A stretch of 64,000 nucleotides of DNA from an uncultured Porphyromonadaceae bacterium. GTDB lineage: Bacteria > Bacteroidota > Bacteroidia > Bacteroidales > Muribaculaceae. Both the position numbers and the translations under genes were made by a program. The DNA lies in assembly GCA_946553045.1 (NCBI GenBank), contig CAMNRO010000004.1, positions 62,001-126,000 on the forward strand, given 5' to 3'. The notes beneath the pieces are model-generated. The model was given only the letters and a program-made list of their open reading frames with translations. It had not been told where the DNA came from and did no database searches. Positions 1 through 64,000 of this stretch are shown in pieces. Within the stretch, counting starts at the first letter, position 1. Every line of letters starts with the position of its first letter.

Positions 1-1
1 G

Positions 2-832
2 GCTACACTCAAGAAAGCCTCCGAAGAACTCGGCCTCGGCGCACAGTTCGGCGGCAAATACTTCGCTCACGATATCCGCGTGATCCGTCTGCCCCGCCAC
101 GGCGCTTCCTGCCCCATCGGCATGGGCGTCAGCTGCTCGGCCGACCGCAACGTGAAGGCCAAAATCAACCGCGAAGGCCTCTGGATCGAGAAACTCGACG
201 CCAACCCCGGCGAACTCATTCCCGAAGAATACCGCAAGCAGGGCGAAGGCGAAGTCGTGAAAATCGACCTCAACCGCCCCATGGCAGAAGTCCTCGCCGA
301 ACTCAGCAAATATCCCGTATCGACCCGTCTGTCGCTCAAAGGCACCATCATCGTAGGCCGCGACATAGCCCACGCCAAGATTAAAGAGCGCCTCGACAAG
401 GGCGAGCCCATGCCCCAGTACCTCAAGGACCACCCCATCTACTACGCCGGCCCCGCCAAGACTCCCGCAGGCATGCCCTCGGGCTCGTTCGGCCCCACCA
501 CAGCAGGCCGCATGGACAGCTACGTAGACCAGTTCCAGAGCGCCGGCGGCTCTATGATTATGATTGCCAAGGGCAACCGTTCAAAGGCCGTAACCGATGC
601 CTGCCAGAAGCATGGCGGCTTCTACCTCGGCTCTATCGGCGGTCCCGCCGCTGTTCTGGCCCAGAACTCCATCAAGAACGTCGAGCTCCTCGAATACCCC
701 GAACTCGGCATGGAGGCTATCTGGAAAATCGAGGTCGAAGATTTCCCCGCGTTCATCCTCGTCGACGACAAGGGCAACGATTTCTTCACCGAAATCTCTG
801 AAAAGTGCAAAAACTGCGGTCTGAATAAGTAA
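2..832 (+). CDS. Fumarate hydratase class I, C-terminal part (5' end outside window)
   Basis: Frame is open from base 2 ([50 protein letters not shown]...); ...[33 protein letters not shown]...GGPAAVLA is typical of class I fumarase. Confidence 0.93.
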
Positions 833-852
833 TTCTTCCGCCAGAATCCCTA

Positions 853-896
853 CAACCCGCCCAGGCTCCGTCTTTTATTCGGGCCCGGGCGGGTTT
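853..896 (+). terminator. Putative terminator hairpin downstream of fumarase
   Basis: CAACCCGCCCAGG ... CCCGGGCGGGTTT inverted repeat just after the stop codon. Confidence 0.5.
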
Positions 897-970
897 AAAC
901 CATTTTAAAAGCCGTTTGTCTTATAGCTATACGGCCATTATGGCTATAACTCCATTTCATCTTGTACATC

Positions 971-3900
971 ATGCGCAAAACCCTCTTTCTCATCTTCAAT
1001 GCAATCGCGGCATTGTTTATCTCCCACCACATGACAGCACAGACTCCGGATTTCAAGACGCCCGACTTCGCATACCCCAAAACAGTCGAAGCAGACGCCA
1101 AGGCTTTGCTGAAAAAAGCTTCAGGACTCTCCGGCGACGCAGCTGCGGCCACACGCCTGCGCGCCACGCTCGAGCTATGCGCCGCCCAGATTCAGATCGA
1201 CCGCAACAGCGCCTTCACGCAACCGGCTCTCATCGCTGAGCAGGCCGACGCCTCCGAAGGCACCGGACGTGCCATGCTCCTCGCCCTTGAAGCTACAAAA
1301 TATGCGCAGATATACAGCAACAACAGCTGGAAATACGACCGCGTCGACGCTCCCCTGGAGCCATATCCTGCCGACGTGTCGGAGTGGAGCGGCAAGCAGT
1401 TTCAGGCGCGCATCTCACAGCTCTTCGACGAAGCCATGCAGATAGATGCGCCCACGCCTCTGACTGTCTTCGCGGCCTCTCTTGAATATTCGCCCGAAGC
1501 ACTGCAGTATATCCCTACTGCCGCCGACTTCATACGCTACAAGGCTTTCCGCGTACTCAATAGTTCGGGGTGCGCCTCCAAAGCTCAGACCGTCGCCGAC
1601 GACGCCATAAAGCTCGCCGCAAAAGACTCGCCGGCATATTTCTTCTGGAACACATTGAAATACGGCTACGACAGCCATGCCCTGATTGAAATATACAATA
1701 AATGTTCCGGCATAGAGGCAGCCCGGCTGGTTCTTCAGAAAATAGTCGAACATCCAACTTCATTTCTCTATGAAGAGGCAATAGGCAACAATTCGGAAAA
1801 CCGCACGACAGCCATACGCGACAGGAAGATAGCCATGATTCGCGAGTCGCTGGCCGCATTTCCTTCATGGTACGGCAACAACGAACTCAAAAACAGCCTC
1901 GCACGCCTCACACAGCCCAAAGTATCATACACATACCCCAATATGGCCGCGCCCGGAAGCGAAATAACAGTGACATGCAGCTATTCTTTCGCCAAAACCA
2001 TAGAGGCCGCTCTCTACACCCTGCCCCCCAAAGCCGATAATATCGACGTGAACAGTCTGATGAAGCGCCCCAAGGTAGTCTCGGCAGCCTACACACCTTC
2101 AGGCACAGAAGGCAAAACCGAACTCGTCCTCAAAGCGCCCGCAGCCGGCGAATACGCACTCATCGTCACCATCGACGGCAAGCCCGGCAACTCCGGCTGG
2201 AGCGTGCCGCAGATTCTGGTGACACCGCTCATCGGATTCTCGCTGAACGGCTGCCGGGAAAACGCCGTAGTCGCCGTTGACTACACGACGGGGATGCCGC
2301 TCGCAGGTGTCACCGTCAAAGCGGCCGCAAACAGTTACCGCCGCAACACTGCCGGCAGCCCCCGCCTGGTCGGCAAGACCGGCAACGACGGCTTCCTGCT
2401 CACCGACGCCCTGCCTTCCGGCTCATCAAACCGCCATTATACATTCACCTACCAGGGGCACACATATAATTTCGACAACAACGTCCGCATGATGGCCTTC
2501 TACGACGGAAGCCCCGCAGAAGAAAGCTTCGATGTCAAGCTCATGACCGACCGCGCCCTCTACCACCCCGGCGACAGCGTGCAGTGGGCAGTGGCTGTAG
2601 CCCGTCTCGGTGTCGAGAAGGGCGCCGTGCCTGTGGCCGCAGCCGACAAAAAGCTCACCGTAGAGCTCCGCGACGCCAACGGACAGACCGCCGGCTCGGT
2701 GGCAGTCACCACCGACCGCTTCGGCCGCGCATATGGCTCGTTCACGACCAAGGAAGACGCCCTTACAGGCTCATATACCTTCCGAATCAAAGAAATAAGC
2801 TCATTCTACGGCCGTGTGATGGTAAGCGACTTCAAGCTACCGACCTTCGAGGCCAAAATCGACAGAATAGAGCGCGATGTGCCCACTGCCGGCGCCGTGC
2901 GCGTCACAGGCTCGGCACGCACATTCACCGGAATGGCTGTTGCCGGAGCGAAAGTGAAACTCACCCTCACCGGCGCACGCCGCTGGCGCTGGTTCTCTCC
3001 CGCCACCGAGCTCGCCACATACGACACCACAACGGGTGCCAACGGCACATTCTCAGCCGACATTCCCGCCGAGGCATTCAAATCGGCCGACGAAGTATTC
3101 ACCGATTTCATCATCAAGGCCGACGTGACATCGGCCGCTGCCGAAACCGCCGTGGCCTCGCGCAATTTCACAATAGGCAAGCCCTACAGCCTCGCAATGT
3201 CGCGCACGCCGCGCTACGCCGACACCTCCGCCCCCGTCGAAGCCCTCTTCGAAGCCTATAACGCCGACAACGAAGCGGTAAACATCGCCGTACGCTGGAG
3301 CCTCGGCGTCGCCGACGGCGATTCGCTCAAGAGCGTTGTGGCAAGCGGCTCGGCCGTCACCGGACAGGCCGCGAAACTCGACCTCGCTACCGTTCCCGCA
3401 GGCGTCTATGCCTTCCGCATCGAAGCCGCCGACAGCGCCCTCGCCAATCCGGCCATGGGTTCGGCAATCACACTGTACAATGTGGCTGAAAACAGCGTAC
3501 CCGACACCGGCACTCCATTCTTCATGCCCTCAGACATGTACCGGCCCGATGGCCGCAAGGCCAAAATCCTCACCGGCGTCGCAGGTTCCGACGAGATATG
3601 CGTCTTCATCGCCGTGCGCTCGGGCGAAAACCTCATTTCCTTCCGCAAGGAAATGCTCAAACCTGGCTTCAGCCATATAAGCGTCGATGTGCCTTCGGGC
3701 TCAGAGAAACTTCAGGTACTCGTCACCTCTGTCCGCAACGGCAATGTCTATACCGAAGACATCACCATCGCACGCCCTGAGACAGCTCCTGTGAAAGTCG
3801 TCGCCGAGAGCTTCCGCGATAAACTGACACCCGGAATCGGCGAGACATGGCGCTTCCGCCTCACCGACGGCGACGGCAAGGCGCTCGACGCCGCCATGGT

Positions 3901-6493
3901 TGCCACAATATACAATAAAGCTCTCGACAAAATCTACAACGGCACCTGGCCCGGCTCATTCATGACTGCCGGAAACCCTGGCTGGCTCGACGTCAGCGCG
4001 CCCGGAGCAGGCCTATACAGCAGATATGTCAACGGCGACATCACCCTCCTCGATGTAAGCGACATAACCTATCCCGACTTCCGCTTCCTCAATCCCTACA
4101 TGCTGGAAAATAGCATTATGATTCGCGGCCTTTCATCTAAACGCTCCATGAACAGCCTCAGCGCTTCGGCGACTACTGCCGGAGGGGCCATGATGAAAGA
4201 GCAAGTCACTGAAGATTTTGCAGCAGACGTAGAGGAAGAATCGGCACCCGCAGAAGACAGCGGCGCCTATGAAAGCCCCGAAGAATTCGACTACCGCGCC
4301 GCAGAGCTCCTTCAGGTGCTCTGGCAGCCCGCGCTTGTGGCCGACGCCGAAGGCAATATCGACATCGTCTTCACCATGCCCAACGCCATCGGCTCATGGC
4401 AGTTCAAGGCCTTCGCATGGACAACCGGCCTAAAGGCCGCGGCCTATGCGGCCGAGTGCATGAGCACCAAGCCCGTCATGGTTCAGGCCAATCTGCCCCG
4501 CTTCCTCCGCCAGGGCGACAAGGCCCGCGTGCTCGCAACCGTCTATAACAACACCGACGTGGCGGCTGCGGTCACCACCACGGTAGAACTCTTCGACATC
4601 GCAAGCGGCAAGACCACCCGCACCGCCGTCAGCACCGACAGCATTGCCAAGGGTGCCTCGGCAATAGTAGCTATCGATATCGACGTGCCCACCGACGCCT
4701 CGGCAATAGGCTACCGCGTGCGCTCCGTCTGCGGTGGCTTCTCCGACGGCGAGCAGAGCGCTATCCCCGTGCTAGCCTCCTCGGCTACAGTCATCGAAAG
4801 CACCGAGTTCTACCTCAACCCGAAGGAGACCAAGCCGTTCGAGTTCACCGTTCCCGCCGACGGCGACGCCTCTATCACCCTCCAGTACTGCCAGAACCCC
4901 ATCTGGACCGTCGTCAAGGCCATGCGCGGCATCTCCGAACCGGGCAATACCTCCAACCGCATTGTCAGCTCGCTCTTCTCGGCTCTCGCCGGAAAGCACA
5001 TCACCGACAAGGACGCCAACATCGCCTCGGCCATAGCCGAATGGAAGGCTAATCCCGGCGAGGAAGCACTGGTGTCAATGCTCGCTAAGAACGAAGAACT
5101 CAAGAAGCTCCTGCTCGACCAGACTCCCTGGGTGCAGGCCTCGAAAGACCAGTCGGCCCGCATGAGTTCGCTCAGCGACCTTCTTGACCCCGAAACAACC
5201 GCAAAGGCCATCGCCAAGCGCACCGAAGACCTCGCCAAGCTCCAGAACCGCGACGGCGGATTCGCATGGGGCCCCTGGAGCGACGGCTCGTCGGTATGGT
5301 CGACCGAAGTGGTGCTCACCACACTCGGCCTCGCCAACTCGCTCGGCATGCTCCCCGCCGACGCTAAAATCGCCGACATGCTCCAGCCCGCCTTCGACTA
5401 TCTCCAGGCCGAGGCCGTGAAGCCCAAGCGCCCCAAGACCGACCGCGAGCTCGCCCTTATCGCAGCTCTGCTGCCCGACCTCAAGGTGAAGCCCGCTGCC
5501 GACAACATTCTGCGCGCCACCGTGGCCGACATAGCCAAAAACTGGCGCAAGGACAACACCGTCGGCAAGGCCTACGACATTCTTATTCTCAAGGCCAACG
5601 GCCGCGAAACACTCGCCAAAGACGTTCTCGCATCCGTAGCCCAGCACGGTGTCGTGCAGCAGGGCAAAGGCCTCTGCTTCCCCAATGTCAGCGACGTGCG
5701 CGGATATGCGACCATAATCCAGGCCTACGCCGCCATGGGCGCGCCCGCCGAAGACATCGACGCCATGCGCCAGTGGATTACGGTCTACGCCCAGGCCACC
5801 GACAACCTCGGCGCATATAATCCCGACTACATCATCGCCTCCGTCCTCATGACCGGCAGCGACTGGACCTCGGTTCCCGTCAAAGAAAACGTCACCGTCA
5901 ACGGCCGTCAGCTCGAAATCGGCAAGATAGAGAGCGCCACAGGCTACTTCGCCCAGACCCTCGACACCGACGGCACCAAGCCCGTTGTCATCACCGTGCA
6001 GCCCAATGGCGTCACACCGTCCTACGGCTCTGTAGTGTCCGTGGGCCGTCGCCCGATGGCCGGAATCGAGGCCAAGGCCGGCAGCGACGTATCTGTCGAG
6101 AAGCGCGTGCTCGTACAGCGCGGCGGCGAGTGGGTAGAGACCAATGCCTTCGCCCTCGGCGAGCGTGTGCGCGTGCAGCTCACCATCAAGGCCAAGCGCG
6201 ACGTTCAGTATGTGACCGTCGACGATGAGCGCCCAGCCGCTTTCGAGCCCGTCGACCAGCTTCCGGGCTACATCTACGACGGCGGTCTCGGCTTCTACCG
6301 CGAGAACGGCGACGCCGCCACACGCCTCTTCATCGGCTTCCTCCCCAAAGGCACATACCACGTGGCCTACGACATGACAGCCGCCGTCGCAGGCTCGTTC
6401 ATATCGGGCATTGCGACGCTCCAGAGCCAGTATGCCCCCGAAATCACCGCCCACAGCGGCGCCGCCGCCATAACAGTCAGCAGCGCCGAATGA
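971..6493 (+). CDS. Alpha-2-macroglobulin family protein (bacterial A2M-like), signal peptide
   Basis: 1840-aa ORF; MRKTLFLIFNAIAALFISHHMTAQ signal peptide; MG domains (LMTDRALYHPGDSVQWAVAVARL), A2M signature (LLQVLWQPALVADAEGNIDIVFTMPNAIGSWQFKAFAWT), TED-like helical region (NRDGGFAWGPWSDGSSVWSTEVVLTTLGLA). Confidence 0.85.
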   Translation: MRKTLFLIFNAIAALFISHHMTAQTPDFKTPDFAYPKTVEADAKALLKKASGLSGDAAAATRLRATLELCAAQIQIDRNSAFTQPALIAEQADASEGTGRAMLLALEATKYAQIYSNNSWKYDRVDAPLEPYPADVSEWSGKQFQARISQLFDEAMQIDAPTPLTVFAASLEYSPEALQYIPTAADFIRYKAFRVLNSSGCASKAQTVADDAIKLAAKDSPAYFFWNTLKYGYDSHALIEIYNKCSGIEAARLVLQKIVEHPTSFLYEEAIGNNSENRTTAIRDRKIAMIRESLAAFPSWYGNNELKNSLARLTQPKVSYTYPNMAAPGSEITVTCSYSFAKTIEAALYTLPPKADNIDVNSLMKRPKVVSAAYTPSGTEGKTELVLKAPAAGEYALIVTIDGKPGNSGWSVPQILVTPLIGFSLNGCRENAVVAVDYTTGMPLAGVTVKAAANSYRRNTAGSPRLVGKTGNDGFLLTDALPSGSSNRHYTFTYQGHTYNFDNNVRMMAFYDGSPAEESFDVKLMTDRALYHPGDSVQWAVAVARLGVEKGAVPVAAADKKLTVELRDANGQTAGSVAVTTDRFGRAYGSFTTKEDALTGSYTFRIKEISSFYGRVMVSDFKLPTFEAKIDRIERDVPTAGAVRVTGSARTFTGMAVAGAKVKLTLTGARRWRWFSPATELATYDTTTGANGTFSADIPAEAFKSADEVFTDFIIKADVTSAAAETAVASRNFTIGKPYSLAMSRTPRYADTSAPVEALFEAYNADNEAVNIAVRWSLGVADGDSLKSVVASGSAVTGQAAKLDLATVPAGVYAFRIEAADSALANPAMGSAITLYNVAENSVPDTGTPFFMPSDMYRPDGRKAKILTGVAGSDEICVFIAVRSGENLISFRKEMLKPGFSHISVDVPSGSEKLQVLVTSVRNGNVYTEDITIARPETAPVKVVAESFRDKLTPGIGETWRFRLTDGDGKALDAAMVATIYNKALDKIYNGTWPGSFMTAGNPGWLDVSAPGAGLYSRYVNGDITLLDVSDITYPDFRFLNPYMLENSIMIRGLSSKRSMNSLSASATTAGGAMMKEQVTEDFAADVEEESAPAEDSGAYESPEEFDYRAAELLQVLWQPALVADAEGNIDIVFTMPNAIGSWQFKAFAWTTGLKAAAYAAECMSTKPVMVQANLPRFLRQGDKARVLATVYNNTDVAAAVTTTVELFDIASGKTTRTAVSTDSIAKGASAIVAIDIDVPTDASAIGYRVRSVCGGFSDGEQSAIPVLASSATVIESTEFYLNPKETKPFEFTVPADGDASITLQYCQNPIWTVVKAMRGISEPGNTSNRIVSSLFSALAGKHITDKDANIASAIAEWKANPGEEALVSMLAKNEELKKLLLDQTPWVQASKDQSARMSSLSDLLDPETTAKAIAKRTEDLAKLQNRDGGFAWGPWSDGSSVWSTEVVLTTLGLANSLGMLPADAKIADMLQPAFDYLQAEAVKPKRPKTDRELALIAALLPDLKVKPAADNILRATVADIAKNWRKDNTVGKAYDILILKANGRETLAKDVLASVAQHGVVQQGKGLCFPNVSDVRGYATIIQAYAAMGAPAEDIDAMRQWITVYAQATDNLGAYNPDYIIASVLMTGSDWTSVPVKENVTVNGRQLEIGKIESATGYFAQTLDTDGTKPVVITVQPNGVTPSYGSVVSVGRRPMAGIEAKAGSDVSVEKRVLVQRGGEWVETNAFALGERVRVQLTIKAKRDVQYVTVDDERPAAFEPVDQLPGYIYDGGLGFYRENGDAATRLFIGFLPKGTYHVAYDMTAAVAGSFISGIATLQSQYAPEITAHSGAAAITVSSAE

Positions 6494-8622
6494 AATATCT
6501 CGAAGCGCTAAACGAACGCCAGACCGAGGCCGTAACGACGACCGAAGGTCCCGTACGGGTCATCGCCGGTGCGGGCACGGGCAAGACCCGCGCCCTCACC
6601 GCGCGTTTCTGCTTCCTCACCGACATGCTCGGCATAGACCCCTCGGCAATCCTCTGCGTCACATTCACCAACAAGGCTGCCGCCGAGATGAAAGAGCGTA
6701 TCCGCGCTATGCTCGGCGACTTCGACCTCGGCTATATATGCACGTTCCATTCCTTCTGCGTGCGTCTGCTCAAGGAAGACATACATGTGCTCAACTATCC
6801 GGCAAACTTCATCATCATCGACGAAGACGACCGGGTGGCGCTCCTGCAGAAGGTATATACCGACATGGGCCTAACCCTGAAGGAACTGCCGATAAACCGT
6901 GCCGTCGACTATATTTCGGAGCGCAAGGCCGCTCCCGGCGACGAATATCTGCGATATGTCGAGGAGCTCAACAACACCGGCCTCGTAGGGCGCACCGAGC
7001 GCAACGCCGACCGCTTCGACGAGATTTTCCAGCGATATATCTACGAGCAGAAGAAGAACTTTGCCGTAGATTTCGACGACATCATCATATTCGCCGCATA
7101 TATACTCCGCAAATACCCCGACATTCTGCTGAAATGGCAGCAGCGCATGCAGTATGTGATGGTCGACGAGTTTCAGGACGTGAGCCCGCGCCAGTATGAG
7201 ATAGCGCGCATGCTCTCGGGCGGACACGGCAACCTCTTCATCGTCGGCGACCCCGACCAGACCATCTATTCATGGCGCGGGGCCGACGTGAAACTCTTCC
7301 TCAACTTCGACAGGCTCTATCACGGCGCCACGACCATAGTCATGGACGCCAACTACCGCTCCACTCCCGAGATAATACGCGCCAGCAACGCCCTGATAGC
7401 GCACAACACCGACCGCTATCCCAAGGCGCTCCATGCCGTCGGCGACAGCGGCGACAAGCCCCTCGTGAACCACGCCCGCACCGAAAAAGCCGAGGCCAAA
7501 TGGATGGCCGACACCATCACGGGGCTGGTCGAGAGCGGCGCCGCGCTGTCTGACATCGCTATCCTCTACCGCGCGCACCACCTCTCGCGCGTGCTCGAGG
7601 AAACGCTCATAAAACACGGCATAATCTACCGCATATACAGCGGCACGGCTTTCTACCGCCGCCGCGAGGTGAAAGACGTAATCTGCTATCTGCGCATGCT
7701 CGTCACCGCCGACGACCTCGCCTTCGAGCGCACTTTCAACGTGCCTCCGCGAGGCTTCGGCAAGAAGAAAACGGCCTTTCTGCACGCCGAGGCCGAGCGC
7801 ACAGGCGCCACCCTCATGGAGACCCTGCGCGCAAATATCGACAATCCGGTGCTCCGAGGCAGCAAGGGCCGCGAGTATATCAACGCTATCGACACCGCCG
7901 CAGCGCTGGTGGGCAAGCTTAGCCTCGGCGACCTCATGCAGCGCGTGCTCGACCTCTCGGGCTACGAGGAAATGCTGCGCGGACTCAGCGAGTGGGAACG
8001 TCTTGACAATCTCGCCGAGCTCAAACGAGCCATCGAAGAGGCCGGCCACGACGACGACGCCACCCTTGACGATTTCCTCGCGCGCGTGGCCCTCATGACT
8101 GGCATGGACGCCGAAAAGGCCGATTTGCCGGCCGTAAAACTCATGACCGTCCACACGGCCAAGGGCATGGAGTTTCCCTATGTGTTCATATGCAGCCTCA
8201 ACGAGGCCTCATTCCCCTCGCGACGCTGTTCGGGCCCCGAAGAAATCGAAGAGGAGCGCAGGCTGGCCTACGTGGCCATGACGCGTGCCGAAAAAGGTCT
8301 CTTCATGAGCGACAGCGAGGGATTCAACCACGACAATACCGGCAAGACGCCCTCGCGCTTCCTCTACGAGGCCGGCATAGAGAATCTGCGTTTCGACCGC
8401 CCGCTGCCTGAGCAGGCGCCACTGCCGCAGGCGCCGCCGTCGTCAAAAGGCAGGCCCCGCCTCGCCAGCGGCGACATGGTGGAGCACCCCGTCTTCGGGC
8501 GCGGCCTCATCATGGAAGTCGATTCGGCCCGCGAGACCTACACCGTCCAATTCGACAAAATGCCCACCCCGCGCACCCTCCGCTTCGCCGCACCCCTCGA
8601 TAAAATTATGAATTATGAATGA
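6490..8622 (+). CDS. UvrD/PcrA/Rep-type ATP-dependent DNA helicase (SF1)
   Basis: VIAGAGTGKTRALTAR Walker A, VDEFQDVSPRQYEIARML motif II, QTIYSWRGAD, LMTVHTAKGMEFPYVFI, RRLAYVAMTRAEKGLFM; 4-bp ATGA overlap with the upstream CDS. Confidence 0.95.
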   Translation: MKYLEALNERQTEAVTTTEGPVRVIAGAGTGKTRALTARFCFLTDMLGIDPSAILCVTFTNKAAAEMKERIRAMLGDFDLGYICTFHSFCVRLLKEDIHVLNYPANFIIIDEDDRVALLQKVYTDMGLTLKELPINRAVDYISERKAAPGDEYLRYVEELNNTGLVGRTERNADRFDEIFQRYIYEQKKNFAVDFDDIIIFAAYILRKYPDILLKWQQRMQYVMVDEFQDVSPRQYEIARMLSGGHGNLFIVGDPDQTIYSWRGADVKLFLNFDRLYHGATTIVMDANYRSTPEIIRASNALIAHNTDRYPKALHAVGDSGDKPLVNHARTEKAEAKWMADTITGLVESGAALSDIAILYRAHHLSRVLEETLIKHGIIYRIYSGTAFYRRREVKDVICYLRMLVTADDLAFERTFNVPPRGFGKKKTAFLHAEAERTGATLMETLRANIDNPVLRGSKGREYINAIDTAAALVGKLSLGDLMQRVLDLSGYEEMLRGLSEWERLDNLAELKRAIEEAGHDDDATLDDFLARVALMTGMDAEKADLPAVKLMTVHTAKGMEFPYVFICSLNEASFPSRRCSGPEEIEEERRLAYVAMTRAEKGLFMSDSEGFNHDNTGKTPSRFLYEAGIENLRFDRPLPEQAPLPQAPPSSKGRPRLASGDMVEHPVFGRGLIMEVDSARETYTVQFDKMPTPRTLRFAAPLDKIMNYE

Positions 8623-8705
8623 TGAATTATGTTTTATCATCAAAACTCATCGTTCCCGATTCATAATTAGATTCAATTCATCATTCATAATTCATCATTC
8701 ATAAT

Positions 8706-9548
8706 TTGAATAAGACATTATATGTTAGCGACCTCGACGGCACTTTGCTCGGCTCCGACAGCCGGGTGTCCGAACGGTCTGCCAGTATTATAAGCGAACT
8801 CTCGCAGGCCGGGGCCGAAATTACTGTCGCCACCGCCCGCACTCCCGCTACCGTGGTGCCTCTTCTGGCCGATACATTCACCAGGCCCGACGCCATCGTC
8901 ATGACAGGAGCCGCCACATGGAGCCGAACAAAAAATGCCTTCGGCACAATCCACTATATGCCCGAAGCCGACGTCACCGCAGGCCTCGAACTGTGCCGGC
9001 GCATGGGCGTGCACCCCTTCGTCTACACCATGCGGGCCGACGGCTCCATGCTCGACGTCTACCATGGCGCCTCGGCCATGAACAAGGCCGAAGAAAGCTT
9101 CTACCTCGAACGTCTCCACCTGAAGCTCAAACGCTTTCACACCGGCACACCCCTGCCGCCCTCCTCTCTTTCGCGCACCATGCTCTTCTTCGCCATGGGC
9201 GAGCGAGCCAATGTAGAGGAAGCCGCCGCTGCCCTGCGCGAACAAACCGAGTGCGCCGTTTGTTGTTATCCCGACATTTTCAATCATGCCGTAGCCAACC
9301 TCGAGGTCTTTGCGCCCGGAGTGTCGAAGGCCGCCGCCGTGCTCGAGCTCAAGAAGCAGATTGGCGCCGACCGACTCGTGGTATTCGGCGACAATCTCAA
9401 CGACCTGCCCATGCTCGCCGTGGCCGACGTAGCCGTTGCCGTCGACAATGCCTTCCCCGAGGTCAAGGAACACGCCGATGTGGTGATAGGCCCCAATTTC
9501 ACCGATTCTGTAGCCCAATATATACTTCAGGACTTTACCCGTCAATGA
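8706..9548 (+). CDS. Cof-type HAD-IIB family phosphatase
   Basis: MNKTLYVSDLDGTLLGSDSRVSE (motif DxDGT), VFGDNLNDLPMLAVADVAVAVDNAFPEVKEHAD; apparent TTG start at 8706. Confidence 0.9.
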   Translation: MNKTLYVSDLDGTLLGSDSRVSERSASIISELSQAGAEITVATARTPATVVPLLADTFTRPDAIVMTGAATWSRTKNAFGTIHYMPEADVTAGLELCRRMGVHPFVYTMRADGSMLDVYHGASAMNKAEESFYLERLHLKLKRFHTGTPLPPSSLSRTMLFFAMGERANVEEAAAALREQTECAVCCYPDIFNHAVANLEVFAPGVSKAAAVLELKKQIGADRLVVFGDNLNDLPMLAVADVAVAVDNAFPEVKEHADVVIGPNFTDSVAQYILQDFTRQ

Positions 9549-12412
9549 AACCAATCGCATTCATAGCCGCTGCCGCATTTTCGGCTCTGGCGGCGACAGC
9601 CCAGATCAACAGCCCCGTAAATTCAGGCGACATGCTCCGCGCCGAGGCATTTTTCGCATCAGGCGACAGCGAGCCGGCCCTCGACCAGCTGCGACGCCTC
9701 GACCCCGAGGCACTGTCGGCCGACGGCGCCTTCGAGGCCGCATGGCTTCGTGCCCGCGCCCTCTTCGCCGACGGCCGGTATAGCAGCGCCCGCACGGCCT
9801 TCGCCGCTTTCTGCGCCGACTATCCCGCCTCGCCTCTGCGCACCCTCGCCCGAAAATATATGGCCGACTGCCTCTTTGCCTCCGGCGACTACGCCAGGGC
9901 TCTCGGCGAATACCTCGGCACGGACACCGACGGCCTCAATGCCGCCCAGGCATCCGAGCTCCACTACCGAGCAGGATTCTGCGCTCTCGAGCAGGGCGAC
10001 ACCGCTCTGGCCCGCGGCGAGTTCGCGCTCGCGGCCACCGGCGGCGAATATGGCTCTGCGGCGCGCTTCCACATGGGGGCAATCGACTATGCCCGCGGCG
10101 AATATGCCTCGGCAAAAGCCCTCCTCAAGCAAGTAGACACATCGAAGGCTCCCGGCGACATGGCCGACTACTACCTCGCCTCCATAGACCTCGCCGACGG
10201 CAACTACGCCCAGGCGGCCGCTACGGCCCGCGCCCTGATGCGGCGCCGTCAGCTCGCTCCCGATGCCGAGGCCCAGATGCACCGCGTGGCGGGCGAAGGT
10301 CTGTACCGCAGCGGCGAGCGCACCGAAGGCCTCCGCGAGCTCCGCACATATATTGCTGCCGTGAGCGACCCTGCGCCCGAAGCCTGCTACCTCGCCGGTC
10401 TGGGCGAATATGAAGACGGTAACTACGCCGAAGCCGTAGACCTGCTCGACAAAGCAACCGCAGCCGACGACCCCGCCGTGGTCCAGTCGGCATATCTATA
10501 CATAGGCCAGGCCCTCCACCACCGCGGCGACAACGACGCCGCAATCCTTGCCTTCGACAAGGCCGTGAAGACCGACGGCCCCGACCGCTCTGTCCGCGAA
10601 GCCGCATACTATAATTATGCCGTCGCCAAATCGGTCGGCGCGCAGGTGCCCTTCGCCTCTTCGGCCGATATTTTCGAGAATTTCCTCCGTCTGTATCCCG
10701 ACGGCACATATTCCGACCGCGTTCGCGGCTATCTCGCCGACGGATACATGGCCGACAAGGACTATGCGCGCGCCCTCGAGCGCCTCGACGGCATCGCCAC
10801 GCCCGGCAAGCGCACCCGTGCCGCCAAGCAGCGCCTGCTCTATCTCCTGGCTGCCGACGAACTCGCCGCCGGACAGCTGTCGTCAGCCCGCCGCCACCTC
10901 GACACGGCCCGAAGCTATGCCGACGCCGACGCGGCCACTGCAGCTGAGATAACTCTGCTCCGCGGACGCCTCGAAGCCGCCGAGGGCAACAACGACCAGG
11001 CCGCCGCGGAATACCGCCGCTATCTCGCCTCGAAAACCTCTAAACCGAATGCGACCGTAGCCCGCTACGGCCTCGGATACGCCCTCATGGCCGAAGCCGA
11101 TTACGACGGCGCCCGCAGCGCCTTCGCCGCCATCGAGAACGACCGAAGCCTCAGCGCGGCCCAGCACGCCGATGTGCTCAACCGCCTGGGCGACATCGTC
11201 TTCGCCAAAACCGATTTCAAAGAGGCCGCCGCACTCTACCGCCGCGCCTACGACGCCGCGCCCGCCTCGGGCGACTATGCCGCCTTCAACGGAGCCCGAA
11301 TGCTCGGCTTCTCGCGCAACTACGAGGGCAAACTAAAGGCCATCGACGCATTCATGACCGAATTCCCGCAGTCGGTCCTCATTCCCGACGCCATGCTCGA
11401 GCGCACGCAGGCGCTCATCAGCCTGGGACGCAACAGCGACGCCGTCGACACCTACCGGCGTCTCACCAAGACCTATGCCGGCACGCCTCAGGGCCGCCGC
11501 GGCTATCTCGAGATGGCCATGACACTGCTCGACATGGGCCGCAAGGACGAGGCCGCAGCCGCTTACCGCGATGTCATATCCAACTATCCGACCTCAGAGG
11601 AAGCCATGCAGGCCTCAGGTCTCCTCAAAAACATATATGCAGCCGACGGACGCGGCGACCAGTACCTCGCCTTCATGCAGAGTGTCGAAAACGCGCCCGC
11701 TGTCAGCGCCGACGATACCGAACGTCTCACATACGAGGCCGCAGCAGCAGCCAACAAGCGCACGGGCGACATCTCGGCTCTCCGAAGCTATCTCGAACGC
11801 TTCCCCGACGCGCCTCACGCTCCCCAGGCCCTGCTCACAGTGGCACGCGCCGAGTATGAGGCCGACCGCATACCCGAAGCCCTCGAACTCTTCAAAAGCC
11901 TCGAGACCAAAGCCTCCGACCCGGCAATCGCAACCGACGCCCGCCTCGGCATAATGCGCTCGGCCCGCGACCTCGGCGACTATGCCCTCGCAGGAAGCAC
12001 CGCCGAAGCCATCATCAACTCGTCGGCAGCGCCGGCGGCACTTTCCGAGGCCGTCTACACCCGTGCTCTGGCTCTCGACGCCGACGGCGACACCGACGCC
12101 GCAATAGAGCTCTGGCAGTCGCAGGCAGCCGATACCAAGAACATATTCGGTGCCAAAAGCGCCTTCCATGCCGCCGAAGCCCTCTTCGAAGCCGGAAAGA
12201 ACGAGCAGGCCCTCGCCGCCGTGCAGGCATTCACCGGCAGCGGCTCGCCTCACGCCTACTGGGTAGCCCGCGGATTCATTCTCCAGAGCGACATCTACCG
12301 CAAGATGGGCAAGGACTTCGAAGCCCGCGAATACCTCGAAGCCCTCCGCGACAACTACCCCGGCACCGAAACCGACATCCTCTCCATGATCGAATCGCGC
12401 CTCTCCGAATAA
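9545..12412 (+). CDS. Tetratricopeptide-repeat protein, exported
   Basis: In-frame ATG at 9545 overlapping the HAD stop; MKPIAFIAAAAFSALAATAQ signal peptide; many TPR-like repeats. The tracked ORF from 8918 is an artefactual N-terminal extension over the HAD gene. Confidence 0.88.
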   Translation: MKPIAFIAAAAFSALAATAQINSPVNSGDMLRAEAFFASGDSEPALDQLRRLDPEALSADGAFEAAWLRARALFADGRYSSARTAFAAFCADYPASPLRTLARKYMADCLFASGDYARALGEYLGTDTDGLNAAQASELHYRAGFCALEQGDTALARGEFALAATGGEYGSAARFHMGAIDYARGEYASAKALLKQVDTSKAPGDMADYYLASIDLADGNYAQAAATARALMRRRQLAPDAEAQMHRVAGEGLYRSGERTEGLRELRTYIAAVSDPAPEACYLAGLGEYEDGNYAEAVDLLDKATAADDPAVVQSAYLYIGQALHHRGDNDAAILAFDKAVKTDGPDRSVREAAYYNYAVAKSVGAQVPFASSADIFENFLRLYPDGTYSDRVRGYLADGYMADKDYARALERLDGIATPGKRTRAAKQRLLYLLAADELAAGQLSSARRHLDTARSYADADAATAAEITLLRGRLEAAEGNNDQAAAEYRRYLASKTSKPNATVARYGLGYALMAEADYDGARSAFAAIENDRSLSAAQHADVLNRLGDIVFAKTDFKEAAALYRRAYDAAPASGDYAAFNGARMLGFSRNYEGKLKAIDAFMTEFPQSVLIPDAMLERTQALISLGRNSDAVDTYRRLTKTYAGTPQGRRGYLEMAMTLLDMGRKDEAAAAYRDVISNYPTSEEAMQASGLLKNIYAADGRGDQYLAFMQSVENAPAVSADDTERLTYEAAAAANKRTGDISALRSYLERFPDAPHAPQALLTVARAEYEADRIPEALELFKSLETKASDPAIATDARLGIMRSARDLGDYALAGSTAEAIINSSAAPAALSEAVYTRALALDADGDTDAAIELWQSQAADTKNIFGAKSAFHAAEALFEAGKNEQALAAVQAFTGSGSPHAYWVARGFILQSDIYRKMGKDFEAREYLEALRDNYPGTETDILSMIESRLSE

Positions 12413-12435
12413 CCTGATACTACATTTATTTGAAT

Positions 12436-14100
12436 ATGAAACGGATATTGAGTATAGCTTTTATATTAGCAGGCGCGGTGGGGGTGAGAGCCCAGCTTAC
12501 GGCCGAAATCGATGTGGAGCGCACTGTGGTGCCGCGCCTCGAGCTTCAGGCGCCTCTGCCGTCGGTGGTGCCGTCGGTCATACCGTCGACCGAAACTCCA
12601 ATGCGCCTGTCGCTGTCGGAATATACCGGCGGGGCGGCCGATTATGTCTCCAGGCCCGGCGGCCTTCTGGGCCCGTCATATACGGGTCTGGCGGGGGCCT
12701 CGCCTTATCGCGGATATGTGTGGGGCGGATATTTTCCGGCCTACAACCTCGGCATAGGCGCCGGCTACCGCTTTATCAAAAACGAACGCACCAGTCTGGG
12801 CGCGGCCCTGCAGTTCGACGGCTCGTCGTATAACGCCCATCTTTCCGACGGCTCCCGCGAAAGCGTGAAAGACAATACCGTAGGCGTGCAGGCCGATTTC
12901 AGCCACAATTTTTCGGATGCAGCCCGTCTTGGCGCCGTCATAGCTTATTCGCATGCCGCCCTCACGGCGCCCACACTGCGCAATACCGAGCAGAACCAGA
13001 GTATCAACGATTTCAACGCCGTCCTGAGCCTCGACGGCCACCGCGACCACTTCGGCTACGGTGTAAAGGCCGATATCGGGCGTTTTTCGCTTGGCGACGA
13101 CATAAAGCTGAGCGATGAAGTACTTGTAGGCGCACCGTCGGAAACCATTTTCGGCCTCAATGCAGCCGTCGGAGGCACTACGGCCGACTCTGTCTTCCGC
13201 TACCGTCTCGAAGCGGGGCTCGACATGAAGCACCGCGGCGGTTGCCAGTGGACAGGCACCGAATTCGCATATGTCGCCAAGGCCAATCCGATGATTGTGA
13301 GCCTCGACCCGACGATAGGCTTTCAGCTGGGCAAACTCGGCATAGACCTCGGCGCGAAGGTAGACATATCGTCGAATCTCGAGGGAAGTTCCTTCCATGT
13401 AGCGCCTCGCGTCAACATAGCATGGACGCCGTCGAGCCGCTTCGCGGTCTTCGCCCGCAGTGATGGTGGAGCCGAGATGACCGACCTGCGCCACATATAC
13501 AACTACTCGCCCTTCGCACCGGGGCTGCTGACATACGACGCCACATTCTCGCCCGTCAACGCACGCGCCGGCTTCGCCATAGGCCCCGTCGGAGGCTTCT
13601 CGGCCGAAATATACGCCCGCTATGCCTCAACGCGCCGCGCTCCGATGCTGGCCGTCATCGGCCAGGAGTTGCCGGCATGCACACTTGCGCCCACAAACAT
13701 CAAGGGCTGGGGTGCCGGCCTCCGATTAGGCTGGAGCTGCCGTGTGGTTTCGGTTTCGGGCATGGCCGAGGTGCTGCAGCACGGCCTTGACCGAGGCTTC
13801 GCCGACAATCCCGACCGCGCCGGAATCCTTGCCGAACTGAGCGCGCAGCTGCGCCCGATGGAGCGCCTGGGGGTAGACGTGTCGTGGAAATTCCGCGGCA
13901 AACGCGCCTACGCCTGCAACGATGAGCTTACGGCCATGCGCAACGTGAGCACTCTCAACCTGGGCGCCGAATACCGCATCGACGAGCGTCTGAGCGCCTT
14001 CCTCCGTTTCGAAAACCTGCTTGCCCGACGCCCCGAAATCCTCCCGGGCCTGACCTCGAACGGTCTCCACGGCCTGGCCGGCGTAGTTTTCAAGTTCTGA
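12436..14100 (+). CDS. Outer-membrane beta-barrel protein (TonB-receptor-like)
   Basis: Signal peptide MKRILSIAFILAGAVGVRAQ, alternating beta strands, terminal ...FLRFENLLARRPEILPGLTSNGLHGLAGVVFKF. Confidence 0.65.
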   Translation: MKRILSIAFILAGAVGVRAQLTAEIDVERTVVPRLELQAPLPSVVPSVIPSTETPMRLSLSEYTGGAADYVSRPGGLLGPSYTGLAGASPYRGYVWGGYFPAYNLGIGAGYRFIKNERTSLGAALQFDGSSYNAHLSDGSRESVKDNTVGVQADFSHNFSDAARLGAVIAYSHAALTAPTLRNTEQNQSINDFNAVLSLDGHRDHFGYGVKADIGRFSLGDDIKLSDEVLVGAPSETIFGLNAAVGGTTADSVFRYRLEAGLDMKHRGGCQWTGTEFAYVAKANPMIVSLDPTIGFQLGKLGIDLGAKVDISSNLEGSSFHVAPRVNIAWTPSSRFAVFARSDGGAEMTDLRHIYNYSPFAPGLLTYDATFSPVNARAGFAIGPVGGFSAEIYARYASTRRAPMLAVIGQELPACTLAPTNIKGWGAGLRLGWSCRVVSVSGMAEVLQHGLDRGFADNPDRAGILAELSAQLRPMERLGVDVSWKFRGKRAYACNDELTAMRNVSTLNLGAEYRIDERLSAFLRFENLLARRPEILPGLTSNGLHGLAGVVFKF

Positions 14101-14126
14101 ACCGGCCGTACGCAAATCCAGCCAAA

Positions 14127-14236
14127 AACCGCCAATGGCGGTTAAATATTCACATAGCCTATGGTTTGGGCGTTCGACAGAACGGCCATACCATAGGTAC
14201 ACGATGCATACACACAAAACAACCGCATAGCGGTTG
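14127..14236. repeat. Composite REP-like palindromic element, copy 1
   Basis: AACCGCC-AAT-GGCGGTT (14127-14143), ATTCACATAG, CCTATGG (14158-14164) TTTGGGCGTTCGACAGAACGGCCATA CCATAGG (14191-14197), then AACCGC-ATA-GCGGTT (14221-14235). Same architecture as 51309-51420. Confidence 0.75.
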
Positions 14237-14281
14237 AATAATCGCCTATGAGGGGGAAATTCTTTTAACCCCGTACAAAAC

Positions 14282-14310
14282 AAAAAAAGCGCTCGAAAGC
14301 GCTTTTTTTA
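14282..14310. terminator. Bidirectional Rho-independent terminator between convergent genes
   Basis: AAAAAAAGCGCT-CGAA-AGCGCTTTTTTT perfect stem with flanking A/T tracts. Confidence 0.85.
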
Positions 14311-14331
14311 TTCTATATTGTCGGTTGTATT

Positions 14332-15072
14332 TCAGTCGCGGACGAGCTCTATGCGGCGCCAGAGGCTGTCGGGCACCATTCGCCAGAGGGCTGTGACCAC
14401 GGCCCAGCGCGAATCGATATAGGCAATGCGCTTGCCGCGGAGCATGGCCGTCTCGAGGCGCGGCGCCACGTAGTCGACGCTCATTTCCATCGGGTAGTTC
14501 TTGTGCACGCCAAGGAGCGGGGTGTCGACAAAGCCGGGTCTGATGTCGGTGACAGAGACATTGACCCTCTGCTGGTGCGCGAGCTGGTCTATGGCCTGGA
14601 GGAATGTCCACTGATAGCGTTTGGAGGCCGAATATGAGGCCGACACGCCGATGCCCTTCATGCCGGCGACCGATGTTATGGCCGCGATGTGGCCGCGGTG
14701 CAGATTGGCGGTGTCGCGGTAGTATTTGTATGCCGCGGTGATTATTCTGGTGAAGCCTTTCACGTTGACATCGATGGTCTCGTCGTCGCGCACATTGTCG
14801 AGAGCGGGGTTGAACCAGCCGCAACCGGCGGCATAGAGCAGATAGTCCATGCCGTCGATGAGCTCGATAAGATTATAGAACTTCTCGACAGCGTCGGGGG
14901 CGGCCACATCGATTGCCATATACTCAACCCGGTCGGGGTAGAGAGCTTTTATCTCCTTGAGGCGGTCTTCGCGGCGGGCGGCAATTCCTACACGCCAGCC
15001 CAAACGGGCGAAGTCGGTGGCAACACGCATGCCCATGCCCGACGAGGCTCCTATTATAATAATCTTCTTCAT
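14332..15072 (-). CDS. SDR family NAD(P)-dependent oxidoreductase
   Basis: MKKIIIIGASSGMGMRVATDFARLGWRVGIAARREDRL (Rossmann GxxxGxG), SYSASKRYQW (YxxxK). Confidence 0.9.
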   Translation of the reverse strand: MKKIIIIGASSGMGMRVATDFARLGWRVGIAARREDRLKEIKALYPDRVEYMAIDVAAPDAVEKFYNLIELIDGMDYLLYAAGCGWFNPALDNVRDDETIDVNVKGFTRIITAAYKYYRDTANLHRGHIAAITSVAGMKGIGVSASYSASKRYQWTFLQAIDQLAHQQRVNVSVTDIRPGFVDTPLLGVHKNYPMEMSVDYVAPRLETAMLRGKRIAYIDSRWAVVTALWRMVPDSLWRRIELVRD

Positions 15073-15081
15073 AATATCATT

Positions 15082-16008
15082 TTAGGGAGGTGGGAGAAGG
15101 CCTTCCACTTCATTGTCTGAATTAATAACGGCCTCTTCGGCTTTCTTGTTCAGATGAGAGAGAGGGAGAGTATATGAAATGGAGAAACTGCCTGTGATTG
15201 AGCTTCCGCGCGTGCCATAGCCGGGAATATACCACGGATCGCCATATCGGCCCTTGCTCGAATGAATGAGGGTGTGATACTTGAACTCCCAGCCGGCCGA
15301 AATCGGGCCCCATATCTTCACACGCAGGCCCAGGCCGAACTCGAGCCAGCCGGCGGTGGCGTTCTGCGACGGGATATTGAATTTCGATGTCTCGCCCCAG
15401 TATCCCGAATCGAGCACGACGTCGTCGACGGCGAAGCTGAAAGGCGAAAAGCCGTAGCGCACGCCGGCATAGAGCTGATAGTCGGGGTTGGAGTTGAAGA
15501 GGAAATTATAGTTTGCGCCTATCTTGAAAAAGACACTCAGCGGCGACTTGTAGCGATAATTGTTGTTCGGGCCCTCGTGCGAGGCAGCTCCGAGTCCGAC
15601 CTCCACAAAGGGCTTGTAGCGGTTGTGGAGCGACAGTTCGGCCCATGCCGAGGCCAAGCCGTAGTCCTGTCCGAAAATGCGCATGACAGGGTCCCAGATA
15701 TTGAGGCCCACACTGGCGGCATGGAACAGCGGCTGCTCCATCTTGGGCACAATATTCTTGAGGGCGGTAGAATCGGTCCACTCTTCGCCGGTAATGGTAT
15801 CGACGTAGATTATCTTGCCGCGGTCGTCTGTATATGGCACCGACTGGGCGCGGCGCTTGGCGTTTATGCGGGCAGTGTCGGCAGCCGTCTCGTTGACAGG
15901 CTGCGTCTCGGTTGCCGGAGTGTTGAGCGGCGTTATGCGGCGCTTGCGGTCCTGCCCCCAGAGCGAGAGCACCCCCAGCAGGGCTATGACGGCTATGATT
16001 TTTCTCAT
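15082..16008 (-). CDS. Bacteroidota outer-membrane protein (DUF6048-like)
   Basis: MRKIIAVIALLGVLSLWGQ signal; beta-barrel pattern; adjacent to the DUF6452-like gene, a pairing I recall in Bacteroidota. Confidence 0.6.
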   Translation of the reverse strand: MRKIIAVIALLGVLSLWGQDRKRRITPLNTPATETQPVNETAADTARINAKRRAQSVPYTDDRGKIIYVDTITGEEWTDSTALKNIVPKMEQPLFHAASVGLNIWDPVMRIFGQDYGLASAWAELSLHNRYKPFVEVGLGAASHEGPNNNYRYKSPLSVFFKIGANYNFLFNSNPDYQLYAGVRYGFSPFSFAVDDVVLDSGYWGETSKFNIPSQNATAGWLEFGLGLRVKIWGPISAGWEFKYHTLIHSSKGRYGDPWYIPGYGTRGSSITGSFSISYTLPLSHLNKKAEEAVINSDNEVEGLLPPP

Positions 16009-16508
16009 TGCTCAGGCTCCTCCGTTTCCGCGGTTCTGAAATAAATGTATATGCGTGTTGCCTCCACATTGGTGATGAGCGAATCGGCCACTACCACAGA
16101 GTCGATGATATGCGTGGTAGTGCTCACGCTCTGAATCATGTAGCGGTACATGGCGCCGCACTCTTCGGAGGCGAAATAGGGTATCGACTCGTAGCCGAAG
16201 GTCACGGTATCGTTGAGCGCAGGGTCGTCGAGGCCTTCCTGGGTGTAGTGGAAGCACCAGGCGGTCGACTGGGCCGTGGAGCGCATCGGAAGATATACCT
16301 GCGAGACCGAGCCCGACGCGATGGCCGAGTCGGCGGGAGCGCCGACACCGCTTATGCGGATTCCCTGCACGGAGATGTCGTCGCCGGTGGCGCTTGAGCG
16401 GAATCCGGCCAGCGGAATGGCACTCTGATTGTCGAGGCAGCCGGCGGTGTTGCAGGATGCCACGGCAAGCGCTGTGAGGACAAATAATATTAAAGCGGAT
16501 TTTTTCAA
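16005..16508 (-). CDS. Putative lipoprotein (DUF6452-like)
   Basis: TTG start at 16508 gives (M)KKSALILFVLTALAVASCNTAGCLDNQSAIPLAGF; lipobox ASC; 4-bp overlap with the nitroreductase stop. The tracked ORF to 16907 is an upstream over-extension. Confidence 0.6.
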   Translation of the reverse strand: MKKSALILFVLTALAVASCNTAGCLDNQSAIPLAGFRSSATGDDISVQGIRISGVGAPADSAIASGSVSQVYLPMRSTAQSTAWCFHYTQEGLDDPALNDTVTFGYESIPYFASEECGAMYRYMIQSVSTTTHIIDSVVVADSLITNVEATRIYIYFRTAETEEPEQ

Positions 16509-17020
16509 CGCTCGATGAGTATTTCTTCGGTTGGTTTGCGTTTCTTTTCGGGAGCGACGACGCCGTCTGCCGGGTAGCCCACAGGCAGTATCACCACCGG
16601 CACGGTGCCATGAGGCAGGGCCAGGTCTACGGTGAGGCGCGCAGGGTCGAAGTGGCATATCCAGCAAGTGCCGAGGCCCATTTCGGCAGCGGCAAGGCAG
16701 ATATGCTCGGTGGCGATGGCGATGTCGACATCGGAGTGATTCTTGCCGTCGTGCGGGCGCACCCACGCCTCTGTCGGCACGGCACACACCACGATATAGT
16801 ATGGAGCCGTCTCGACCCATTCGCGGGGATAGGCGGCAGCCACAGCCTTGCGGCCGGCCTCGTCGCCCGGCCGTATCACGGCAAAGCGCCACGGCTGGCG
16901 GTTGCATGCGCTCGGAGCGAGGCGAGCGGCCTCGATAAGAGCAGCTATCTGATCTTCCGAAGGAATGCGGTCAGCAGAATATGAGCGGCAGGAGAAACGC
17001 TCAGAAATGACTTTCATCAT
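16505..17020 (-). CDS. Nitroreductase family protein
   Basis: MMKVISERFSCRSYSADRIPSEDQIAALIEAARLAPSACNRQPWRFAVI; AAEMGLGTCWI. Confidence 0.92.
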   Translation of the reverse strand: MMKVISERFSCRSYSADRIPSEDQIAALIEAARLAPSACNRQPWRFAVIRPGDEAGRKAVAAAYPREWVETAPYYIVVCAVPTEAWVRPHDGKNHSDVDIAIATEHICLAAAEMGLGTCWICHFDPARLTVDLALPHGTVPVVILPVGYPADGVVAPEKKRKPTEEILIER

Positions 17021-17061
17021 TTTCTTAATGAAGAATTAATAATTAATAATGAAGAATTAAT

Positions 17062-17125
17062 AGCCCGTCAGCCCAGCAGCCCGTCAGCCCAGCAGCCCGT
17101 CAGCCCAGCAGCCCGTCAGCCCGTC
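17062..17125. repeat. Tandem repeat, 16-bp unit AGCCCGTCAGCCCAGC x3 plus two 8-bp half units
   Basis: Exact units at 17062-17077, 17078-17093, 17094-17109, then AGCCCGTC at 17110-17117 and 17118-17125. Confidence 0.95.
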
Positions 17126-17136
17126 AGCTCAATAGC

Positions 17137-18090
17137 TCAAATGGTTTCTTCGATTTCGTAGTCGTTGCGCTTGGGCGAGTTGCGGACCACGAGTTCGCCG
17201 ACGAAACCGGCCAGGAAGAGCTGGCTTCCCATGAGCATAAGCACCAGAGCGAGATAGAAATAGGGCGAGTCGGTCACCAGAATATATGGTGCGCCGGTGT
17301 GCATGTGCCATAGCTTCATGCCGCCAACTACAGCGACCGATATGAAACCGAGAAGGAACATGAGGCTACCCAACAGGCCGAACAGATGCATCGGCTTCTT
17401 GCCGAACTTGCCCGTGAACCAGAGGGTTGCGAGGTCGAGATAGCCGTTGACAAAACGGTCGAGGCCGAATTTGGTCTTGCCATACTTGCGGGCGCGGTGC
17501 TGCACCACCTTTTCGCCGATTCGATGGAAACCGGCCAGTTTGGCAAGGTAGGGAATATAGCGGTGCATGTCGCCATATACCTCGATATGCTTCACCACGG
17601 CCTTGCGGTAGGCCTTGAGGCCGCAGTTGAAATCGTGGAGATTCTTAATGCCGCTCACCTTGCGGGCCGTGGCGTTGAAAAGCTTGGTCGGAATAGTCTT
17701 CGACAGAGGGTCGTAGCGCTTCTTCTTGAAGCCCGACACAAGGTCGTAGCCCTCCTCGCGTATCATGCGGTAGAGCTCGGGGATTTCGTCGGGGCTGTCC
17801 TGAAGGTCGGCGTCCATGGTAATCACCACCTCGCCCTGCGCCAGGCCGAAGCCGGTGTTGAGCGCGGGGCTCTTGCCGTAGTTGCGGCGGAACGACACCC
17901 CGCGCACATGCCCGGGGTCGGCCTCGCGAAGCCGCCTGATGACCTCCCACGACTCGTCGGTAGAGCCGTCGTTCACAAAAATAATCTCGTAGCTGAAACC
18001 GTTGGCGCTCATCACGCGCCCTATCCACGCCGCCAGCTCGGGCAGCGATTCGGCTTCATTATAAAGAGGTACGACTACAGATATATCCAT
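17137..18090 (-). CDS. Glycosyltransferase family 2 (polyprenyl-phosphate sugar transferase-like)
   Basis: MDISVVVPLYNEAESLPELAAWIGRVM, FVNDGSTDESW, ITMDADLQDSPDEIPEL; two C-terminal TM helices. Confidence 0.93.
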   Translation of the reverse strand: MDISVVVPLYNEAESLPELAAWIGRVMSANGFSYEIIFVNDGSTDESWEVIRRLREADPGHVRGVSFRRNYGKSPALNTGFGLAQGEVVITMDADLQDSPDEIPELYRMIREEGYDLVSGFKKKRYDPLSKTIPTKLFNATARKVSGIKNLHDFNCGLKAYRKAVVKHIEVYGDMHRYIPYLAKLAGFHRIGEKVVQHRARKYGKTKFGLDRFVNGYLDLATLWFTGKFGKKPMHLFGLLGSLMFLLGFISVAVVGGMKLWHMHTGAPYILVTDSPYFYLALVLMLMGSQLFLAGFVGELVVRNSPKRNDYEIEETI

Positions 18091-18093
18091 CTT

Positions 18094-18690
18094 TTATCGG
18101 GGTGTTTGCGAGCCGCCGTGCATGCGCTGCCAGCGTTCGCGGCGCGCTGTCGAGAGATAGCGCGTATAAAGAATTACTGCATCTACGAAACCGATTATGG
18201 CGCCGCAGAAAACATTGAAAACAATCAGACCCGAAGCCGTGTCGAGCGCCGAAGGCACACCGTTGAGGCTCCGCATATTTTTGAGATGACCGGCCCACAG
18301 TTCGCCCTGCGGAGTGCCCATCGCCTCGAACGTGTCTATCGAAAACTGTATCTGCGAAGCTATGAAACCCGGCGCCACGAAGCGCAGCAGCACATACACC
18401 GCCACCGTCTGAAGCAGCGACCCGAGCATAAACGACATCAGCGCCTGCGACCACAGTTCTGGCAGCGAGAGCGTGAAGCCCGTCTCGGCATGATGGCTCC
18501 GCATGAGCTTATAGACATAAAAAGGCAGATAGATGCTTCCGGCCCACACCAGCAGAGTGGCCAGGCCGAACGAAGCGCTAAGACCGGTGAACACGGCCAG
18601 CAGGATAAGGTAGAGGCCGAGTATGGCGCCGTTTTCGGCAGCCACTGTGACGATGGCCCTCGGAGGCCGTATATGCTGCATGTTGTCCAT
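18094..18690 (-). CDS. DUF4199-like membrane protein
   Basis: Multi-TM protein directly upstream of the GT2 gene, a common Bacteroidota pairing. Confidence 0.7.
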   Translation of the reverse strand: MDNMQHIRPPRAIVTVAAENGAILGLYLILLAVFTGLSASFGLATLLVWAGSIYLPFYVYKLMRSHHAETGFTLSLPELWSQALMSFMLGSLLQTVAVYVLLRFVAPGFIASQIQFSIDTFEAMGTPQGELWAGHLKNMRSLNGVPSALDTASGLIVFNVFCGAIIGFVDAVILYTRYLSTARRERWQRMHGGSQTPR

Positions 18691-18870
18691 CAGATTCTTC
18701 TTTGACCCACAAAATTAGCAAAAAAAACGTGTAGTCACAAAGTTATTGCTCAATCACACGCTTTTTCCGAAATATGGCCCAAATATGCCACACAACATGC
18801 CGCATTTCTTGCACACACGGAAAAATAGCCCTATCTTGCAGCCCTAAACCATAATTCCAATTTACAAACC

Positions 18871-18939
18871 ATGAAAATCTCATTCTTCGCATTCCGATTT
18901 TGCACTTTTCACAAACTACAATCTACAACAAGCATATAA
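18871..18939 (+). other. 22-codon ORF, candidate gene remnant
   Basis: MKISFFAFRFCTFHKLQSTTSI* with hydrophobic start. Confidence 0.25.
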
Positions 18940-18973
18940 GTTTCTGGGATTTTATTCCGTTCCTTTAGTCATC

Positions 18974-19354
18974 ATGAAACGATATGGTATAATATTAGTA
19001 GGCATAATGGTGTTTATGTCCACACTTTCTACGACTTGCTTTGATGATTATGAAAGCAAGTCTATCGACATCACTATTATCAATGATTCTGACAAAGATA
19101 TATATTGCACTTATTATTTTATTATAGATGGGTACATAAGCAACTCTCCAATAATGCACCCATGCGATACATTAGAAGACCATGTATTTATCCAATCCGA
19201 TACTCAATGGGATAAGAATTATATTAATTTTCTTTTCCATGAGGAATTGAATCAAGCAGATATTGAGAACTTTACAGGCTATAGTCAGTGCTATAACCTG
19301 ATAGAACTTCAAGAAATGGAATGGACTGTAATTTATAGAGGCGATGAGAATTAA
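18974..19354 (+). CDS. Small putative lipoprotein, paralog of the next gene
   Basis: MKRYGIILVGIMVFMSTLSTTCFDDYE; C-terminal YNLIELQEMEWTVIYRGDEN matches YNLEELRAMDWTIVYDGNME of the next ORF. Confidence 0.6.
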   Translation: MKRYGIILVGIMVFMSTLSTTCFDDYESKSIDITIINDSDKDIYCTYYFIIDGYISNSPIMHPCDTLEDHVFIQSDTQWDKNYINFLFHEELNQADIENFTGYSQCYNLIELQEMEWTVIYRGDEN

Positions 19355-19757
19355 TTTATATAAATACTGCCTGGCTCTGATTTTTTCCATATTTGTGCTA
19401 AGCTTTCAGTCTTGCAAAGAGAAGAATTATACATATCTCACTCTTATAAATAAAAGTGATAAGCCGATAATTATTACGACTTTCACTACAATTGATGGAA
19501 TTGTAATCAACGAAGGCGATGGGAGAAAGCTTCCGCCGCAATCAAGTGAATCATATATTTATCGAGGTTATGGATATGTTTTTGATGCGGATGAAGGCAT
19601 GAAAGTTGTAATTTTAGAGATGCCCGAATGTTCGCACGACAAGAATTATGAGTTAGCACAATCAAAAACAGAATTTAAAGGAGTGGTGATGTACTATAAT
19701 CTCGAGGAGTTGCGGGCGATGGACTGGACGATTGTTTACGATGGGAATATGGAGTGA
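19344..19757 (+). CDS. Small putative lipoprotein, paralog of the previous gene
   Basis: MRINLYKYCLALIFSIFVLSFQSCKEKNYTY lipobox; 11-bp overlap with upstream CDS. Confidence 0.6.
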   Translation: MRINLYKYCLALIFSIFVLSFQSCKEKNYTYLTLINKSDKPIIITTFTTIDGIVINEGDGRKLPPQSSESYIYRGYGYVFDADEGMKVVILEMPECSHDKNYELAQSKTEFKGVVMYYNLEELRAMDWTIVYDGNME

Positions 19758-19785
19758 TTTGTCATTTTTAAACCAATTATCACTA

Positions 19786-19872
19786 ATGAATATAAGAAGT
19801 TTGAGGAGCGTTTTCGCTTTAATACTGGTGCTTCAATCTTTCCTGGCATTTGCGCAGGGAGAGCAGGGTTGA
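19786..19872 (+). pseudogene. Signal-peptide-only ORF, probable remnant of an exported-protein gene
   Basis: MNIRSLRSVFALILVLQSFLAFAQGEQG* : a complete signal peptide then stop after 28 aa. Confidence 0.45.
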
Positions 19873-20017
19873 CAGAATCGACGGCATAAACCGTATTTCT
19901 CTCGACCTCGGTTTAAAATACCGGTTCTGATAGCTAAACTCCTTGTTATAACGCCCTGTCGAAAACCGGCGGGGCGGCTTTTTTGTTATAAATAGGTGAA
20001 AATAGAGCGAAAAAGGC

Positions 20018-20025
20018 TATCTTTG
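20018..20025 (+). promoter_or_regulatory. Bacteroidota -7 element (TAnnTTTG) upstream of first FKBP gene
   Basis: TATCTTTG at 20018-20025, 35 bp upstream of ATG at 20060. Confidence 0.55.
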
Positions 20026-20059
20026 CAACGACAAAATTCTAACATAAGACAATTTAACA

Positions 20060-20686
20060 ATGGACAATAAAGAATTCGACCGCCTCAGCTATGCACTCGG
20101 ACTCAGCATGGGGCACAATTTCCGTGCCATGGGTATGGAAAAACTCAGCATACAGGATTTCGCCGACGGCGTTGCCTCTGTGTTCTACGGCGAGGCTCCC
20201 AAGATGACCATCGACGAGGCCAAGGCCGAAGTGCAGACTTACTTCGCCGAGGTTCAGAAGAAACAGCAGGAGCAGGCCATGGCTATGGCAGCCCTCAACG
20301 CCAAGAGCGGCAAGGAGTTCCTCGAAGCCAACGGCAAGCGCGCCGAGGTGAACACCCTTCCTTCGGGTCTTCAGTATGAAGTGCTCGAGCAGGGCAACGG
20401 CCCCAAGCCCGAAGCCGGCGACCAGGTGACGGTGCACTACACAGGCAAGCTCATCGACGGCACCGTATTCGACTCGAGCGAAGACCGCGGCGAGCCCGCC
20501 ACATTCGGCGTCACCCAGGTTATCCCCGGCTGGGTGGAAGCTCTGCAGCTGATGAACGCCGGCTCGAAATGGCGTCTGTATATCCCCTCCGACCTCGCCT
20601 ACGGCCCCAACGGCGCCGGCGGTGTCATCGGCCCGAACCAGACCCTGATTTTCGACGTAAACCTCATCGAAGTAGTAGGAAAGTAA
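20060..20686 (+). CDS. FKBP-type peptidyl-prolyl cis-trans isomerase, no signal peptide
   Basis: DQVTVHYTGKLIDGTVFDSSEDRGEPATFGVTQVIPGWVEALQLMNAGSKWRLYIPSDLAYGPNGAGGVIGPNQTLIFDVNLIEV. Confidence 0.95.
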   Translation: MDNKEFDRLSYALGLSMGHNFRAMGMEKLSIQDFADGVASVFYGEAPKMTIDEAKAEVQTYFAEVQKKQQEQAMAMAALNAKSGKEFLEANGKRAEVNTLPSGLQYEVLEQGNGPKPEAGDQVTVHYTGKLIDGTVFDSSEDRGEPATFGVTQVIPGWVEALQLMNAGSKWRLYIPSDLAYGPNGAGGVIGPNQTLIFDVNLIEVVGK

Positions 20687-20827
20687 TCAGGAGTCAGAAA
20701 TTAGGAATTACAAGTTAGAAGTTAGGAGTTAGTAGTTGTTCCTTACTACTTATTATTTATTCCTTCTAACTTATCACTTATTCCTTATTCCTTACAACAC
20801 CCTTATTACTTATTTACTTAACGAAGA

Positions 20828-21496
20828 ATGCGTTTTTTAGCAGCAACGATACTGGCACTTGCCGCTACGGCCCTCCCCTCGGGGGCCGCAACGGCGCCTG
20901 CCGACTCGACACAGCGCGCAGTGGCGGCCTTCATTGCCTCTAACTTCAAGATTGCAATGCAGCAGGCCTTCACCGACCTCACATCGCAGGGTCTTGCGCT
21001 CGACAGCGCCGAAATCCTCGCCCTTGTGAAAGAAGACCTCGGCACGCCATACAGCCGCGAAGCGCACACCGCCGCCTACGAGAGCGTGATGATGGCCGTT
21101 GCCAACGCCCGCAAGGCCGTCAGCGACAAGTTTATGGCCGAAGCCAAGGCTCGCCCCGGAGCTACCGTGCAGCCCTCGGGCCTCGTTTTCGAGACCATGA
21201 CGGCAGGCAACGGTCCGCACCCCACGCCCGAATCGACCGTCGTGATGCGCTACCGCGGCGTGCTCCCCGACGGCACCGTGTTCGATGAAATCACCCCCGA
21301 GCAGGAACCGATGGAGACCCGCGCCTCCAATCTTGTCAAGGGCATGACAGAAGGCCTGTGCCTAATGCAGGCCGGCGGCAACTACATCCTCACCATACCG
21401 GCCGAACTCGCCTACGGCTCGCAGGGCGCCGGCGGTGTCATACCCCCCGACACGCCTCTGCGCTTCGACGTAGAGCTGGTCGACATCAAAGATTAG
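20828..21496 (+). CDS. FKBP-type peptidyl-prolyl isomerase, exported
   Basis: Signal peptide MRFLAATILALAATALPSGAATA; VVMRYRGVLPDGTVFDEITPEQ...ELAYGSQGAGGVIPPDTPLRFDVELVDIKD. Confidence 0.9.
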   Translation: MRFLAATILALAATALPSGAATAPADSTQRAVAAFIASNFKIAMQQAFTDLTSQGLALDSAEILALVKEDLGTPYSREAHTAAYESVMMAVANARKAVSDKFMAEAKARPGATVQPSGLVFETMTAGNGPHPTPESTVVMRYRGVLPDGTVFDEITPEQEPMETRASNLVKGMTEGLCLMQAGGNYILTIPAELAYGSQGAGGVIPPDTPLRFDVELVDIKD

Positions 21497-21520
21497 CATA
21501 ATCCAATAAACGAAAAAGAT

Positions 21521-22396
21521 ATGAAAAAATTGATTCTGGGCGCTTGCGCCCTCATGGCTCTTGCCACGGTGTCGTGCGGCAAATGCGGCGACAGCTCGTG
21601 CTCGACCCCCACAAGCGACTCTCTGTCGAACGCCTACGGCGACTACGTGGGCACCGTCCTCGGCGCCGACTTCCAGCACAAGGAAAATGCCGACGCACAG
21701 AAAAAAGAATTCCTCCGCGGCATGCAGATTGTATTCGGTGCCGACGAAAACCGCAATACACAGATGGGTATGCAGGTAGCCCTGCAGATGCTCGGTGAAA
21801 TGGGCCAGCTCGACGAGCAGGGCGCACACATCGACCGCGCCAAGGCCATGGCTGCCTTCAAGCGCGCGTTCCTCGCCGACAGCATCAACTCCATGGACGG
21901 ACAGAACTCCCTCCAGCTCATGCAGCGCCTCATCGCCGAGGCTCGCGAAGAAGCTTCTGCCGAAGCCGCCCGCAAGAAAGCCGAAGCTCCCGAAGCCCTC
22001 GAAAACGTGAAGGCCGGCGAGGCATATGTAGCCGACCTCAAGGCTAAGGACAGCAGCGTACAGACCGCAGCCTCGGGCCTCTCTTACAAGATTGAGAACG
22101 AAGGCGAAGGCGAAAAAGCCAAAGAAAACTCGACCGTAGTGGTGAACTACTCGGGCCGTCACCTCAACGGCGACGTATTCGACACCACCGAAGGCCGCTC
22201 GCCAGCCACATTCAACCTCCAGGGCGTAGTGCCCGGCTTCCGCGAAGGCATCACCCTTCTGGGCAAGGGCGGCAAGGCTACCCTCTATATCCCCGGTGAG
22301 CTCGCCTACGGCCCCAACGGCCAGCCCGCAGCCGGCATAGGCCCCAACGAAATGCTCGTGTTCGAAGTCGAAGTGCTCGACATCGAAGCCGAATAA
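21521..22396 (+). CDS. FKBP-type peptidyl-prolyl isomerase, lipoprotein
   Basis: MKKLILGACALMALATVSCGKCG lipobox; TVVVNYSGRHLNGDVFDTTEGRSPATFNLQGVVPGFREGITLLGKGGKATLYIPGELAYG. Confidence 0.93.
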   Translation: MKKLILGACALMALATVSCGKCGDSSCSTPTSDSLSNAYGDYVGTVLGADFQHKENADAQKKEFLRGMQIVFGADENRNTQMGMQVALQMLGEMGQLDEQGAHIDRAKAMAAFKRAFLADSINSMDGQNSLQLMQRLIAEAREEASAEAARKKAEAPEALENVKAGEAYVADLKAKDSSVQTAASGLSYKIENEGEGEKAKENSTVVVNYSGRHLNGDVFDTTEGRSPATFNLQGVVPGFREGITLLGKGGKATLYIPGELAYGPNGQPAAGIGPNEMLVFEVEVLDIEAE

Positions 22397-22421
22397 GGGA
22401 GTCTCATATATATGACACCAC

Positions 22422-22460
22422 CGCCCGGACGCTTCCCCAAGCGCCCGGGCGTCTTTTTTT
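22422..22460 (+). terminator. Rho-independent terminator after the FKBP cluster
   Basis: CGCCCGGACGCTT-CCCC-AAGCGCCCGGGCG then a T tract. Confidence 0.75.
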
Positions 22461-22546
22461 GCAGGCACAATTTACGGCTTTGGCAGAAACGGAAACATAG
22501 CGGAGCATCGTTTTTTGTAACTTCACGCCGTAAAACCATTTATCAC

Positions 22547-25276
22547 ATGAAAACCTTTTTATCTAAGTACTGTCTATTGTTATTTCTGGCACTGCTGCCC
22601 GCGCTGACATCGTGTGCCGACAAGAACGAAGTCCTGGAAACGAGCGTAGAATTCCGGGCCGCACCCGAAGGCTTAGCCATGGAAAATCCGCGATTCTCAT
22701 GGATTCTGAATGCCGACGGCCGCGGAATAATGCAGAAATCATATCAGATTGAGCTTGCCGAAGACAAAAACAGCCTCGGCAAGGCCGACGTGTGGAATTC
22801 GGGCGTGGTAGAGTCCGACCGCTCGCACCTGGTCGAATATACAGGCCCCGCCCTCAAGGGCAACACCACATACTGGTGGCGCGTCACCGTCAGCACTACC
22901 GACGGCAAGGAGTACACCAGCGCTCCGGCACGCTGCACCACCGCCCGCGACCCGCACAAGCCATGGACGGCGCAGTGGATAGGCCTCAACGACTCCACCA
23001 ACATTGCTATAGCCGACAACCGCACCACCCTGCCCGTCCGCTATCTGCGCAAGGAGTTCGCTCTGGCCGACAAGCCTGTCAGAGCCATGCTCAGCGTGTC
23101 GGGCATCGGCTCGTCGTACTGCTACCTCAACGGCTCGCGCGTGGGCGACGACGTATTCGGCCCGCTGCCCACCCTCTACGACGCCTCTGTGCCCTATCTC
23201 ACCTACGACGTCACCTCCATGCTCTCCAAAGGCGACAACGCCATCGGCGTGGCCCTCGGCAACGGGCGCTACTTCCCCATGCGCGAACACGGCATGCTCG
23301 CCTGGGGCCTGCCCCGCCTCATAGCCGAGCTCGAGGTGGAATATCCCGACGGCAGCACCGAGACAATCGTCACCGACCCCACATGGCGCGCTACGGCCGA
23401 CGGACCAGTCCGGGCCAACAACGAATACGACGGCGAAGTCTTCGACGCCGCCATGACACTCGGCGACTGGACCGCCCGGGCATACGACGACTCGGCATGG
23501 CAGGCCGCGGCCGTCATGGAAGCGCCCGCCGGCACTCTCAAGGCCCAGATGTCGCCCTCGATAAAAATCATGGATAAAATCAGACCGCAGTCTGTCCGCA
23601 AGGTCGGCGATAAACGGTATATCGTCGACATGGGCCAGAACATGGTCGGCTTCCAGCGCGTGCGCCTCGCCGGCGCCAAGGGCCGGCCCGTGAAGATGCG
23701 CTTTGCCGAGGTGCTGCAGAACGACGACGACACCCGTCTCTACGTCGAGAACCTGCGCTCCGCCCTTGCCGAAGACACATATATCCCGGCGGCCGACGGC
23801 ACATTCGAATGGCAGCCCGAATTCGTATATCACGGCTACCGGTTCATGGAAATCGACGGCGTCGAGGCCGAACCCTCCATCGACAACATCGAAGGCCTGG
23901 TGATATACGACGACATGGCCTCGACAGGCTCTTTCGAAAGCTCCGACGAAATCCTCAACGCACTCCACCGCAACGCCTACCACGGCATCAGAGGCAACTA
24001 CCGAGGCATGCCCACCGACTGCCCCCAGCGCGACGAGCGTCACGGCTGGCTCGGCGACCGCACCACGGGCGCATACGGCGAAAGCTTCCTCTTCGACAAC
24101 GCCCTCCTCTACCGCAAATGGCTCGCCGACATCGAGGAATCCATGAGCGACAACGGCAGCATTTCCGACGTATCGCCCCGATACTGGACCCTCCACCAGG
24201 ACGATGTGACATGGCCCGCGGCATACTTCTACGTAGCCGACATGCTCTGGCGCAACTTCGGCGACGATTTCTCCATCAAGGCCCGCTACCCGAGCATGAA
24301 AAAATGGGTAGAACACATGATGGCCGACCACATGACCGACTACATCATCACAACCGACACTTACGGCGACTGGTGCCTGCCCCCCGAATCGCTCGAGCTC
24401 ATACACTCCAACGACCCCGCAAGGCGCACCGACGGACAGCTGCTTTCCACATCGGTATTCTACAGCATACTCCGGCTCATGCAGCAGTTCGCCGCCATCA
24501 ACGCCCGGCCCGACGATGAAGCCCGCTATGCAGCCATCGCCGAAAAGGTAAAAGAGGCCTACAACGCCCGGTTCTACAACGCCGGTTCTCACAGCTACGC
24601 CAACAACACCGTCACCGCCAACCTGCTGTCGCTGCAGCTCGGCCTCGTGCCCGAGGGTGACGAACAGGCCGTATGCGACAACGCCGTGAAACGCACCATC
24701 GAGGAATGCGACGGCCACGTGAGCGTAGGCGTGCTCGGCATCCAGCACCTCATGCGAGGCCTCACGCACCACGGCAACGCCGACCTCGCCTTCAGAATAG
24801 CCTCGAACGACACATACCCCTCCTGGGGCTACATGATACGCCGGGGCGCAACCACAATCTGGGAACTATGGAACGGCGACACCGCCGACCCCGCCATGAA
24901 CTCGCGCAACCACGTGATGCTCCTCGGCGACGTGCTCATATGGATGTACGAAGACCTTGCCGGCATTAAAAATCACCCCGACGCCGTCGGATTCAAGAAA
25001 ATACTCATGAAGCCCGTATTCCCCGAAGGCCTCGACAGCGTCAGCGCAAGCCACCGCACACCCTACGGCACCGTAGCCAGCGTATGGACCAAAAAGGACG
25101 GCAAATTCGAGTGGACCGTGACCATACCGGCCAACACCACAGCCGAAATCGTGCTCCCCGCAACCCTCGGCGCCACCCTCAGCGGCGACACCGCCGGCAT
25201 CATCTCAACCACCGAGACCGACGGCAACACCCACACCACCATCGGCTCCGGCACCTACACCTTCACCACCAGATAA
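22547..25276 (+). CDS. Alpha-L-rhamnosidase (GH78-like) lipoprotein
   Basis: MKTFLSKYCLLLFLALLPALTSCADKNE; rhamnosidase motifs DCPQRDERHGWLGDRTTGAYGESFLFD and TTIWELWNGDTADPAMNSRNHVMLGD-like. Start reset to ATG 22547. Confidence 0.92.
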   Translation: MKTFLSKYCLLLFLALLPALTSCADKNEVLETSVEFRAAPEGLAMENPRFSWILNADGRGIMQKSYQIELAEDKNSLGKADVWNSGVVESDRSHLVEYTGPALKGNTTYWWRVTVSTTDGKEYTSAPARCTTARDPHKPWTAQWIGLNDSTNIAIADNRTTLPVRYLRKEFALADKPVRAMLSVSGIGSSYCYLNGSRVGDDVFGPLPTLYDASVPYLTYDVTSMLSKGDNAIGVALGNGRYFPMREHGMLAWGLPRLIAELEVEYPDGSTETIVTDPTWRATADGPVRANNEYDGEVFDAAMTLGDWTARAYDDSAWQAAAVMEAPAGTLKAQMSPSIKIMDKIRPQSVRKVGDKRYIVDMGQNMVGFQRVRLAGAKGRPVKMRFAEVLQNDDDTRLYVENLRSALAEDTYIPAADGTFEWQPEFVYHGYRFMEIDGVEAEPSIDNIEGLVIYDDMASTGSFESSDEILNALHRNAYHGIRGNYRGMPTDCPQRDERHGWLGDRTTGAYGESFLFDNALLYRKWLADIEESMSDNGSISDVSPRYWTLHQDDVTWPAAYFYVADMLWRNFGDDFSIKARYPSMKKWVEHMMADHMTDYIITTDTYGDWCLPPESLELIHSNDPARRTDGQLLSTSVFYSILRLMQQFAAINARPDDEARYAAIAEKVKEAYNARFYNAGSHSYANNTVTANLLSLQLGLVPEGDEQAVCDNAVKRTIEECDGHVSVGVLGIQHLMRGLTHHGNADLAFRIASNDTYPSWGYMIRRGATTIWELWNGDTADPAMNSRNHVMLLGDVLIWMYEDLAGIKNHPDAVGFKKILMKPVFPEGLDSVSASHRTPYGTVASVWTKKDGKFEWTVTIPANTTAEIVLPATLGATLSGDTAGIISTTETDGNTHTTIGSGTYTFTTR

Positions 25277-25295
25277 CACACCATCAGGATACAGC

Positions 25296-25328
25296 AAGGG
25301 CGCGCTTCAAAAAAAGCGCGCCCTTTTT
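25296..25328. terminator. Bidirectional terminator between convergent genes
   Basis: AAGGGCGCGCTT-CAAAAA-AAGCGCGCCCTTTTT. Confidence 0.85.
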
Positions 25329-25351
25329 CGTATCTGCCCGGCGGAGGAATA

Positions 25352-26188
25352 TCACGGCAGGAGACGGGCTGTCTCCGGGCGCATGAGGGGCTTCAGGCGG
25401 TCGTATGGAACGGTGCACGATGGCATTCCGGCGGCATAGCAGGCTATTTCATACTGCTGATAGGTAAATTCGAGACCGTCGGCAGCGAAAACAGGCGGAT
25501 ATGACGGCAGGCCGAGCGTATCGACGTTGACAAGCAGCATATCTCCGAGAGAGCTGCCTGGCTCGGAATTTTCCTTGAAATACTGCTCCCAGAGACTTTC
25601 TTTCACTATTTCGACCACTTCCGGGAGGCTTTCCGGCTCAAAAATATTTGCGGCAGTGAGACGTTCGCCCGTATTGGCGACGAATGTCTGCCCCACGCCG
25701 AGGCTGCCTCCATGGGCGCCACCGGTATATAAATATGCCGAGAAGAAATAGGACATCAGACTATCCGAGCGGAATTCCGGCCCAAAGCTGAAATCGAATT
25801 CATACTGCACGGCAATACTGTCGGCAACGAAACCGTCGAAGTCTGTCCTGACAAAAGACATAAGGGTATTTCCACATTCCTCGACAAGCTTGTTTCCGTC
25901 ATCAAGAGATGAAACCGATACTCTCAATCCGGAATTGTCATAGACACCAGCCTCGAGTCGGCCGCCAATCCAGGCGCGCACACTGTCGGCCAAAGCCGTT
26001 TTCCCGCTGCCGGGATAGAGGCCTTTTATGTCGACCTTCGCCCGGCAACCGTCCATCACTACCGAATCGGCCCAACGCACCGAATCGGTCTCAAAAGCCT
26101 CCGCGCCTCCGCCATTACCCGACGAGCAAGATGCAAGGCCGAACACTGCAGCGCCCACCGACGCCAGAAAGAATATACTTTTCTTCAT
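25352..26188 (-). CDS. Putative lipoprotein, DUF3298/RsiV-like
   Basis: MKKSIFFLASVGAAVFGLASCSSGNGG lipobox; FSAYLYTGGAHGGSLGVGQTFVANTGERLTAANIFEPESLPEVVEIV resembles RsiV-like domain. Confidence 0.7.
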   Translation of the reverse strand: MKKSIFFLASVGAAVFGLASCSSGNGGGAEAFETDSVRWADSVVMDGCRAKVDIKGLYPGSGKTALADSVRAWIGGRLEAGVYDNSGLRVSVSSLDDGNKLVEECGNTLMSFVRTDFDGFVADSIAVQYEFDFSFGPEFRSDSLMSYFFSAYLYTGGAHGGSLGVGQTFVANTGERLTAANIFEPESLPEVVEIVKESLWEQYFKENSEPGSSLGDMLLVNVDTLGLPSYPPVFAADGLEFTYQQYEIACYAAGMPSCTVPYDRLKPLMRPETARLLP

Positions 26189-26303
26189 ATCTTATCAGAG
26201 ATTGTTTATATAATATTGCAAAGATAACAATAATACTCCGGCAGCAGACAAGATTACCGATAAGAATTTGTCGGCAAAAGGTTTGGATTGTCTAAATAAT
26301 TCT

Positions 26304-26311
26304 TACCTTTG
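26304..26311 (+). promoter_or_regulatory. Bacteroidota promoter: TTTG (26282-26285) / TACCTTTG
   Basis: TTTG, 18-bp spacer, TACCTTTG; about 95 bp upstream of the oxidoreductase start. Confidence 0.55.
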
Positions 26312-26406
26312 TGGTGTGATTTGGACGCGGCACTGAGAGCCGCGGTTCAATATCCTTAAATCTAACGAATTAACACCTACACACCAATTATCATATAAAC
26401 TTAGTC

Positions 26407-28257
26407 ATGTTGGAGAAAACTAATGTAAAGGTTCTCGACAAGGTGGTTGTGCGATTCTCGGGCGACTCCGGCGACGGTATGCAGCTCGCGGGCAACATCT
26501 TCACCAATGTATCGGCAGGCCTGGGCAACCAGGTGTCTACCTTCCCCGACTATCCGGCCGAAATCCGCGCCCCGCAGGGCTCGCTCAGCGGCGTTTCGGG
26601 TTTCCAGGTAAGCGTCGGCACAGGCGTCCACACACCCGGCGATGCCTGCGATGTCCTCGTTGCCATGAATGCGGCGGCACTCAAGACCAACCACCGCTTC
26701 CTCAAACCCGGAGGCGTAATCGTGGTCGACATCGACTCGTTCCGCGAAAGCGACCTCAAGAAAGCCCAGTATGCCACCGACAGCCCCTTCGAGGAGCTCG
26801 GTATCAAGGCTCAGATTGTAGAAGTGCCCGTCACCACCATGACCAAGGCAGCTCTCGCCGACACAGGTCTCGACAACAAGAGCGTGCTCAAATGCCGCAA
26901 CATCTTCGTGCTCGGCCTCATCTGCTGGCTCTTCGACCGTCCGCTCGAAGGCGCCCTCAGACACCTCAAGAAAAAATTCGCAAAAAAACCGGCTGTCTAC
27001 GAAGCCAACGCAAAAGTGCTTCAGGCAGGCTACGACTACGGCCACAATATCCATGCTTCGGTGAGCACCTACAAGGTTGAGACCGAAGACCCGCGCCCGG
27101 GAGTATATACCGACATCAACGGCAACACCGCCACCGCCTGGGGCCTCATCATGGCCTCCGAGAAATGCGGCCGTCCGCTCTTCCTCGGCTCATATCCCAT
27201 CACCCCCGCCACCGACATTCTCCATGAGCTCGCCAAGCGCAAGGACCTCGGTGTGAAGGCTTGCCAGATGGAAGACGAAATCGCCGGCGTATGCTCGGCT
27301 ATCGGCGCAGCCTTTGCCGGCAACCTCGCCGTGACATCGACCTCCGGCCCCGGCCTCGCACTCAAGAGCGAAGGCATCGGCCTGGCTGTAATCGCCGAGC
27401 TCCCGCTGGTAGTCATCGACGTGCAGCGCGGCGGTCCCTCCACCGGCCTCCCCACCAAGACCGAACAGACCGACCTCATGCAGGCCCTCTACGGCCGCAA
27501 CGGCGAATCGCCCCTGGCTGTGGTGGCTCCCGCATCGCCCACCGACTGCTTCACAATGGCCTTCGAGGCCTGCCGCATAGCCGTCGAGCACAGCACCCCC
27601 GTGATTCTGCTCAGCGACGCCTTCATCGGCAACGGCTCATCGGCATGGCGCATACCCGAGGCCGACGAATATCCTGAAATCAAGACTCCCGACATACCCG
27701 CCGAAATGCTCGCCGACGGCAGCTGGCGCCCCTACACCCGCCGCGAGAACCTCGGCCGCTACTGGCCCGTAGGCGGCACCGAAGGTGCCACCCACCGCCT
27801 CGGAGGCCTCGAGAAAGACGCCAACACCGGCGCCATCTCCACCGACCCCGTCAACCACGAGAAGATGGTCCTCCTGCGCCGCGAGAAAATAGCCCGTATC
27901 GCCGACGACATACCCGCTCTCGAAGTGCTCGGCGACCCCGATGCCGACACTATCCTCGTAGGATGGGGCGGAACATACGGCCATCTGCGCACCGCCGCCG
28001 AAGAGCTCTGCCGCCAGGGCAAGAGCGTGGCATTCACCCATTTCCGCTACATCAACCCGCTGCCGGCAAACACCGCCGAAGTGCTCGCCCGCTACAAACG
28101 CGTGATTGTGGCCGAACTCAACACGGGCATGTTCGCCGACTATCTGCAGGCACGCTTCGCAGACCGCCAGATACTACGTATCAACAAGATACAGGGCCAG
28201 CCGTTCAGCGTAAGCGAAGTGGTTGAAAAAACCATCGAAATTATGAATGAAGAATGA
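26407..28257 (+). CDS. korA: 2-oxoacid:ferredoxin oxidoreductase, fused gamma-alpha subunit (probably 2-oxoglutarate)
   Basis: VVVRFSGDSGDGMQLAGNIFTNVSAGLGNQVSTFPDYPAEIRAPQGSLSGVSGFQV and PLFLGSYPITPATDILHELAKRKDLGVKACQMEDEIAGVCSAIGAAFAG. Confidence 0.88.
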   Translation: MLEKTNVKVLDKVVVRFSGDSGDGMQLAGNIFTNVSAGLGNQVSTFPDYPAEIRAPQGSLSGVSGFQVSVGTGVHTPGDACDVLVAMNAAALKTNHRFLKPGGVIVVDIDSFRESDLKKAQYATDSPFEELGIKAQIVEVPVTTMTKAALADTGLDNKSVLKCRNIFVLGLICWLFDRPLEGALRHLKKKFAKKPAVYEANAKVLQAGYDYGHNIHASVSTYKVETEDPRPGVYTDINGNTATAWGLIMASEKCGRPLFLGSYPITPATDILHELAKRKDLGVKACQMEDEIAGVCSAIGAAFAGNLAVTSTSGPGLALKSEGIGLAVIAELPLVVIDVQRGGPSTGLPTKTEQTDLMQALYGRNGESPLAVVAPASPTDCFTMAFEACRIAVEHSTPVILLSDAFIGNGSSAWRIPEADEYPEIKTPDIPAEMLADGSWRPYTRRENLGRYWPVGGTEGATHRLGGLEKDANTGAISTDPVNHEKMVLLRREKIARIADDIPALEVLGDPDADTILVGWGGTYGHLRTAAEELCRQGKSVAFTHFRYINPLPANTAEVLARYKRVIVAELNTGMFADYLQARFADRQILRINKIQGQPFSVSEVVEKTIEIMNEE

Positions 28258-28313
28258 TGAATAACAGTTCATTCAATCCATAATTCATAATCCCTAATTC
28301 ATAATTTAAAGAA

Positions 28314-29324
28314 ATGGACTCTCAATATACAGCAGCCGACTATAAAAGCGAACAGGCCGTGCGATGGTGCCCGGGCTGCGGCGACCATGCAATCCTCAAC
28401 ACCCTCCACAAAGCAATGGCTACCCTGGGTGTGCCCCCGCACAAAACTGCCGTCATATCGGGTATCGGCTGCAGCTCGCGCCTGCCCTACTACATGAACA
28501 CATACGGCTTCCACACAATCCACGGCCGTGCAGCCGCCATAGCCACCGGCTACAAAGTGGCAAACCCCGAAATGACCGTATGGCAGATTTCGGGCGACGG
28601 CGACGGCCTCGCCATCGGTGGCAACCACTTCATACACGCCGTGCGCCGAAACATCGACATAAACATCGTGCTCTTCAACAACAAAATCTACGGCCTCACC
28701 AAGGGCCAGTACTCCCCTACGAGCGCACGCGGTTTCGTGTCGAAATCGAGCCCCTACGGCACCGTCGAAGACCCCTTTATTCCCGCTGAACTCGTATTCG
28801 GCGCCCGCGGCAACTTCTTCGCCCGCAGTATCGACGTAGAACTCGCCACATCGCAGGACGTCCTCGCCGCAGCAGCCCGCCACAAAGGCACATCTGTAGT
28901 CGAAATACTCCAGAACTGCGTGATATTCAACAACGGAATCCACAACGCCATCACCGACCGCGAAGTCCGCGCCGACCGAACAATCCTCCTCCGCCACGGC
29001 GAAAAAATGATATTCGGCAAAGACAAAAACAAAGGCCTCGTACGCGACGGATTCCTCCTCAAAGCCGTGATTATCGGCGAAGACGGATACACCATCGACG
29101 ACGTGCTCGTTCACGACGCCCACACCGAATCCAACTTCCTCCACCAGCAGCTTGCCATGATGGACGGCGAGACCCTCCCCCTCGCACTCGGCGTAATCCG
29201 CGACGTCGAAGCCCCCACATACGACGCCGGCGTCTCCGCCCAGGTGACCGAAGTCCGCGCCGCCAAAGGCTTCAACACCCTCCGCGACATGATCCTCGCC
29301 GGCGAAACCTGGACCGTCGAATAA
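28314..29324 (+). CDS. korB: 2-oxoacid:ferredoxin oxidoreductase, beta subunit (TPP-binding)
   Basis: VRWCPGCGDHAILNTLHKAMATLG, GIGCSSRLPYYMNTYGFHTIHGRA, ISGDGDGLAIGGNHFIHAVRRN. Confidence 0.88.
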   Translation: MDSQYTAADYKSEQAVRWCPGCGDHAILNTLHKAMATLGVPPHKTAVISGIGCSSRLPYYMNTYGFHTIHGRAAAIATGYKVANPEMTVWQISGDGDGLAIGGNHFIHAVRRNIDINIVLFNNKIYGLTKGQYSPTSARGFVSKSSPYGTVEDPFIPAELVFGARGNFFARSIDVELATSQDVLAAAARHKGTSVVEILQNCVIFNNGIHNAITDREVRADRTILLRHGEKMIFGKDKNKGLVRDGFLLKAVIIGEDGYTIDDVLVHDAHTESNFLHQQLAMMDGETLPLALGVIRDVEAPTYDAGVSAQVTEVRAAKGFNTLRDMILAGETWTVE

Positions 29325-29368
29325 AGCCAGAAAAACAACAATCGTTTAGACAGCAAATCTATATTAAA

Positions 29369-29407
29369 CTCCCGCCGAAAGACATTATCTCTCGGCGGTA
29401 GTTTTTT
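29369..29407 (+). terminator. Rho-independent terminator after the oxidoreductase beta gene
   Basis: CCGCCGAAAGA-CATTATC-TCTCGGCGG followed by TAGTTTTTT. Confidence 0.75.
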
Positions 29408-29485
29408 GACAAACCCCATCTGTTAAAATGTATTAATAAGGCCATTTTAACACAAACCAACCGTCTCTATTCACATTTTTTTGTT

Positions 29486-29493
29486 TATATTTG
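29486..29493 (+). promoter_or_regulatory. -7 element TATATTTG upstream of the GH31 locus
   Basis: Exact TAnnTTTG match in an AT-rich intergenic region. Confidence 0.5.
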
Positions 29494-29619
29494 CCAAAAA
29501 TCCTTCTATCATACCTTGATTTAGCGACTATAGAACAACATAAAGTCATCAAAATCATCAACAACTTCGCTTTTAAACCATTTTAGCACATTAAATTAAC
29601 CTTTTTCAACAATCCCACC

Positions 29620-29709
29620 ATGAGAAAGCTATTGAAAGGCTTATTCCCAATCCTTACCGCATTACTCTGTAACTCACAGAGTGTCAGCGCATTATCAGGG
29701 GGGGGGTAA
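29620..29709 (+). other. Signal-peptide ORF ending in a G9 tract, out of frame with the GH31 ORF
   Basis: MRKLLKGLFPILTALLCNSQSVSALSGGG* ; GGG GGG GGG TAA at 29698-29709. Deleting one G fuses it in frame to NSAHLTDGIVYKDKHVRF. Confidence 0.85.
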
Positions 29710-32278
29710 TTCTGCACATCTGACCGACGGAATCGTTTACAAAGACAAGCATGTCCGATTTACAGTAGTATCAGATGGTCTTGTACGATTAGAATACTCT
29801 CCAAAAGGCAAATTCGTTGACGATAAATCGCAGGTAGCTGTAAACCGCCTTTATCCCGAATCCAATGCCAAAGTCATCTCCGACAAGCAGTATGTGACAA
29901 TCCAGACTCCGAAACTGGAGCTGAAATACAAGAAAAACTCCGGGCCTTTCACCGCCGACAACCTTACGATAGAATCGCGGGGCGACATCAAACCTTTCTC
30001 TTGGCATCCCGGCATTGCCCAGAAAGAAAATCTAATGGGCACCACCCGCACTCTCGACCGATGGGACGGCCCCGACATCATGGTAAAAAACAAGGACGGC
30101 AAGTACGAGCCCAAACCGGGCCGACTTGAGACCGGCCTACTGGCTCGAGACGGCTGGACATTACTCGACGACTCGCGAAGCTACCTCTTCGACAACGACC
30201 CTGAGCTCGAATGGGTTAAAGAACGCAAGAACAACAAAGGTTCGCAAGACTGGTACTTCATGGCCTATGGCAACGACTACAAAGGAGCCCTCAAAGACTT
30301 TACCACGCTTGCAGGCCAGATTTCACTTCCGCCCAGATATGCATTCGGCTACTGGTGGTCGCGCTGGTGGGCCTATTCCGAACATGAGTTCCGCGATCTA
30401 ATCCAGAGTTTCAACGACTATCAGATTCCACTGGAAGTGCTCGTTATCGACATGGACTGGCACTACACCGATGCCGACCACGGAGGCTGGACCGGCTGGA
30501 CGTGGAACCGCCGTTTATTCCCTGAACCAGAGAAATTCCTCAACTATCTCCGCGACAACAATCTGAAGGTAACACTAAACTTACACCCGGCTTCAGGCGT
30601 CAAGAAATTCGAAGCCGCATATCCCGACATAGCCCGCGAAAACGGCATTGACCCCGCAACGGAAAAAGACGTGCCATGGGTCACCTCCGACAAGCGCTTC
30701 ATAAACAGCATATTCAAGCACATTCTCAACCCGATGACCGACCAGGGAGTCACATTCTGGTGGCTCGACTGGCAACAGGCCCTCTACGATTCGAAACTCG
30801 ACAGTCTCAGCAACACATGGTGGCTAAACTATACTTTCTTCACTAAAATGGCAAAAGACCGTCCTGAGGTCCGGCCACTTCTTTACCACCGCTGGGGCGG
30901 TCTGGGTAACCACCGATACCAGATCGGATTCTCAGGTGACAACTATGTGACCTGGAAATCACTCGATTTCCTGCCATACTTCACATCAACAGCCGGAAAT
31001 GTCTGCTACGGATTCTGGAGCCACGACCTTGGCGGCCACTATCTCGCACCCGGCGACACGACCACCAACCCCGAACTCTATGCCCGTGCCATGCAGTATG
31101 GAGCCTATAGCCCAATCATGCGCACACATTCCAACAAGAACCGCTATCTTGTTAAAGAACCATGGAATTTCGACCGCCGCATATTCAGCAACATCCGTAA
31201 TTCCATACAGCGCCGCTATCAAATGGCACCCTACATCTACACCATGGCGCGAAAGGCCCACGACACATCAGTTGCCCTGTGCCGCCCGATGTATTACGAC
31301 TACCCCGATGCCGAAGAAGCATACGCACAGAAAAACCAGTACATGTTCGGCGACAACATGATAGTCAAGCCCGTCACAGCGCCCGTCGAGGCCGATGGAT
31401 ATGCCACTGTAGAAGTATGGCTTCCCGAAGGGCAATGGTATGAGGAAGCCACCGGTACCATGCTCGAAGGAGGCAAGACATATCAGCGCCGATTTAACAT
31501 CGACGAAACTCCCGTCTACATCAAAGCCGGCTCCATTCTGCCATTCCACGCCGAAAAGGAAAGCACCCTGCGCTTCAACAACCCGGCTTATTCACTTACC
31601 GTATATCCCGGTGCCGACGGCTGCTTCACCATCTACGAAGACAACGGCAACGACCAGAAATACGAAACCGAATACGCCACCACAGATGTCTACTCCCGCC
31701 ACGAGGGCAACAGACTCACCGTGAAAATAGCTCCCCGCAAGGGCTCGTATGCAGATATGCCGAAGTCGCGTCGCTTTCAGGTGAAAACAGTTGCTGTAGC
31801 CCAGCCCAAATCTGTGAGAATAGACGGAACCGACGCCACATTCACCTACGTGCCCGAAGAACTCGCTGTAATCATAGACCTTCCTGAAAAAGAATGCGAC
31901 CGGGCCCGCACCGTCGAAATCGAATACCCCGACTCATACATGATTGCAGACGGCACGATCGGCAACATGAGCCGCTTCGTAAACGCATTCGGAAACATCA
32001 AGAACCGCTACGCGCGCCTTGAGGTAACCGAAGATTTCGGCCCGATGAGCATAATCTACGAAGCTATGGGCTACGCTCCCGAAAAAAATGCCGAACTGCT
32101 CGCCCAGTTCCGCGAGAGATTCGACCGCCTGCCCGAAATAGTAAAGGCTCAGCCGCTCGACGACAAAACTCGCGTATGGTTCCTCAACGCCGTCAATAAA
32201 CCAGAGGCAGCCAAAGCTATAGCCGACGAAATGGCAGCCAAGGCAGCGGCTAAAGCAGCTTCCGAAGACAAAAAATAA
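29681..32278 (+). CDS. GH31 family glycoside hydrolase with DUF5110-like C-terminal region
   Basis: IPLEVLVIDMDWHYTDADHGGWTGWTWNRRLFPEP; TFWWLDWQQ; GFWSHDLGGH; PGADGCFTIYEDNGNDQKYETEYA. The tracked start is an internal GTG; the natural start is probably ATG 29620 in an 8-G or 11-G allele. Confidence 0.9.
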   Translation: MSAHYQGGGNSAHLTDGIVYKDKHVRFTVVSDGLVRLEYSPKGKFVDDKSQVAVNRLYPESNAKVISDKQYVTIQTPKLELKYKKNSGPFTADNLTIESRGDIKPFSWHPGIAQKENLMGTTRTLDRWDGPDIMVKNKDGKYEPKPGRLETGLLARDGWTLLDDSRSYLFDNDPELEWVKERKNNKGSQDWYFMAYGNDYKGALKDFTTLAGQISLPPRYAFGYWWSRWWAYSEHEFRDLIQSFNDYQIPLEVLVIDMDWHYTDADHGGWTGWTWNRRLFPEPEKFLNYLRDNNLKVTLNLHPASGVKKFEAAYPDIARENGIDPATEKDVPWVTSDKRFINSIFKHILNPMTDQGVTFWWLDWQQALYDSKLDSLSNTWWLNYTFFTKMAKDRPEVRPLLYHRWGGLGNHRYQIGFSGDNYVTWKSLDFLPYFTSTAGNVCYGFWSHDLGGHYLAPGDTTTNPELYARAMQYGAYSPIMRTHSNKNRYLVKEPWNFDRRIFSNIRNSIQRRYQMAPYIYTMARKAHDTSVALCRPMYYDYPDAEEAYAQKNQYMFGDNMIVKPVTAPVEADGYATVEVWLPEGQWYEEATGTMLEGGKTYQRRFNIDETPVYIKAGSILPFHAEKESTLRFNNPAYSLTVYPGADGCFTIYEDNGNDQKYETEYATTDVYSRHEGNRLTVKIAPRKGSYADMPKSRRFQVKTVAVAQPKSVRIDGTDATFTYVPEELAVIIDLPEKECDRARTVEIEYPDSYMIADGTIGNMSRFVNAFGNIKNRYARLEVTEDFGPMSIIYEAMGYAPEKNAELLAQFRERFDRLPEIVKAQPLDDKTRVWFLNAVNKPEAAKAIADEMAAKAAAKAASEDKK
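29698..29706 (+). repeat. Mononucleotide tract G9
   Basis: atca-ggggggggg-taattctgc. Confidence 0.95.
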
Positions 32279-32393
32279 GCCGACTCAGGCTTGCGTGGCA
32301 ACGGAGGGTAAACACCCTCCGCAGCCACCGCTGTACCCCTGACTCATAAATAAACTTCATTAATCACAACCTTTTTTCTAAAAACCACCGAAC

Positions 32394-35336
32394 ATGTCAA
32401 ACAAGAAAAACGACGTGCTCCGGCTTTTCGGAATCCTCTTGCTATGGATAACCGCAGCCGGATTTACGACCTCGGCACAGACAGTGACCGGCACAATCAC
32501 AGGTGACGATGACCTCCCGGTAGTGGGAGCCTCGGTAGTTGTCGACAACGCCAAGACCGGCGTCTCTACCGACCTCGACGGCAACTTCTCCATCAACGCC
32601 AAAATAGGACAGAAACTCACAATCTCTTGCGTTGGCTACCTATCCAAAACAGTCAAAATCGACAAAACCACCGGGCTCAATATCATCCTTGAGACCAATA
32701 CAAGCCTGCTCAACGACGTCGTCGTGATCGGCTACGGACAAACCGAACGCAAGCGCGTAACCTCGGCCATCACCACAATCAAAGGCGACGACCTCGTGCA
32801 GGGCATCGGCGGCGCAACAGTAGCTACTGCCATGCAGGGTAAAATTCCTGGCCTTACCATCAACACTTCTAACAACCCAAACACCTCCAGCCCCGGCTTC
32901 CAGCTCCGAGGTGTAGCTTCGGTAAACTCATCGAAAGGCCCGCTTGTAGTAATCGACGGTATTCCCGGCGGCGACATTCGCTCTATCAACCAGGAGGATA
33001 TCGAATCTATCGACGTGCTCAAAGACGCCTCGGCAGGAGCCATCTATGGTACTCGTGCCGCCGGCGGCGTTGTGCTTATAACCACCAAGAGCGGCAAAGC
33101 CGGCAGAACAACGGTGACATACTCAGCCGAACTCTCAATTGACCATATTCGCAAACGCCCCGAAATGCTTTCGCCTGAAGAATTCGTCGCCGAAGGTCTC
33201 GGTTACGACTACGGCTACCAGACCGACTGGTACGGCGAGCTCGTCAACGACAACGCATTCTCCAACAAGCACACTATGACCCTCAGCGGAGGCACCGAAA
33301 AAGCCAACGTATATGCCTCGCTCATGTACAACAACGACAACGGCCTCATCAAGAAAAATACTCGTACCGACTATTCGGGCCGCATCAACGCCAATTTCAA
33401 GGTTTTCGAAAACAAACTTGATATAGGCACACGTCTGCAGGTGCGCCAGTCGAACCGCAACAGCCTCGGCAACACATCGCGCCTCAACAATGCAATGACC
33501 CTCAACCCTACTATTCCCCTGATGGATCCCGAAAATCCCGATAACTACAACATTCAGTCCAACGGTCTTGGCGGTACAACAACCTCGCCAGTGGCCGACC
33601 TCGCATACCGCGACTTCGAAGGCCGCGATCAATGGATGACAGCTTCGGGAACTCTCAAATACAACATCCTTCCAGGATTCTCGGTGCAGGCAAGCGCCAA
33701 TATCGACTACCGCCAATACCGCGCCTACGAATACCGCAGCCCCAAGCACCTAACATCTATCGAGACCGGCAAAAAAGGATATGCCAAGCACTCATACTCG
33801 CACGAGCTATACAACTCCTATGAAGCCTACGCATCATACCGCAAAGACTTCGGCCGTCACAACATCGACGCCGTGGCCGGCTGGAGCTTCTGGCAGAACT
33901 CAGGTGACAGTTTCAACGCCGAAAACTCCGACTTCACCATCGAAGGCGTAGGACCCTGGAACCTCGGCGAAGGCTCCGACCTCAAGGAAGGCATGGCTGG
34001 AATGGCTTCATACAAAGACCCGCGCCAGCGGCTGATAGCATTCTTCGGCCGAGCCAACTACTCCTACGACGAAAAATACCTCCTCTCTCTGTCATACCGC
34101 CGCGAAGGCTCCTCTAAATTCGGTGCTAACAACCACTGGGGCAACTTCTGGTCCGTATCTGGCGGCTGGCGTATAATCCGCGAGGAATTCATGAAAGACA
34201 TCGAATGGCTCAACGACCTCAAGATTCGCGCAGGCTACGGTGTAACCGGTAACAACGGTCTCCCATCCGGACTAACCACAACCCTGTTCACAAACTATGG
34301 CGAATACCCCTTCCAGGGCATCTGGCAGACCAGCTGGGGTCCACAGCGCAATGTCAACCCCGACATCAAGTGGGAGGAAAAACACGAACTTAACATCGGT
34401 TTCGACTTCGCAATGTTCAACAACCGCCTCTGGGGCCGCTTCGACTGGTACAAGCGCAAAGTAAACGACCTCATTTATCTGCTCAACGTGCCCGTTCCAC
34501 CAAACGTGCTCAAGACTTGCTACTACAACGTAGGCTCACTCTCCAATAACGGTTGGGAAGTAGAACTCGGAGGCAACATCCTCGACACCAACGGCTGGCA
34601 CTGGGATGCAACCGTTCGTGCATTCGGCAACAAATCAAGAATCGACAATCTCGGCTATGAAGGCGCATATGTCAACTCCGACAACCTGCCTGACCCCGGC
34701 AGCCCTGGTGCCGTTACACGAATCAGCGCCAAAAGCAATATTGGCGAATTCTGGGTATACCGCCACGCCGGCTTTGACGACGACGGTAAATTCCTAATCT
34801 ACGACCAGGAAAACAATATCGTGCCCGCAGAGAAAAATCTGAACGTCGACAACCGTGTCTACAAAGGCAACGCTCTGCCGAAAGTAATCCTTTCATTCGA
34901 CACCCAGGTGAAATACCGCGACTTCGACCTCGGCATACAGCTACGCTCTTGGCTCGACTTCGACATCTACAACGGTTTCGTGATGTACAACGGCATAGGC
35001 GACGGAAGCCAGAAAAACATGCTCCGCGACTATTACTACGACCATAAATTCATCAAGGACAACACCAAGGTCATATCCGACTACTTCCTCGAGGACGGCT
35101 CATTCCTCAAAATCGACGCAATCACTCTCGGATACACTCTCAACGCCGCCAAATTCAACAAATACGTGCAGAAGATACGTCTCTACGTCACAGCACGCGA
35201 CGTGGCCACTTTCACCAAGTATAAAGGCTACAACCCCGAAGTCAACATCAACGGCCTCTTCCCCGGCATCGAATGGCCTTCAGTCACATATCCGCAGTCG
35301 ACCCGGTTTACATTCGGCGCACAATTAACATTTTAA
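32394..35336 (+). CDS. SusC/RagA family TonB-dependent outer-membrane transporter
   Basis: Carboxypeptidase-like repeat (TVTGTITGDDDLPVVGASVVVDNAKTGVSTDLDGNFSI), plug DVVVIGYGQTERKRVTSAI, DVLKDASAGAIYGTRAAGGVVLITTK. Confidence 0.97.
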   Translation: MSNKKNDVLRLFGILLLWITAAGFTTSAQTVTGTITGDDDLPVVGASVVVDNAKTGVSTDLDGNFSINAKIGQKLTISCVGYLSKTVKIDKTTGLNIILETNTSLLNDVVVIGYGQTERKRVTSAITTIKGDDLVQGIGGATVATAMQGKIPGLTINTSNNPNTSSPGFQLRGVASVNSSKGPLVVIDGIPGGDIRSINQEDIESIDVLKDASAGAIYGTRAAGGVVLITTKSGKAGRTTVTYSAELSIDHIRKRPEMLSPEEFVAEGLGYDYGYQTDWYGELVNDNAFSNKHTMTLSGGTEKANVYASLMYNNDNGLIKKNTRTDYSGRINANFKVFENKLDIGTRLQVRQSNRNSLGNTSRLNNAMTLNPTIPLMDPENPDNYNIQSNGLGGTTTSPVADLAYRDFEGRDQWMTASGTLKYNILPGFSVQASANIDYRQYRAYEYRSPKHLTSIETGKKGYAKHSYSHELYNSYEAYASYRKDFGRHNIDAVAGWSFWQNSGDSFNAENSDFTIEGVGPWNLGEGSDLKEGMAGMASYKDPRQRLIAFFGRANYSYDEKYLLSLSYRREGSSKFGANNHWGNFWSVSGGWRIIREEFMKDIEWLNDLKIRAGYGVTGNNGLPSGLTTTLFTNYGEYPFQGIWQTSWGPQRNVNPDIKWEEKHELNIGFDFAMFNNRLWGRFDWYKRKVNDLIYLLNVPVPPNVLKTCYYNVGSLSNNGWEVELGGNILDTNGWHWDATVRAFGNKSRIDNLGYEGAYVNSDNLPDPGSPGAVTRISAKSNIGEFWVYRHAGFDDDGKFLIYDQENNIVPAEKNLNVDNRVYKGNALPKVILSFDTQVKYRDFDLGIQLRSWLDFDIYNGFVMYNGIGDGSQKNMLRDYYYDHKFIKDNTKVISDYFLEDGSFLKIDAITLGYTLNAAKFNKYVQKIRLYVTARDVATFTKYKGYNPEVNINGLFPGIEWPSVTYPQSTRFTFGAQLTF

Positions 35337-35349
35337 TATCTGAACAGTC

Positions 35350-37077
35350 ATGAAACTCAAAAGAATAATATCGGCTCTGACTCTATCCGGCATGCTGGCC
35401 TGCACAAGTTCGTGCGACCTGCAGGAAGAATACTACTCTGAGACCACCCCCGACACTTTCATAACTTCCGAAGCAAACATATACTCCCTGATGAGCCGCG
35501 TGCTCGTACACTGGAAGACATATCTGGGAAGCACTCGCTGGGAAGGACAGGAAATGACCACCGACGAATTCATCTGCCCCACTCGCTCTTCGGGCGACTG
35601 GGCCAACGGCGGTTTCTTCGTGCGACTGCACAACCACACATGGCGCCCCACAGACTCATTCTCCAACAACAACTACTACGAAAGTATGCAGGGCGTGGCT
35701 CGCTGCAATCAGGTAATCCAGCAACTGCAGAGCACAGACTATGCCGGCCTCGGACTAACCGAAGCCGACCGCGCCGACCACATAGCCCAGATGGAGACCC
35801 TCAAAGCATATTTCTATATGCGCTGTCTCGACTACTATGGCGGTGTACCCCTCTACAATCCCGGTGATACCGAGAACAAACCACGCGCTACCGCTCTCGA
35901 AACATTCAAATACTGCGAAAACATCTTTAAAGACGCATGCAAGAACCTCAAACCCAAGGCCGCGCTTGGCGCTTCGGAAGAAGGATACCTGTCGCGAGCA
36001 GCCGCTGCCACCCTGCTTGCAGAACTTTACTTCAACGCTGAAGCATATATCGGCGAAGCACACTTCAACGAAGCTGCAACTTTATGCCAGGACATCATTT
36101 CCGGCGTATACGGCCCCTACGACCTCGACCCGACATGGAACGGCATTTTCTCTTTCAACAATGATAAATCGCCCGAAATGATCTGGTGCTGCCCCTCCGA
36201 ATACGTGCACATGGAGTTCAACTGGTATTACCGCAACTTCATGCCTTACAACATCAAGAAATACTTCAACAACGCCTATGTGGCTTCCGGATACAACGGC
36301 TACTGCCTCGCGCCATCGCTCGACCCCGCAGGCCAACCATATTCCGTCACAAACCCCGAAATAAAGCTTGGAAGCCCGTTTGCAAAATTCCATAAAAAAG
36401 ACCTCCGCAAGAAGGTATACCGCTACAAAGGCAACGGCGAATATGTAGGCATGTTCCTCTTCGGCGAACTCGTCAACAACGTCACCGGCGATGTTGTCAC
36501 CGGCAACAAGGAAGACAAAGGCAAAGCCATAAATCTGCGTGACCAGGTATACAACTACGTCAAGAACCCCAACCCGACATCGGACACTCCATCGAAAATA
36601 ACCGATGCATGCGAAAGCTGCGGCGTGCGACTGCTTAAATTCCCCATTCCAAACGACAACGACGTCGAAATGACATGGACAGCAGACTTCCCCGCCGTCA
36701 GATTAGCCGAGGTATACTACACCCTGGCTGAATGCAAATATCGCGCCGGCGACAAGAAAGGCGCATGCGAACTCTTCAACAAAGTACGCGCCCGCAACTT
36801 CAAAGACGGCAATGACCCGGACCCCTGCACCGAAGCCAACCTCGACTTCTACCGTATCGCCGACGAATGGATGATCGAATTCCTTGGAGAAGGACGCCGC
36901 CGCACCGACCTCATCCGTCTCGGCTTCTTCATCACCGAAAAATGGTGGGATCACGAACCCAGCAACGATAAAAATCTGCTGCGTTTCCCCATCGGCGACA
37001 CCCAGCTCTCCGCCAACCCACTGCTCAAGCAGAACCCCGGGTATGGTGGCACCGAGCTCTCTCCTGAAGAAATCTAA
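35350..37077 (+). CDS. SusD/RagB family nutrient-binding lipoprotein
   Basis: MKLKRIISALTLSGMLACTSSCDLQEEYYSETTPDTFITSEANIY; C-terminal EFLGEGRRRTDLIRLG...LLRFPIGDTQLSANPLLKQNPGYG. Confidence 0.96.
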   Translation: MKLKRIISALTLSGMLACTSSCDLQEEYYSETTPDTFITSEANIYSLMSRVLVHWKTYLGSTRWEGQEMTTDEFICPTRSSGDWANGGFFVRLHNHTWRPTDSFSNNNYYESMQGVARCNQVIQQLQSTDYAGLGLTEADRADHIAQMETLKAYFYMRCLDYYGGVPLYNPGDTENKPRATALETFKYCENIFKDACKNLKPKAALGASEEGYLSRAAAATLLAELYFNAEAYIGEAHFNEAATLCQDIISGVYGPYDLDPTWNGIFSFNNDKSPEMIWCCPSEYVHMEFNWYYRNFMPYNIKKYFNNAYVASGYNGYCLAPSLDPAGQPYSVTNPEIKLGSPFAKFHKKDLRKKVYRYKGNGEYVGMFLFGELVNNVTGDVVTGNKEDKGKAINLRDQVYNYVKNPNPTSDTPSKITDACESCGVRLLKFPIPNDNDVEMTWTADFPAVRLAEVYYTLAECKYRAGDKKGACELFNKVRARNFKDGNDPDPCTEANLDFYRIADEWMIEFLGEGRRRTDLIRLGFFITEKWWDHEPSNDKNLLRFPIGDTQLSANPLLKQNPGYGGTELSPEEI

Positions 37078-37141
37078 CCGCACAACAGCCGGGAGCTGTT
37101 TGCTCCATTCGCTACAGCTCCCGGTTTAAACACCATTAACC

Positions 37142-39442
37142 ATGAAAAAAATAATACGAACCGTCTCTTTTTGTATGGCTATGGCAGCTGTCTGCCAGCC
37201 AAGCATGGCCTCGAACCCGTCAAAAATGTCACTTGAAGCACGCCAGGCGATTGATAATATCTACTATCAGGCGGCCAAAGGCGATGCCCGTGTTATGGCC
37301 GAAGCCGATAATAATCCGGTAGGCATAATCTTCAGACTTCAGCCTGGCGAATCGGCTCAAGACCTTAATATACCCGGTCTTCGGATCGTAACAACAGTCG
37401 AAAACATTGTAGTTGCGGCTATTCCTCTCACTCAGCTCGACAACCTGGCAGACATTGACGCAGTATCGTCAATAGAACTGTCTCAGATGTCCGAGCCAGA
37501 TATGCTATTCGTGCGTATGGGTGCCATGACAGGAGTCAGCAAAGTTCATACAAATCCTTTGGGAGAACTTAACCAGCCCTATCTGGGCGAAGGCGTTGTT
37601 GTTGGCCTTCTTGATACCGGACTCGACCCCAACCACATCAACTTCCGTACAGGTGCAAACTATGAAGACACCCGCGTCAAAGGCATATACACTTTCTACG
37701 GCAGTACAGGCATACCTAACGACGCTCTGACGACGCCCGACGAAATAAAAGCATTCACAACCGAATATAAAAACAAAAACCATGGCACACATGTACTCGG
37801 TATAATGGCCGGAGGCTACAGCGGCCCCGGCTACTGGCACGATTACGATTTCGGAACCCCGGACTCGCTGAAAACCGAAGAGCAAAACAACCGTACCGAC
37901 TTCAAAGACCTCAATCCCAATAATACCAAACCGATGCCTTACTACGGCATCGCTCCCAAGGCAGAAATCATAATCGGCTGCGGCGACCTATACAGCAACT
38001 CGCAGATTGTAACAGCTCAAAAAGTTATCGAATATGCCGAATCTGTAGGCAAGCCTTGTGTGGTAAACTACTCAATGGGGTCTCAGATGGGGCCAAAAGA
38101 CGGAACCGGCGCTTTTGCGGAAGCTATGACAAAATTAGGCGAAAAAGCCATAATATCGTGGTCTTCAAGCAACGACGGCGACAAGAAGGCATATCTAAGC
38201 GAAATTCTTGGCGCAAAACCCTCTTTCAAGACCACTATCCTGCCCAAAAAAGACAACGGAGCCACAGGCGCTTTCGAATTTTGGGCCAATGATGACAAAG
38301 CTCTGAAAGTACGATTGTTCGTCTACGATCCCGAAGAATACGACGAGTACGATATTGCCGTATTCAATGGCGCCACAGAAGGAACCACTTTCCTGACTGC
38401 TGAAAAAATATCCGAACAGAGCCTTAACAATATATTCAACGGAACAATCAGCGTCAATTCCCAGGTAATCGGGCAAAACAATCGTTTTCAGGTTTATATA
38501 AAGCTCAGCGACGACTATCGCATGAACAACCTTCCCGCCGGCAATCTACCCCGCCTGGCTGTAGAGATAACAGGATATACTGGCCAGCGTGTAGATGCAA
38601 ACGCAAATAGCACACTTCTCGAATTCTCGAACTGTAACGATACAGACTTCGTAAACGGAAGCAACATCATGTGTATCAACAACTCTGCTACCATAAAAGG
38701 GAATTTCGCTATCGGAAGTTATGTGCCGCGCGACTGCCAGATTCAGATAAATACCACGACCGGCAAGGAACGCGCCCGCTACTATGCCGGCTGGGAAATG
38801 CCCCTCGATATTGCTGAAAGTTCGGGCTTTGCAACTTTGGCTGACGGACGCAAACTCCCACACACATGCGCTCCCGGCACTGATGTCGTCTCGTCTAACA
38901 ATCGATATATAAGTAATCCCACATCCGAAGCAAACGCCTACACCGAATTCGGCGGTCAGAAATATTATTGGCGCATGATGAGCGGCACATCAATGTCATG
39001 CCCGGCATTCTCAGGCATAGCAGCTCTTTGGCTCGAGGCAGATCCGACTCTCAGCTACTCCGACATAAACAAAGTCCTCAAAAAGACATGTAAGAAAGAC
39101 AAATGGGTAGAAGCCAGACCCGAGCGCTGGGGAGCCGGAAAAGTCGATGCATATGAAGGCATGAAATATGTACTCGCCAATAAGACCAGCGGCATTCCAT
39201 CGAATCTTATCGAAGAAAATAAAATAATGGTGTCGCGTGTCGGTAACAACAGATTTGAGGTCACAGTAGGCATGGAACAAACATTCACTATAGACGTCAC
39301 CGCATTGTCGGGTCTTACAGTTGCCAAAGCCCAAGGCGTCAATACCGTTGCAATCGATGTATCCGGATTAGCCAAAGGCATATACATCTTGACAGCCCAT
39401 AACGATAATATGCGCCATTCTACCAAAATTGTGGTTCGCTGA
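37142..39442 (+). CDS. S8 (subtilisin-like) serine peptidase with T9SS type A-like C-terminal domain
   Basis: Triad motifs VVGLLDTGLDPNHINF, NHGTHVLGIMAGGYSG, MMSGTSMSCPAFSGIAALWL; C-terminus VDVTALSG...VSGLAKGIYILTAHNDNMRHSTKIVVR. Confidence 0.9.
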   Translation: MKKIIRTVSFCMAMAAVCQPSMASNPSKMSLEARQAIDNIYYQAAKGDARVMAEADNNPVGIIFRLQPGESAQDLNIPGLRIVTTVENIVVAAIPLTQLDNLADIDAVSSIELSQMSEPDMLFVRMGAMTGVSKVHTNPLGELNQPYLGEGVVVGLLDTGLDPNHINFRTGANYEDTRVKGIYTFYGSTGIPNDALTTPDEIKAFTTEYKNKNHGTHVLGIMAGGYSGPGYWHDYDFGTPDSLKTEEQNNRTDFKDLNPNNTKPMPYYGIAPKAEIIIGCGDLYSNSQIVTAQKVIEYAESVGKPCVVNYSMGSQMGPKDGTGAFAEAMTKLGEKAIISWSSSNDGDKKAYLSEILGAKPSFKTTILPKKDNGATGAFEFWANDDKALKVRLFVYDPEEYDEYDIAVFNGATEGTTFLTAEKISEQSLNNIFNGTISVNSQVIGQNNRFQVYIKLSDDYRMNNLPAGNLPRLAVEITGYTGQRVDANANSTLLEFSNCNDTDFVNGSNIMCINNSATIKGNFAIGSYVPRDCQIQINTTTGKERARYYAGWEMPLDIAESSGFATLADGRKLPHTCAPGTDVVSSNNRYISNPTSEANAYTEFGGQKYYWRMMSGTSMSCPAFSGIAALWLEADPTLSYSDINKVLKKTCKKDKWVEARPERWGAGKVDAYEGMKYVLANKTSGIPSNLIEENKIMVSRVGNNRFEVTVGMEQTFTIDVTALSGLTVAKAQGVNTVAIDVSGLAKGIYILTAHNDNMRHSTKIVVR

Positions 39443-39512
39443 CAAAAGATATTTGTTTTGGGTTGGACGACTTGAAATAAAGTTAGTAGGACGGTAAGTC
39501 GTCTATCGCGGT

Positions 39513-39547
39513 CCCGGAACATTCGCTGAAACACGCAATGTTCCGGG
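39513..39547 (+). terminator. Possible terminator hairpin after the S8 peptidase
   Basis: CCCGGAACATT ... AATGTTCCGGG inverted repeat (11 bp), weak T tract. Confidence 0.45.
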
Positions 39548-39593
39548 ATTATTTACTTACCGGACCTTATTTGCGCGTGCATGTTTTTTTTTG

Positions 39594-39601
39594 TAATTTT
39601 G
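39594..39601 (+). promoter_or_regulatory. Bacteroidota promoter for pheS: TTTG (39570-39573) / TAATTTTG
   Basis: Spacer 20 bp; 20 bp upstream of the start codon. Confidence 0.6.
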
Positions 39602-39620
39602 CGCAAAATAATGCACTGAT

Positions 39621-40643
39621 ATGATAGACAAGATAAACGCCCTTCGTGCCGAACTGGCCGCTCTCGCCGCAAACGGCGAAGGTGCCGACGTAGAAGCACT
39701 GCGTATCAAATATTTAAGTAAAAAAGGCGCTATTTCGGCGCTGATGAACGATTTCCGCAACGTTGCCGCCGAACAGAAGCGCGAACTCGGCCAGGCTCTC
39801 AACGAACTCAAAAATTTTGCCACCGACACCATCAATTCGCTCCGCGAGGCCGCAGAGGCCGGCCGCGCCAAGGCCGACGTGCCCGACCTTACCCGCACGG
39901 CAGCACCCGTAGCCCTGGGCACACGCCACCCGCTGTCGCTTGTGCGCGAGCAGATTATCGACATTTTCCGCCGCCTCGGCTTCACCATTGCCGAAGGCCC
40001 CGAAATAGAAGATGACTGGCATGTGTTCGAAAGCCTCAATTTCGCCGCCGACCACCCCGCGCGCGACATGCAGGACACTTTCTTTATCGGCCGCAACCCC
40101 GATGTGCTCCTGCGCACACATACCTCGAGTGTGCAGACCCGCGTGATGACTTCGCAGAAGCCCCCTATCCGCATTATCTGCCCGGGCCGCGTGTACCGCA
40201 ACGAGGCTATCTCCGCCCGCGCCCACTGCTTCTTCCACCAGCTCGAAGCGCTCTACGTAGACCACAATGTGACCTTCGCCGACCTTCGCCAGACGCTGCT
40301 CTACTTCGCCCGCGAAATGTTCGGCCCCCAGACCGAAATCCGCCTCCGTCCCAGCTACTTCCCCTTCACCGAACCTTCGGCCGAAATGGATATCAGCTGC
40401 AACCTCTGCGGCGGCAAGGGCTGCTCCTTCTGCAAGGGCACAGGCTGGGTTGAAATCCTCGGCTGCGGCATGGTAGACCCCAACGTGCTCGAAGCCTGCG
40501 GCATAGATTCGAAAGAATACACCGGCTTCGCACTCGGCATGGGTATTGAGCGTATCACAAACCTGAAATACCAGGTGAAGGACCTCCGCATGTTCTCCGA
40601 GAACGATGTCCGCTTCCTCGACGAGTTTACCGCCGCAAAATAA
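39621..40643 (+). CDS. pheS: Phenylalanine--tRNA ligase alpha subunit
   Basis: TRHPLSLVREQIIDIFRRLGFTIAEGPEIEDDWHVFESLNFAADHPARDMQDTFFI; GLGMGIERITNLKYQVKDLRMFSENDVRFL. Confidence 0.97.
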   Translation: MIDKINALRAELAALAANGEGADVEALRIKYLSKKGAISALMNDFRNVAAEQKRELGQALNELKNFATDTINSLREAAEAGRAKADVPDLTRTAAPVALGTRHPLSLVREQIIDIFRRLGFTIAEGPEIEDDWHVFESLNFAADHPARDMQDTFFIGRNPDVLLRTHTSSVQTRVMTSQKPPIRIICPGRVYRNEAISARAHCFFHQLEALYVDHNVTFADLRQTLLYFAREMFGPQTEIRLRPSYFPFTEPSAEMDISCNLCGGKGCSFCKGTGWVEILGCGMVDPNVLEACGIDSKEYTGFALGMGIERITNLKYQVKDLRMFSENDVRFLDEFTAAK

Positions 40644-40653
40644 AAACGCATCG

Positions 40654-41343
40654 ATGAAACAGTCGGAGCGCTACAAGGCAGTAATCGGGCGGTTTGAAAA
40701 GGAGATGCCGGTCGTACAGACCGAGCTGCACTACGAAAACCCCTACCAGCTTCTTGTGGCGGTGATATTGTCGGCCCAATGCACCGACAAACGTGTCAAC
40801 ATGATCACCCCGGCGCTGTTCGAGGCCTATCCGACCGTCGACGCCCTTGCCGCAGCCACTCAGGAGGATATATACGGCTATATAAAGTCCGTATCATACC
40901 CCAACAACAAGAGCAAGGCCCTCCTGGGCATGGCACGCAAGCTGACGGCCGACTTCGGCGGCCATGTGCCCGACGACATGGAATCTCTGACGAGCCTGCC
41001 GGGCGTAGGCCGCAAGACAGCCAATGTCATTCTATCTGTCATCTACGGGCAGGCAGCCATGGCGGTAGACACGCATGTGTTCCGCGTGGCAGAGCGCATA
41101 GGCCTCACCACGGGCAGCCGCACACCCCTCGCCACCGAGAAGAAGCTCATGGAGAATATCCCCGCCGAAGCTGTAGCCCGCGCCCACCACTGGCTGATTC
41201 TCCACGGACGCTACGTGTGCAAGGCCCGCAAGCCCGAATGCGGCAAGTGCTTTCTGGCCGACGTATGCCGCTATCGCGAGCGCGAAGACGCCAAGGCAGC
41301 CCGCGCCATAGCAAAAGCCAAATCTCTTGCCGATATAGATTGA
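40654..41343 (+). CDS. nth: Endonuclease III
   Basis: NPYQLLVAVILSAQCTDKRVNMITPALF; SLPGVGRKTANVILSVIYGQAAMAVDTHVFRVAERIGL; 4Fe-4S C-x6-C-x2-C-x5-C. Start reset to ATG 40654. Confidence 0.95.
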   Translation: MKQSERYKAVIGRFEKEMPVVQTELHYENPYQLLVAVILSAQCTDKRVNMITPALFEAYPTVDALAAATQEDIYGYIKSVSYPNNKSKALLGMARKLTADFGGHVPDDMESLTSLPGVGRKTANVILSVIYGQAAMAVDTHVFRVAERIGLTTGSRTPLATEKKLMENIPAEAVARAHHWLILHGRYVCKARKPECGKCFLADVCRYREREDAKAARAIAKAKSLADID

Positions 41344-41347
41344 AGCA

Positions 41348-41992
41348 ATGGACGAAAGCAACGTTTTCATTTTCACCATCGAGGTCGTCGGCACCATCGC
41401 CTTCGCCATTTCGGGCATACGCCTGGCGGCCGCCAAGAATTTCGACTGGTTCGGCGCCTACGTCGTAGGCCTCGTCACGGCCATCGGCGGAGGTACGCTC
41501 CGCGACGTCCTCCTGGCCGTGCCCGTGTTCTGGATGCAGAACTCCATGTTCCTTCTGGTGACACTCATATCACTAATCGCGGTAATCATATTCCGCCGCG
41601 CCCTTGTCGGGGGCATGCGGACGCTCTTCATCTTCGACGCCATCGGTCTGGCCCTCTTCGTGGTCGTCGGCATCGAAAAAAGCTTCGCCGCAGGCTACCC
41701 CGAATGGGTGGCGATAGTAATGGGTATCATCACAGGCTCCTTCGGCGGCGTGACGCGCGACATTCTCATCAACGAGGCCCCGCTCTTCTTCAAGAAAGAC
41801 ATCTACGCCACGGCCTGCCTCGCCGGAGGCGTCGTCTACTGGCTGGTCGACTTTATTCCGGGCATGCCGCAGATGGTTCCCCAGATAGCATGCGCCGTCG
41901 CAGTAATAGGCCTGCGCATAGCCGCCGTGCACTACAACTGGTCGCTCCCCATCCTCAAGGTGCCACCCGAAGACCTGCCTAAGAAATTATGA
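41348..41992 (+). CDS. TRIC-type cation channel family protein (UPF0126)
   Basis: FAISGIRLAAAKNFDWFGAYVVGLVTAIGGGTLRDVLL duplicated as GIITGSFGGVTRDILINEAP. Confidence 0.88.
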   Translation: MDESNVFIFTIEVVGTIAFAISGIRLAAAKNFDWFGAYVVGLVTAIGGGTLRDVLLAVPVFWMQNSMFLLVTLISLIAVIIFRRALVGGMRTLFIFDAIGLALFVVVGIEKSFAAGYPEWVAIVMGIITGSFGGVTRDILINEAPLFFKKDIYATACLAGGVVYWLVDFIPGMPQMVPQIACAVAVIGLRIAAVHYNWSLPILKVPPEDLPKKL

Positions 41993-42100
41993 ATTATGGA
42001 TTATGAATTCGATTAAATCCATAATGTCAAGATAATGGTTTTCGGCAACGTGCATTTATCTTAACTCTTTTGACTTTTTCAACTCCCTCGACTCCACTAA

Positions 42101-42514
42101 ATGAAAGAACAGCTCGGTCAGTTTATACGGTATTGCATTGTCGGCGTGCTCAATACGCTGGTGACGCTCGGCGTGATTTATCTATGTAAATCCATGCTGG
42201 GCTGGAATCTGTATGTGAGCAACGCCCTGGGCTACATTGCCGGTGTGACAAATTCTTTCTTCTGCAACAAACAGTGGACCTTCAAATCGAAGGGCGCCTA
42301 CCGCCGCGAAGCGCTTCGGTTTATCGTCGGATTCGGCGTGTGCTACGCCCTCCAGTTCGTGCTCGTATGGATGCTCACCCAGTCCGACTTCGGCTCCTAC
42401 GACTTCCGCATTCTCGGCATCGTAATATCCGGCTACGGCATTGCCACACTCCTCGGAAATATTGTCTATACACTCGCAAATTTCGTCTTTAACAGACTCG
42501 TCACTTTCCGATAA
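42101..42514 (+). CDS. GtrA family membrane protein
   Basis: QFIRYCIVGVLNTLVTLGVIYLC, AGVTNSFFCNKQWTFKS, NFVFNRLVTFR. Confidence 0.9.
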   Translation: MKEQLGQFIRYCIVGVLNTLVTLGVIYLCKSMLGWNLYVSNALGYIAGVTNSFFCNKQWTFKSKGAYRREALRFIVGFGVCYALQFVLVWMLTQSDFGSYDFRILGIVISGYGIATLLGNIVYTLANFVFNRLVTFR

Positions 42515-42527
42515 TTAAAAATTTTAC

Positions 42528-42535
42528 TAAATTTG
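42528..42535 (+). promoter_or_regulatory. -7 element TAAATTTG upstream of the TolC operon
   Basis: Exact TAnnTTTG; followed directly by a stem-loop leader. Confidence 0.5.
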
Positions 42536-42611
42536 CCTCTTGCGAAGCTCCGAACGAACAATCGGAGCAAGCAGGAGGTTCTTTATATACTAACGTTTCA
42601 ACTAATCCGGA

Positions 42612-44126
42612 ATGAAGCTCCATAATCAATACCGTAAACTGCGCTACGGCGCCGTGGCAGTGCTGTTTGCCGCGGCCGGACTCGCATCAACCATCACAGC
42701 GCAGCAACCGATGGTCTCTGCCGATGCCACCGTGACGCTGCCCGGCATCGTGCCCCTCGATTCGTGCCGAGCCATGGCGCTGACAAACAACAAGCAGCTC
42801 CAGATGGCCCGCCAGCGTGTAGTAAAGGCCGAATATCAGAATAAGGAGGCCTTCGCCGCCTATCTGCCCGCCATCGACTTTGCCGGCGGCTACCTCTACA
42901 ACCAGCGCAAAATCTCGATGTTCGACTCCGACCAGATGCTCCCCATCAAGAGCTTCGACCTCCAGACACAGTCGTATCAGTTCGATCTGGTCAAGAATCC
43001 CGTCACCGGCGAACCTATAAAAGGCCCCAACGGACAGTATATACCCGCAAACGTGGCATATCTGCCCAAAGAAGCGCTCGAATACGACATTCACAACGTA
43101 TTTTTCGGCGCCGTAACCCTCACACAGCCTATATACATGGGCGGCAAGATTGTGGCTATGAACAAACTCACCAAAGCAGCCGAAGGCGCCGCACGCGAGC
43201 TTGAGACCAACGCCACCGAAAATATCATCTATGCCGTCGACGCCGCATACTGGCAGGTCGTGTCGCTCAAAGCAAAGCGCGAACTCGCCGTGAGCTATGT
43301 GAATCTCCTCGACTCGCTCAGCCACAACGTCCATCTCATGCTCGACGAGGGCGTGGCCACACGGGCCGACGCTCTCAGTGTCGACGTGAAGCTCAATGCC
43401 GCCCAGGTCGACCTAGTGAAGGTGGAAAACGGCCTTGTGCTGTCGCGCATGGCCCTGGCCCAGGTCTGCGGGCTGCCCGTGAACACCGTCTTTACCCTCG
43501 CCGACGAGGACAATAAGGACGCCGTGCCCACCGCGGGCATTGCCTCCGACGAAGGCTACGACATGGAAGCCGTCTACGCACGCCGCCCCGACCTGCGCGC
43601 CCTCGAATATGGCGTCGAAGCTGCCAGACAGCAGAAGCGCGTGGCTCTCTCGGCCATGCTGCCGAATGTGGCCCTCATCGGCTCTTACGAAGTATCCAAT
43701 CCCAACCTCTACGACGGCTTCAAGAAGCGTTTCAAAGGCGCATTCTCCGTCGGAGCGATGGTAAGCATTCCGATTTGGCACTGGGGCGGTAACCGCGCCA
43801 AGTACAAGGCCGCCGAAGCCGACGAGAACATACGCCGTCTCGAGCTGGCCGACGCCCGCGAGATGGTGAGCCTTCAGGTGAATCAGGCCGCTTTCAAGAC
43901 TCAGGAGGCCTGCAAGACCTACGAGATGACTATGACAAATCTCGCCAAGGCCGACGAGAATCTGCGCACCGCCACCCTCGGCTTCCGCGAGGGCGTGGCG
44001 ACAGCCGACAATGTCATGGCCGCTCAGACTGCATGGCTCAAGGCTCATTCCGAGCAGATCGACGCCATGATTGAGGTGCAGCTCTGCCAGACATACCTCA
44101 GCAAAGCCCTCGGCACACTCTATTAG
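42612..44126 (+). CDS. TolC family outer-membrane efflux protein
   Basis: LDSCRAMALTNNKQLQMARQRVVKAEYQ, heptad-rich helical hairpins, LQVNQAAFKTQEACKTYEM. Confidence 0.93.
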   Translation: MKLHNQYRKLRYGAVAVLFAAAGLASTITAQQPMVSADATVTLPGIVPLDSCRAMALTNNKQLQMARQRVVKAEYQNKEAFAAYLPAIDFAGGYLYNQRKISMFDSDQMLPIKSFDLQTQSYQFDLVKNPVTGEPIKGPNGQYIPANVAYLPKEALEYDIHNVFFGAVTLTQPIYMGGKIVAMNKLTKAAEGAARELETNATENIIYAVDAAYWQVVSLKAKRELAVSYVNLLDSLSHNVHLMLDEGVATRADALSVDVKLNAAQVDLVKVENGLVLSRMALAQVCGLPVNTVFTLADEDNKDAVPTAGIASDEGYDMEAVYARRPDLRALEYGVEAARQQKRVALSAMLPNVALIGSYEVSNPNLYDGFKKRFKGAFSVGAMVSIPIWHWGGNRAKYKAAEADENIRRLELADAREMVSLQVNQAAFKTQEACKTYEMTMTNLAKADENLRTATLGFREGVATADNVMAAQTAWLKAHSEQIDAMIEVQLCQTYLSKALGTLY

Positions 44127-44276
44127 GAAGTTAGGAAGCTAAGAGATTAGGAGATTAGGAGATTAGGAGGTTAGGAAATCTGACCCATCAGACTAATTAG
44201 ACCAATTAGACTAATCCGACCAATCCGACCAATCCTCGCCAACAACAAATCATCGAAACTAAAACACAAACACAAT

Positions 44277-45293
44277 ATGACACAGAGTCAAAACCAGGAA
44301 AAACGGGCCAACAGAACCCTGCTCATCACCATGGCGGTGGTCGTCGTGGCTGTAGCAATCATTGCTGTGGTCGGATTCATCTTCATGAATCGCCCTGACT
44401 CTTATATAGAAGGTCAGGTGGAAGGCACAAATATCCGCATTTCGGGCAAACTCGCCGGACGTGTGCAGGAGTTCTACGTCGAAGAAGGCGACACCGTGCA
44501 TGCGGGCGACACCCTCGTGCGCATACACTCGTCGATTGTCGAGGCTCAGCTCGGACAGGCCGAGGCCATGCGCGAGATAGCCGCAGCGCAGAATAAGAAA
44601 GTGGATGCCGGCACCCGCATGCAGATTGTAAACGCCGCCGCCGACCTCCTCCGCCAGGCAGAAGCCGGAGTCACCATCACAAAGAAGACCTACGACCGCA
44701 TGGAGCGTCTCTATGCCGAAGGCGTCATCGCAGAGCAGAAGCGCGACGAGGCCAAAGCAGCCTACGACGCAGCCGTCGCTGCCCGCGACGCAGCCGCAAG
44801 CCAGCTTTCGCTCGCCAAGGCAGGCGCCCAGAAAGAAGACAAAGAATCGGCCCAGGCTATGGTGCAGGCTGCCGGAAGCGGCGTAAAGCAGGTGGAGGCC
44901 GTGCTCGAAGACAGCTATCTCACAGCGCCATTCGACGGCACCATCGACCAGATATACCCTGAAGTCGGCGAACTTGTGTCGCTCGGCGCGCCTATCATGA
45001 GCCTGCTGAGAAGCGACGACCGATGGGTTACATTCAACGTGCGCGAAGAGCTCCTCAACGAGCTTTCTATCGGCAAGGAAATCAAGGTGATGATTCCGGC
45101 CCTGGGCAAGAAGGAAATAAACGTGAAAATCTACTACGTCCGCGACATGGGCAGCTACGCTACCTGGCGCTCGACCAAATCGACCGGCAGCTACGACAGC
45201 CGCACATTCCAGATCAAGGCACGCCCGACAGAAAACGTTCCCGGCCTGCGCCCCGGCATGTCGGCAGTTTTCGAGCAGCCGGAAACTAAGTGA
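44277..45293 (+). CDS. HlyD/EmrA-type efflux periplasmic adaptor
   Basis: N-terminal TM; IEGQVEGTNIRISGKLAGRVQEFYVEEGDTVHAGDTLVRI; SYLTAPFDGTIDQIYPEVGELVSLGAPIMSL. Confidence 0.93.
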   Translation: MTQSQNQEKRANRTLLITMAVVVVAVAIIAVVGFIFMNRPDSYIEGQVEGTNIRISGKLAGRVQEFYVEEGDTVHAGDTLVRIHSSIVEAQLGQAEAMREIAAAQNKKVDAGTRMQIVNAAADLLRQAEAGVTITKKTYDRMERLYAEGVIAEQKRDEAKAAYDAAVAARDAAASQLSLAKAGAQKEDKESAQAMVQAAGSGVKQVEAVLEDSYLTAPFDGTIDQIYPEVGELVSLGAPIMSLLRSDDRWVTFNVREELLNELSIGKEIKVMIPALGKKEINVKIYYVRDMGSYATWRSTKSTGSYDSRTFQIKARPTENVPGLRPGMSAVFEQPETK

Positions 45294-45371
45294 GAAGTAA
45301 TAAGGAATAAGTAGTTAAGTAGTAAGTGCACCCCCACTAACCACTAACCACTAACCACTAACCACCGACGA

Positions 45372-46532
45372 ATGAACAGCTTCTTTTCAGGCATCAGGCG
45401 GGAAATACACCGCATGTGTTCGCGGAAGATGTATATCTTCGGCATGGTCATCGTGCCGATTTTCACTGTCGTATTCTTCCTCGACCTCCTCTCGCCGGGA
45501 CTTCCCGAGCATGTGCCGACTGCTGTGGTCGACCTCGACCACTCGACGATGAGCCGCAGCGTCACCCGCTCGCTCCGCGCCCTGCAGCTCCTCGACATAT
45601 GCAAAGATGCCGAAAGCTACGACCAGGCCCTCGATCAGGTTCGCGCCGGAGAGACGTTCGGTTTCTTCGTCATTCCGGCGAATTTCGAGAAAGACGCCCT
45701 CGGCGGCAACACGCCAACGCTCGAGTACTACACCAACATGACCTACTTCGTGCCCGGCACACTGTCGTTCAAGGGCTTCAAGACCGTTGCCGTGGCTACG
45801 GCGGGCGGAGTGGTGCAGCAGACCCTCGTCAGCATGGGGGTCGACCCGCAGAACGTTGCCTCGATTATTCAGCCCGTTGTCATCGACCAGTTTCCGCTCA
45901 ACAATCCGTGGATGAACTACTCGTACTACCTCACGCCGTCGTTCTCCATGGCAACCCTGGCACTGATGATTATGCTCATGACCGTCTTCTCCATAACCAT
46001 GGAGATTAAAGACGGCACATCGCCCAGCTGGCTCGCCACAAACGGCGGAAGCATGCTGCAGGCCATCGTCACCAAGCTTTTGCCCCAGACTGTTGTTTTC
46101 ATGGCCGTGAGCCTCTTCATGCTCTGGCTCATGTTCGGGTTCTCTGCCTTCCCCATGAACGGAAGCCTCTTCTGGCTCATCGTGGCTACCTTCCTGCTCG
46201 TCACCGCCTCGCAGGGCTTCGCCGTGTTCGTGTGCTCGGTCGTGCCCAACCCGCGCCTCTCGTTCAGCCTCTGCGCGCTCTTCGGCATTCTGTCGTTCTC
46301 CTTCACAGGCTTCTCCTTCCCGGTGCAGAGCATGTACGGCGGCCTGGCCGTCTTCAGCTGGCTCGCCCCGATACGCTACTGGTTCCTCATCTACATCAAC
46401 GAGGGCCTCGACGGCGTCGGCCTGTACTATTCGCGTTTCTACTTCGTGGCGCTCATTCTGTTCCCCTTCGTGGCCTGCGTGCTGCTGAAACGCCTCCGCA
46501 AAGCATGTCTCAACCCCGTTTATGTTCCATAG
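45372..46532 (+). CDS. ABC-2 type transporter permease
   Basis: MYIFGMVIVPIFTVVFFLDLL...VPTAVVDLDHSTMSRSVTRSL...FIPANFEKD; C-terminal TM helices with SFSFTGFSFPVQSM. Confidence 0.9.
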   Translation: MNSFFSGIRREIHRMCSRKMYIFGMVIVPIFTVVFFLDLLSPGLPEHVPTAVVDLDHSTMSRSVTRSLRALQLLDICKDAESYDQALDQVRAGETFGFFVIPANFEKDALGGNTPTLEYYTNMTYFVPGTLSFKGFKTVAVATAGGVVQQTLVSMGVDPQNVASIIQPVVIDQFPLNNPWMNYSYYLTPSFSMATLALMIMLMTVFSITMEIKDGTSPSWLATNGGSMLQAIVTKLLPQTVVFMAVSLFMLWLMFGFSAFPMNGSLFWLIVATFLLVTASQGFAVFVCSVVPNPRLSFSLCALFGILSFSFTGFSFPVQSMYGGLAVFSWLAPIRYWFLIYINEGLDGVGLYYSRFYFVALILFPFVACVLLKRLRKACLNPVYVP

Positions 46533-47721
46533 TATGAATGCATTCAGCTACATCAGGAATTGGTTCGCCGCTCTGGGGCGCGTATTCCGCCGCGAGCTGC
46601 GGCATATCATCAAAGACCCCGGAGTGCTTCTGTTCTTCATAGCGCTGCCGCTGGCCTATCCGGTTGTCTATACTCTCATCTACAACCCCGAGGTGGTCCG
46701 CAAGCTGCCCGTGGCCGTCGTAGACGAATCCATGACCGCGGCCTCGCGCGACTTCGTCCGCAAAGCCTCCGCCTCGCCCTCGATAGAAATATATGCCTAC
46801 TGCCCCAACATGGCCGACGCCCGCGCTCTCATGGCCGAAGGCAAGGTCTTCGGCATCATGCAGATTCCGGCAAGCTATGCCAAAAAACTCGGAAACGGAG
46901 AGCAGGCTCATGTCGAGTTCTATGCGGAAATGAGCCTCCTGCTGCGCTACCGCACCCTCGTTGCCGCCCTCACCGACCTGCAGATAGAGATGATTTCGGA
47001 AATCACAGGCGAAAAGATACAGATGGCGGGGCTGCAGTCGCTCGCCGGCGACGCCTCGGCGCCCGTCAAAAGCGAGAGCAACTTCCTGGGCGACACCGAG
47101 CAGGGATTCGCCTCCTTCGTCATTCCCGGCATTGTCATTCTCATACTACAGCAGAGCATGATACTCGGCATAACACTACTCGGAGGAACCTCGCGCGAAC
47201 GCCGACGCCGCAACGGCGGCATAGACCCGCAGGAGGTGCCGAACGTGCCCGTATCGGCAACCATATGGGGCAAAGCGCTATGCTACACCGTATTCTACAT
47301 TCCGATGACGGTCTATATACTCCGTTTCATTCCCGAAATGTTCAATCTGCCGCACTACGGAAACCCCGTCGACTACTATCTCTTCATCTTCCCGCTCCTC
47401 CTGGCCACGGCATTCCTCGGCCTCACACTCAACTACTTCATGAAGCAGCGCGAGAGCGCCTTCATCATCATAGTATTCACATCGGTGGTATTCCTCTTCC
47501 TCTCGGGTCTCACATGGCCGCGCTATGCAATGAGCGCCCTCTGGACATGGGCCGGCAACTGCGTGCCCGCCGTATGGGGCGTAGAAGGCTTCATTCGCAT
47601 CAACAGCAACGCCGCAGCCCTCTCCGAAGTCGCCCACGAATACACCGCCCTCTGGCTCCTCACCGCCGCATACATGCTCACCGCATTACTCGCAACTTCG
47701 TTGCTCCGTAAGCAGAATTAA
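46522..47721 (+). CDS. ABC-2 type transporter permease
   Basis: RRELRHIIKDPGVLLFFIALPLAYPVVYTLIYNPEVVRKLPVAVVDES; paralogous to and overlapping the previous CDS. Confidence 0.9.
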   Translation: MFHSMNAFSYIRNWFAALGRVFRRELRHIIKDPGVLLFFIALPLAYPVVYTLIYNPEVVRKLPVAVVDESMTAASRDFVRKASASPSIEIYAYCPNMADARALMAEGKVFGIMQIPASYAKKLGNGEQAHVEFYAEMSLLLRYRTLVAALTDLQIEMISEITGEKIQMAGLQSLAGDASAPVKSESNFLGDTEQGFASFVIPGIVILILQQSMILGITLLGGTSRERRRRNGGIDPQEVPNVPVSATIWGKALCYTVFYIPMTVYILRFIPEMFNLPHYGNPVDYYLFIFPLLLATAFLGLTLNYFMKQRESAFIIIVFTSVVFLFLSGLTWPRYAMSALWTWAGNCVPAVWGVEGFIRINSNAAALSEVAHEYTALWLLTAAYMLTALLATSLLRKQN

Positions 47722-47836
47722 TAATTAATAATTTATAATGTAGAATTAATAATACTTCTTACTTTAATATACTCCTCTTTTCCTGCCAATCAACATCAAA
47801 TTATTCATTATTAATTATTAATTCTCAATTATTGCA

Positions 47837-49351
47837 ATGGCTGGAGTCAAAGGTCTTATGAAGGACACGGCAATCTACGGGGTCAGCTCGATTATCGGGC
47901 GATTCCTCAACTGGCTGCTCGTGCCGCTCTACACCATCATGTTTCCCGTGGCAGACTACGGCGTCGTCACACTGGTCTACTCCGTGGTGGCCCTCGCCAT
48001 GGTCGTGCTCACCTACGGCCTCGAGACCGGATTCTTCCGCTTCGCCAACCACGAACGCTGGAAAGACCCGATGGAAGTCTACTCAACATGCCTCATATCG
48101 CTGGCTGTGACATCGACCGCCTTCGTAGCCCTCGTAGCCGCCTTTATCAGACCGGCCACACACTGGCTCGAATGCGACGGACACCCCTCCTTCGTGCTCA
48201 TGATGGCCGTCTGCGTGGCTCTCGACGCCTTCCTGGCCATTCCGTTCAGCTACCTGCGCTTCGCCAAGCGCCCGCTGCGCTTCGCCACCATACGCCTTGT
48301 CAATATTGGCGTAAACATAGGCCTCAACCTCTTCTTTATCCTCCTCTGCCCCTGGCTGATGAAACACGCACCCGCAACGGTCGGCTGGTTCTACCGCCCC
48401 GACTTCGGCATCGGCTACATCTTCCTTGCCAACCTCATAGCATCCGTGGTAAACCTTGCCATGATGACACCCGAGCTGCGCGGATTCCCCTGGAAATTCA
48501 ACCGTCGCCTCTGGCGCGAAATCCTCGGCTACTCCGCCCCACTGCTTGTGCTGGGTGTGGCCGGAATCATGAACCAGACCATCGACAAAATAATGTTTCC
48601 GAGCCTGGTCGCCGACCCTGCCGACGCCATGTACCAGCTCGGTATCTATGGCGCCAACTACAAGATAGCCGTCGTCCTGCTGGTTTTCCTCCAGGCATTC
48701 CGCTTCGCCTACGAGCCATTCATATTCGCACGCAGCAAAGACGCCGGCGAGAGCAAATTCCAGGCCTACCGCGACGCCATGAAATACTTCGTGGCCTTCG
48801 CCCTGCTCATATACCTCGGCGTGATGTTCTACCTCGACTTCGTGCGCTACCTCATATCTCCGCGCTACTTCAGCGGTCTCGCCGTCGTGCCCGTGGTGAT
48901 GATGGGCGAACTCTTCTTCGGAATATTCTTCAACCTCTCGGTGTGGTATAAGCTCACCGACCGCACGGTCTACGGCATGTGGTTCTCACTCGCCGGCCTG
49001 GCCGTGACAGTGGTGCTCAATGTCATTCTGGTGCCCCGCATCGGCTACATGGGCTGCGCCATAGGCTGCCTCGGAAGCTACGGCACCATGATGCTCGCAA
49101 GCTACTTCATCGGCAACCGGAAATACCCCATAGGCTACCCGACAGGCCGCATTCTGTCCTACTTCGCCGTCGCCGCCGTGCTCTACGCCGCAGGCGTCTA
49201 CGGTGTCGCCGCCCTCGGGCTGCACACGGCCGTCGAATGCGCCATACGCCTGGTGCTCCTGGCCATCTTCGTGGCATACTTCGTCAGAATCGAGGGCATA
49301 ACACTCAAATCGCTCGCCGGGCCCCTGGCCTCACGTCTGCACCGCCGATGA
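47837..49351 (+). CDS. Oligosaccharide flippase / polysaccharide biosynthesis membrane protein
   Basis: MKDTAIYGVSSIIGRFLNWLLVPLYTIMFPVADYGVVTLVYS; 12-14 predicted TM helices. Confidence 0.9.
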   Translation: MAGVKGLMKDTAIYGVSSIIGRFLNWLLVPLYTIMFPVADYGVVTLVYSVVALAMVVLTYGLETGFFRFANHERWKDPMEVYSTCLISLAVTSTAFVALVAAFIRPATHWLECDGHPSFVLMMAVCVALDAFLAIPFSYLRFAKRPLRFATIRLVNIGVNIGLNLFFILLCPWLMKHAPATVGWFYRPDFGIGYIFLANLIASVVNLAMMTPELRGFPWKFNRRLWREILGYSAPLLVLGVAGIMNQTIDKIMFPSLVADPADAMYQLGIYGANYKIAVVLLVFLQAFRFAYEPFIFARSKDAGESKFQAYRDAMKYFVAFALLIYLGVMFYLDFVRYLISPRYFSGLAVVPVVMMGELFFGIFFNLSVWYKLTDRTVYGMWFSLAGLAVTVVLNVILVPRIGYMGCAIGCLGSYGTMMLASYFIGNRKYPIGYPTGRILSYFAVAAVLYAAGVYGVAALGLHTAVECAIRLVLLAIFVAYFVRIEGITLKSLAGPLASRLHRR

Positions 49352-50595
49352 AAATAGCCATAATAAACCACAGCGACAGCCGCGGCGGCGCCTCCGTGGT
49401 GAGCATGCGCCTCATGAAGGCCCTTGCCGCCGAGGGCGCAGATGTGTCGATGACCGTGGTCCACAAGGCAGGCAACGACCCCGCCGTGCACACCGCCGCC
49501 TCGCCTCTGAGATGCAAGATACCCTTCCTCCTCGAGCACATGCGCATTTTCGCCGCCAACGGCTTCACCAGACGCGACCTATTCGCCGTATCAATTGCTT
49601 CCGACGGCCTGACGCTGTCGGCACTGCCGCAAGTGGAGCAGGCCGATGTCGTAATGCTCAATTGGGTCAACCAGGGCATGCTCGACTTCGGCGAAATCCT
49701 CCACATGATTCAGGCGGGCAAGACGGTGATATGGACCATGCACGACATGTGGAACCTCACCGGAATCTGCCACCATGCCGGCACATGCACACGCTACCGC
49801 CTGACACCGGGCTGCGGAAACTGCCCCCTACTCCACAAGCGCGCCGCCGAAAACGATCTCTCGCGCCGCACGTGGGAGCTCAAACGCGCCCTCTACAGCA
49901 CCGATGGCATCACCTTCGTGGCCGTAAGCTCCTGGCTGGAGCGCAAATGCGCCGAAAGCTCGGCTATGAAAGGCTGTTTCGTGAAAGTGATACCGAATGC
50001 TTTTCCCGTCGAAGAGTTCTACATAGCTCCGCGCCGCAGCCGCGCCGGAATGGGCCTGCCCGAAGATAAAAAACTGATAGTGATGGGAGCCGCACGCCTC
50101 GACGACCCCGTGAAAGGCCTCGACCTCGCCGTCGAAGCCCTCAACCGCCTGGCCGATAGCGGCCGCACCGACGCTCACGCCGTGTTTTTCGGCGCCATAC
50201 GCGACCCTCACGCCCTCGACGGCCTCCGCCTGCCATACACGGCCCTCGGCCCCGTCGCCGACAAGGACTTCCTGCACGAACTCTACGCACAGGCCTCTGC
50301 CGTGCTCTCGTCATCGCTCTACGAAACCCTGCCAGGCACCCTAATCGAAGGCCAGGCCGCAGGCTGCTTCCCCGTAAGCTTCGGCGAAGGCGGACAGGCC
50401 GATATAATCGAGCATGGCCGCACAGGCTACATTGCCCGCTACCGCGACACCGCCGACCTCGCCCACGGCCTCACAATAGCCCTCGACGGCCTTTTCGACC
50501 CCGCACTGCTGCGCGAGTCTGTCGAAAAACGATTCAGCGCCCGCGCCGTCGCCCGACGGTATCTGAATCTGATTGAGGCTGAAATGAACATTTGA
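49348..50595 (+). CDS. Glycosyltransferase family 4-like
   Basis: ATG 49348 overlaps the flippase stop; MKIAIINHSDSRGGASVVSMRLMKAL; MHDMWNLTGICHHAGTCTRY; EGQAAGCFPVSFGEGGQADIIEHGRTGYIA. Confidence 0.92.
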   Translation: MKIAIINHSDSRGGASVVSMRLMKALAAEGADVSMTVVHKAGNDPAVHTAASPLRCKIPFLLEHMRIFAANGFTRRDLFAVSIASDGLTLSALPQVEQADVVMLNWVNQGMLDFGEILHMIQAGKTVIWTMHDMWNLTGICHHAGTCTRYRLTPGCGNCPLLHKRAAENDLSRRTWELKRALYSTDGITFVAVSSWLERKCAESSAMKGCFVKVIPNAFPVEEFYIAPRRSRAGMGLPEDKKLIVMGAARLDDPVKGLDLAVEALNRLADSGRTDAHAVFFGAIRDPHALDGLRLPYTALGPVADKDFLHELYAQASAVLSSSLYETLPGTLIEGQAAGCFPVSFGEGGQADIIEHGRTGYIARYRDTADLAHGLTIALDGLFDPALLRESVEKRFSARAVARRYLNLIEAEMNI

Positions 50596-50644
50596 CCATT
50601 CCGTTTGTTTTAGAAAGTAGACTACTAACCAAAAAACAAACGAA

Positions 50645-51226
50645 ATGGAAACAAAAAGCATAAAAGGCACTCGTACCGAACACAATCTTCTCGCTTCATT
50701 CGCCGGCGAAAGCCAGGCCCGTTCGCGCTATACCCTCTTCGCCGAAAAGGCTAAGGAAGAGGGCTACGAACAGATTGCAGCAGTGTTCCTCGAGACAGCC
50801 GAACAGGAACTGAGCCACGCGCGCATGTTCTTCAACCTCCTCGAAGGCGGCACTGTCGAAATCCACGCCGCCTACCCCGCCGGCGTCGTTGCCGACACCA
50901 AGACCAACCTTGCCGAAGCCGCTGCCGGCGAACGCGAGGAATGGGGCGAACTCTACGAAAACTTCGCGCAGATTGCCCAGGAAGAAGGCTTCCCGCAGAT
51001 TGCCAACACATACCGCCTTATCGCCAAGGTCGAGCAGATGCACGAAGCCCGCTACATCAAACTGATGGAGCGCCTCGAGACGGGCACCGAATTCGAAGAA
51101 GCCGAACCCGTCGAATGGATGTGCCGTCAGTGCGGTTTCACCATCACCGCCAAAGCAGCCCCCAAACGCTGCCCCGTCTGCGGCCGCGACCAGGCCTGGT
51201 TCCAGCGCAAAGCCAATAATTATTGA
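50645..51226 (+). CDS. Rubrerythrin
   Basis: GTRTEHNLLASFAGESQARSRYTLFAEKAKEEGYEQIAAVFLETAEQELSHA; C-terminal rubredoxin CRQCGFTI...CPVCGRDQAWF. Confidence 0.97.
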   Translation: METKSIKGTRTEHNLLASFAGESQARSRYTLFAEKAKEEGYEQIAAVFLETAEQELSHARMFFNLLEGGTVEIHAAYPAGVVADTKTNLAEAAAGEREEWGELYENFAQIAQEEGFPQIANTYRLIAKVEQMHEARYIKLMERLETGTEFEEAEPVEWMCRQCGFTITAKAAPKRCPVCGRDQAWFQRKANNY

Positions 51227-51308
51227 GCTATTAGGCTGTTGGGCAGTTGGGCTAACGGGCTGACAAGCGATTGGGCTGGCGGCCCGCAGGGCAAGCCGGC
51301 CCACGGGC

Positions 51309-51420
51309 GAAGCGCGGAGCGCTTCAACATTCACACAGCCTGGGGTTTGGGCGCTGCAAGCGTCCATACCCCAGGTTTTTATGCACCCCGCCCCCTCCCA
51401 ACCGCTTTAGCGGTTGAATA
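51309..51420. repeat. Composite REP-like palindromic element, copy 2
   Basis: GAAGCGC-GGA-GCGCTTC (51309-51325), ATTCACACAG, CCTGGGG (51339-51345) TTTGGGCGCTGCAAGCGTCCATA CCCCAGG (51369-51375), then AACCGCT-TT-AGCGGTT (51400-51415) GAATAA. Confidence 0.75.
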
Positions 51421-51512
51421 ACACTACTATCAAATAATCCCCTCCTGTCCTCCCAATCTCCTAACAGCCCACCCTCCTAATATCCTAACCTCCTATCCTC
51501 CTGACTTCCTAA

Positions 51513-51557
51513 AAAAAAGCGGCGTCCGCGGTCCCTTTCGGGGATTACGGACGCCGT
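51513..51557 (-). terminator. Rho-independent terminator of the minus-strand SusCDEF-like operon
   Basis: Minus strand: CGGCGTCCGTAATCCC-CGAA-AGGGACCGCGGACGCCG-CTTTTTTTT. Confidence 0.85.
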
Positions 51558-51577
51558 TCTTGCATGGAGAAATTATA

Positions 51578-53068
51578 TTATTTCTTGACCATTGTCGCGG
51601 TGTAGGGGATAGTGCCGAGATTGAGAGTTATCTCGTATGTGCCGTCGGCATCGCATACAAGGTTGGCCGGATTGCCGAAGCCGGTGAGGTTCTGCAGATT
51701 GCCGCCCAGGTTGATATCCCATCCGTTGTTCATGCGGAACTTCCAGGCATTGCCGGCGCTCATTGTCACAGTCGCCTTCCAGGTGAGATTGTCGTCCGAC
51801 GGAGTCATCGGCTCGGAAGCGGCCCAGCCGTTGAAATCGCCAATGAGGCCTACAGTGCTGATAGCGGTCACACTCAGGTCGCGGGTGCTGTAGTTGAGGC
51901 TGATGAAATAGAGACCGGGAGCGGGAACCTTGATATTGTTGCCGCCGTTAGCCTTGCCTGTTGCCGACAGAACGCCGGTATCGGGATTGGTCTTGAACTC
52001 GAGAGCCTCGCCCACGCCGAAGTCGCCGTTCCACGCATTTGTGGGGCTGAACTTGAACTCGGGCTGGTCGGCACCGTAGAGGTTGGCATATCCGGCATAG
52101 TTGGTGTAGTTTTCTGTCCACATCACCATGGCGAACTGGCCGTTGTTCCAGCTGGTGCCGTTCACACCGTTGCCGGCGAGCCAGAAGTTGGGAATAGCCT
52201 GCTTATACTCGTAGGTGAGATTGTCCATATCGATACGGAATTCGACAGGGCCGGAGAGTTTCATGAAACCGGCAGCCTGAGTCTCGGCAGGGTCAAGAGC
52301 ACCTTTTGCACTGTTCTTGTCGGCCTCGGTCACACCGATGATAGACGAGAAATCAGAGTTAGTGAAGTAGTTTTCGCCAAAAATCTTCCAGTAAATGCCT
52401 TCACCGACTGTTGCGGCGCTGAGATTGAGAATCTGGCTGAACACGGGGTCGTCGTACACATTGTTGTCGCTGTGTGTGAACTCCGAGCTGTTGGCCTGAT
52501 TCCAGTCGTTGCCGTCGGCCGACCACATGAAGTAGTACTTCTGGTCGATAAAGCGCGGGGCTTCAGTTACGACAGTAAGCTTGGTCGGGCCAAAGAACTT
52601 GTCGGGGCCGCCGAGCACAATGCTCTCGTTGCCCTTGACGGCACTCACATTATAGCGCAGCCAGAGCGCTGTCTCGACAGGATTCTTGCTTATATTCTCG
52701 CGCACGCCTTCGTTAAGGGCGACAGGGTCTACAGCGAATTTATCGCCGCTGACAACGACAGGCACCGTAAAGAAGCTCGAGAAAGACTCGTCGGTGCTTA
52801 CCTGGGCGCTTGCACCGAAGCCGTAGCCTTCAGGCCAGCCTTCGGCGGCAGTAGCAACAGCGACAGGCACATTCTCGCCCTTGCTGATATATGTGGCAAG
52901 CTGGGCCACTGCGGGCATGTCGGCGGGGGCTGCGACGGTCACCTGGTCGGGACCGGCGGCGGGCAGTTCGGGATTGACAACGGGAATACCTGTGCCGAGT
53001 TCTACATCGTCGCAGGCCGCGAAGCCAAGAGCCAGAGCCAATATGGGAAGTATTGTATATTTCTTCAT
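51578..53068 (-). CDS. SusE/SusF-like outer-membrane glycan-binding lipoprotein
   Basis: MKKYTILPILALALGFAACDDVELGTG; repeated ...GLIGDFNGWAASEPMTPSDDNLTWKATVTMSAGNAWKFRMNNGWDINLGG typical of SusE/F CBMs. Confidence 0.85.
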   Translation of the reverse strand: MKKYTILPILALALGFAACDDVELGTGIPVVNPELPAAGPDQVTVAAPADMPAVAQLATYISKGENVPVAVATAAEGWPEGYGFGASAQVSTDESFSSFFTVPVVVSGDKFAVDPVALNEGVRENISKNPVETALWLRYNVSAVKGNESIVLGGPDKFFGPTKLTVVTEAPRFIDQKYYFMWSADGNDWNQANSSEFTHSDNNVYDDPVFSQILNLSAATVGEGIYWKIFGENYFTNSDFSSIIGVTEADKNSAKGALDPAETQAAGFMKLSGPVEFRIDMDNLTYEYKQAIPNFWLAGNGVNGTSWNNGQFAMVMWTENYTNYAGYANLYGADQPEFKFSPTNAWNGDFGVGEALEFKTNPDTGVLSATGKANGGNNIKVPAPGLYFISLNYSTRDLSVTAISTVGLIGDFNGWAASEPMTPSDDNLTWKATVTMSAGNAWKFRMNNGWDINLGGNLQNLTGFGNPANLVCDADGTYEITLNLGTIPYTATMVKK

Positions 53069-53180
53069 TTCTGTAAGTTGAGGAAGTTCTTCAGTCTATA
53101 TAGTTAAGATAATAGTTTATAGTACCATTATCTTAACTTTATAAACTCTTTTTACTTATTAAACTTGGTTTTGACTTGGG

Positions 53181-54443
53181 TTAATCGACGAAATCGAATG
53201 TCACTGTATTTGCCTTCGTATCGAGCGACACGCTGATAGTTGCACCGAGAGCGCCTTCGAGCTGGAAGGGGCCTTCGCCGACAGCGGTTTCGGCAGCTAC
53301 GCCGGGAGTGACAGGATAGTCCTTGCCCGTAACAGATGCCCACTGAGCCGCGCCCCAGCCGCTAAGTTCCTGATAGAAGCGGCAGAAGAGGTCGGGATTG
53401 CTATCCTGAGTCTCGGTGATTTCGAATGTGCCGGTGAAGACACCCGAGCCATCTGTGCATTCGAGGCGCCAGTTGTCGTAGATTTCGGCATTGTCTGCAG
53501 AGGGCTCTTTCCACAGGGCCTGATTGCCCACCATGTAGACATATTTCGGAGTCACAACTTCCTGCTCGCCGGCCTGAACCTTCACAGTCATCTTGTTGAG
53601 GTCTACGGTGATAGTCATCTTACCGCCGGTGAAGTCCTTGAATTCAAGTTTATCTTTGGTCACGGCAAGAGTTCCGTTGTATTCGCCGTCGGCGAGAATG
53701 CAGTCCACTTCCTTATCGTCGTTGGGGCCGCCGGCGATGCCGATGAAGTCGCTATCCCAGCCTGTGAGGGCGGTTGCGAAGCGGAATACGGGGTCGGCGG
53801 GCATATCGAACACAGCCGAGTACACATTGGAGCCGACAGCGTCGTCAGCTTCCCACAGACGCCAGTCCTTATATTTGTCGGCATTGTTGGCAATAGGCTC
53901 GGTCCAGCCGCTGGGAGCGCCTACGAGATAGATATACGCAGGAGTCTTCAGAGCGTAGTAGAAGTCCACGCGGGGAAGCTCGATGACATTCGAGGTAATG
54001 TTGGTCCACTCATAGGAGCCTACCTGAGCCACGGCGCGGACGTAGAGGGGGCGCACATGGTCTTCGGCATAAGGCTGCCAGGTGTCTTCGTCGGTGATAC
54101 CGAGCATTTCGCAGATTGCGATGGCAACATCGGCTTCGTTGAGGCCGATAGTGGCGCTGGCGCCGTTGATATTGGCAAGAGTCTTGTACTCGGCGAAATC
54201 CTCGGTGAGAGAGATTTCCGCAGAATAGTTCACAACGGTACCGATGCCGTAGTCGGGCTGAGAGCAGGTGAACTCGAGCACACCGCCTTCGGTGAGGTCA
54301 TAGTACTGCTGGGCGAAAGGCGGCACATTGAGTTTGAACTCGGTCGGTTTCTGCATCACCGGAGTGTCTGGAGTGGAGCACGATGCCACGCCAAGCATTG
54401 CAGCCGCAGCAGCCAGAACAGTATATATTTTAGCGAATTTCAT
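53181..54443 (-). CDS. SusE/SusF-like outer-membrane lipoprotein
   Basis: MKFAKIYTVLAAAAAMLGVASCSTPDTPVMQKPTEFKLNVPPFAQQYYDLTEGGVLEFTCSQPDYG; SusE N-domain-like plus two related C-terminal modules. Confidence 0.82.
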   Translation of the reverse strand: MKFAKIYTVLAAAAAMLGVASCSTPDTPVMQKPTEFKLNVPPFAQQYYDLTEGGVLEFTCSQPDYGIGTVVNYSAEISLTEDFAEYKTLANINGASATIGLNEADVAIAICEMLGITDEDTWQPYAEDHVRPLYVRAVAQVGSYEWTNITSNVIELPRVDFYYALKTPAYIYLVGAPSGWTEPIANNADKYKDWRLWEADDAVGSNVYSAVFDMPADPVFRFATALTGWDSDFIGIAGGPNDDKEVDCILADGEYNGTLAVTKDKLEFKDFTGGKMTITVDLNKMTVKVQAGEQEVVTPKYVYMVGNQALWKEPSADNAEIYDNWRLECTDGSGVFTGTFEITETQDSNPDLFCRFYQELSGWGAAQWASVTGKDYPVTPGVAAETAVGEGPFQLEGALGATISVSLDTKANTVTFDFVD

Positions 54444-54558
54444 TGTTTCTTTTTTTGTAAGGTTTATAAAGTCGTCGGAGTTAAGACAATAGTACTGATA
54501 GCGTACAAAGAAGCCATTATCTTAACTTTATAAACTCCTTTCACTTATTAAACTTATA

Positions 54559-56103
54559 TCAATAACCGGGGTTCTGGCCTATGGTTTCGGTATATTGTGT
54601 CGGAATGGGGAAGAGAGCGCGATAAGCCGGAAGCGAGGCGCCTTCATAGTCGCCGCCTTTCCACGACCACATGTAGTTGCTGCCGGTGTACTTGCCGAAG
54701 CGGATAAGGTCGCTGCGGCGGTGACCTTCGCAGTAGAGCTCGCACATACGCTCCTTAAGCAGCTCGTCGGCATTGATCGACGAGAGGGCGGGCATGCCTG
54801 CGCGCTCGCGCACCAGGTTGAGGTAGCGCAGACCGTCGCATTCGACGCCGTGCATCTGGCATTCGGCCAGCATCAGATATGTATCGGCGAGGCGGAACAG
54901 AGGATAGTCGGCATTCGACATGGCAACATTGTTGTTATTGTTGCCGGCAGTGTTCTCATAGTCGGTCTCGGGGCTGTTGGAGTACTTGATGAGCATATAG
55001 CCGCACGAAGTGGCGTCGTTGCCGCCGAGGGTGGGAATATCTTCCTGGAAAGTACCCTCGAAGATGAGACGGCGCTTGTCGGCGCGGTCGAGAGCCTTCG
55101 ACAGCTCGGGGCGCAGGCGCAGACCGCCCCATGCGTCCTTATAGTTGAGCTTCTTGAGAATCTCCTCGCCTGCCGAGGCAAACCATGCGCCGCAGGTGAG
55201 GTAGGTTGTGCCGCCCCAGGCCTCCATGCGGCCCTGCTCCTGGGGTACTACCCAGAGGAGCTCGCCGTTGCCGGCATACTTGTCGTTGGTGGCACAGAAA
55301 AGATATTTGTATTCAGGGGCAAGGGTAATGCCGGTAGAAACAACCTGCTTGCAGGCCTCGGCGCATTCGCGCCACATGGGGGTGCCGGTGTAGACCTCGG
55401 CATTGAGATAGAGCTTGGCAAGAAGCATATAGCCGGCCTCGCGGCTCACGCGGCCATAAGCCTGCTCGGCGGCCGGTTTGAGCTGGGGCACATATGTCTC
55501 GAGCTCGGCGGTGATGGCGTCGAAGAGCTGCTTGCGGTCGTAGGTGGGAGGTGTTGCGCCTGTGGTGGAGCTTTCATCAATCCACGGGCCGCGGCCGAAG
55601 AGGTCAATCATCTGATAGTATGCCAGGCCGCGCAGAGCCGATGCCTCGGCGATACGTGCGTTCACTTCGGCTTCGTCGAAGAAAGCGGCGCCCTGCGAGC
55701 GCATGCCCGACATGAATTCGGCAGCCATCTTGGCATTGAAGAACTCGCGTGCGAAAGCGGCGTAGATCCATTCGTTGTCGGGGCTCCACTGGTTCTTGTT
55801 GAGAGGCTGGTAGCCGGGGTCGTTCCAAGCCTCGGAGATGAAGCACTCGTCGGCCACGATTTCATTGAGGTTGAAGTGAGTACGGGTGAATGTACCGGCA
55901 CCGCCGTCCGAAGTCGAGATGATGTCGTCGCGGTAGAGGTTGGCATAGATACGGCCCAGGAAGCCGTCCCACTCGGCCTGAGTGGTCAGTTCGAGCTTTA
56001 TGTTGGGGTCGTTGGGCGTGAGGTCGAGGTCGCCGACGCACGATGTGCCGGCGAAAGCCATCAGGGCTACACAGCCCGCAAGTATATGGTTTGTAAATTT
56101 CAT
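54559..56103 (-). CDS. SusD/RagB family lipoprotein
   Basis: MKFTNHILAGCVALMAFAGTSCVGDLDLTPNDP; ELYCEGHRRSDLIRFGKY...ALFPIPTQYTETIGQNPGY. Confidence 0.95.
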   Translation of the reverse strand: MKFTNHILAGCVALMAFAGTSCVGDLDLTPNDPNIKLELTTQAEWDGFLGRIYANLYRDDIISTSDGGAGTFTRTHFNLNEIVADECFISEAWNDPGYQPLNKNQWSPDNEWIYAAFAREFFNAKMAAEFMSGMRSQGAAFFDEAEVNARIAEASALRGLAYYQMIDLFGRGPWIDESSTTGATPPTYDRKQLFDAITAELETYVPQLKPAAEQAYGRVSREAGYMLLAKLYLNAEVYTGTPMWRECAEACKQVVSTGITLAPEYKYLFCATNDKYAGNGELLWVVPQEQGRMEAWGGTTYLTCGAWFASAGEEILKKLNYKDAWGGLRLRPELSKALDRADKRRLIFEGTFQEDIPTLGGNDATSCGYMLIKYSNSPETDYENTAGNNNNNVAMSNADYPLFRLADTYLMLAECQMHGVECDGLRYLNLVRERAGMPALSSINADELLKERMCELYCEGHRRSDLIRFGKYTGSNYMWSWKGGDYEGASLPAYRALFPIPTQYTETIGQNPGY

Positions 56104-56125
56104 ATTGATGTCTTGTTTACCGGTT

Positions 56126-59100
56126 TTAGAAATTTGCTACCAGACCGAAGGTTACGGTCACAGGGCGCGGGTAGGGAGCGCCGTCGATACCCTGCTGGTA
56201 GGTCAGTTCGGGGTCGAGACCCTTATACTTGGTGATGATGAAGGGGTTCTGGACGGCACCGAAGAGGCGCAGCTTCATCTTGTTCTTCATCAGATTGTCG
56301 AATGTATAGCCGAGAGTGATGTTGTCGCAGCGCACGAACGAGGCGTTCTGCACGAAATAGCTGCTGAGCATGAGCTCGGTGGTGCGGGTCTGCTCGAAGA
56401 GATAGGTGTTGTTCATCAGGTTCGAGAGAGTGGGCTGGTTGGTAGCCATGGCCGCAAACGAGTTGTCCATCTGGTTCTTGTTGTAAGCCCAGTTGCCGAA
56501 AGAGCCGCGGAGCACGAAGCCGAAATCCCAGTTCTTGTAGTTGAAGGTATTGTGCCAGCTTGCGGTCCAGTCGGGGTGAACGTGGTGGAAGAGGATTTTG
56601 TCCTCGTCGGTGATGGCGCCGTCGCCGTTCTGGTCGACATATACGCCTTCGAGCGGATTGCCGTTGCTGTCGTAGGCCTGCTCGTAAACCCAGAAGGAGA
56701 ATGCGCTCTCGCCCACTACGTGCTTCTGAACGTCGACACCGTTGCCGAGGCTGCCGGTGGTAGCCGATGCACCGTCGGCAAGACGGGTGATTTTATTCTT
56801 GTTGTAGGCAAGGTTTAGGTTCGAAGTCCAGGTGAAATCCTTGGTAACGATGGGGCGTGTACTGAGGTTGAACTCAAAGCCGGTGTTCTTGAGGTCGCCG
56901 AGGTTGAGCCAGCCCACATTCGAAAGGTTGGAGCCGGCGGGGAAGTTGGCCGATACAAGAAGGTCTTTGGTCTTGCGCTCGTAGAGTTCGATGCTACCGG
57001 TGATACGGTTGTTGAGGAAGCCGAAGTCGAGGCCGATGTTCTTGGTGGTTGTTTCCTCCCACTTCAGGTCGCCGTTATAGGGGTTGGGATATGCGAGCTG
57101 CACATACTGGCCGTTGATGATATACGAGTTGCCGTCGCCGATAAGGGTGCTGTAGACAGGCAGATAGGGGAAATAGTCGCCGCCTACGTCCTGCTGGCCG
57201 GTGATACCCCAGTCGAAGCGGAGCTTAAGTTCGCTCAGCACGCCGCGGGCGCCTTCCATGAAGCTTTCGTCGAGAATCTTCCAACCAAGAGCCGCTGCGG
57301 GGAACGAACCCCAGCGGTGGTCCTTGCCGAAGCGGCTGGTACCGTCGCGACGCATGGTGAAGGTGAGCAGATAGCGGTCCATGAAGGTATAGTTGAGTCG
57401 GCCGAAGAACGACACGAGCTGATAGCGGCTCTTATAGTAGCTTGTCGGGCCATACTGGTATCCGGCGAAGTCTTTCAGAGCGACGGGCTGACCGCCGTTG
57501 AGGTTGGGGTCGGAGAACATGATGTCGGACGATGCCATCTGCGGGTCGGCAACAGTGAAATCGTGGCCGCTGTTGTTGAAGCGCTGCCAGGAGTAACCGC
57601 CGGTGACGTCGACGTCGCTCTTGATGGCCTCGAAATTCTTGTGATAGTTGAGATAGAACTCAAGCATGAGGGTGTAGCGCTCCTGGTTTTCCTTGCTCAG
57701 GCTGCCGTAGCCCTGCTGCACGTTCACGACACCGCCGTCGGTGCCGCGCACCTGGAACTTGCCGTCCCAAGCCGCCGGCGAGAAGGGCTGCTCGAAGTTG
57801 CGCACCTCGCCGTGGCTGTAGTCATAGCCGAGGTTGAGGTTGGCGCGGAGCTCGCGGAGGAAGGGCATCTTGAGGTCAATCTGGAGATTGCCCACGCTCT
57901 GATATACTTTCGAGCGGCTGTAGTGGTCTTTCCAGAGCGACACAGGGTTCTTGGCATAGATATTGCTCACATTGCTGCCGGGAGAATCGGGGCCTGCGAG
58001 GCTGCCGTCGATGAGGTATGTGGTGTAGTTGTTGAACACATTGTCCATGTGCACCGGCAGAGTCGGGTTGAAGCCGATTGCGCTGCCCAGAGCGCCGCCG
58101 CCATAGTTATTGACGATATAAGAACCCTTGGCGTTGGCGCTGATGTTGAGAAGATCGTCGAAGAACGACGGAGTAAGGTTGATGGTGGCGCCCAGACGCT
58201 GGTTGTCGGTGCCGCGGAGAACACCGTCGGTGCCGGTGTAGTTCACACCGACGCGATAGGGAAGCGAACCTGTCTTGCCGCCTACAGAGAGGCTGTAGTC
58301 ATGGCTGAAAGTGGTGCGGAGCACTTCTTTCTGCCAGTCGGTGCTGACAGCGCCGAGCTTTGCGGCCTGGGCCGATTCGGCACCGTATTTGTTGATGATA
58401 TAGTTGCGATATTCCGAGCCGCTCATCATATCGAGATATTTGCGGGGAGTAGCCACATAGAAGTTGGCTGCGAAATTCACCTGCGGAGCGCCGTCCTTGC
58501 CTCGCTTGGTGGTGATGATAATCACACCGTTCGACGCGCGGCTACCGTAGATAGCCGTAGCCGAGGCAGATTTGAGGATAGTCATATTCTCGATATTCTC
58601 GGGGCTTACCAGCGAGAGGGGGTTCGACGAACCCTTCACCGTGTTGCCGTCCATGGGCACACCGTCGATTACGACAAGAGGTGCGTTCGAGGCGTTGAGC
58701 GAGGCACCGCCGCGAATCTGGATTGCAGCGCCGCCCGAGGGGTCGCCGCCCTGGGTCGACACAACCACACCGGGGCTTGCGCCTACGAGAAGGTCCTGAG
58801 CCGTTGTTGCGAGGCCGGCCTCGATGTCGGTAGGCTTAACGACGCCGACAGAACCGGTTGCATCCGATTTTTTAACCACACCATAGCCCACGACCACGAG
58901 CTCGTTCATGGCCACGGTGTTCGTCTTGAGATTTACGTTGATTTGGGTGCGGCCTTCAACAGGTATTTCCTGCGAATCGCAGCCGACATACGAGAACACG
59001 AGCACAGCGTCGGGGGCAACTGAAATTTTATAGTTACCGTCGAAATCGGTGGCTACGCCCTTTCCGGGAATGCCTTTCACCTCGACGCTTGCGCCGATGG

Positions 59101-59233
59101 CGGGTTCGCCTTCGGGCTCATACACAGTACCGGATACCGTGATGTTCTGCGCTAAAGCCGGGAGTGCTGCCGTGAGCATAAGAGCGAACACGAACAGTGC
59201 TTTCCGGGTCATTTGAAAACAAATGTTCTTCAT
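56126..59233 (-). CDS. SusC/RagA family TonB-dependent transporter
   Basis: ITVSGTVYEPEGEPAIGASVEVKGIPGKGVATDFDGNYKI; NELVVVGYGVVKKSDATGSV; MTILKSASATAIYGSRASNGVIIITTKRGK. Confidence 0.97.
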   Translation of the reverse strand: MKNICFQMTRKALFVFALMLTAALPALAQNITVSGTVYEPEGEPAIGASVEVKGIPGKGVATDFDGNYKISVAPDAVLVFSYVGCDSQEIPVEGRTQINVNLKTNTVAMNELVVVGYGVVKKSDATGSVGVVKPTDIEAGLATTAQDLLVGASPGVVVSTQGGDPSGGAAIQIRGGASLNASNAPLVVIDGVPMDGNTVKGSSNPLSLVSPENIENMTILKSASATAIYGSRASNGVIIITTKRGKDGAPQVNFAANFYVATPRKYLDMMSGSEYRNYIINKYGAESAQAAKLGAVSTDWQKEVLRTTFSHDYSLSVGGKTGSLPYRVGVNYTGTDGVLRGTDNQRLGATINLTPSFFDDLLNISANAKGSYIVNNYGGGALGSAIGFNPTLPVHMDNVFNNYTTYLIDGSLAGPDSPGSNVSNIYAKNPVSLWKDHYSRSKVYQSVGNLQIDLKMPFLRELRANLNLGYDYSHGEVRNFEQPFSPAAWDGKFQVRGTDGGVVNVQQGYGSLSKENQERYTLMLEFYLNYHKNFEAIKSDVDVTGGYSWQRFNNSGHDFTVADPQMASSDIMFSDPNLNGGQPVALKDFAGYQYGPTSYYKSRYQLVSFFGRLNYTFMDRYLLTFTMRRDGTSRFGKDHRWGSFPAAALGWKILDESFMEGARGVLSELKLRFDWGITGQQDVGGDYFPYLPVYSTLIGDGNSYIINGQYVQLAYPNPYNGDLKWEETTTKNIGLDFGFLNNRITGSIELYERKTKDLLVSANFPAGSNLSNVGWLNLGDLKNTGFEFNLSTRPIVTKDFTWTSNLNLAYNKNKITRLADGASATTGSLGNGVDVQKHVVGESAFSFWVYEQAYDSNGNPLEGVYVDQNGDGAITDEDKILFHHVHPDWTASWHNTFNYKNWDFGFVLRGSFGNWAYNKNQMDNSFAAMATNQPTLSNLMNNTYLFEQTRTTELMLSSYFVQNASFVRCDNITLGYTFDNLMKNKMKLRLFGAVQNPFIITKYKGLDPELTYQQGIDGAPYPRPVTVTFGLVANF

Positions 59234-59518
59234 GCAAGAGTGTTTTTAGTAAGTAAGTATTTATTAAGTTTATGTTTCTGTCTGCATTACACCGTCGGAG
59301 GTGGTCTGAAGGCCGGTTCGCCCAAGGTGAAGGCGATGGCGGCTGGTATCAGATTGTCCGCGCCCGTAAAATGGCGCCCGGAGTCGGTAAGGTGGTTGAT
59401 GTGTCGATATAATCCTACTCGAAAAAGGTGTCTGAGAGAATCAGACCTCAAAGTCCGCTACAAAGAAAGTTAATTTTTCATTAACTTGTTCAATCGCCAC
59501 CCAAGAAACCTCCAATCA

Positions 59519-59527
59519 CCCCCCCCC
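59519..59527. repeat. Mononucleotide tract C9 (G9 on minus strand) upstream of susC-like gene
   Basis: ccaatca-ccccccccc-aattt. Confidence 0.9.
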
Positions 59528-59623
59528 AATTTAACATTTTTAACTTTATTTAAGCAACAATAGCCAACCCGCCTCGCAGACCCGATGTTATCCCACTTCC
59601 ATAAAATGCAATATGTCTTTTTT

Positions 59624-59664
59624 TTTAGGACAAAAAACCTTATTTTTGTCCTAAATTTTAGGAC
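59624..59664 (+). promoter_or_regulatory. Alternating TTTAGGAC palindromes overlapping promoter of the AAA/DUF4143 gene
   Basis: TTTAGGACAAAAA (59624-59636) / TTTTTGTCCTAAA (59643-59655); GTCCTAAA-T-TTTAGGAC (59648-59664). -7-like TATTTTTG at 59641-59648; ATG at 59668. Confidence 0.75.
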
Positions 59665-59667
59665 GCC

Positions 59668-60969
59668 ATGAATAAACTATATCTCAAATCGCAGATAGCG
59701 ATGCGCCAGGCCGAATTTCCCACCGACCTGAAGAAGCGCGAAAACGAACTACCCGTAGACTGCGGTAAAATAGTGACCATACCAGGTGTGAGGCGCTGCG
59801 GAAAAACATCGCAAATGGAAGCCGTCGTCAACAGCCTGCTCTCACGCGGAGTGCCGCCTGAACAAATTTTATGGGTGAGCTTCGACGACGAGCGCCTTGT
59901 CAGAATGAGTTCCGAAGACCTCAACCAGATAATAGAGGCCTACTGCGAGATGTATCCCGACATTCCGATAGCTTCGGTATATATGTTTTTCGATGAGATA
60001 CAGTTGATTGAAGGGTGGGAATACTTCGTAATGCGTCTCTACAAGCACTATTCGAAGAACATATATATAAGCGGAAGCAATGCCAGTATGCTCGGCAGCG
60101 AACTAAAGTCGGCACTACGCGGCTGGCCCTTGGAGGAAGAGACTCTGCCGCTTTCATTCAGAGAATACTGTGGCTTCAAGGGCATTAAGACCGATAGCTG
60201 GCTGGAGGCCGACCTTGCAAAAATAAAAAATGCTTTTTTCGCATACAACAACGATGGTGGATTTCCCGAGGCTGTTCTTACCGACAACCCTCTGCATAAA
60301 GCCCGAATACTACAGACATATTTCGACACAATGCTCTTGAAAGACCTTGCGGAACACTACAAACTGTCGAACATAGAAGTATTGCGCTATTATCTGAAGC
60401 GGATAATGGCAAATCTCACTAAACCGACATCGGTCCGGGCCATACATGGCGACATCAAATCGCGCGGACTGAAAGTAAGCAAAGACGATTTATACCTCTG
60501 GGCAGGATATGCATGCGAAATATTCATGTTCCTGCGAATTTCGAACTACAGCAAATCGCTCCAGAAAACCGAGAGTTCGCAGCCCAAATACTATTGTATC
60601 GACAACGGTCTGCGCGACGCCGTTTTACTTCCCCGGAGCGATGACGACGGCAAGAAGCTTGAAAACACTGTGTTCCTCCAGCTTTACCGCAAGCGGACTC
60701 CTCTCGACCGGATATTCTACTATCAGGGAAAGGGTGAATGTGATTTCGTAGTACAGCGAGGCACCGAAATCGACCGGCTCATACAAGTATGCTGGGATAT
60801 GGAGGACCACGAAACCCGAATCCGCGAGATAAACGGAATAGCCGAGGCAGCCCGGGCAACCGGCTGTCATAACCTTTTCATAATAACCGCGGAAGCCACC
60901 GATGAAATCACTACAGACGACGGTTTGACGATACACGTGCTTCCCGCATGGCAATGGCTGCTACAATAA
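59668..60969 (+). CDS. AAA_14 ATPase with C-terminal DUF4143-like domain
   Basis: VTIPGVRRCGKTSQMEAVVNSLL Walker A, SVYMFFDEIQLIEGWEYFVMRLY Walker B, ISGSNASMLGSEL, ...YCIDNGLRDAV...ENTVFLQLYRKR...IFYYQGKGECDFVV. Confidence 0.92.
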   Translation: MNKLYLKSQIAMRQAEFPTDLKKRENELPVDCGKIVTIPGVRRCGKTSQMEAVVNSLLSRGVPPEQILWVSFDDERLVRMSSEDLNQIIEAYCEMYPDIPIASVYMFFDEIQLIEGWEYFVMRLYKHYSKNIYISGSNASMLGSELKSALRGWPLEEETLPLSFREYCGFKGIKTDSWLEADLAKIKNAFFAYNNDGGFPEAVLTDNPLHKARILQTYFDTMLLKDLAEHYKLSNIEVLRYYLKRIMANLTKPTSVRAIHGDIKSRGLKVSKDDLYLWAGYACEIFMFLRISNYSKSLQKTESSQPKYYCIDNGLRDAVLLPRSDDDGKKLENTVFLQLYRKRTPLDRIFYYQGKGECDFVVQRGTEIDRLIQVCWDMEDHETRIREINGIAEAARATGCHNLFIITAEATDEITTDDGLTIHVLPAWQWLLQ

Positions 60970-60992
60970 AATATCCGATAGGCACATAAAAA

Positions 60993-61025
60993 ACTCGGAC
61001 AGAAGCATTCGCTCCAGTCCGAGTA
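60993..61025. terminator. Bidirectional terminator hairpin between convergent genes
   Basis: ACTCGGAC(A)GAAGC ATTC GCTCCA GTCCGAGT flanked by A-rich and T-containing sequence. Confidence 0.6.
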
Positions 61026-61051
61026 TTCTATTATGCTTACAGCGCCGGTGA

Positions 61052-61615
61052 TTACTTCACGCGCTCCATGTATGAGCCGTCGCGGGTATCGACACGAATC
61101 TTATCGCCGATGTTGCAGAAGAGGGGCACACGTACTTCGGCGCCGGTCTCCAGTGTAGCAGGCTTGAGAGTGTTGGTGGCTGTATCGCCCTTGATACCGG
61201 GCTCGGTATAGGTGATTTCGAGAGTAACCTTGATAGGCATTTCGGCATAGAGGACGGTGTCGGTCGAGGCATCGCTCACTACGTCGAGAACATCACCTTC
61301 TTTCATGTAAGCTGCGCCGGTCACGAGTTCCTTCTTGATAGGAATCTGCTCGTATGTTTCCTGGTTCATGAAGATGTCGTCCTCGCCTTCGGTGTAAAGG
61401 AACTGATAGGGACGGTGTTCAACGCGAACGTCTTCAAGTTTTTCACCGATGTTGAAGCGACGTTCGAGGACGCGGCCGTCGACAACGTTTTTGAGTTTGG
61501 TGCGCATGAAAGTGTTGCCCTTGCCCGGCTTTACATGGAGGAATTCCACGCAGAAGTAGAGCTGGCCGTCCATACGGATGCAAGTGCCGTTTTTGATGTC
61601 TTGTGCGTTAATCAT
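61052..61615 (-). CDS. efp: Elongation factor P
   Basis: MINAQDIKNGTCIRMDGQLYFCVEFLHVKPGKGNTFMRTKLKNVVDGRVLERRFNIGEKLEDV. Confidence 0.96.
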   Translation of the reverse strand: MINAQDIKNGTCIRMDGQLYFCVEFLHVKPGKGNTFMRTKLKNVVDGRVLERRFNIGEKLEDVRVEHRPYQFLYTEGEDDIFMNQETYEQIPIKKELVTGAAYMKEGDVLDVVSDASTDTVLYAEMPIKVTLEITYTEPGIKGDTATNTLKPATLETGAEVRVPLFCNIGDKIRVDTRDGSYMERVK

Positions 61616-61756
61616 ATATGTAGGATTGTGTATTCTCGCGATTTACGGCTGCAAAAATAGTAAAAATCGGCCAAATACCCAATAAACACGAGCCACATGA
61701 GCCGAAAAAGTGCAAAAAGTCAAAAAAACCAAGCCGACAGCACCCCGCCCGGCAAC

Positions 61757-62704
61757 TCACTCCACAATAGATATTTTCCGTCCCATCGCATCTATCTTAT
61801 TATGATATGCGGCCTGCAGCGCCGCCGGCAGAAATGAGGCATCTATCAGTCCGTGCCACACCGGGATAGCCTTAGCGAACCGGCTGAATACATTTGCAAC
61901 CGCTTTCCCGTCCATGCCGCAGTCGTGCATAGCTTTCTCAAAATCCTCGCGTTTTATCCGTTTCTTCTTCCCGTTCAAAGTGAGCGCCAGTTCCTCGTCG
62001 TCCTCCGGCAATGCGAGTGCTGTCGACAGAAGATCATAAGCCGGTGTAAGCATATAATTATCGCCAGGGCGGTAAAGCGAGAAATTTTTCAAGTGCATGT
62101 CGGCGTTTCCTGTGAGCCATGAAAACAGCACGACTTCCCAGAAATTGACAATATCCAGCAATGGCGCCGAGGAATATCTGCCAATAAGCTTGCCTATACG
62201 CTCGTATGAACCCTTGTATTTGTCTTCTGTCAGCCGTTCCGAAAGCTGACACATATCTTCCATCGCAATCTTTCCACCCTTTTTTGTTCGGTCGACACGG
62301 CGCGTGATGTAGCATAGTTCACCGTCGGCAAACCTTATCAGCGAATGAGGCACCGTTTTTATTCCGGCCGCTTCGGCCAGGTGCATTGTCAGGTCTTCGT
62401 TCTCAGGAAGGTTGGCGAAGCGCTCGGTCTGCGGTTTCAGAATAAATCGGCCCCACAAACCGACTATAGTGAATCGCTGAGGCTCTCCGGCACAACCGCG
62501 CGCGATGTCAAGCGACAACTTTGCCTGCACCCCGGTCACAGTAGTACTTGCCGTTACTATCTCACGCGCCAGTTCCTTGATATTGGTTCTGGTATATGGC
62601 AATACCGGCACTTCTGCCGAGCCAAATATCTTGCGCGCACACGCCTTGTGATAATCGACCTCGCCTTCCGACAATGGCTTATAGCAGTACAGACACTTAC
62701 TCAT
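61757..62704 (-). CDS. HipA-like kinase domain protein with N-terminal CxxC...HxxxC motif (HipT-like toxin candidate)
   Basis: MSKCLYCYKPLSEGEVDYHKACARKIFG; TTVTGVQAKLSL; SWLTGNADMHLKNFSLYR catalytic motif. Start set to ATG 62704. Confidence 0.85.
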   Translation of the reverse strand: MSKCLYCYKPLSEGEVDYHKACARKIFGSAEVPVLPYTRTNIKELAREIVTASTTVTGVQAKLSLDIARGCAGEPQRFTIVGLWGRFILKPQTERFANLPENEDLTMHLAEAAGIKTVPHSLIRFADGELCYITRRVDRTKKGGKIAMEDMCQLSERLTEDKYKGSYERIGKLIGRYSSAPLLDIVNFWEVVLFSWLTGNADMHLKNFSLYRPGDNYMLTPAYDLLSTALALPEDDEELALTLNGKKKRIKREDFEKAMHDCGMDGKAVANVFSRFAKAIPVWHGLIDASFLPAALQAAYHNKIDAMGRKISIVE

Positions 62705-63035
62705 ACGCGGCCTCCATTTCATCAACTGGCATGACACTGACATTGCCGATACAGTCTTTGCAACAGGCAAGCAGCAATGAAAATCTGTCACGGGCAGATA
62801 TTTTCCAGCTCTGCTCGGCAATATCGAGGAGCCAGCCTTCCGGTATCAGCCCGTCAAAAAACGGAAAAAGCACCTTATCACGGTACGGCTTCTCTGCCAA
62901 CGGCAGCGTAAGGCTCACGGCCTCAGCCCCTTCACTTTGCAGATAATCCCGGTCATATCGAAATTCATAACCCATATCATCTTCGGTCAGAACGCCGGCT
63001 AAAACATTATTTACAAAGACTTTTGCCTGCTTCAT
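62697..63035 (-). CDS. HipA N-terminal domain protein (HipS-like)
   Basis: MKQAKVFVNNVLAGVLTEDDMGYEFRYDRDYL...VSLTLPLAEKPYRDKVLFPFFDGLIPEGWLLD; 8-bp overlap with the kinase gene. Confidence 0.85.
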   Translation of the reverse strand: MKQAKVFVNNVLAGVLTEDDMGYEFRYDRDYLQSEGAEAVSLTLPLAEKPYRDKVLFPFFDGLIPEGWLLDIAEQSWKISARDRFSLLLACCKDCIGNVSVMPVDEMEAAYE

Positions 63036-63235
63036 GACTCAATGCTTTTTGCGGGTGTCATAACGGCTCCGAAGAGAGCCAGCAACTGATTGACCTTGTC
63101 AAGACGGAGAGATTCCTTGCCTTGCTCAAGTTCACGCACAAAGCGCAAGCCAACACCGGATTTCCGGGAGAGCTCAACCTGCGTAAGGCCATAGGTCTTG
63201 CGCATCTCTTTCACATATTTTGCCAATTGCGTCAT
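63032..63235 (-). CDS. Xre-family HTH regulator (HipB-like)
   Basis: MTQLAKYVKEMRKTYGLTQVELSRKSGVGLRFVRELEQGKESLRLDKVNQLLALFG; 4-bp overlap with the HipS-like gene. Confidence 0.9.
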   Translation of the reverse strand: MTQLAKYVKEMRKTYGLTQVELSRKSGVGLRFVRELEQGKESLRLDKVNQLLALFGAVMTPAKSIES

Positions 63236-63240
63236 ACAGA

Positions 63241-63299
63241 TATACCCTTTTGGGTACAAATATAATGAATTTCGCCGAAATTACACCATAAAGGGTATA
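63241..63299 (-). promoter_or_regulatory. hip operon promoter and operator-like repeats
   Basis: TACCC-TTTT-GGGTA palindrome (63243-63256); TATACCCTTT (63241-63250) inverted to AAAGGGTATA (63290-63299); minus-strand TATATTTG (63257-63264) between them. Confidence 0.7.
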
Positions 63300-63350
63300 A
63301 AATGATTGAATACCACCGAAAACTACACCCGTTCGGTTATAATTCAAGTC

Positions 63351-64000
63351 TCAGCGTCTCAGTTTGCGCCAGATACGGGCGTAGGCCACCGCCATGGCGA
63401 CGTCGGTCAGCGCCCACGACACCGGGTAGACCATCAGAAGATGGCTGAATTCGCCGTTGAAGCCATGGAAACACCACACCCACACCAGACGCAGCACGCA
63501 TGTGCCGAAAATGGTGATAAGAGCAGGCTCAAGCGAGTGGCCCAGGCCGCGCATGGCCGCACCGGCCATTTCATAGTAACATGCAATACCCTGGAACAGA
63601 AGCACCGTAACCATGCGTTCCGACGCAAAGCGGACCACTCCCGGGTCGGACGTAAATATCGATATGGCCTCATAGCGGCAAAGCACAAGCCCGACATTCA
63701 GAAACACCGCACTTCCCACACTCATCAGCAGTGAAAGACGGAAAACCCGGCGGCAACGGTCGAGCTGGCCCGCGCCGAAATTCTGGCTCGTGAAGGCCAC
63801 GGCCGTCTGCCCGATGGCATTGATGACGAAATAGCAATAGACTTCGAAATTGATGGCCGTTGCAGAACCTGCCGCGCCGTCGGCCCCGAACGTATTGATA
63901 GCCGACAATATAAAAACATTCGAAAACGCGAAAACAGTGCCCTGCAGACCCGCCGGAAAACCAATGCCGGCAATCTTGCCGAGTTGTCCGAAGTCCGGAC
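63351..64000 (-). CDS. MATE family efflux transporter, C-terminal part (5' end outside window)
   Basis: Open minus frame to window end: PDFGQLGKIAGIGFPAGLQGTVFAFSNVFILSAINTFGADGAAGSATAINFEVYCYFVINAIGQTAVAFTSQNFGAGQ. Confidence 0.88.
   Translation of the reverse strand, partial: PDFGQLGKIAGIGFPAGLQGTVFAFSNVFILSAINTFGADGAAGSATAINFEVYCYFVINAIGQTAVAFTSQNFGAGQLDRCRRVFRLSLLMSVGSAVFLNVGLVLCRYEAISIFTSDPGVVRFASERMVTVLLFQGIACYYEMAGAAMRGLGHSLEPALITIFGTCVLRLVWVWCFHGFNGEFSHLLMVYPVSWALTDVAMAVAYARIWRKLRR

Follow-up and report, generated by a model that had tools for sequence, protein, structure and literature searches.

A G tract between signal peptide and enzyme as a candidate slipped-strand phase switch of a GH31 gene in a Muribaculaceae polysaccharide utilization locus

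The phase variation so far described for gut Bacteroidales is mostly a matter of DNA inversion (PMC11868660, PMC10939037). A 2025 review covers switching by inversion in Bacteroides alongside a slipped-strand sialidase in Gardnerella (PMC11868660); it cites a study of Bacteroides fragilis in which SusC/SusD proteins vary in phase through an invertase (Nakayama-Imaohji 2009) and the proposal of slipped-strand mispairing for the Gardnerella sialidase gene nanH3 (Kurukulasuriya, Patterson and Hill, its ref. 62). Contingency genes with G or C tracts are described for Campylobacter, Neisseria and Helicobacter (PMC8355987, PMC6321876, PMC5084427), and homopolymer tracts have been argued to be a general device (PMC2831843). 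In Akkermansia muciniphila, slippage switches were proposed for capsule and acyltransferase genes that carry long G runs (PMC3048395). Our search of the open-access literature, with subscription papers and preprints outside its scope, returned no paper joining polysaccharide utilization loci, phase variation and slipped-strand mispairing. The slipped-strand mechanism is already known; that this search returned no case from a sugar-utilization locus of Bacteroidales is weak evidence that such a use would be new.

The window, a 64,000-nucleotide stretch of contig CAMNRO010000004.1, contains on its forward strand a signal-peptide open reading frame (29620–29709) that begins at ATG 29620, encodes the 29 residues MRKLLKGLFPILTALLCNSQSVSALSGGG and terminates at a TAA (29707–29709) directly behind a run of nine G (29698–29706, followed by TAAT). 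Comparison with an orthologue (MRKLWQRLIPVILMMACNSLIISA) places a V-S-A cleavage-type site immediately upstream of the tract, the proposed switch. The GH31 enzyme proper starts at about 29708, after the tract and one frame off the signal-peptide frame. As tracked, the GH31 frame (29681–32278, forward strand, 865 residues) opens with an unlikely, internal GTG at 29681, and the next start codons in that frame, GTG 29894 and ATG 30035, both lie within the protein. These frames agree with the initial annotation, which had reported the interrupted signal peptide and an enzyme frame devoid of a proper start. Its family assignments are also confirmed by Pfam (PF01055, PF21365 and PF17137 for the GH31 frame): the barrel (PF01055) scores 185.8 bits and the C-terminal domain (PF21365) 77.8 bits, both above cut-offs, and DUF5110 is matched too. 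The best PDB sequence matches are 7wj9 and 7wjc (residues 10–678, E 4e-134), which are annotated as GH31 alpha-xylosidase and have no comparable tract.

The gene thus has a run of about eight or more bases inside its reading frame, and the length classes of this run turn the frame on or off. Eight G yield a single 885-residue frame, nine G a stop after 29 residues and ten G a product of 34 residues, which upholds by arithmetic the annotated joining of the frames at 8 or 11 G; the 9-G and 10-G classes terminate at once or nearly so (0–5 codons). In TAA-flanked tracts within a reading frame, the TAA provides an immediate stop in one off phase. We consider it likely that the GH31 enzyme at the head of the SusC/SusD locus is phase-switched by slipped-strand changes in this G9 homopolymer. 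Replication slippage in living cells would alter the number of G residues, reversibly. One length class in three (8, 11) would fuse signal peptide and enzyme, with a short linker rich in glycine between them; as this linker immediately follows the predicted cleavage site, the extra glycines should be harmless. In the remaining two classes, translation would end 0–5 codons from the tract and presumably leave no enzyme; the assembly as given would represent such an off phase. A polar effect on SusC/SusD may accompany it.

The initial annotation had called this a phase-variable secretion switch. The phase-variable, slipped-strand part is retained, with the orthologue, selection and family evidence given below, and the secretion part is not: the off phases lack a credible enzyme start, because only the internal GTG within the signal-peptide frame could serve, so that in the off state the enzyme is most likely absent, not made and left unexported. 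We therefore favour an expression on/off switch over a toggle between exported and cytosolic enzyme. Synthesis of a cytosolic protein from GTG 29681, the start chosen by a mechanical ORF finder, is barely credible, since this codon sits within the signal-peptide frame, family orthologues bear signal peptides and the resulting N terminus MSAHYQGGGNSAHL has no counterpart among them.

Upstream, a candidate Bacteroidota −7 promoter box, TATATTTG (29486–29493, forward strand; a match to the consensus TAnnTTTG only), lies about 130 nt upstream of ATG 29620, so that the transcript probably includes the signal-peptide frame. Invertible DNA as the basis of phase variation was rejected, as the region 29300–29900 around the tract has no inverted repeats of at least 12 bp. 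Directly downstream of the GH31 gene, on the same strand, are a SusC-like TonB-dependent transporter (32394–35336), a SusD-like binding protein (35350–37077) and a subtilase (Peptidase_S8, 37142–39442) with a below-cutoff match to a Por secretion tail, all identified by Pfam. The SusC/SusD pair adjoining a carbohydrate-active enzyme marks a polysaccharide utilization locus.

The named GH31 relatives nearest to the window enzyme, all from Muribaculaceae records, share 80, 71, 71 and 61% identity with it, and on this ground the window is assigned to that family. The closest orthologue, L118, comes from a rabbit-gut metagenome-assembled genome of a different genus (G071) and lies on the same contig as L097; the GH31–SusC–SusD–S8 order is kept there at 80, 79, 80 and 67% identity. 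Two genes that flank the window locus, for a POR subunit and PheS, gave no match in the 18 kb surrounding this copy. At the L118 junction, the signal-peptide frame MRKLWQRLIPVILMMACNSLIISAITPP halts at a TAA right behind a C8 tract, and the enzyme resumes in another frame. The junction thus carries G9 in one species and C8 in the other, a comparison made between species, with one genome for each. Nearly all other orthologues with their N terminus on the contig run in frame from the signal peptide into a VAYxDxxVRFTV-type sequence with no tract, and the sole further G or C run of at least 6 near the junction among them is one G6 (L150). Additional genomes (3 from the genus of G071 and 111 from that of G218) contained no further tract-bearing copy. 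These comparisons used protein searches because a DNA search with the 721-bp region within the genus gave weak conserved-domain matches only.

Run length alone is unremarkable: the window holds four overlapping matches to G8 or longer against 2.57 expected in dinucleotide shuffles, which is no enrichment. The position of the tract and its recurrence in the nearest orthologue are unlikely by chance. G071 has 32 tracts of at least 8 bases across its 3.7 Mb, which gives a probability of about 2.4e-4 that one would lie no more than 10 bp from the L118 junction. That a single orthologue has the feature, and has it as a C rather than a G tract, speaks against the switch, as does the lack of enrichment. 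The L118 C8, read on the opposite strand, is also followed by TAATT; a micro-inversion of a common G(n)TAATT segment could link the two tracts, and two separate origins fit equally well.

The initial annotation had also raised an assembly error, in which the population would be uniformly in frame and the assemblers would have miscounted the homopolymer. Because the window's assembly is fragmented (85 contigs) and has artefact-like poly-G contig ends, its tract length may be wrong; several of its contigs finish in long poly-G with the look of a two-colour artefact, and both genomes are short-read-style assemblies. Miscounts of 8–9-base runs are, however, uncommon in short-read consensus, and two independent errors would be required, hitting one junction in both species, a G run in the first and a C run in the second, and in opposite directions, as the window gene needs one base fewer and L118 one more. 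It would also leave unexplained why both species have in-frame homopolymers of about eight bases at one junction, which would themselves be expected to slip. Recurrence at the same junction therefore disfavours an isolated assembly error, and a run of a different letter at this spot in the nearest relative makes a genuine switch likelier than a sequencing mistake; we regard the length error as unlikely. The same opposite directions bear on programmed ribosomal or transcriptional slippage, by which a fixed proportion of enzyme would always be produced. Slipping is common on long runs of G or C, and the gene is conserved despite being out of frame, but the two species would require opposite shifts and hence share no programmed direction, which renders this account highly improbable.

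A third reading takes the frameshift as a recent, non-reverting pseudogenization, in line with a frame that is broken as given in both the window and the orthologue. The mature enzymes point elsewhere. Over 850 codons, they differ at 123, 91 and 457 first, second and third positions, with dN of 0.14–0.15 and dS of at least 1.6, near saturation; this purifying selection argues against old pseudogenes for both the window and L118. The signal peptides, compared over 24 codons, have diverged more (dN 0.40), and both retain a start, a hydrophobic core and a cleavage-type site. Fixed loss of function is very unlikely given 865 codons free of any other lesion, a dN/dS of about 0.1 or lower, intact SusC, SusD and S8 genes, and two lineages broken at one junction by different homopolymers, a pattern unlike random decay. 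An intact, selected gene (dN 0.14 against L118) interrupted only at its tract is what the proposed slipped-strand switch would predict.

Similar tracts occur elsewhere in the family, among others in glycan and surface genes. The genome of the window (G000; 2.93 Mb, 85 contigs) has 33 places where a G run of at least 8 starts, about half of which are artefact-like poly-G at contig ends. In-frame tracts in this genome are found in genes for a hexapeptide acetyltransferase, a family 2 glycosyltransferase and an acyltransferase, and a Reg_prop/AraC-type regulator (L228:1853-4696, G000:C19) has an in-frame G8TAAT at codon 10, before a hydrophobic N-terminal stretch. Further examples come from other Muribaculaceae; the search pattern partly determined which genes were selected, so that they are illustrative rather than informative about rates. 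They include a rhamnosidase-type protein (L257) split exactly at G8, with Ig_Rha78A_N positions 1–86 before and Bac_rhamnosid_N after it; an acyltransferase (L258) also split exactly at G8, with Pfam profile positions 3–127 before and 122–324 after it; and a GH2 enzyme (L217) with an in-frame G10 behind the signal peptide near its N terminus. A C8 in a ferredoxin-oxidoreductase gene (L031) shows that a run within a coding sequence can also be ordinary. Among tracts gathered regardless of their flanks, TAA follows 14 of 45; the pattern H-G8-TAA occurs 491 times against 156 for its backwards control (208 of 297 Muribaculaceae genome rows), and H-G9-TAA is found in 69 of 295 Bacteroidales genomes.

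Two side observations concern other G runs. In another Bacteroidales family, a G9TAAT divides an apparent type I restriction specificity subunit, assigned by eye (L267, G464:C83). Separately, seven contigs of the window's genome (C18, C24, C26, C28, C37, C59 and C60; L040, L046-L048, L050, L056 and L057) end in very long poly-G, directly following a shared motif, mostly ...CAGTAGGGG(C)GGGG, with a GTGTC(A)-like sequence often 20–30 nt before; these ends mark either the boundary of a repeat element or a block to sequencing, with poly-G as a two-colour artefact.

Many intergenic tracts have two TTAAC boxes upstream and a TAnnTTTG box 18–19 nt downstream, and they define a family-wide promoter class, TTAAC-N5-TTAAC-N3-5-G7..11-TAA-N15-16-TAnnTTTG (loci L297-L326, L208, L227, L239, L252 and L277). 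In 38 non-identical examples, the spacing of the TTAAC boxes is exactly 5 nt in all 38, under a pattern that allowed 4–9; tract lengths range from 7 to 11, and TAnnTTTG stands at 17–20 nt in 28 of the 38. The pattern TTAAC-N4..9-TTAAC-N2..6-G7 matches in 107 of 197 genomes and its backwards control in 0 of 197, the control being a rough yardstick, as reversal alters codon and promoter content. Genes behind these promoters encode DUF3575 and other outer-membrane proteins, BspA-type leucine-rich repeat proteins, a SusC-type receptor, a GH8 enzyme and an AraC-type regulator. Tract length varies within the class: the orthologous promoters L319 and L322 differ between their two species (G11 against G9) amid well-conserved flanks, and a single genome has three copies close together with G10, G9 and G7. 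These tracts may either slip or be fixed promoter parts. The GH31 tract has neither a TAnnTTTG at 19 nt nor a TTAAC pair and was therefore placed outside this class. A second G9 of the window (minus strand, 59519–59527, C9 on the plus strand) is intergenic, 286 bp upstream of the minus-strand frame 56126–59233; with GTTAA repeats alongside and no TAnnTTTG at 19 nt, it is possibly a degenerate member.

Taken across the family, the tracts raise the prospect, which we rate at about even, of a genome-wide G-tract switch set in Muribaculaceae, with tracts inside the frames of genes for glycan degradation, glycan modification and regulation, and in a dedicated promoter class for outer-membrane and secreted proteins, in which tract length would set the spacing of two activator-type boxes to the −7 box. 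Such a set, if real, would add a second system of phase variation to the DNA inversion of Bacteroidales, and its promoter class is a family-wide prediction that is directly testable. At the GH31 locus, homopolymer switching of an enzyme for polysaccharide utilization would, if true, amount to bet-hedging over sugars, and standard assemblies would hide such switches as 'frameshifted' genes.

As in Campylobacter, Neisseria and Helicobacter, where G or C runs lie in the frames or promoters of surface-structure genes, the GH31 tract is a homopolymer within a frame, whereas its switching is predicted and its target is a polysaccharide-utilization enzyme of a gut Bacteroidota. Akkermansia is, like the window's host, a gut commensal with predicted switches; it belongs to another phylum, its case is prediction only and the tracts proposed there do not sit at a glycosidase signal-peptide junction. 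Gardnerella nanH3, as cited in the review, is likewise a glycosidase gene with a proposed slipped-strand switch, in another phylum and for another enzyme. The B. fragilis SusC/SusD system, in the form cited there, offers the random switching of a polysaccharide utilization locus that we propose here, but achieves it by DNA inversion.
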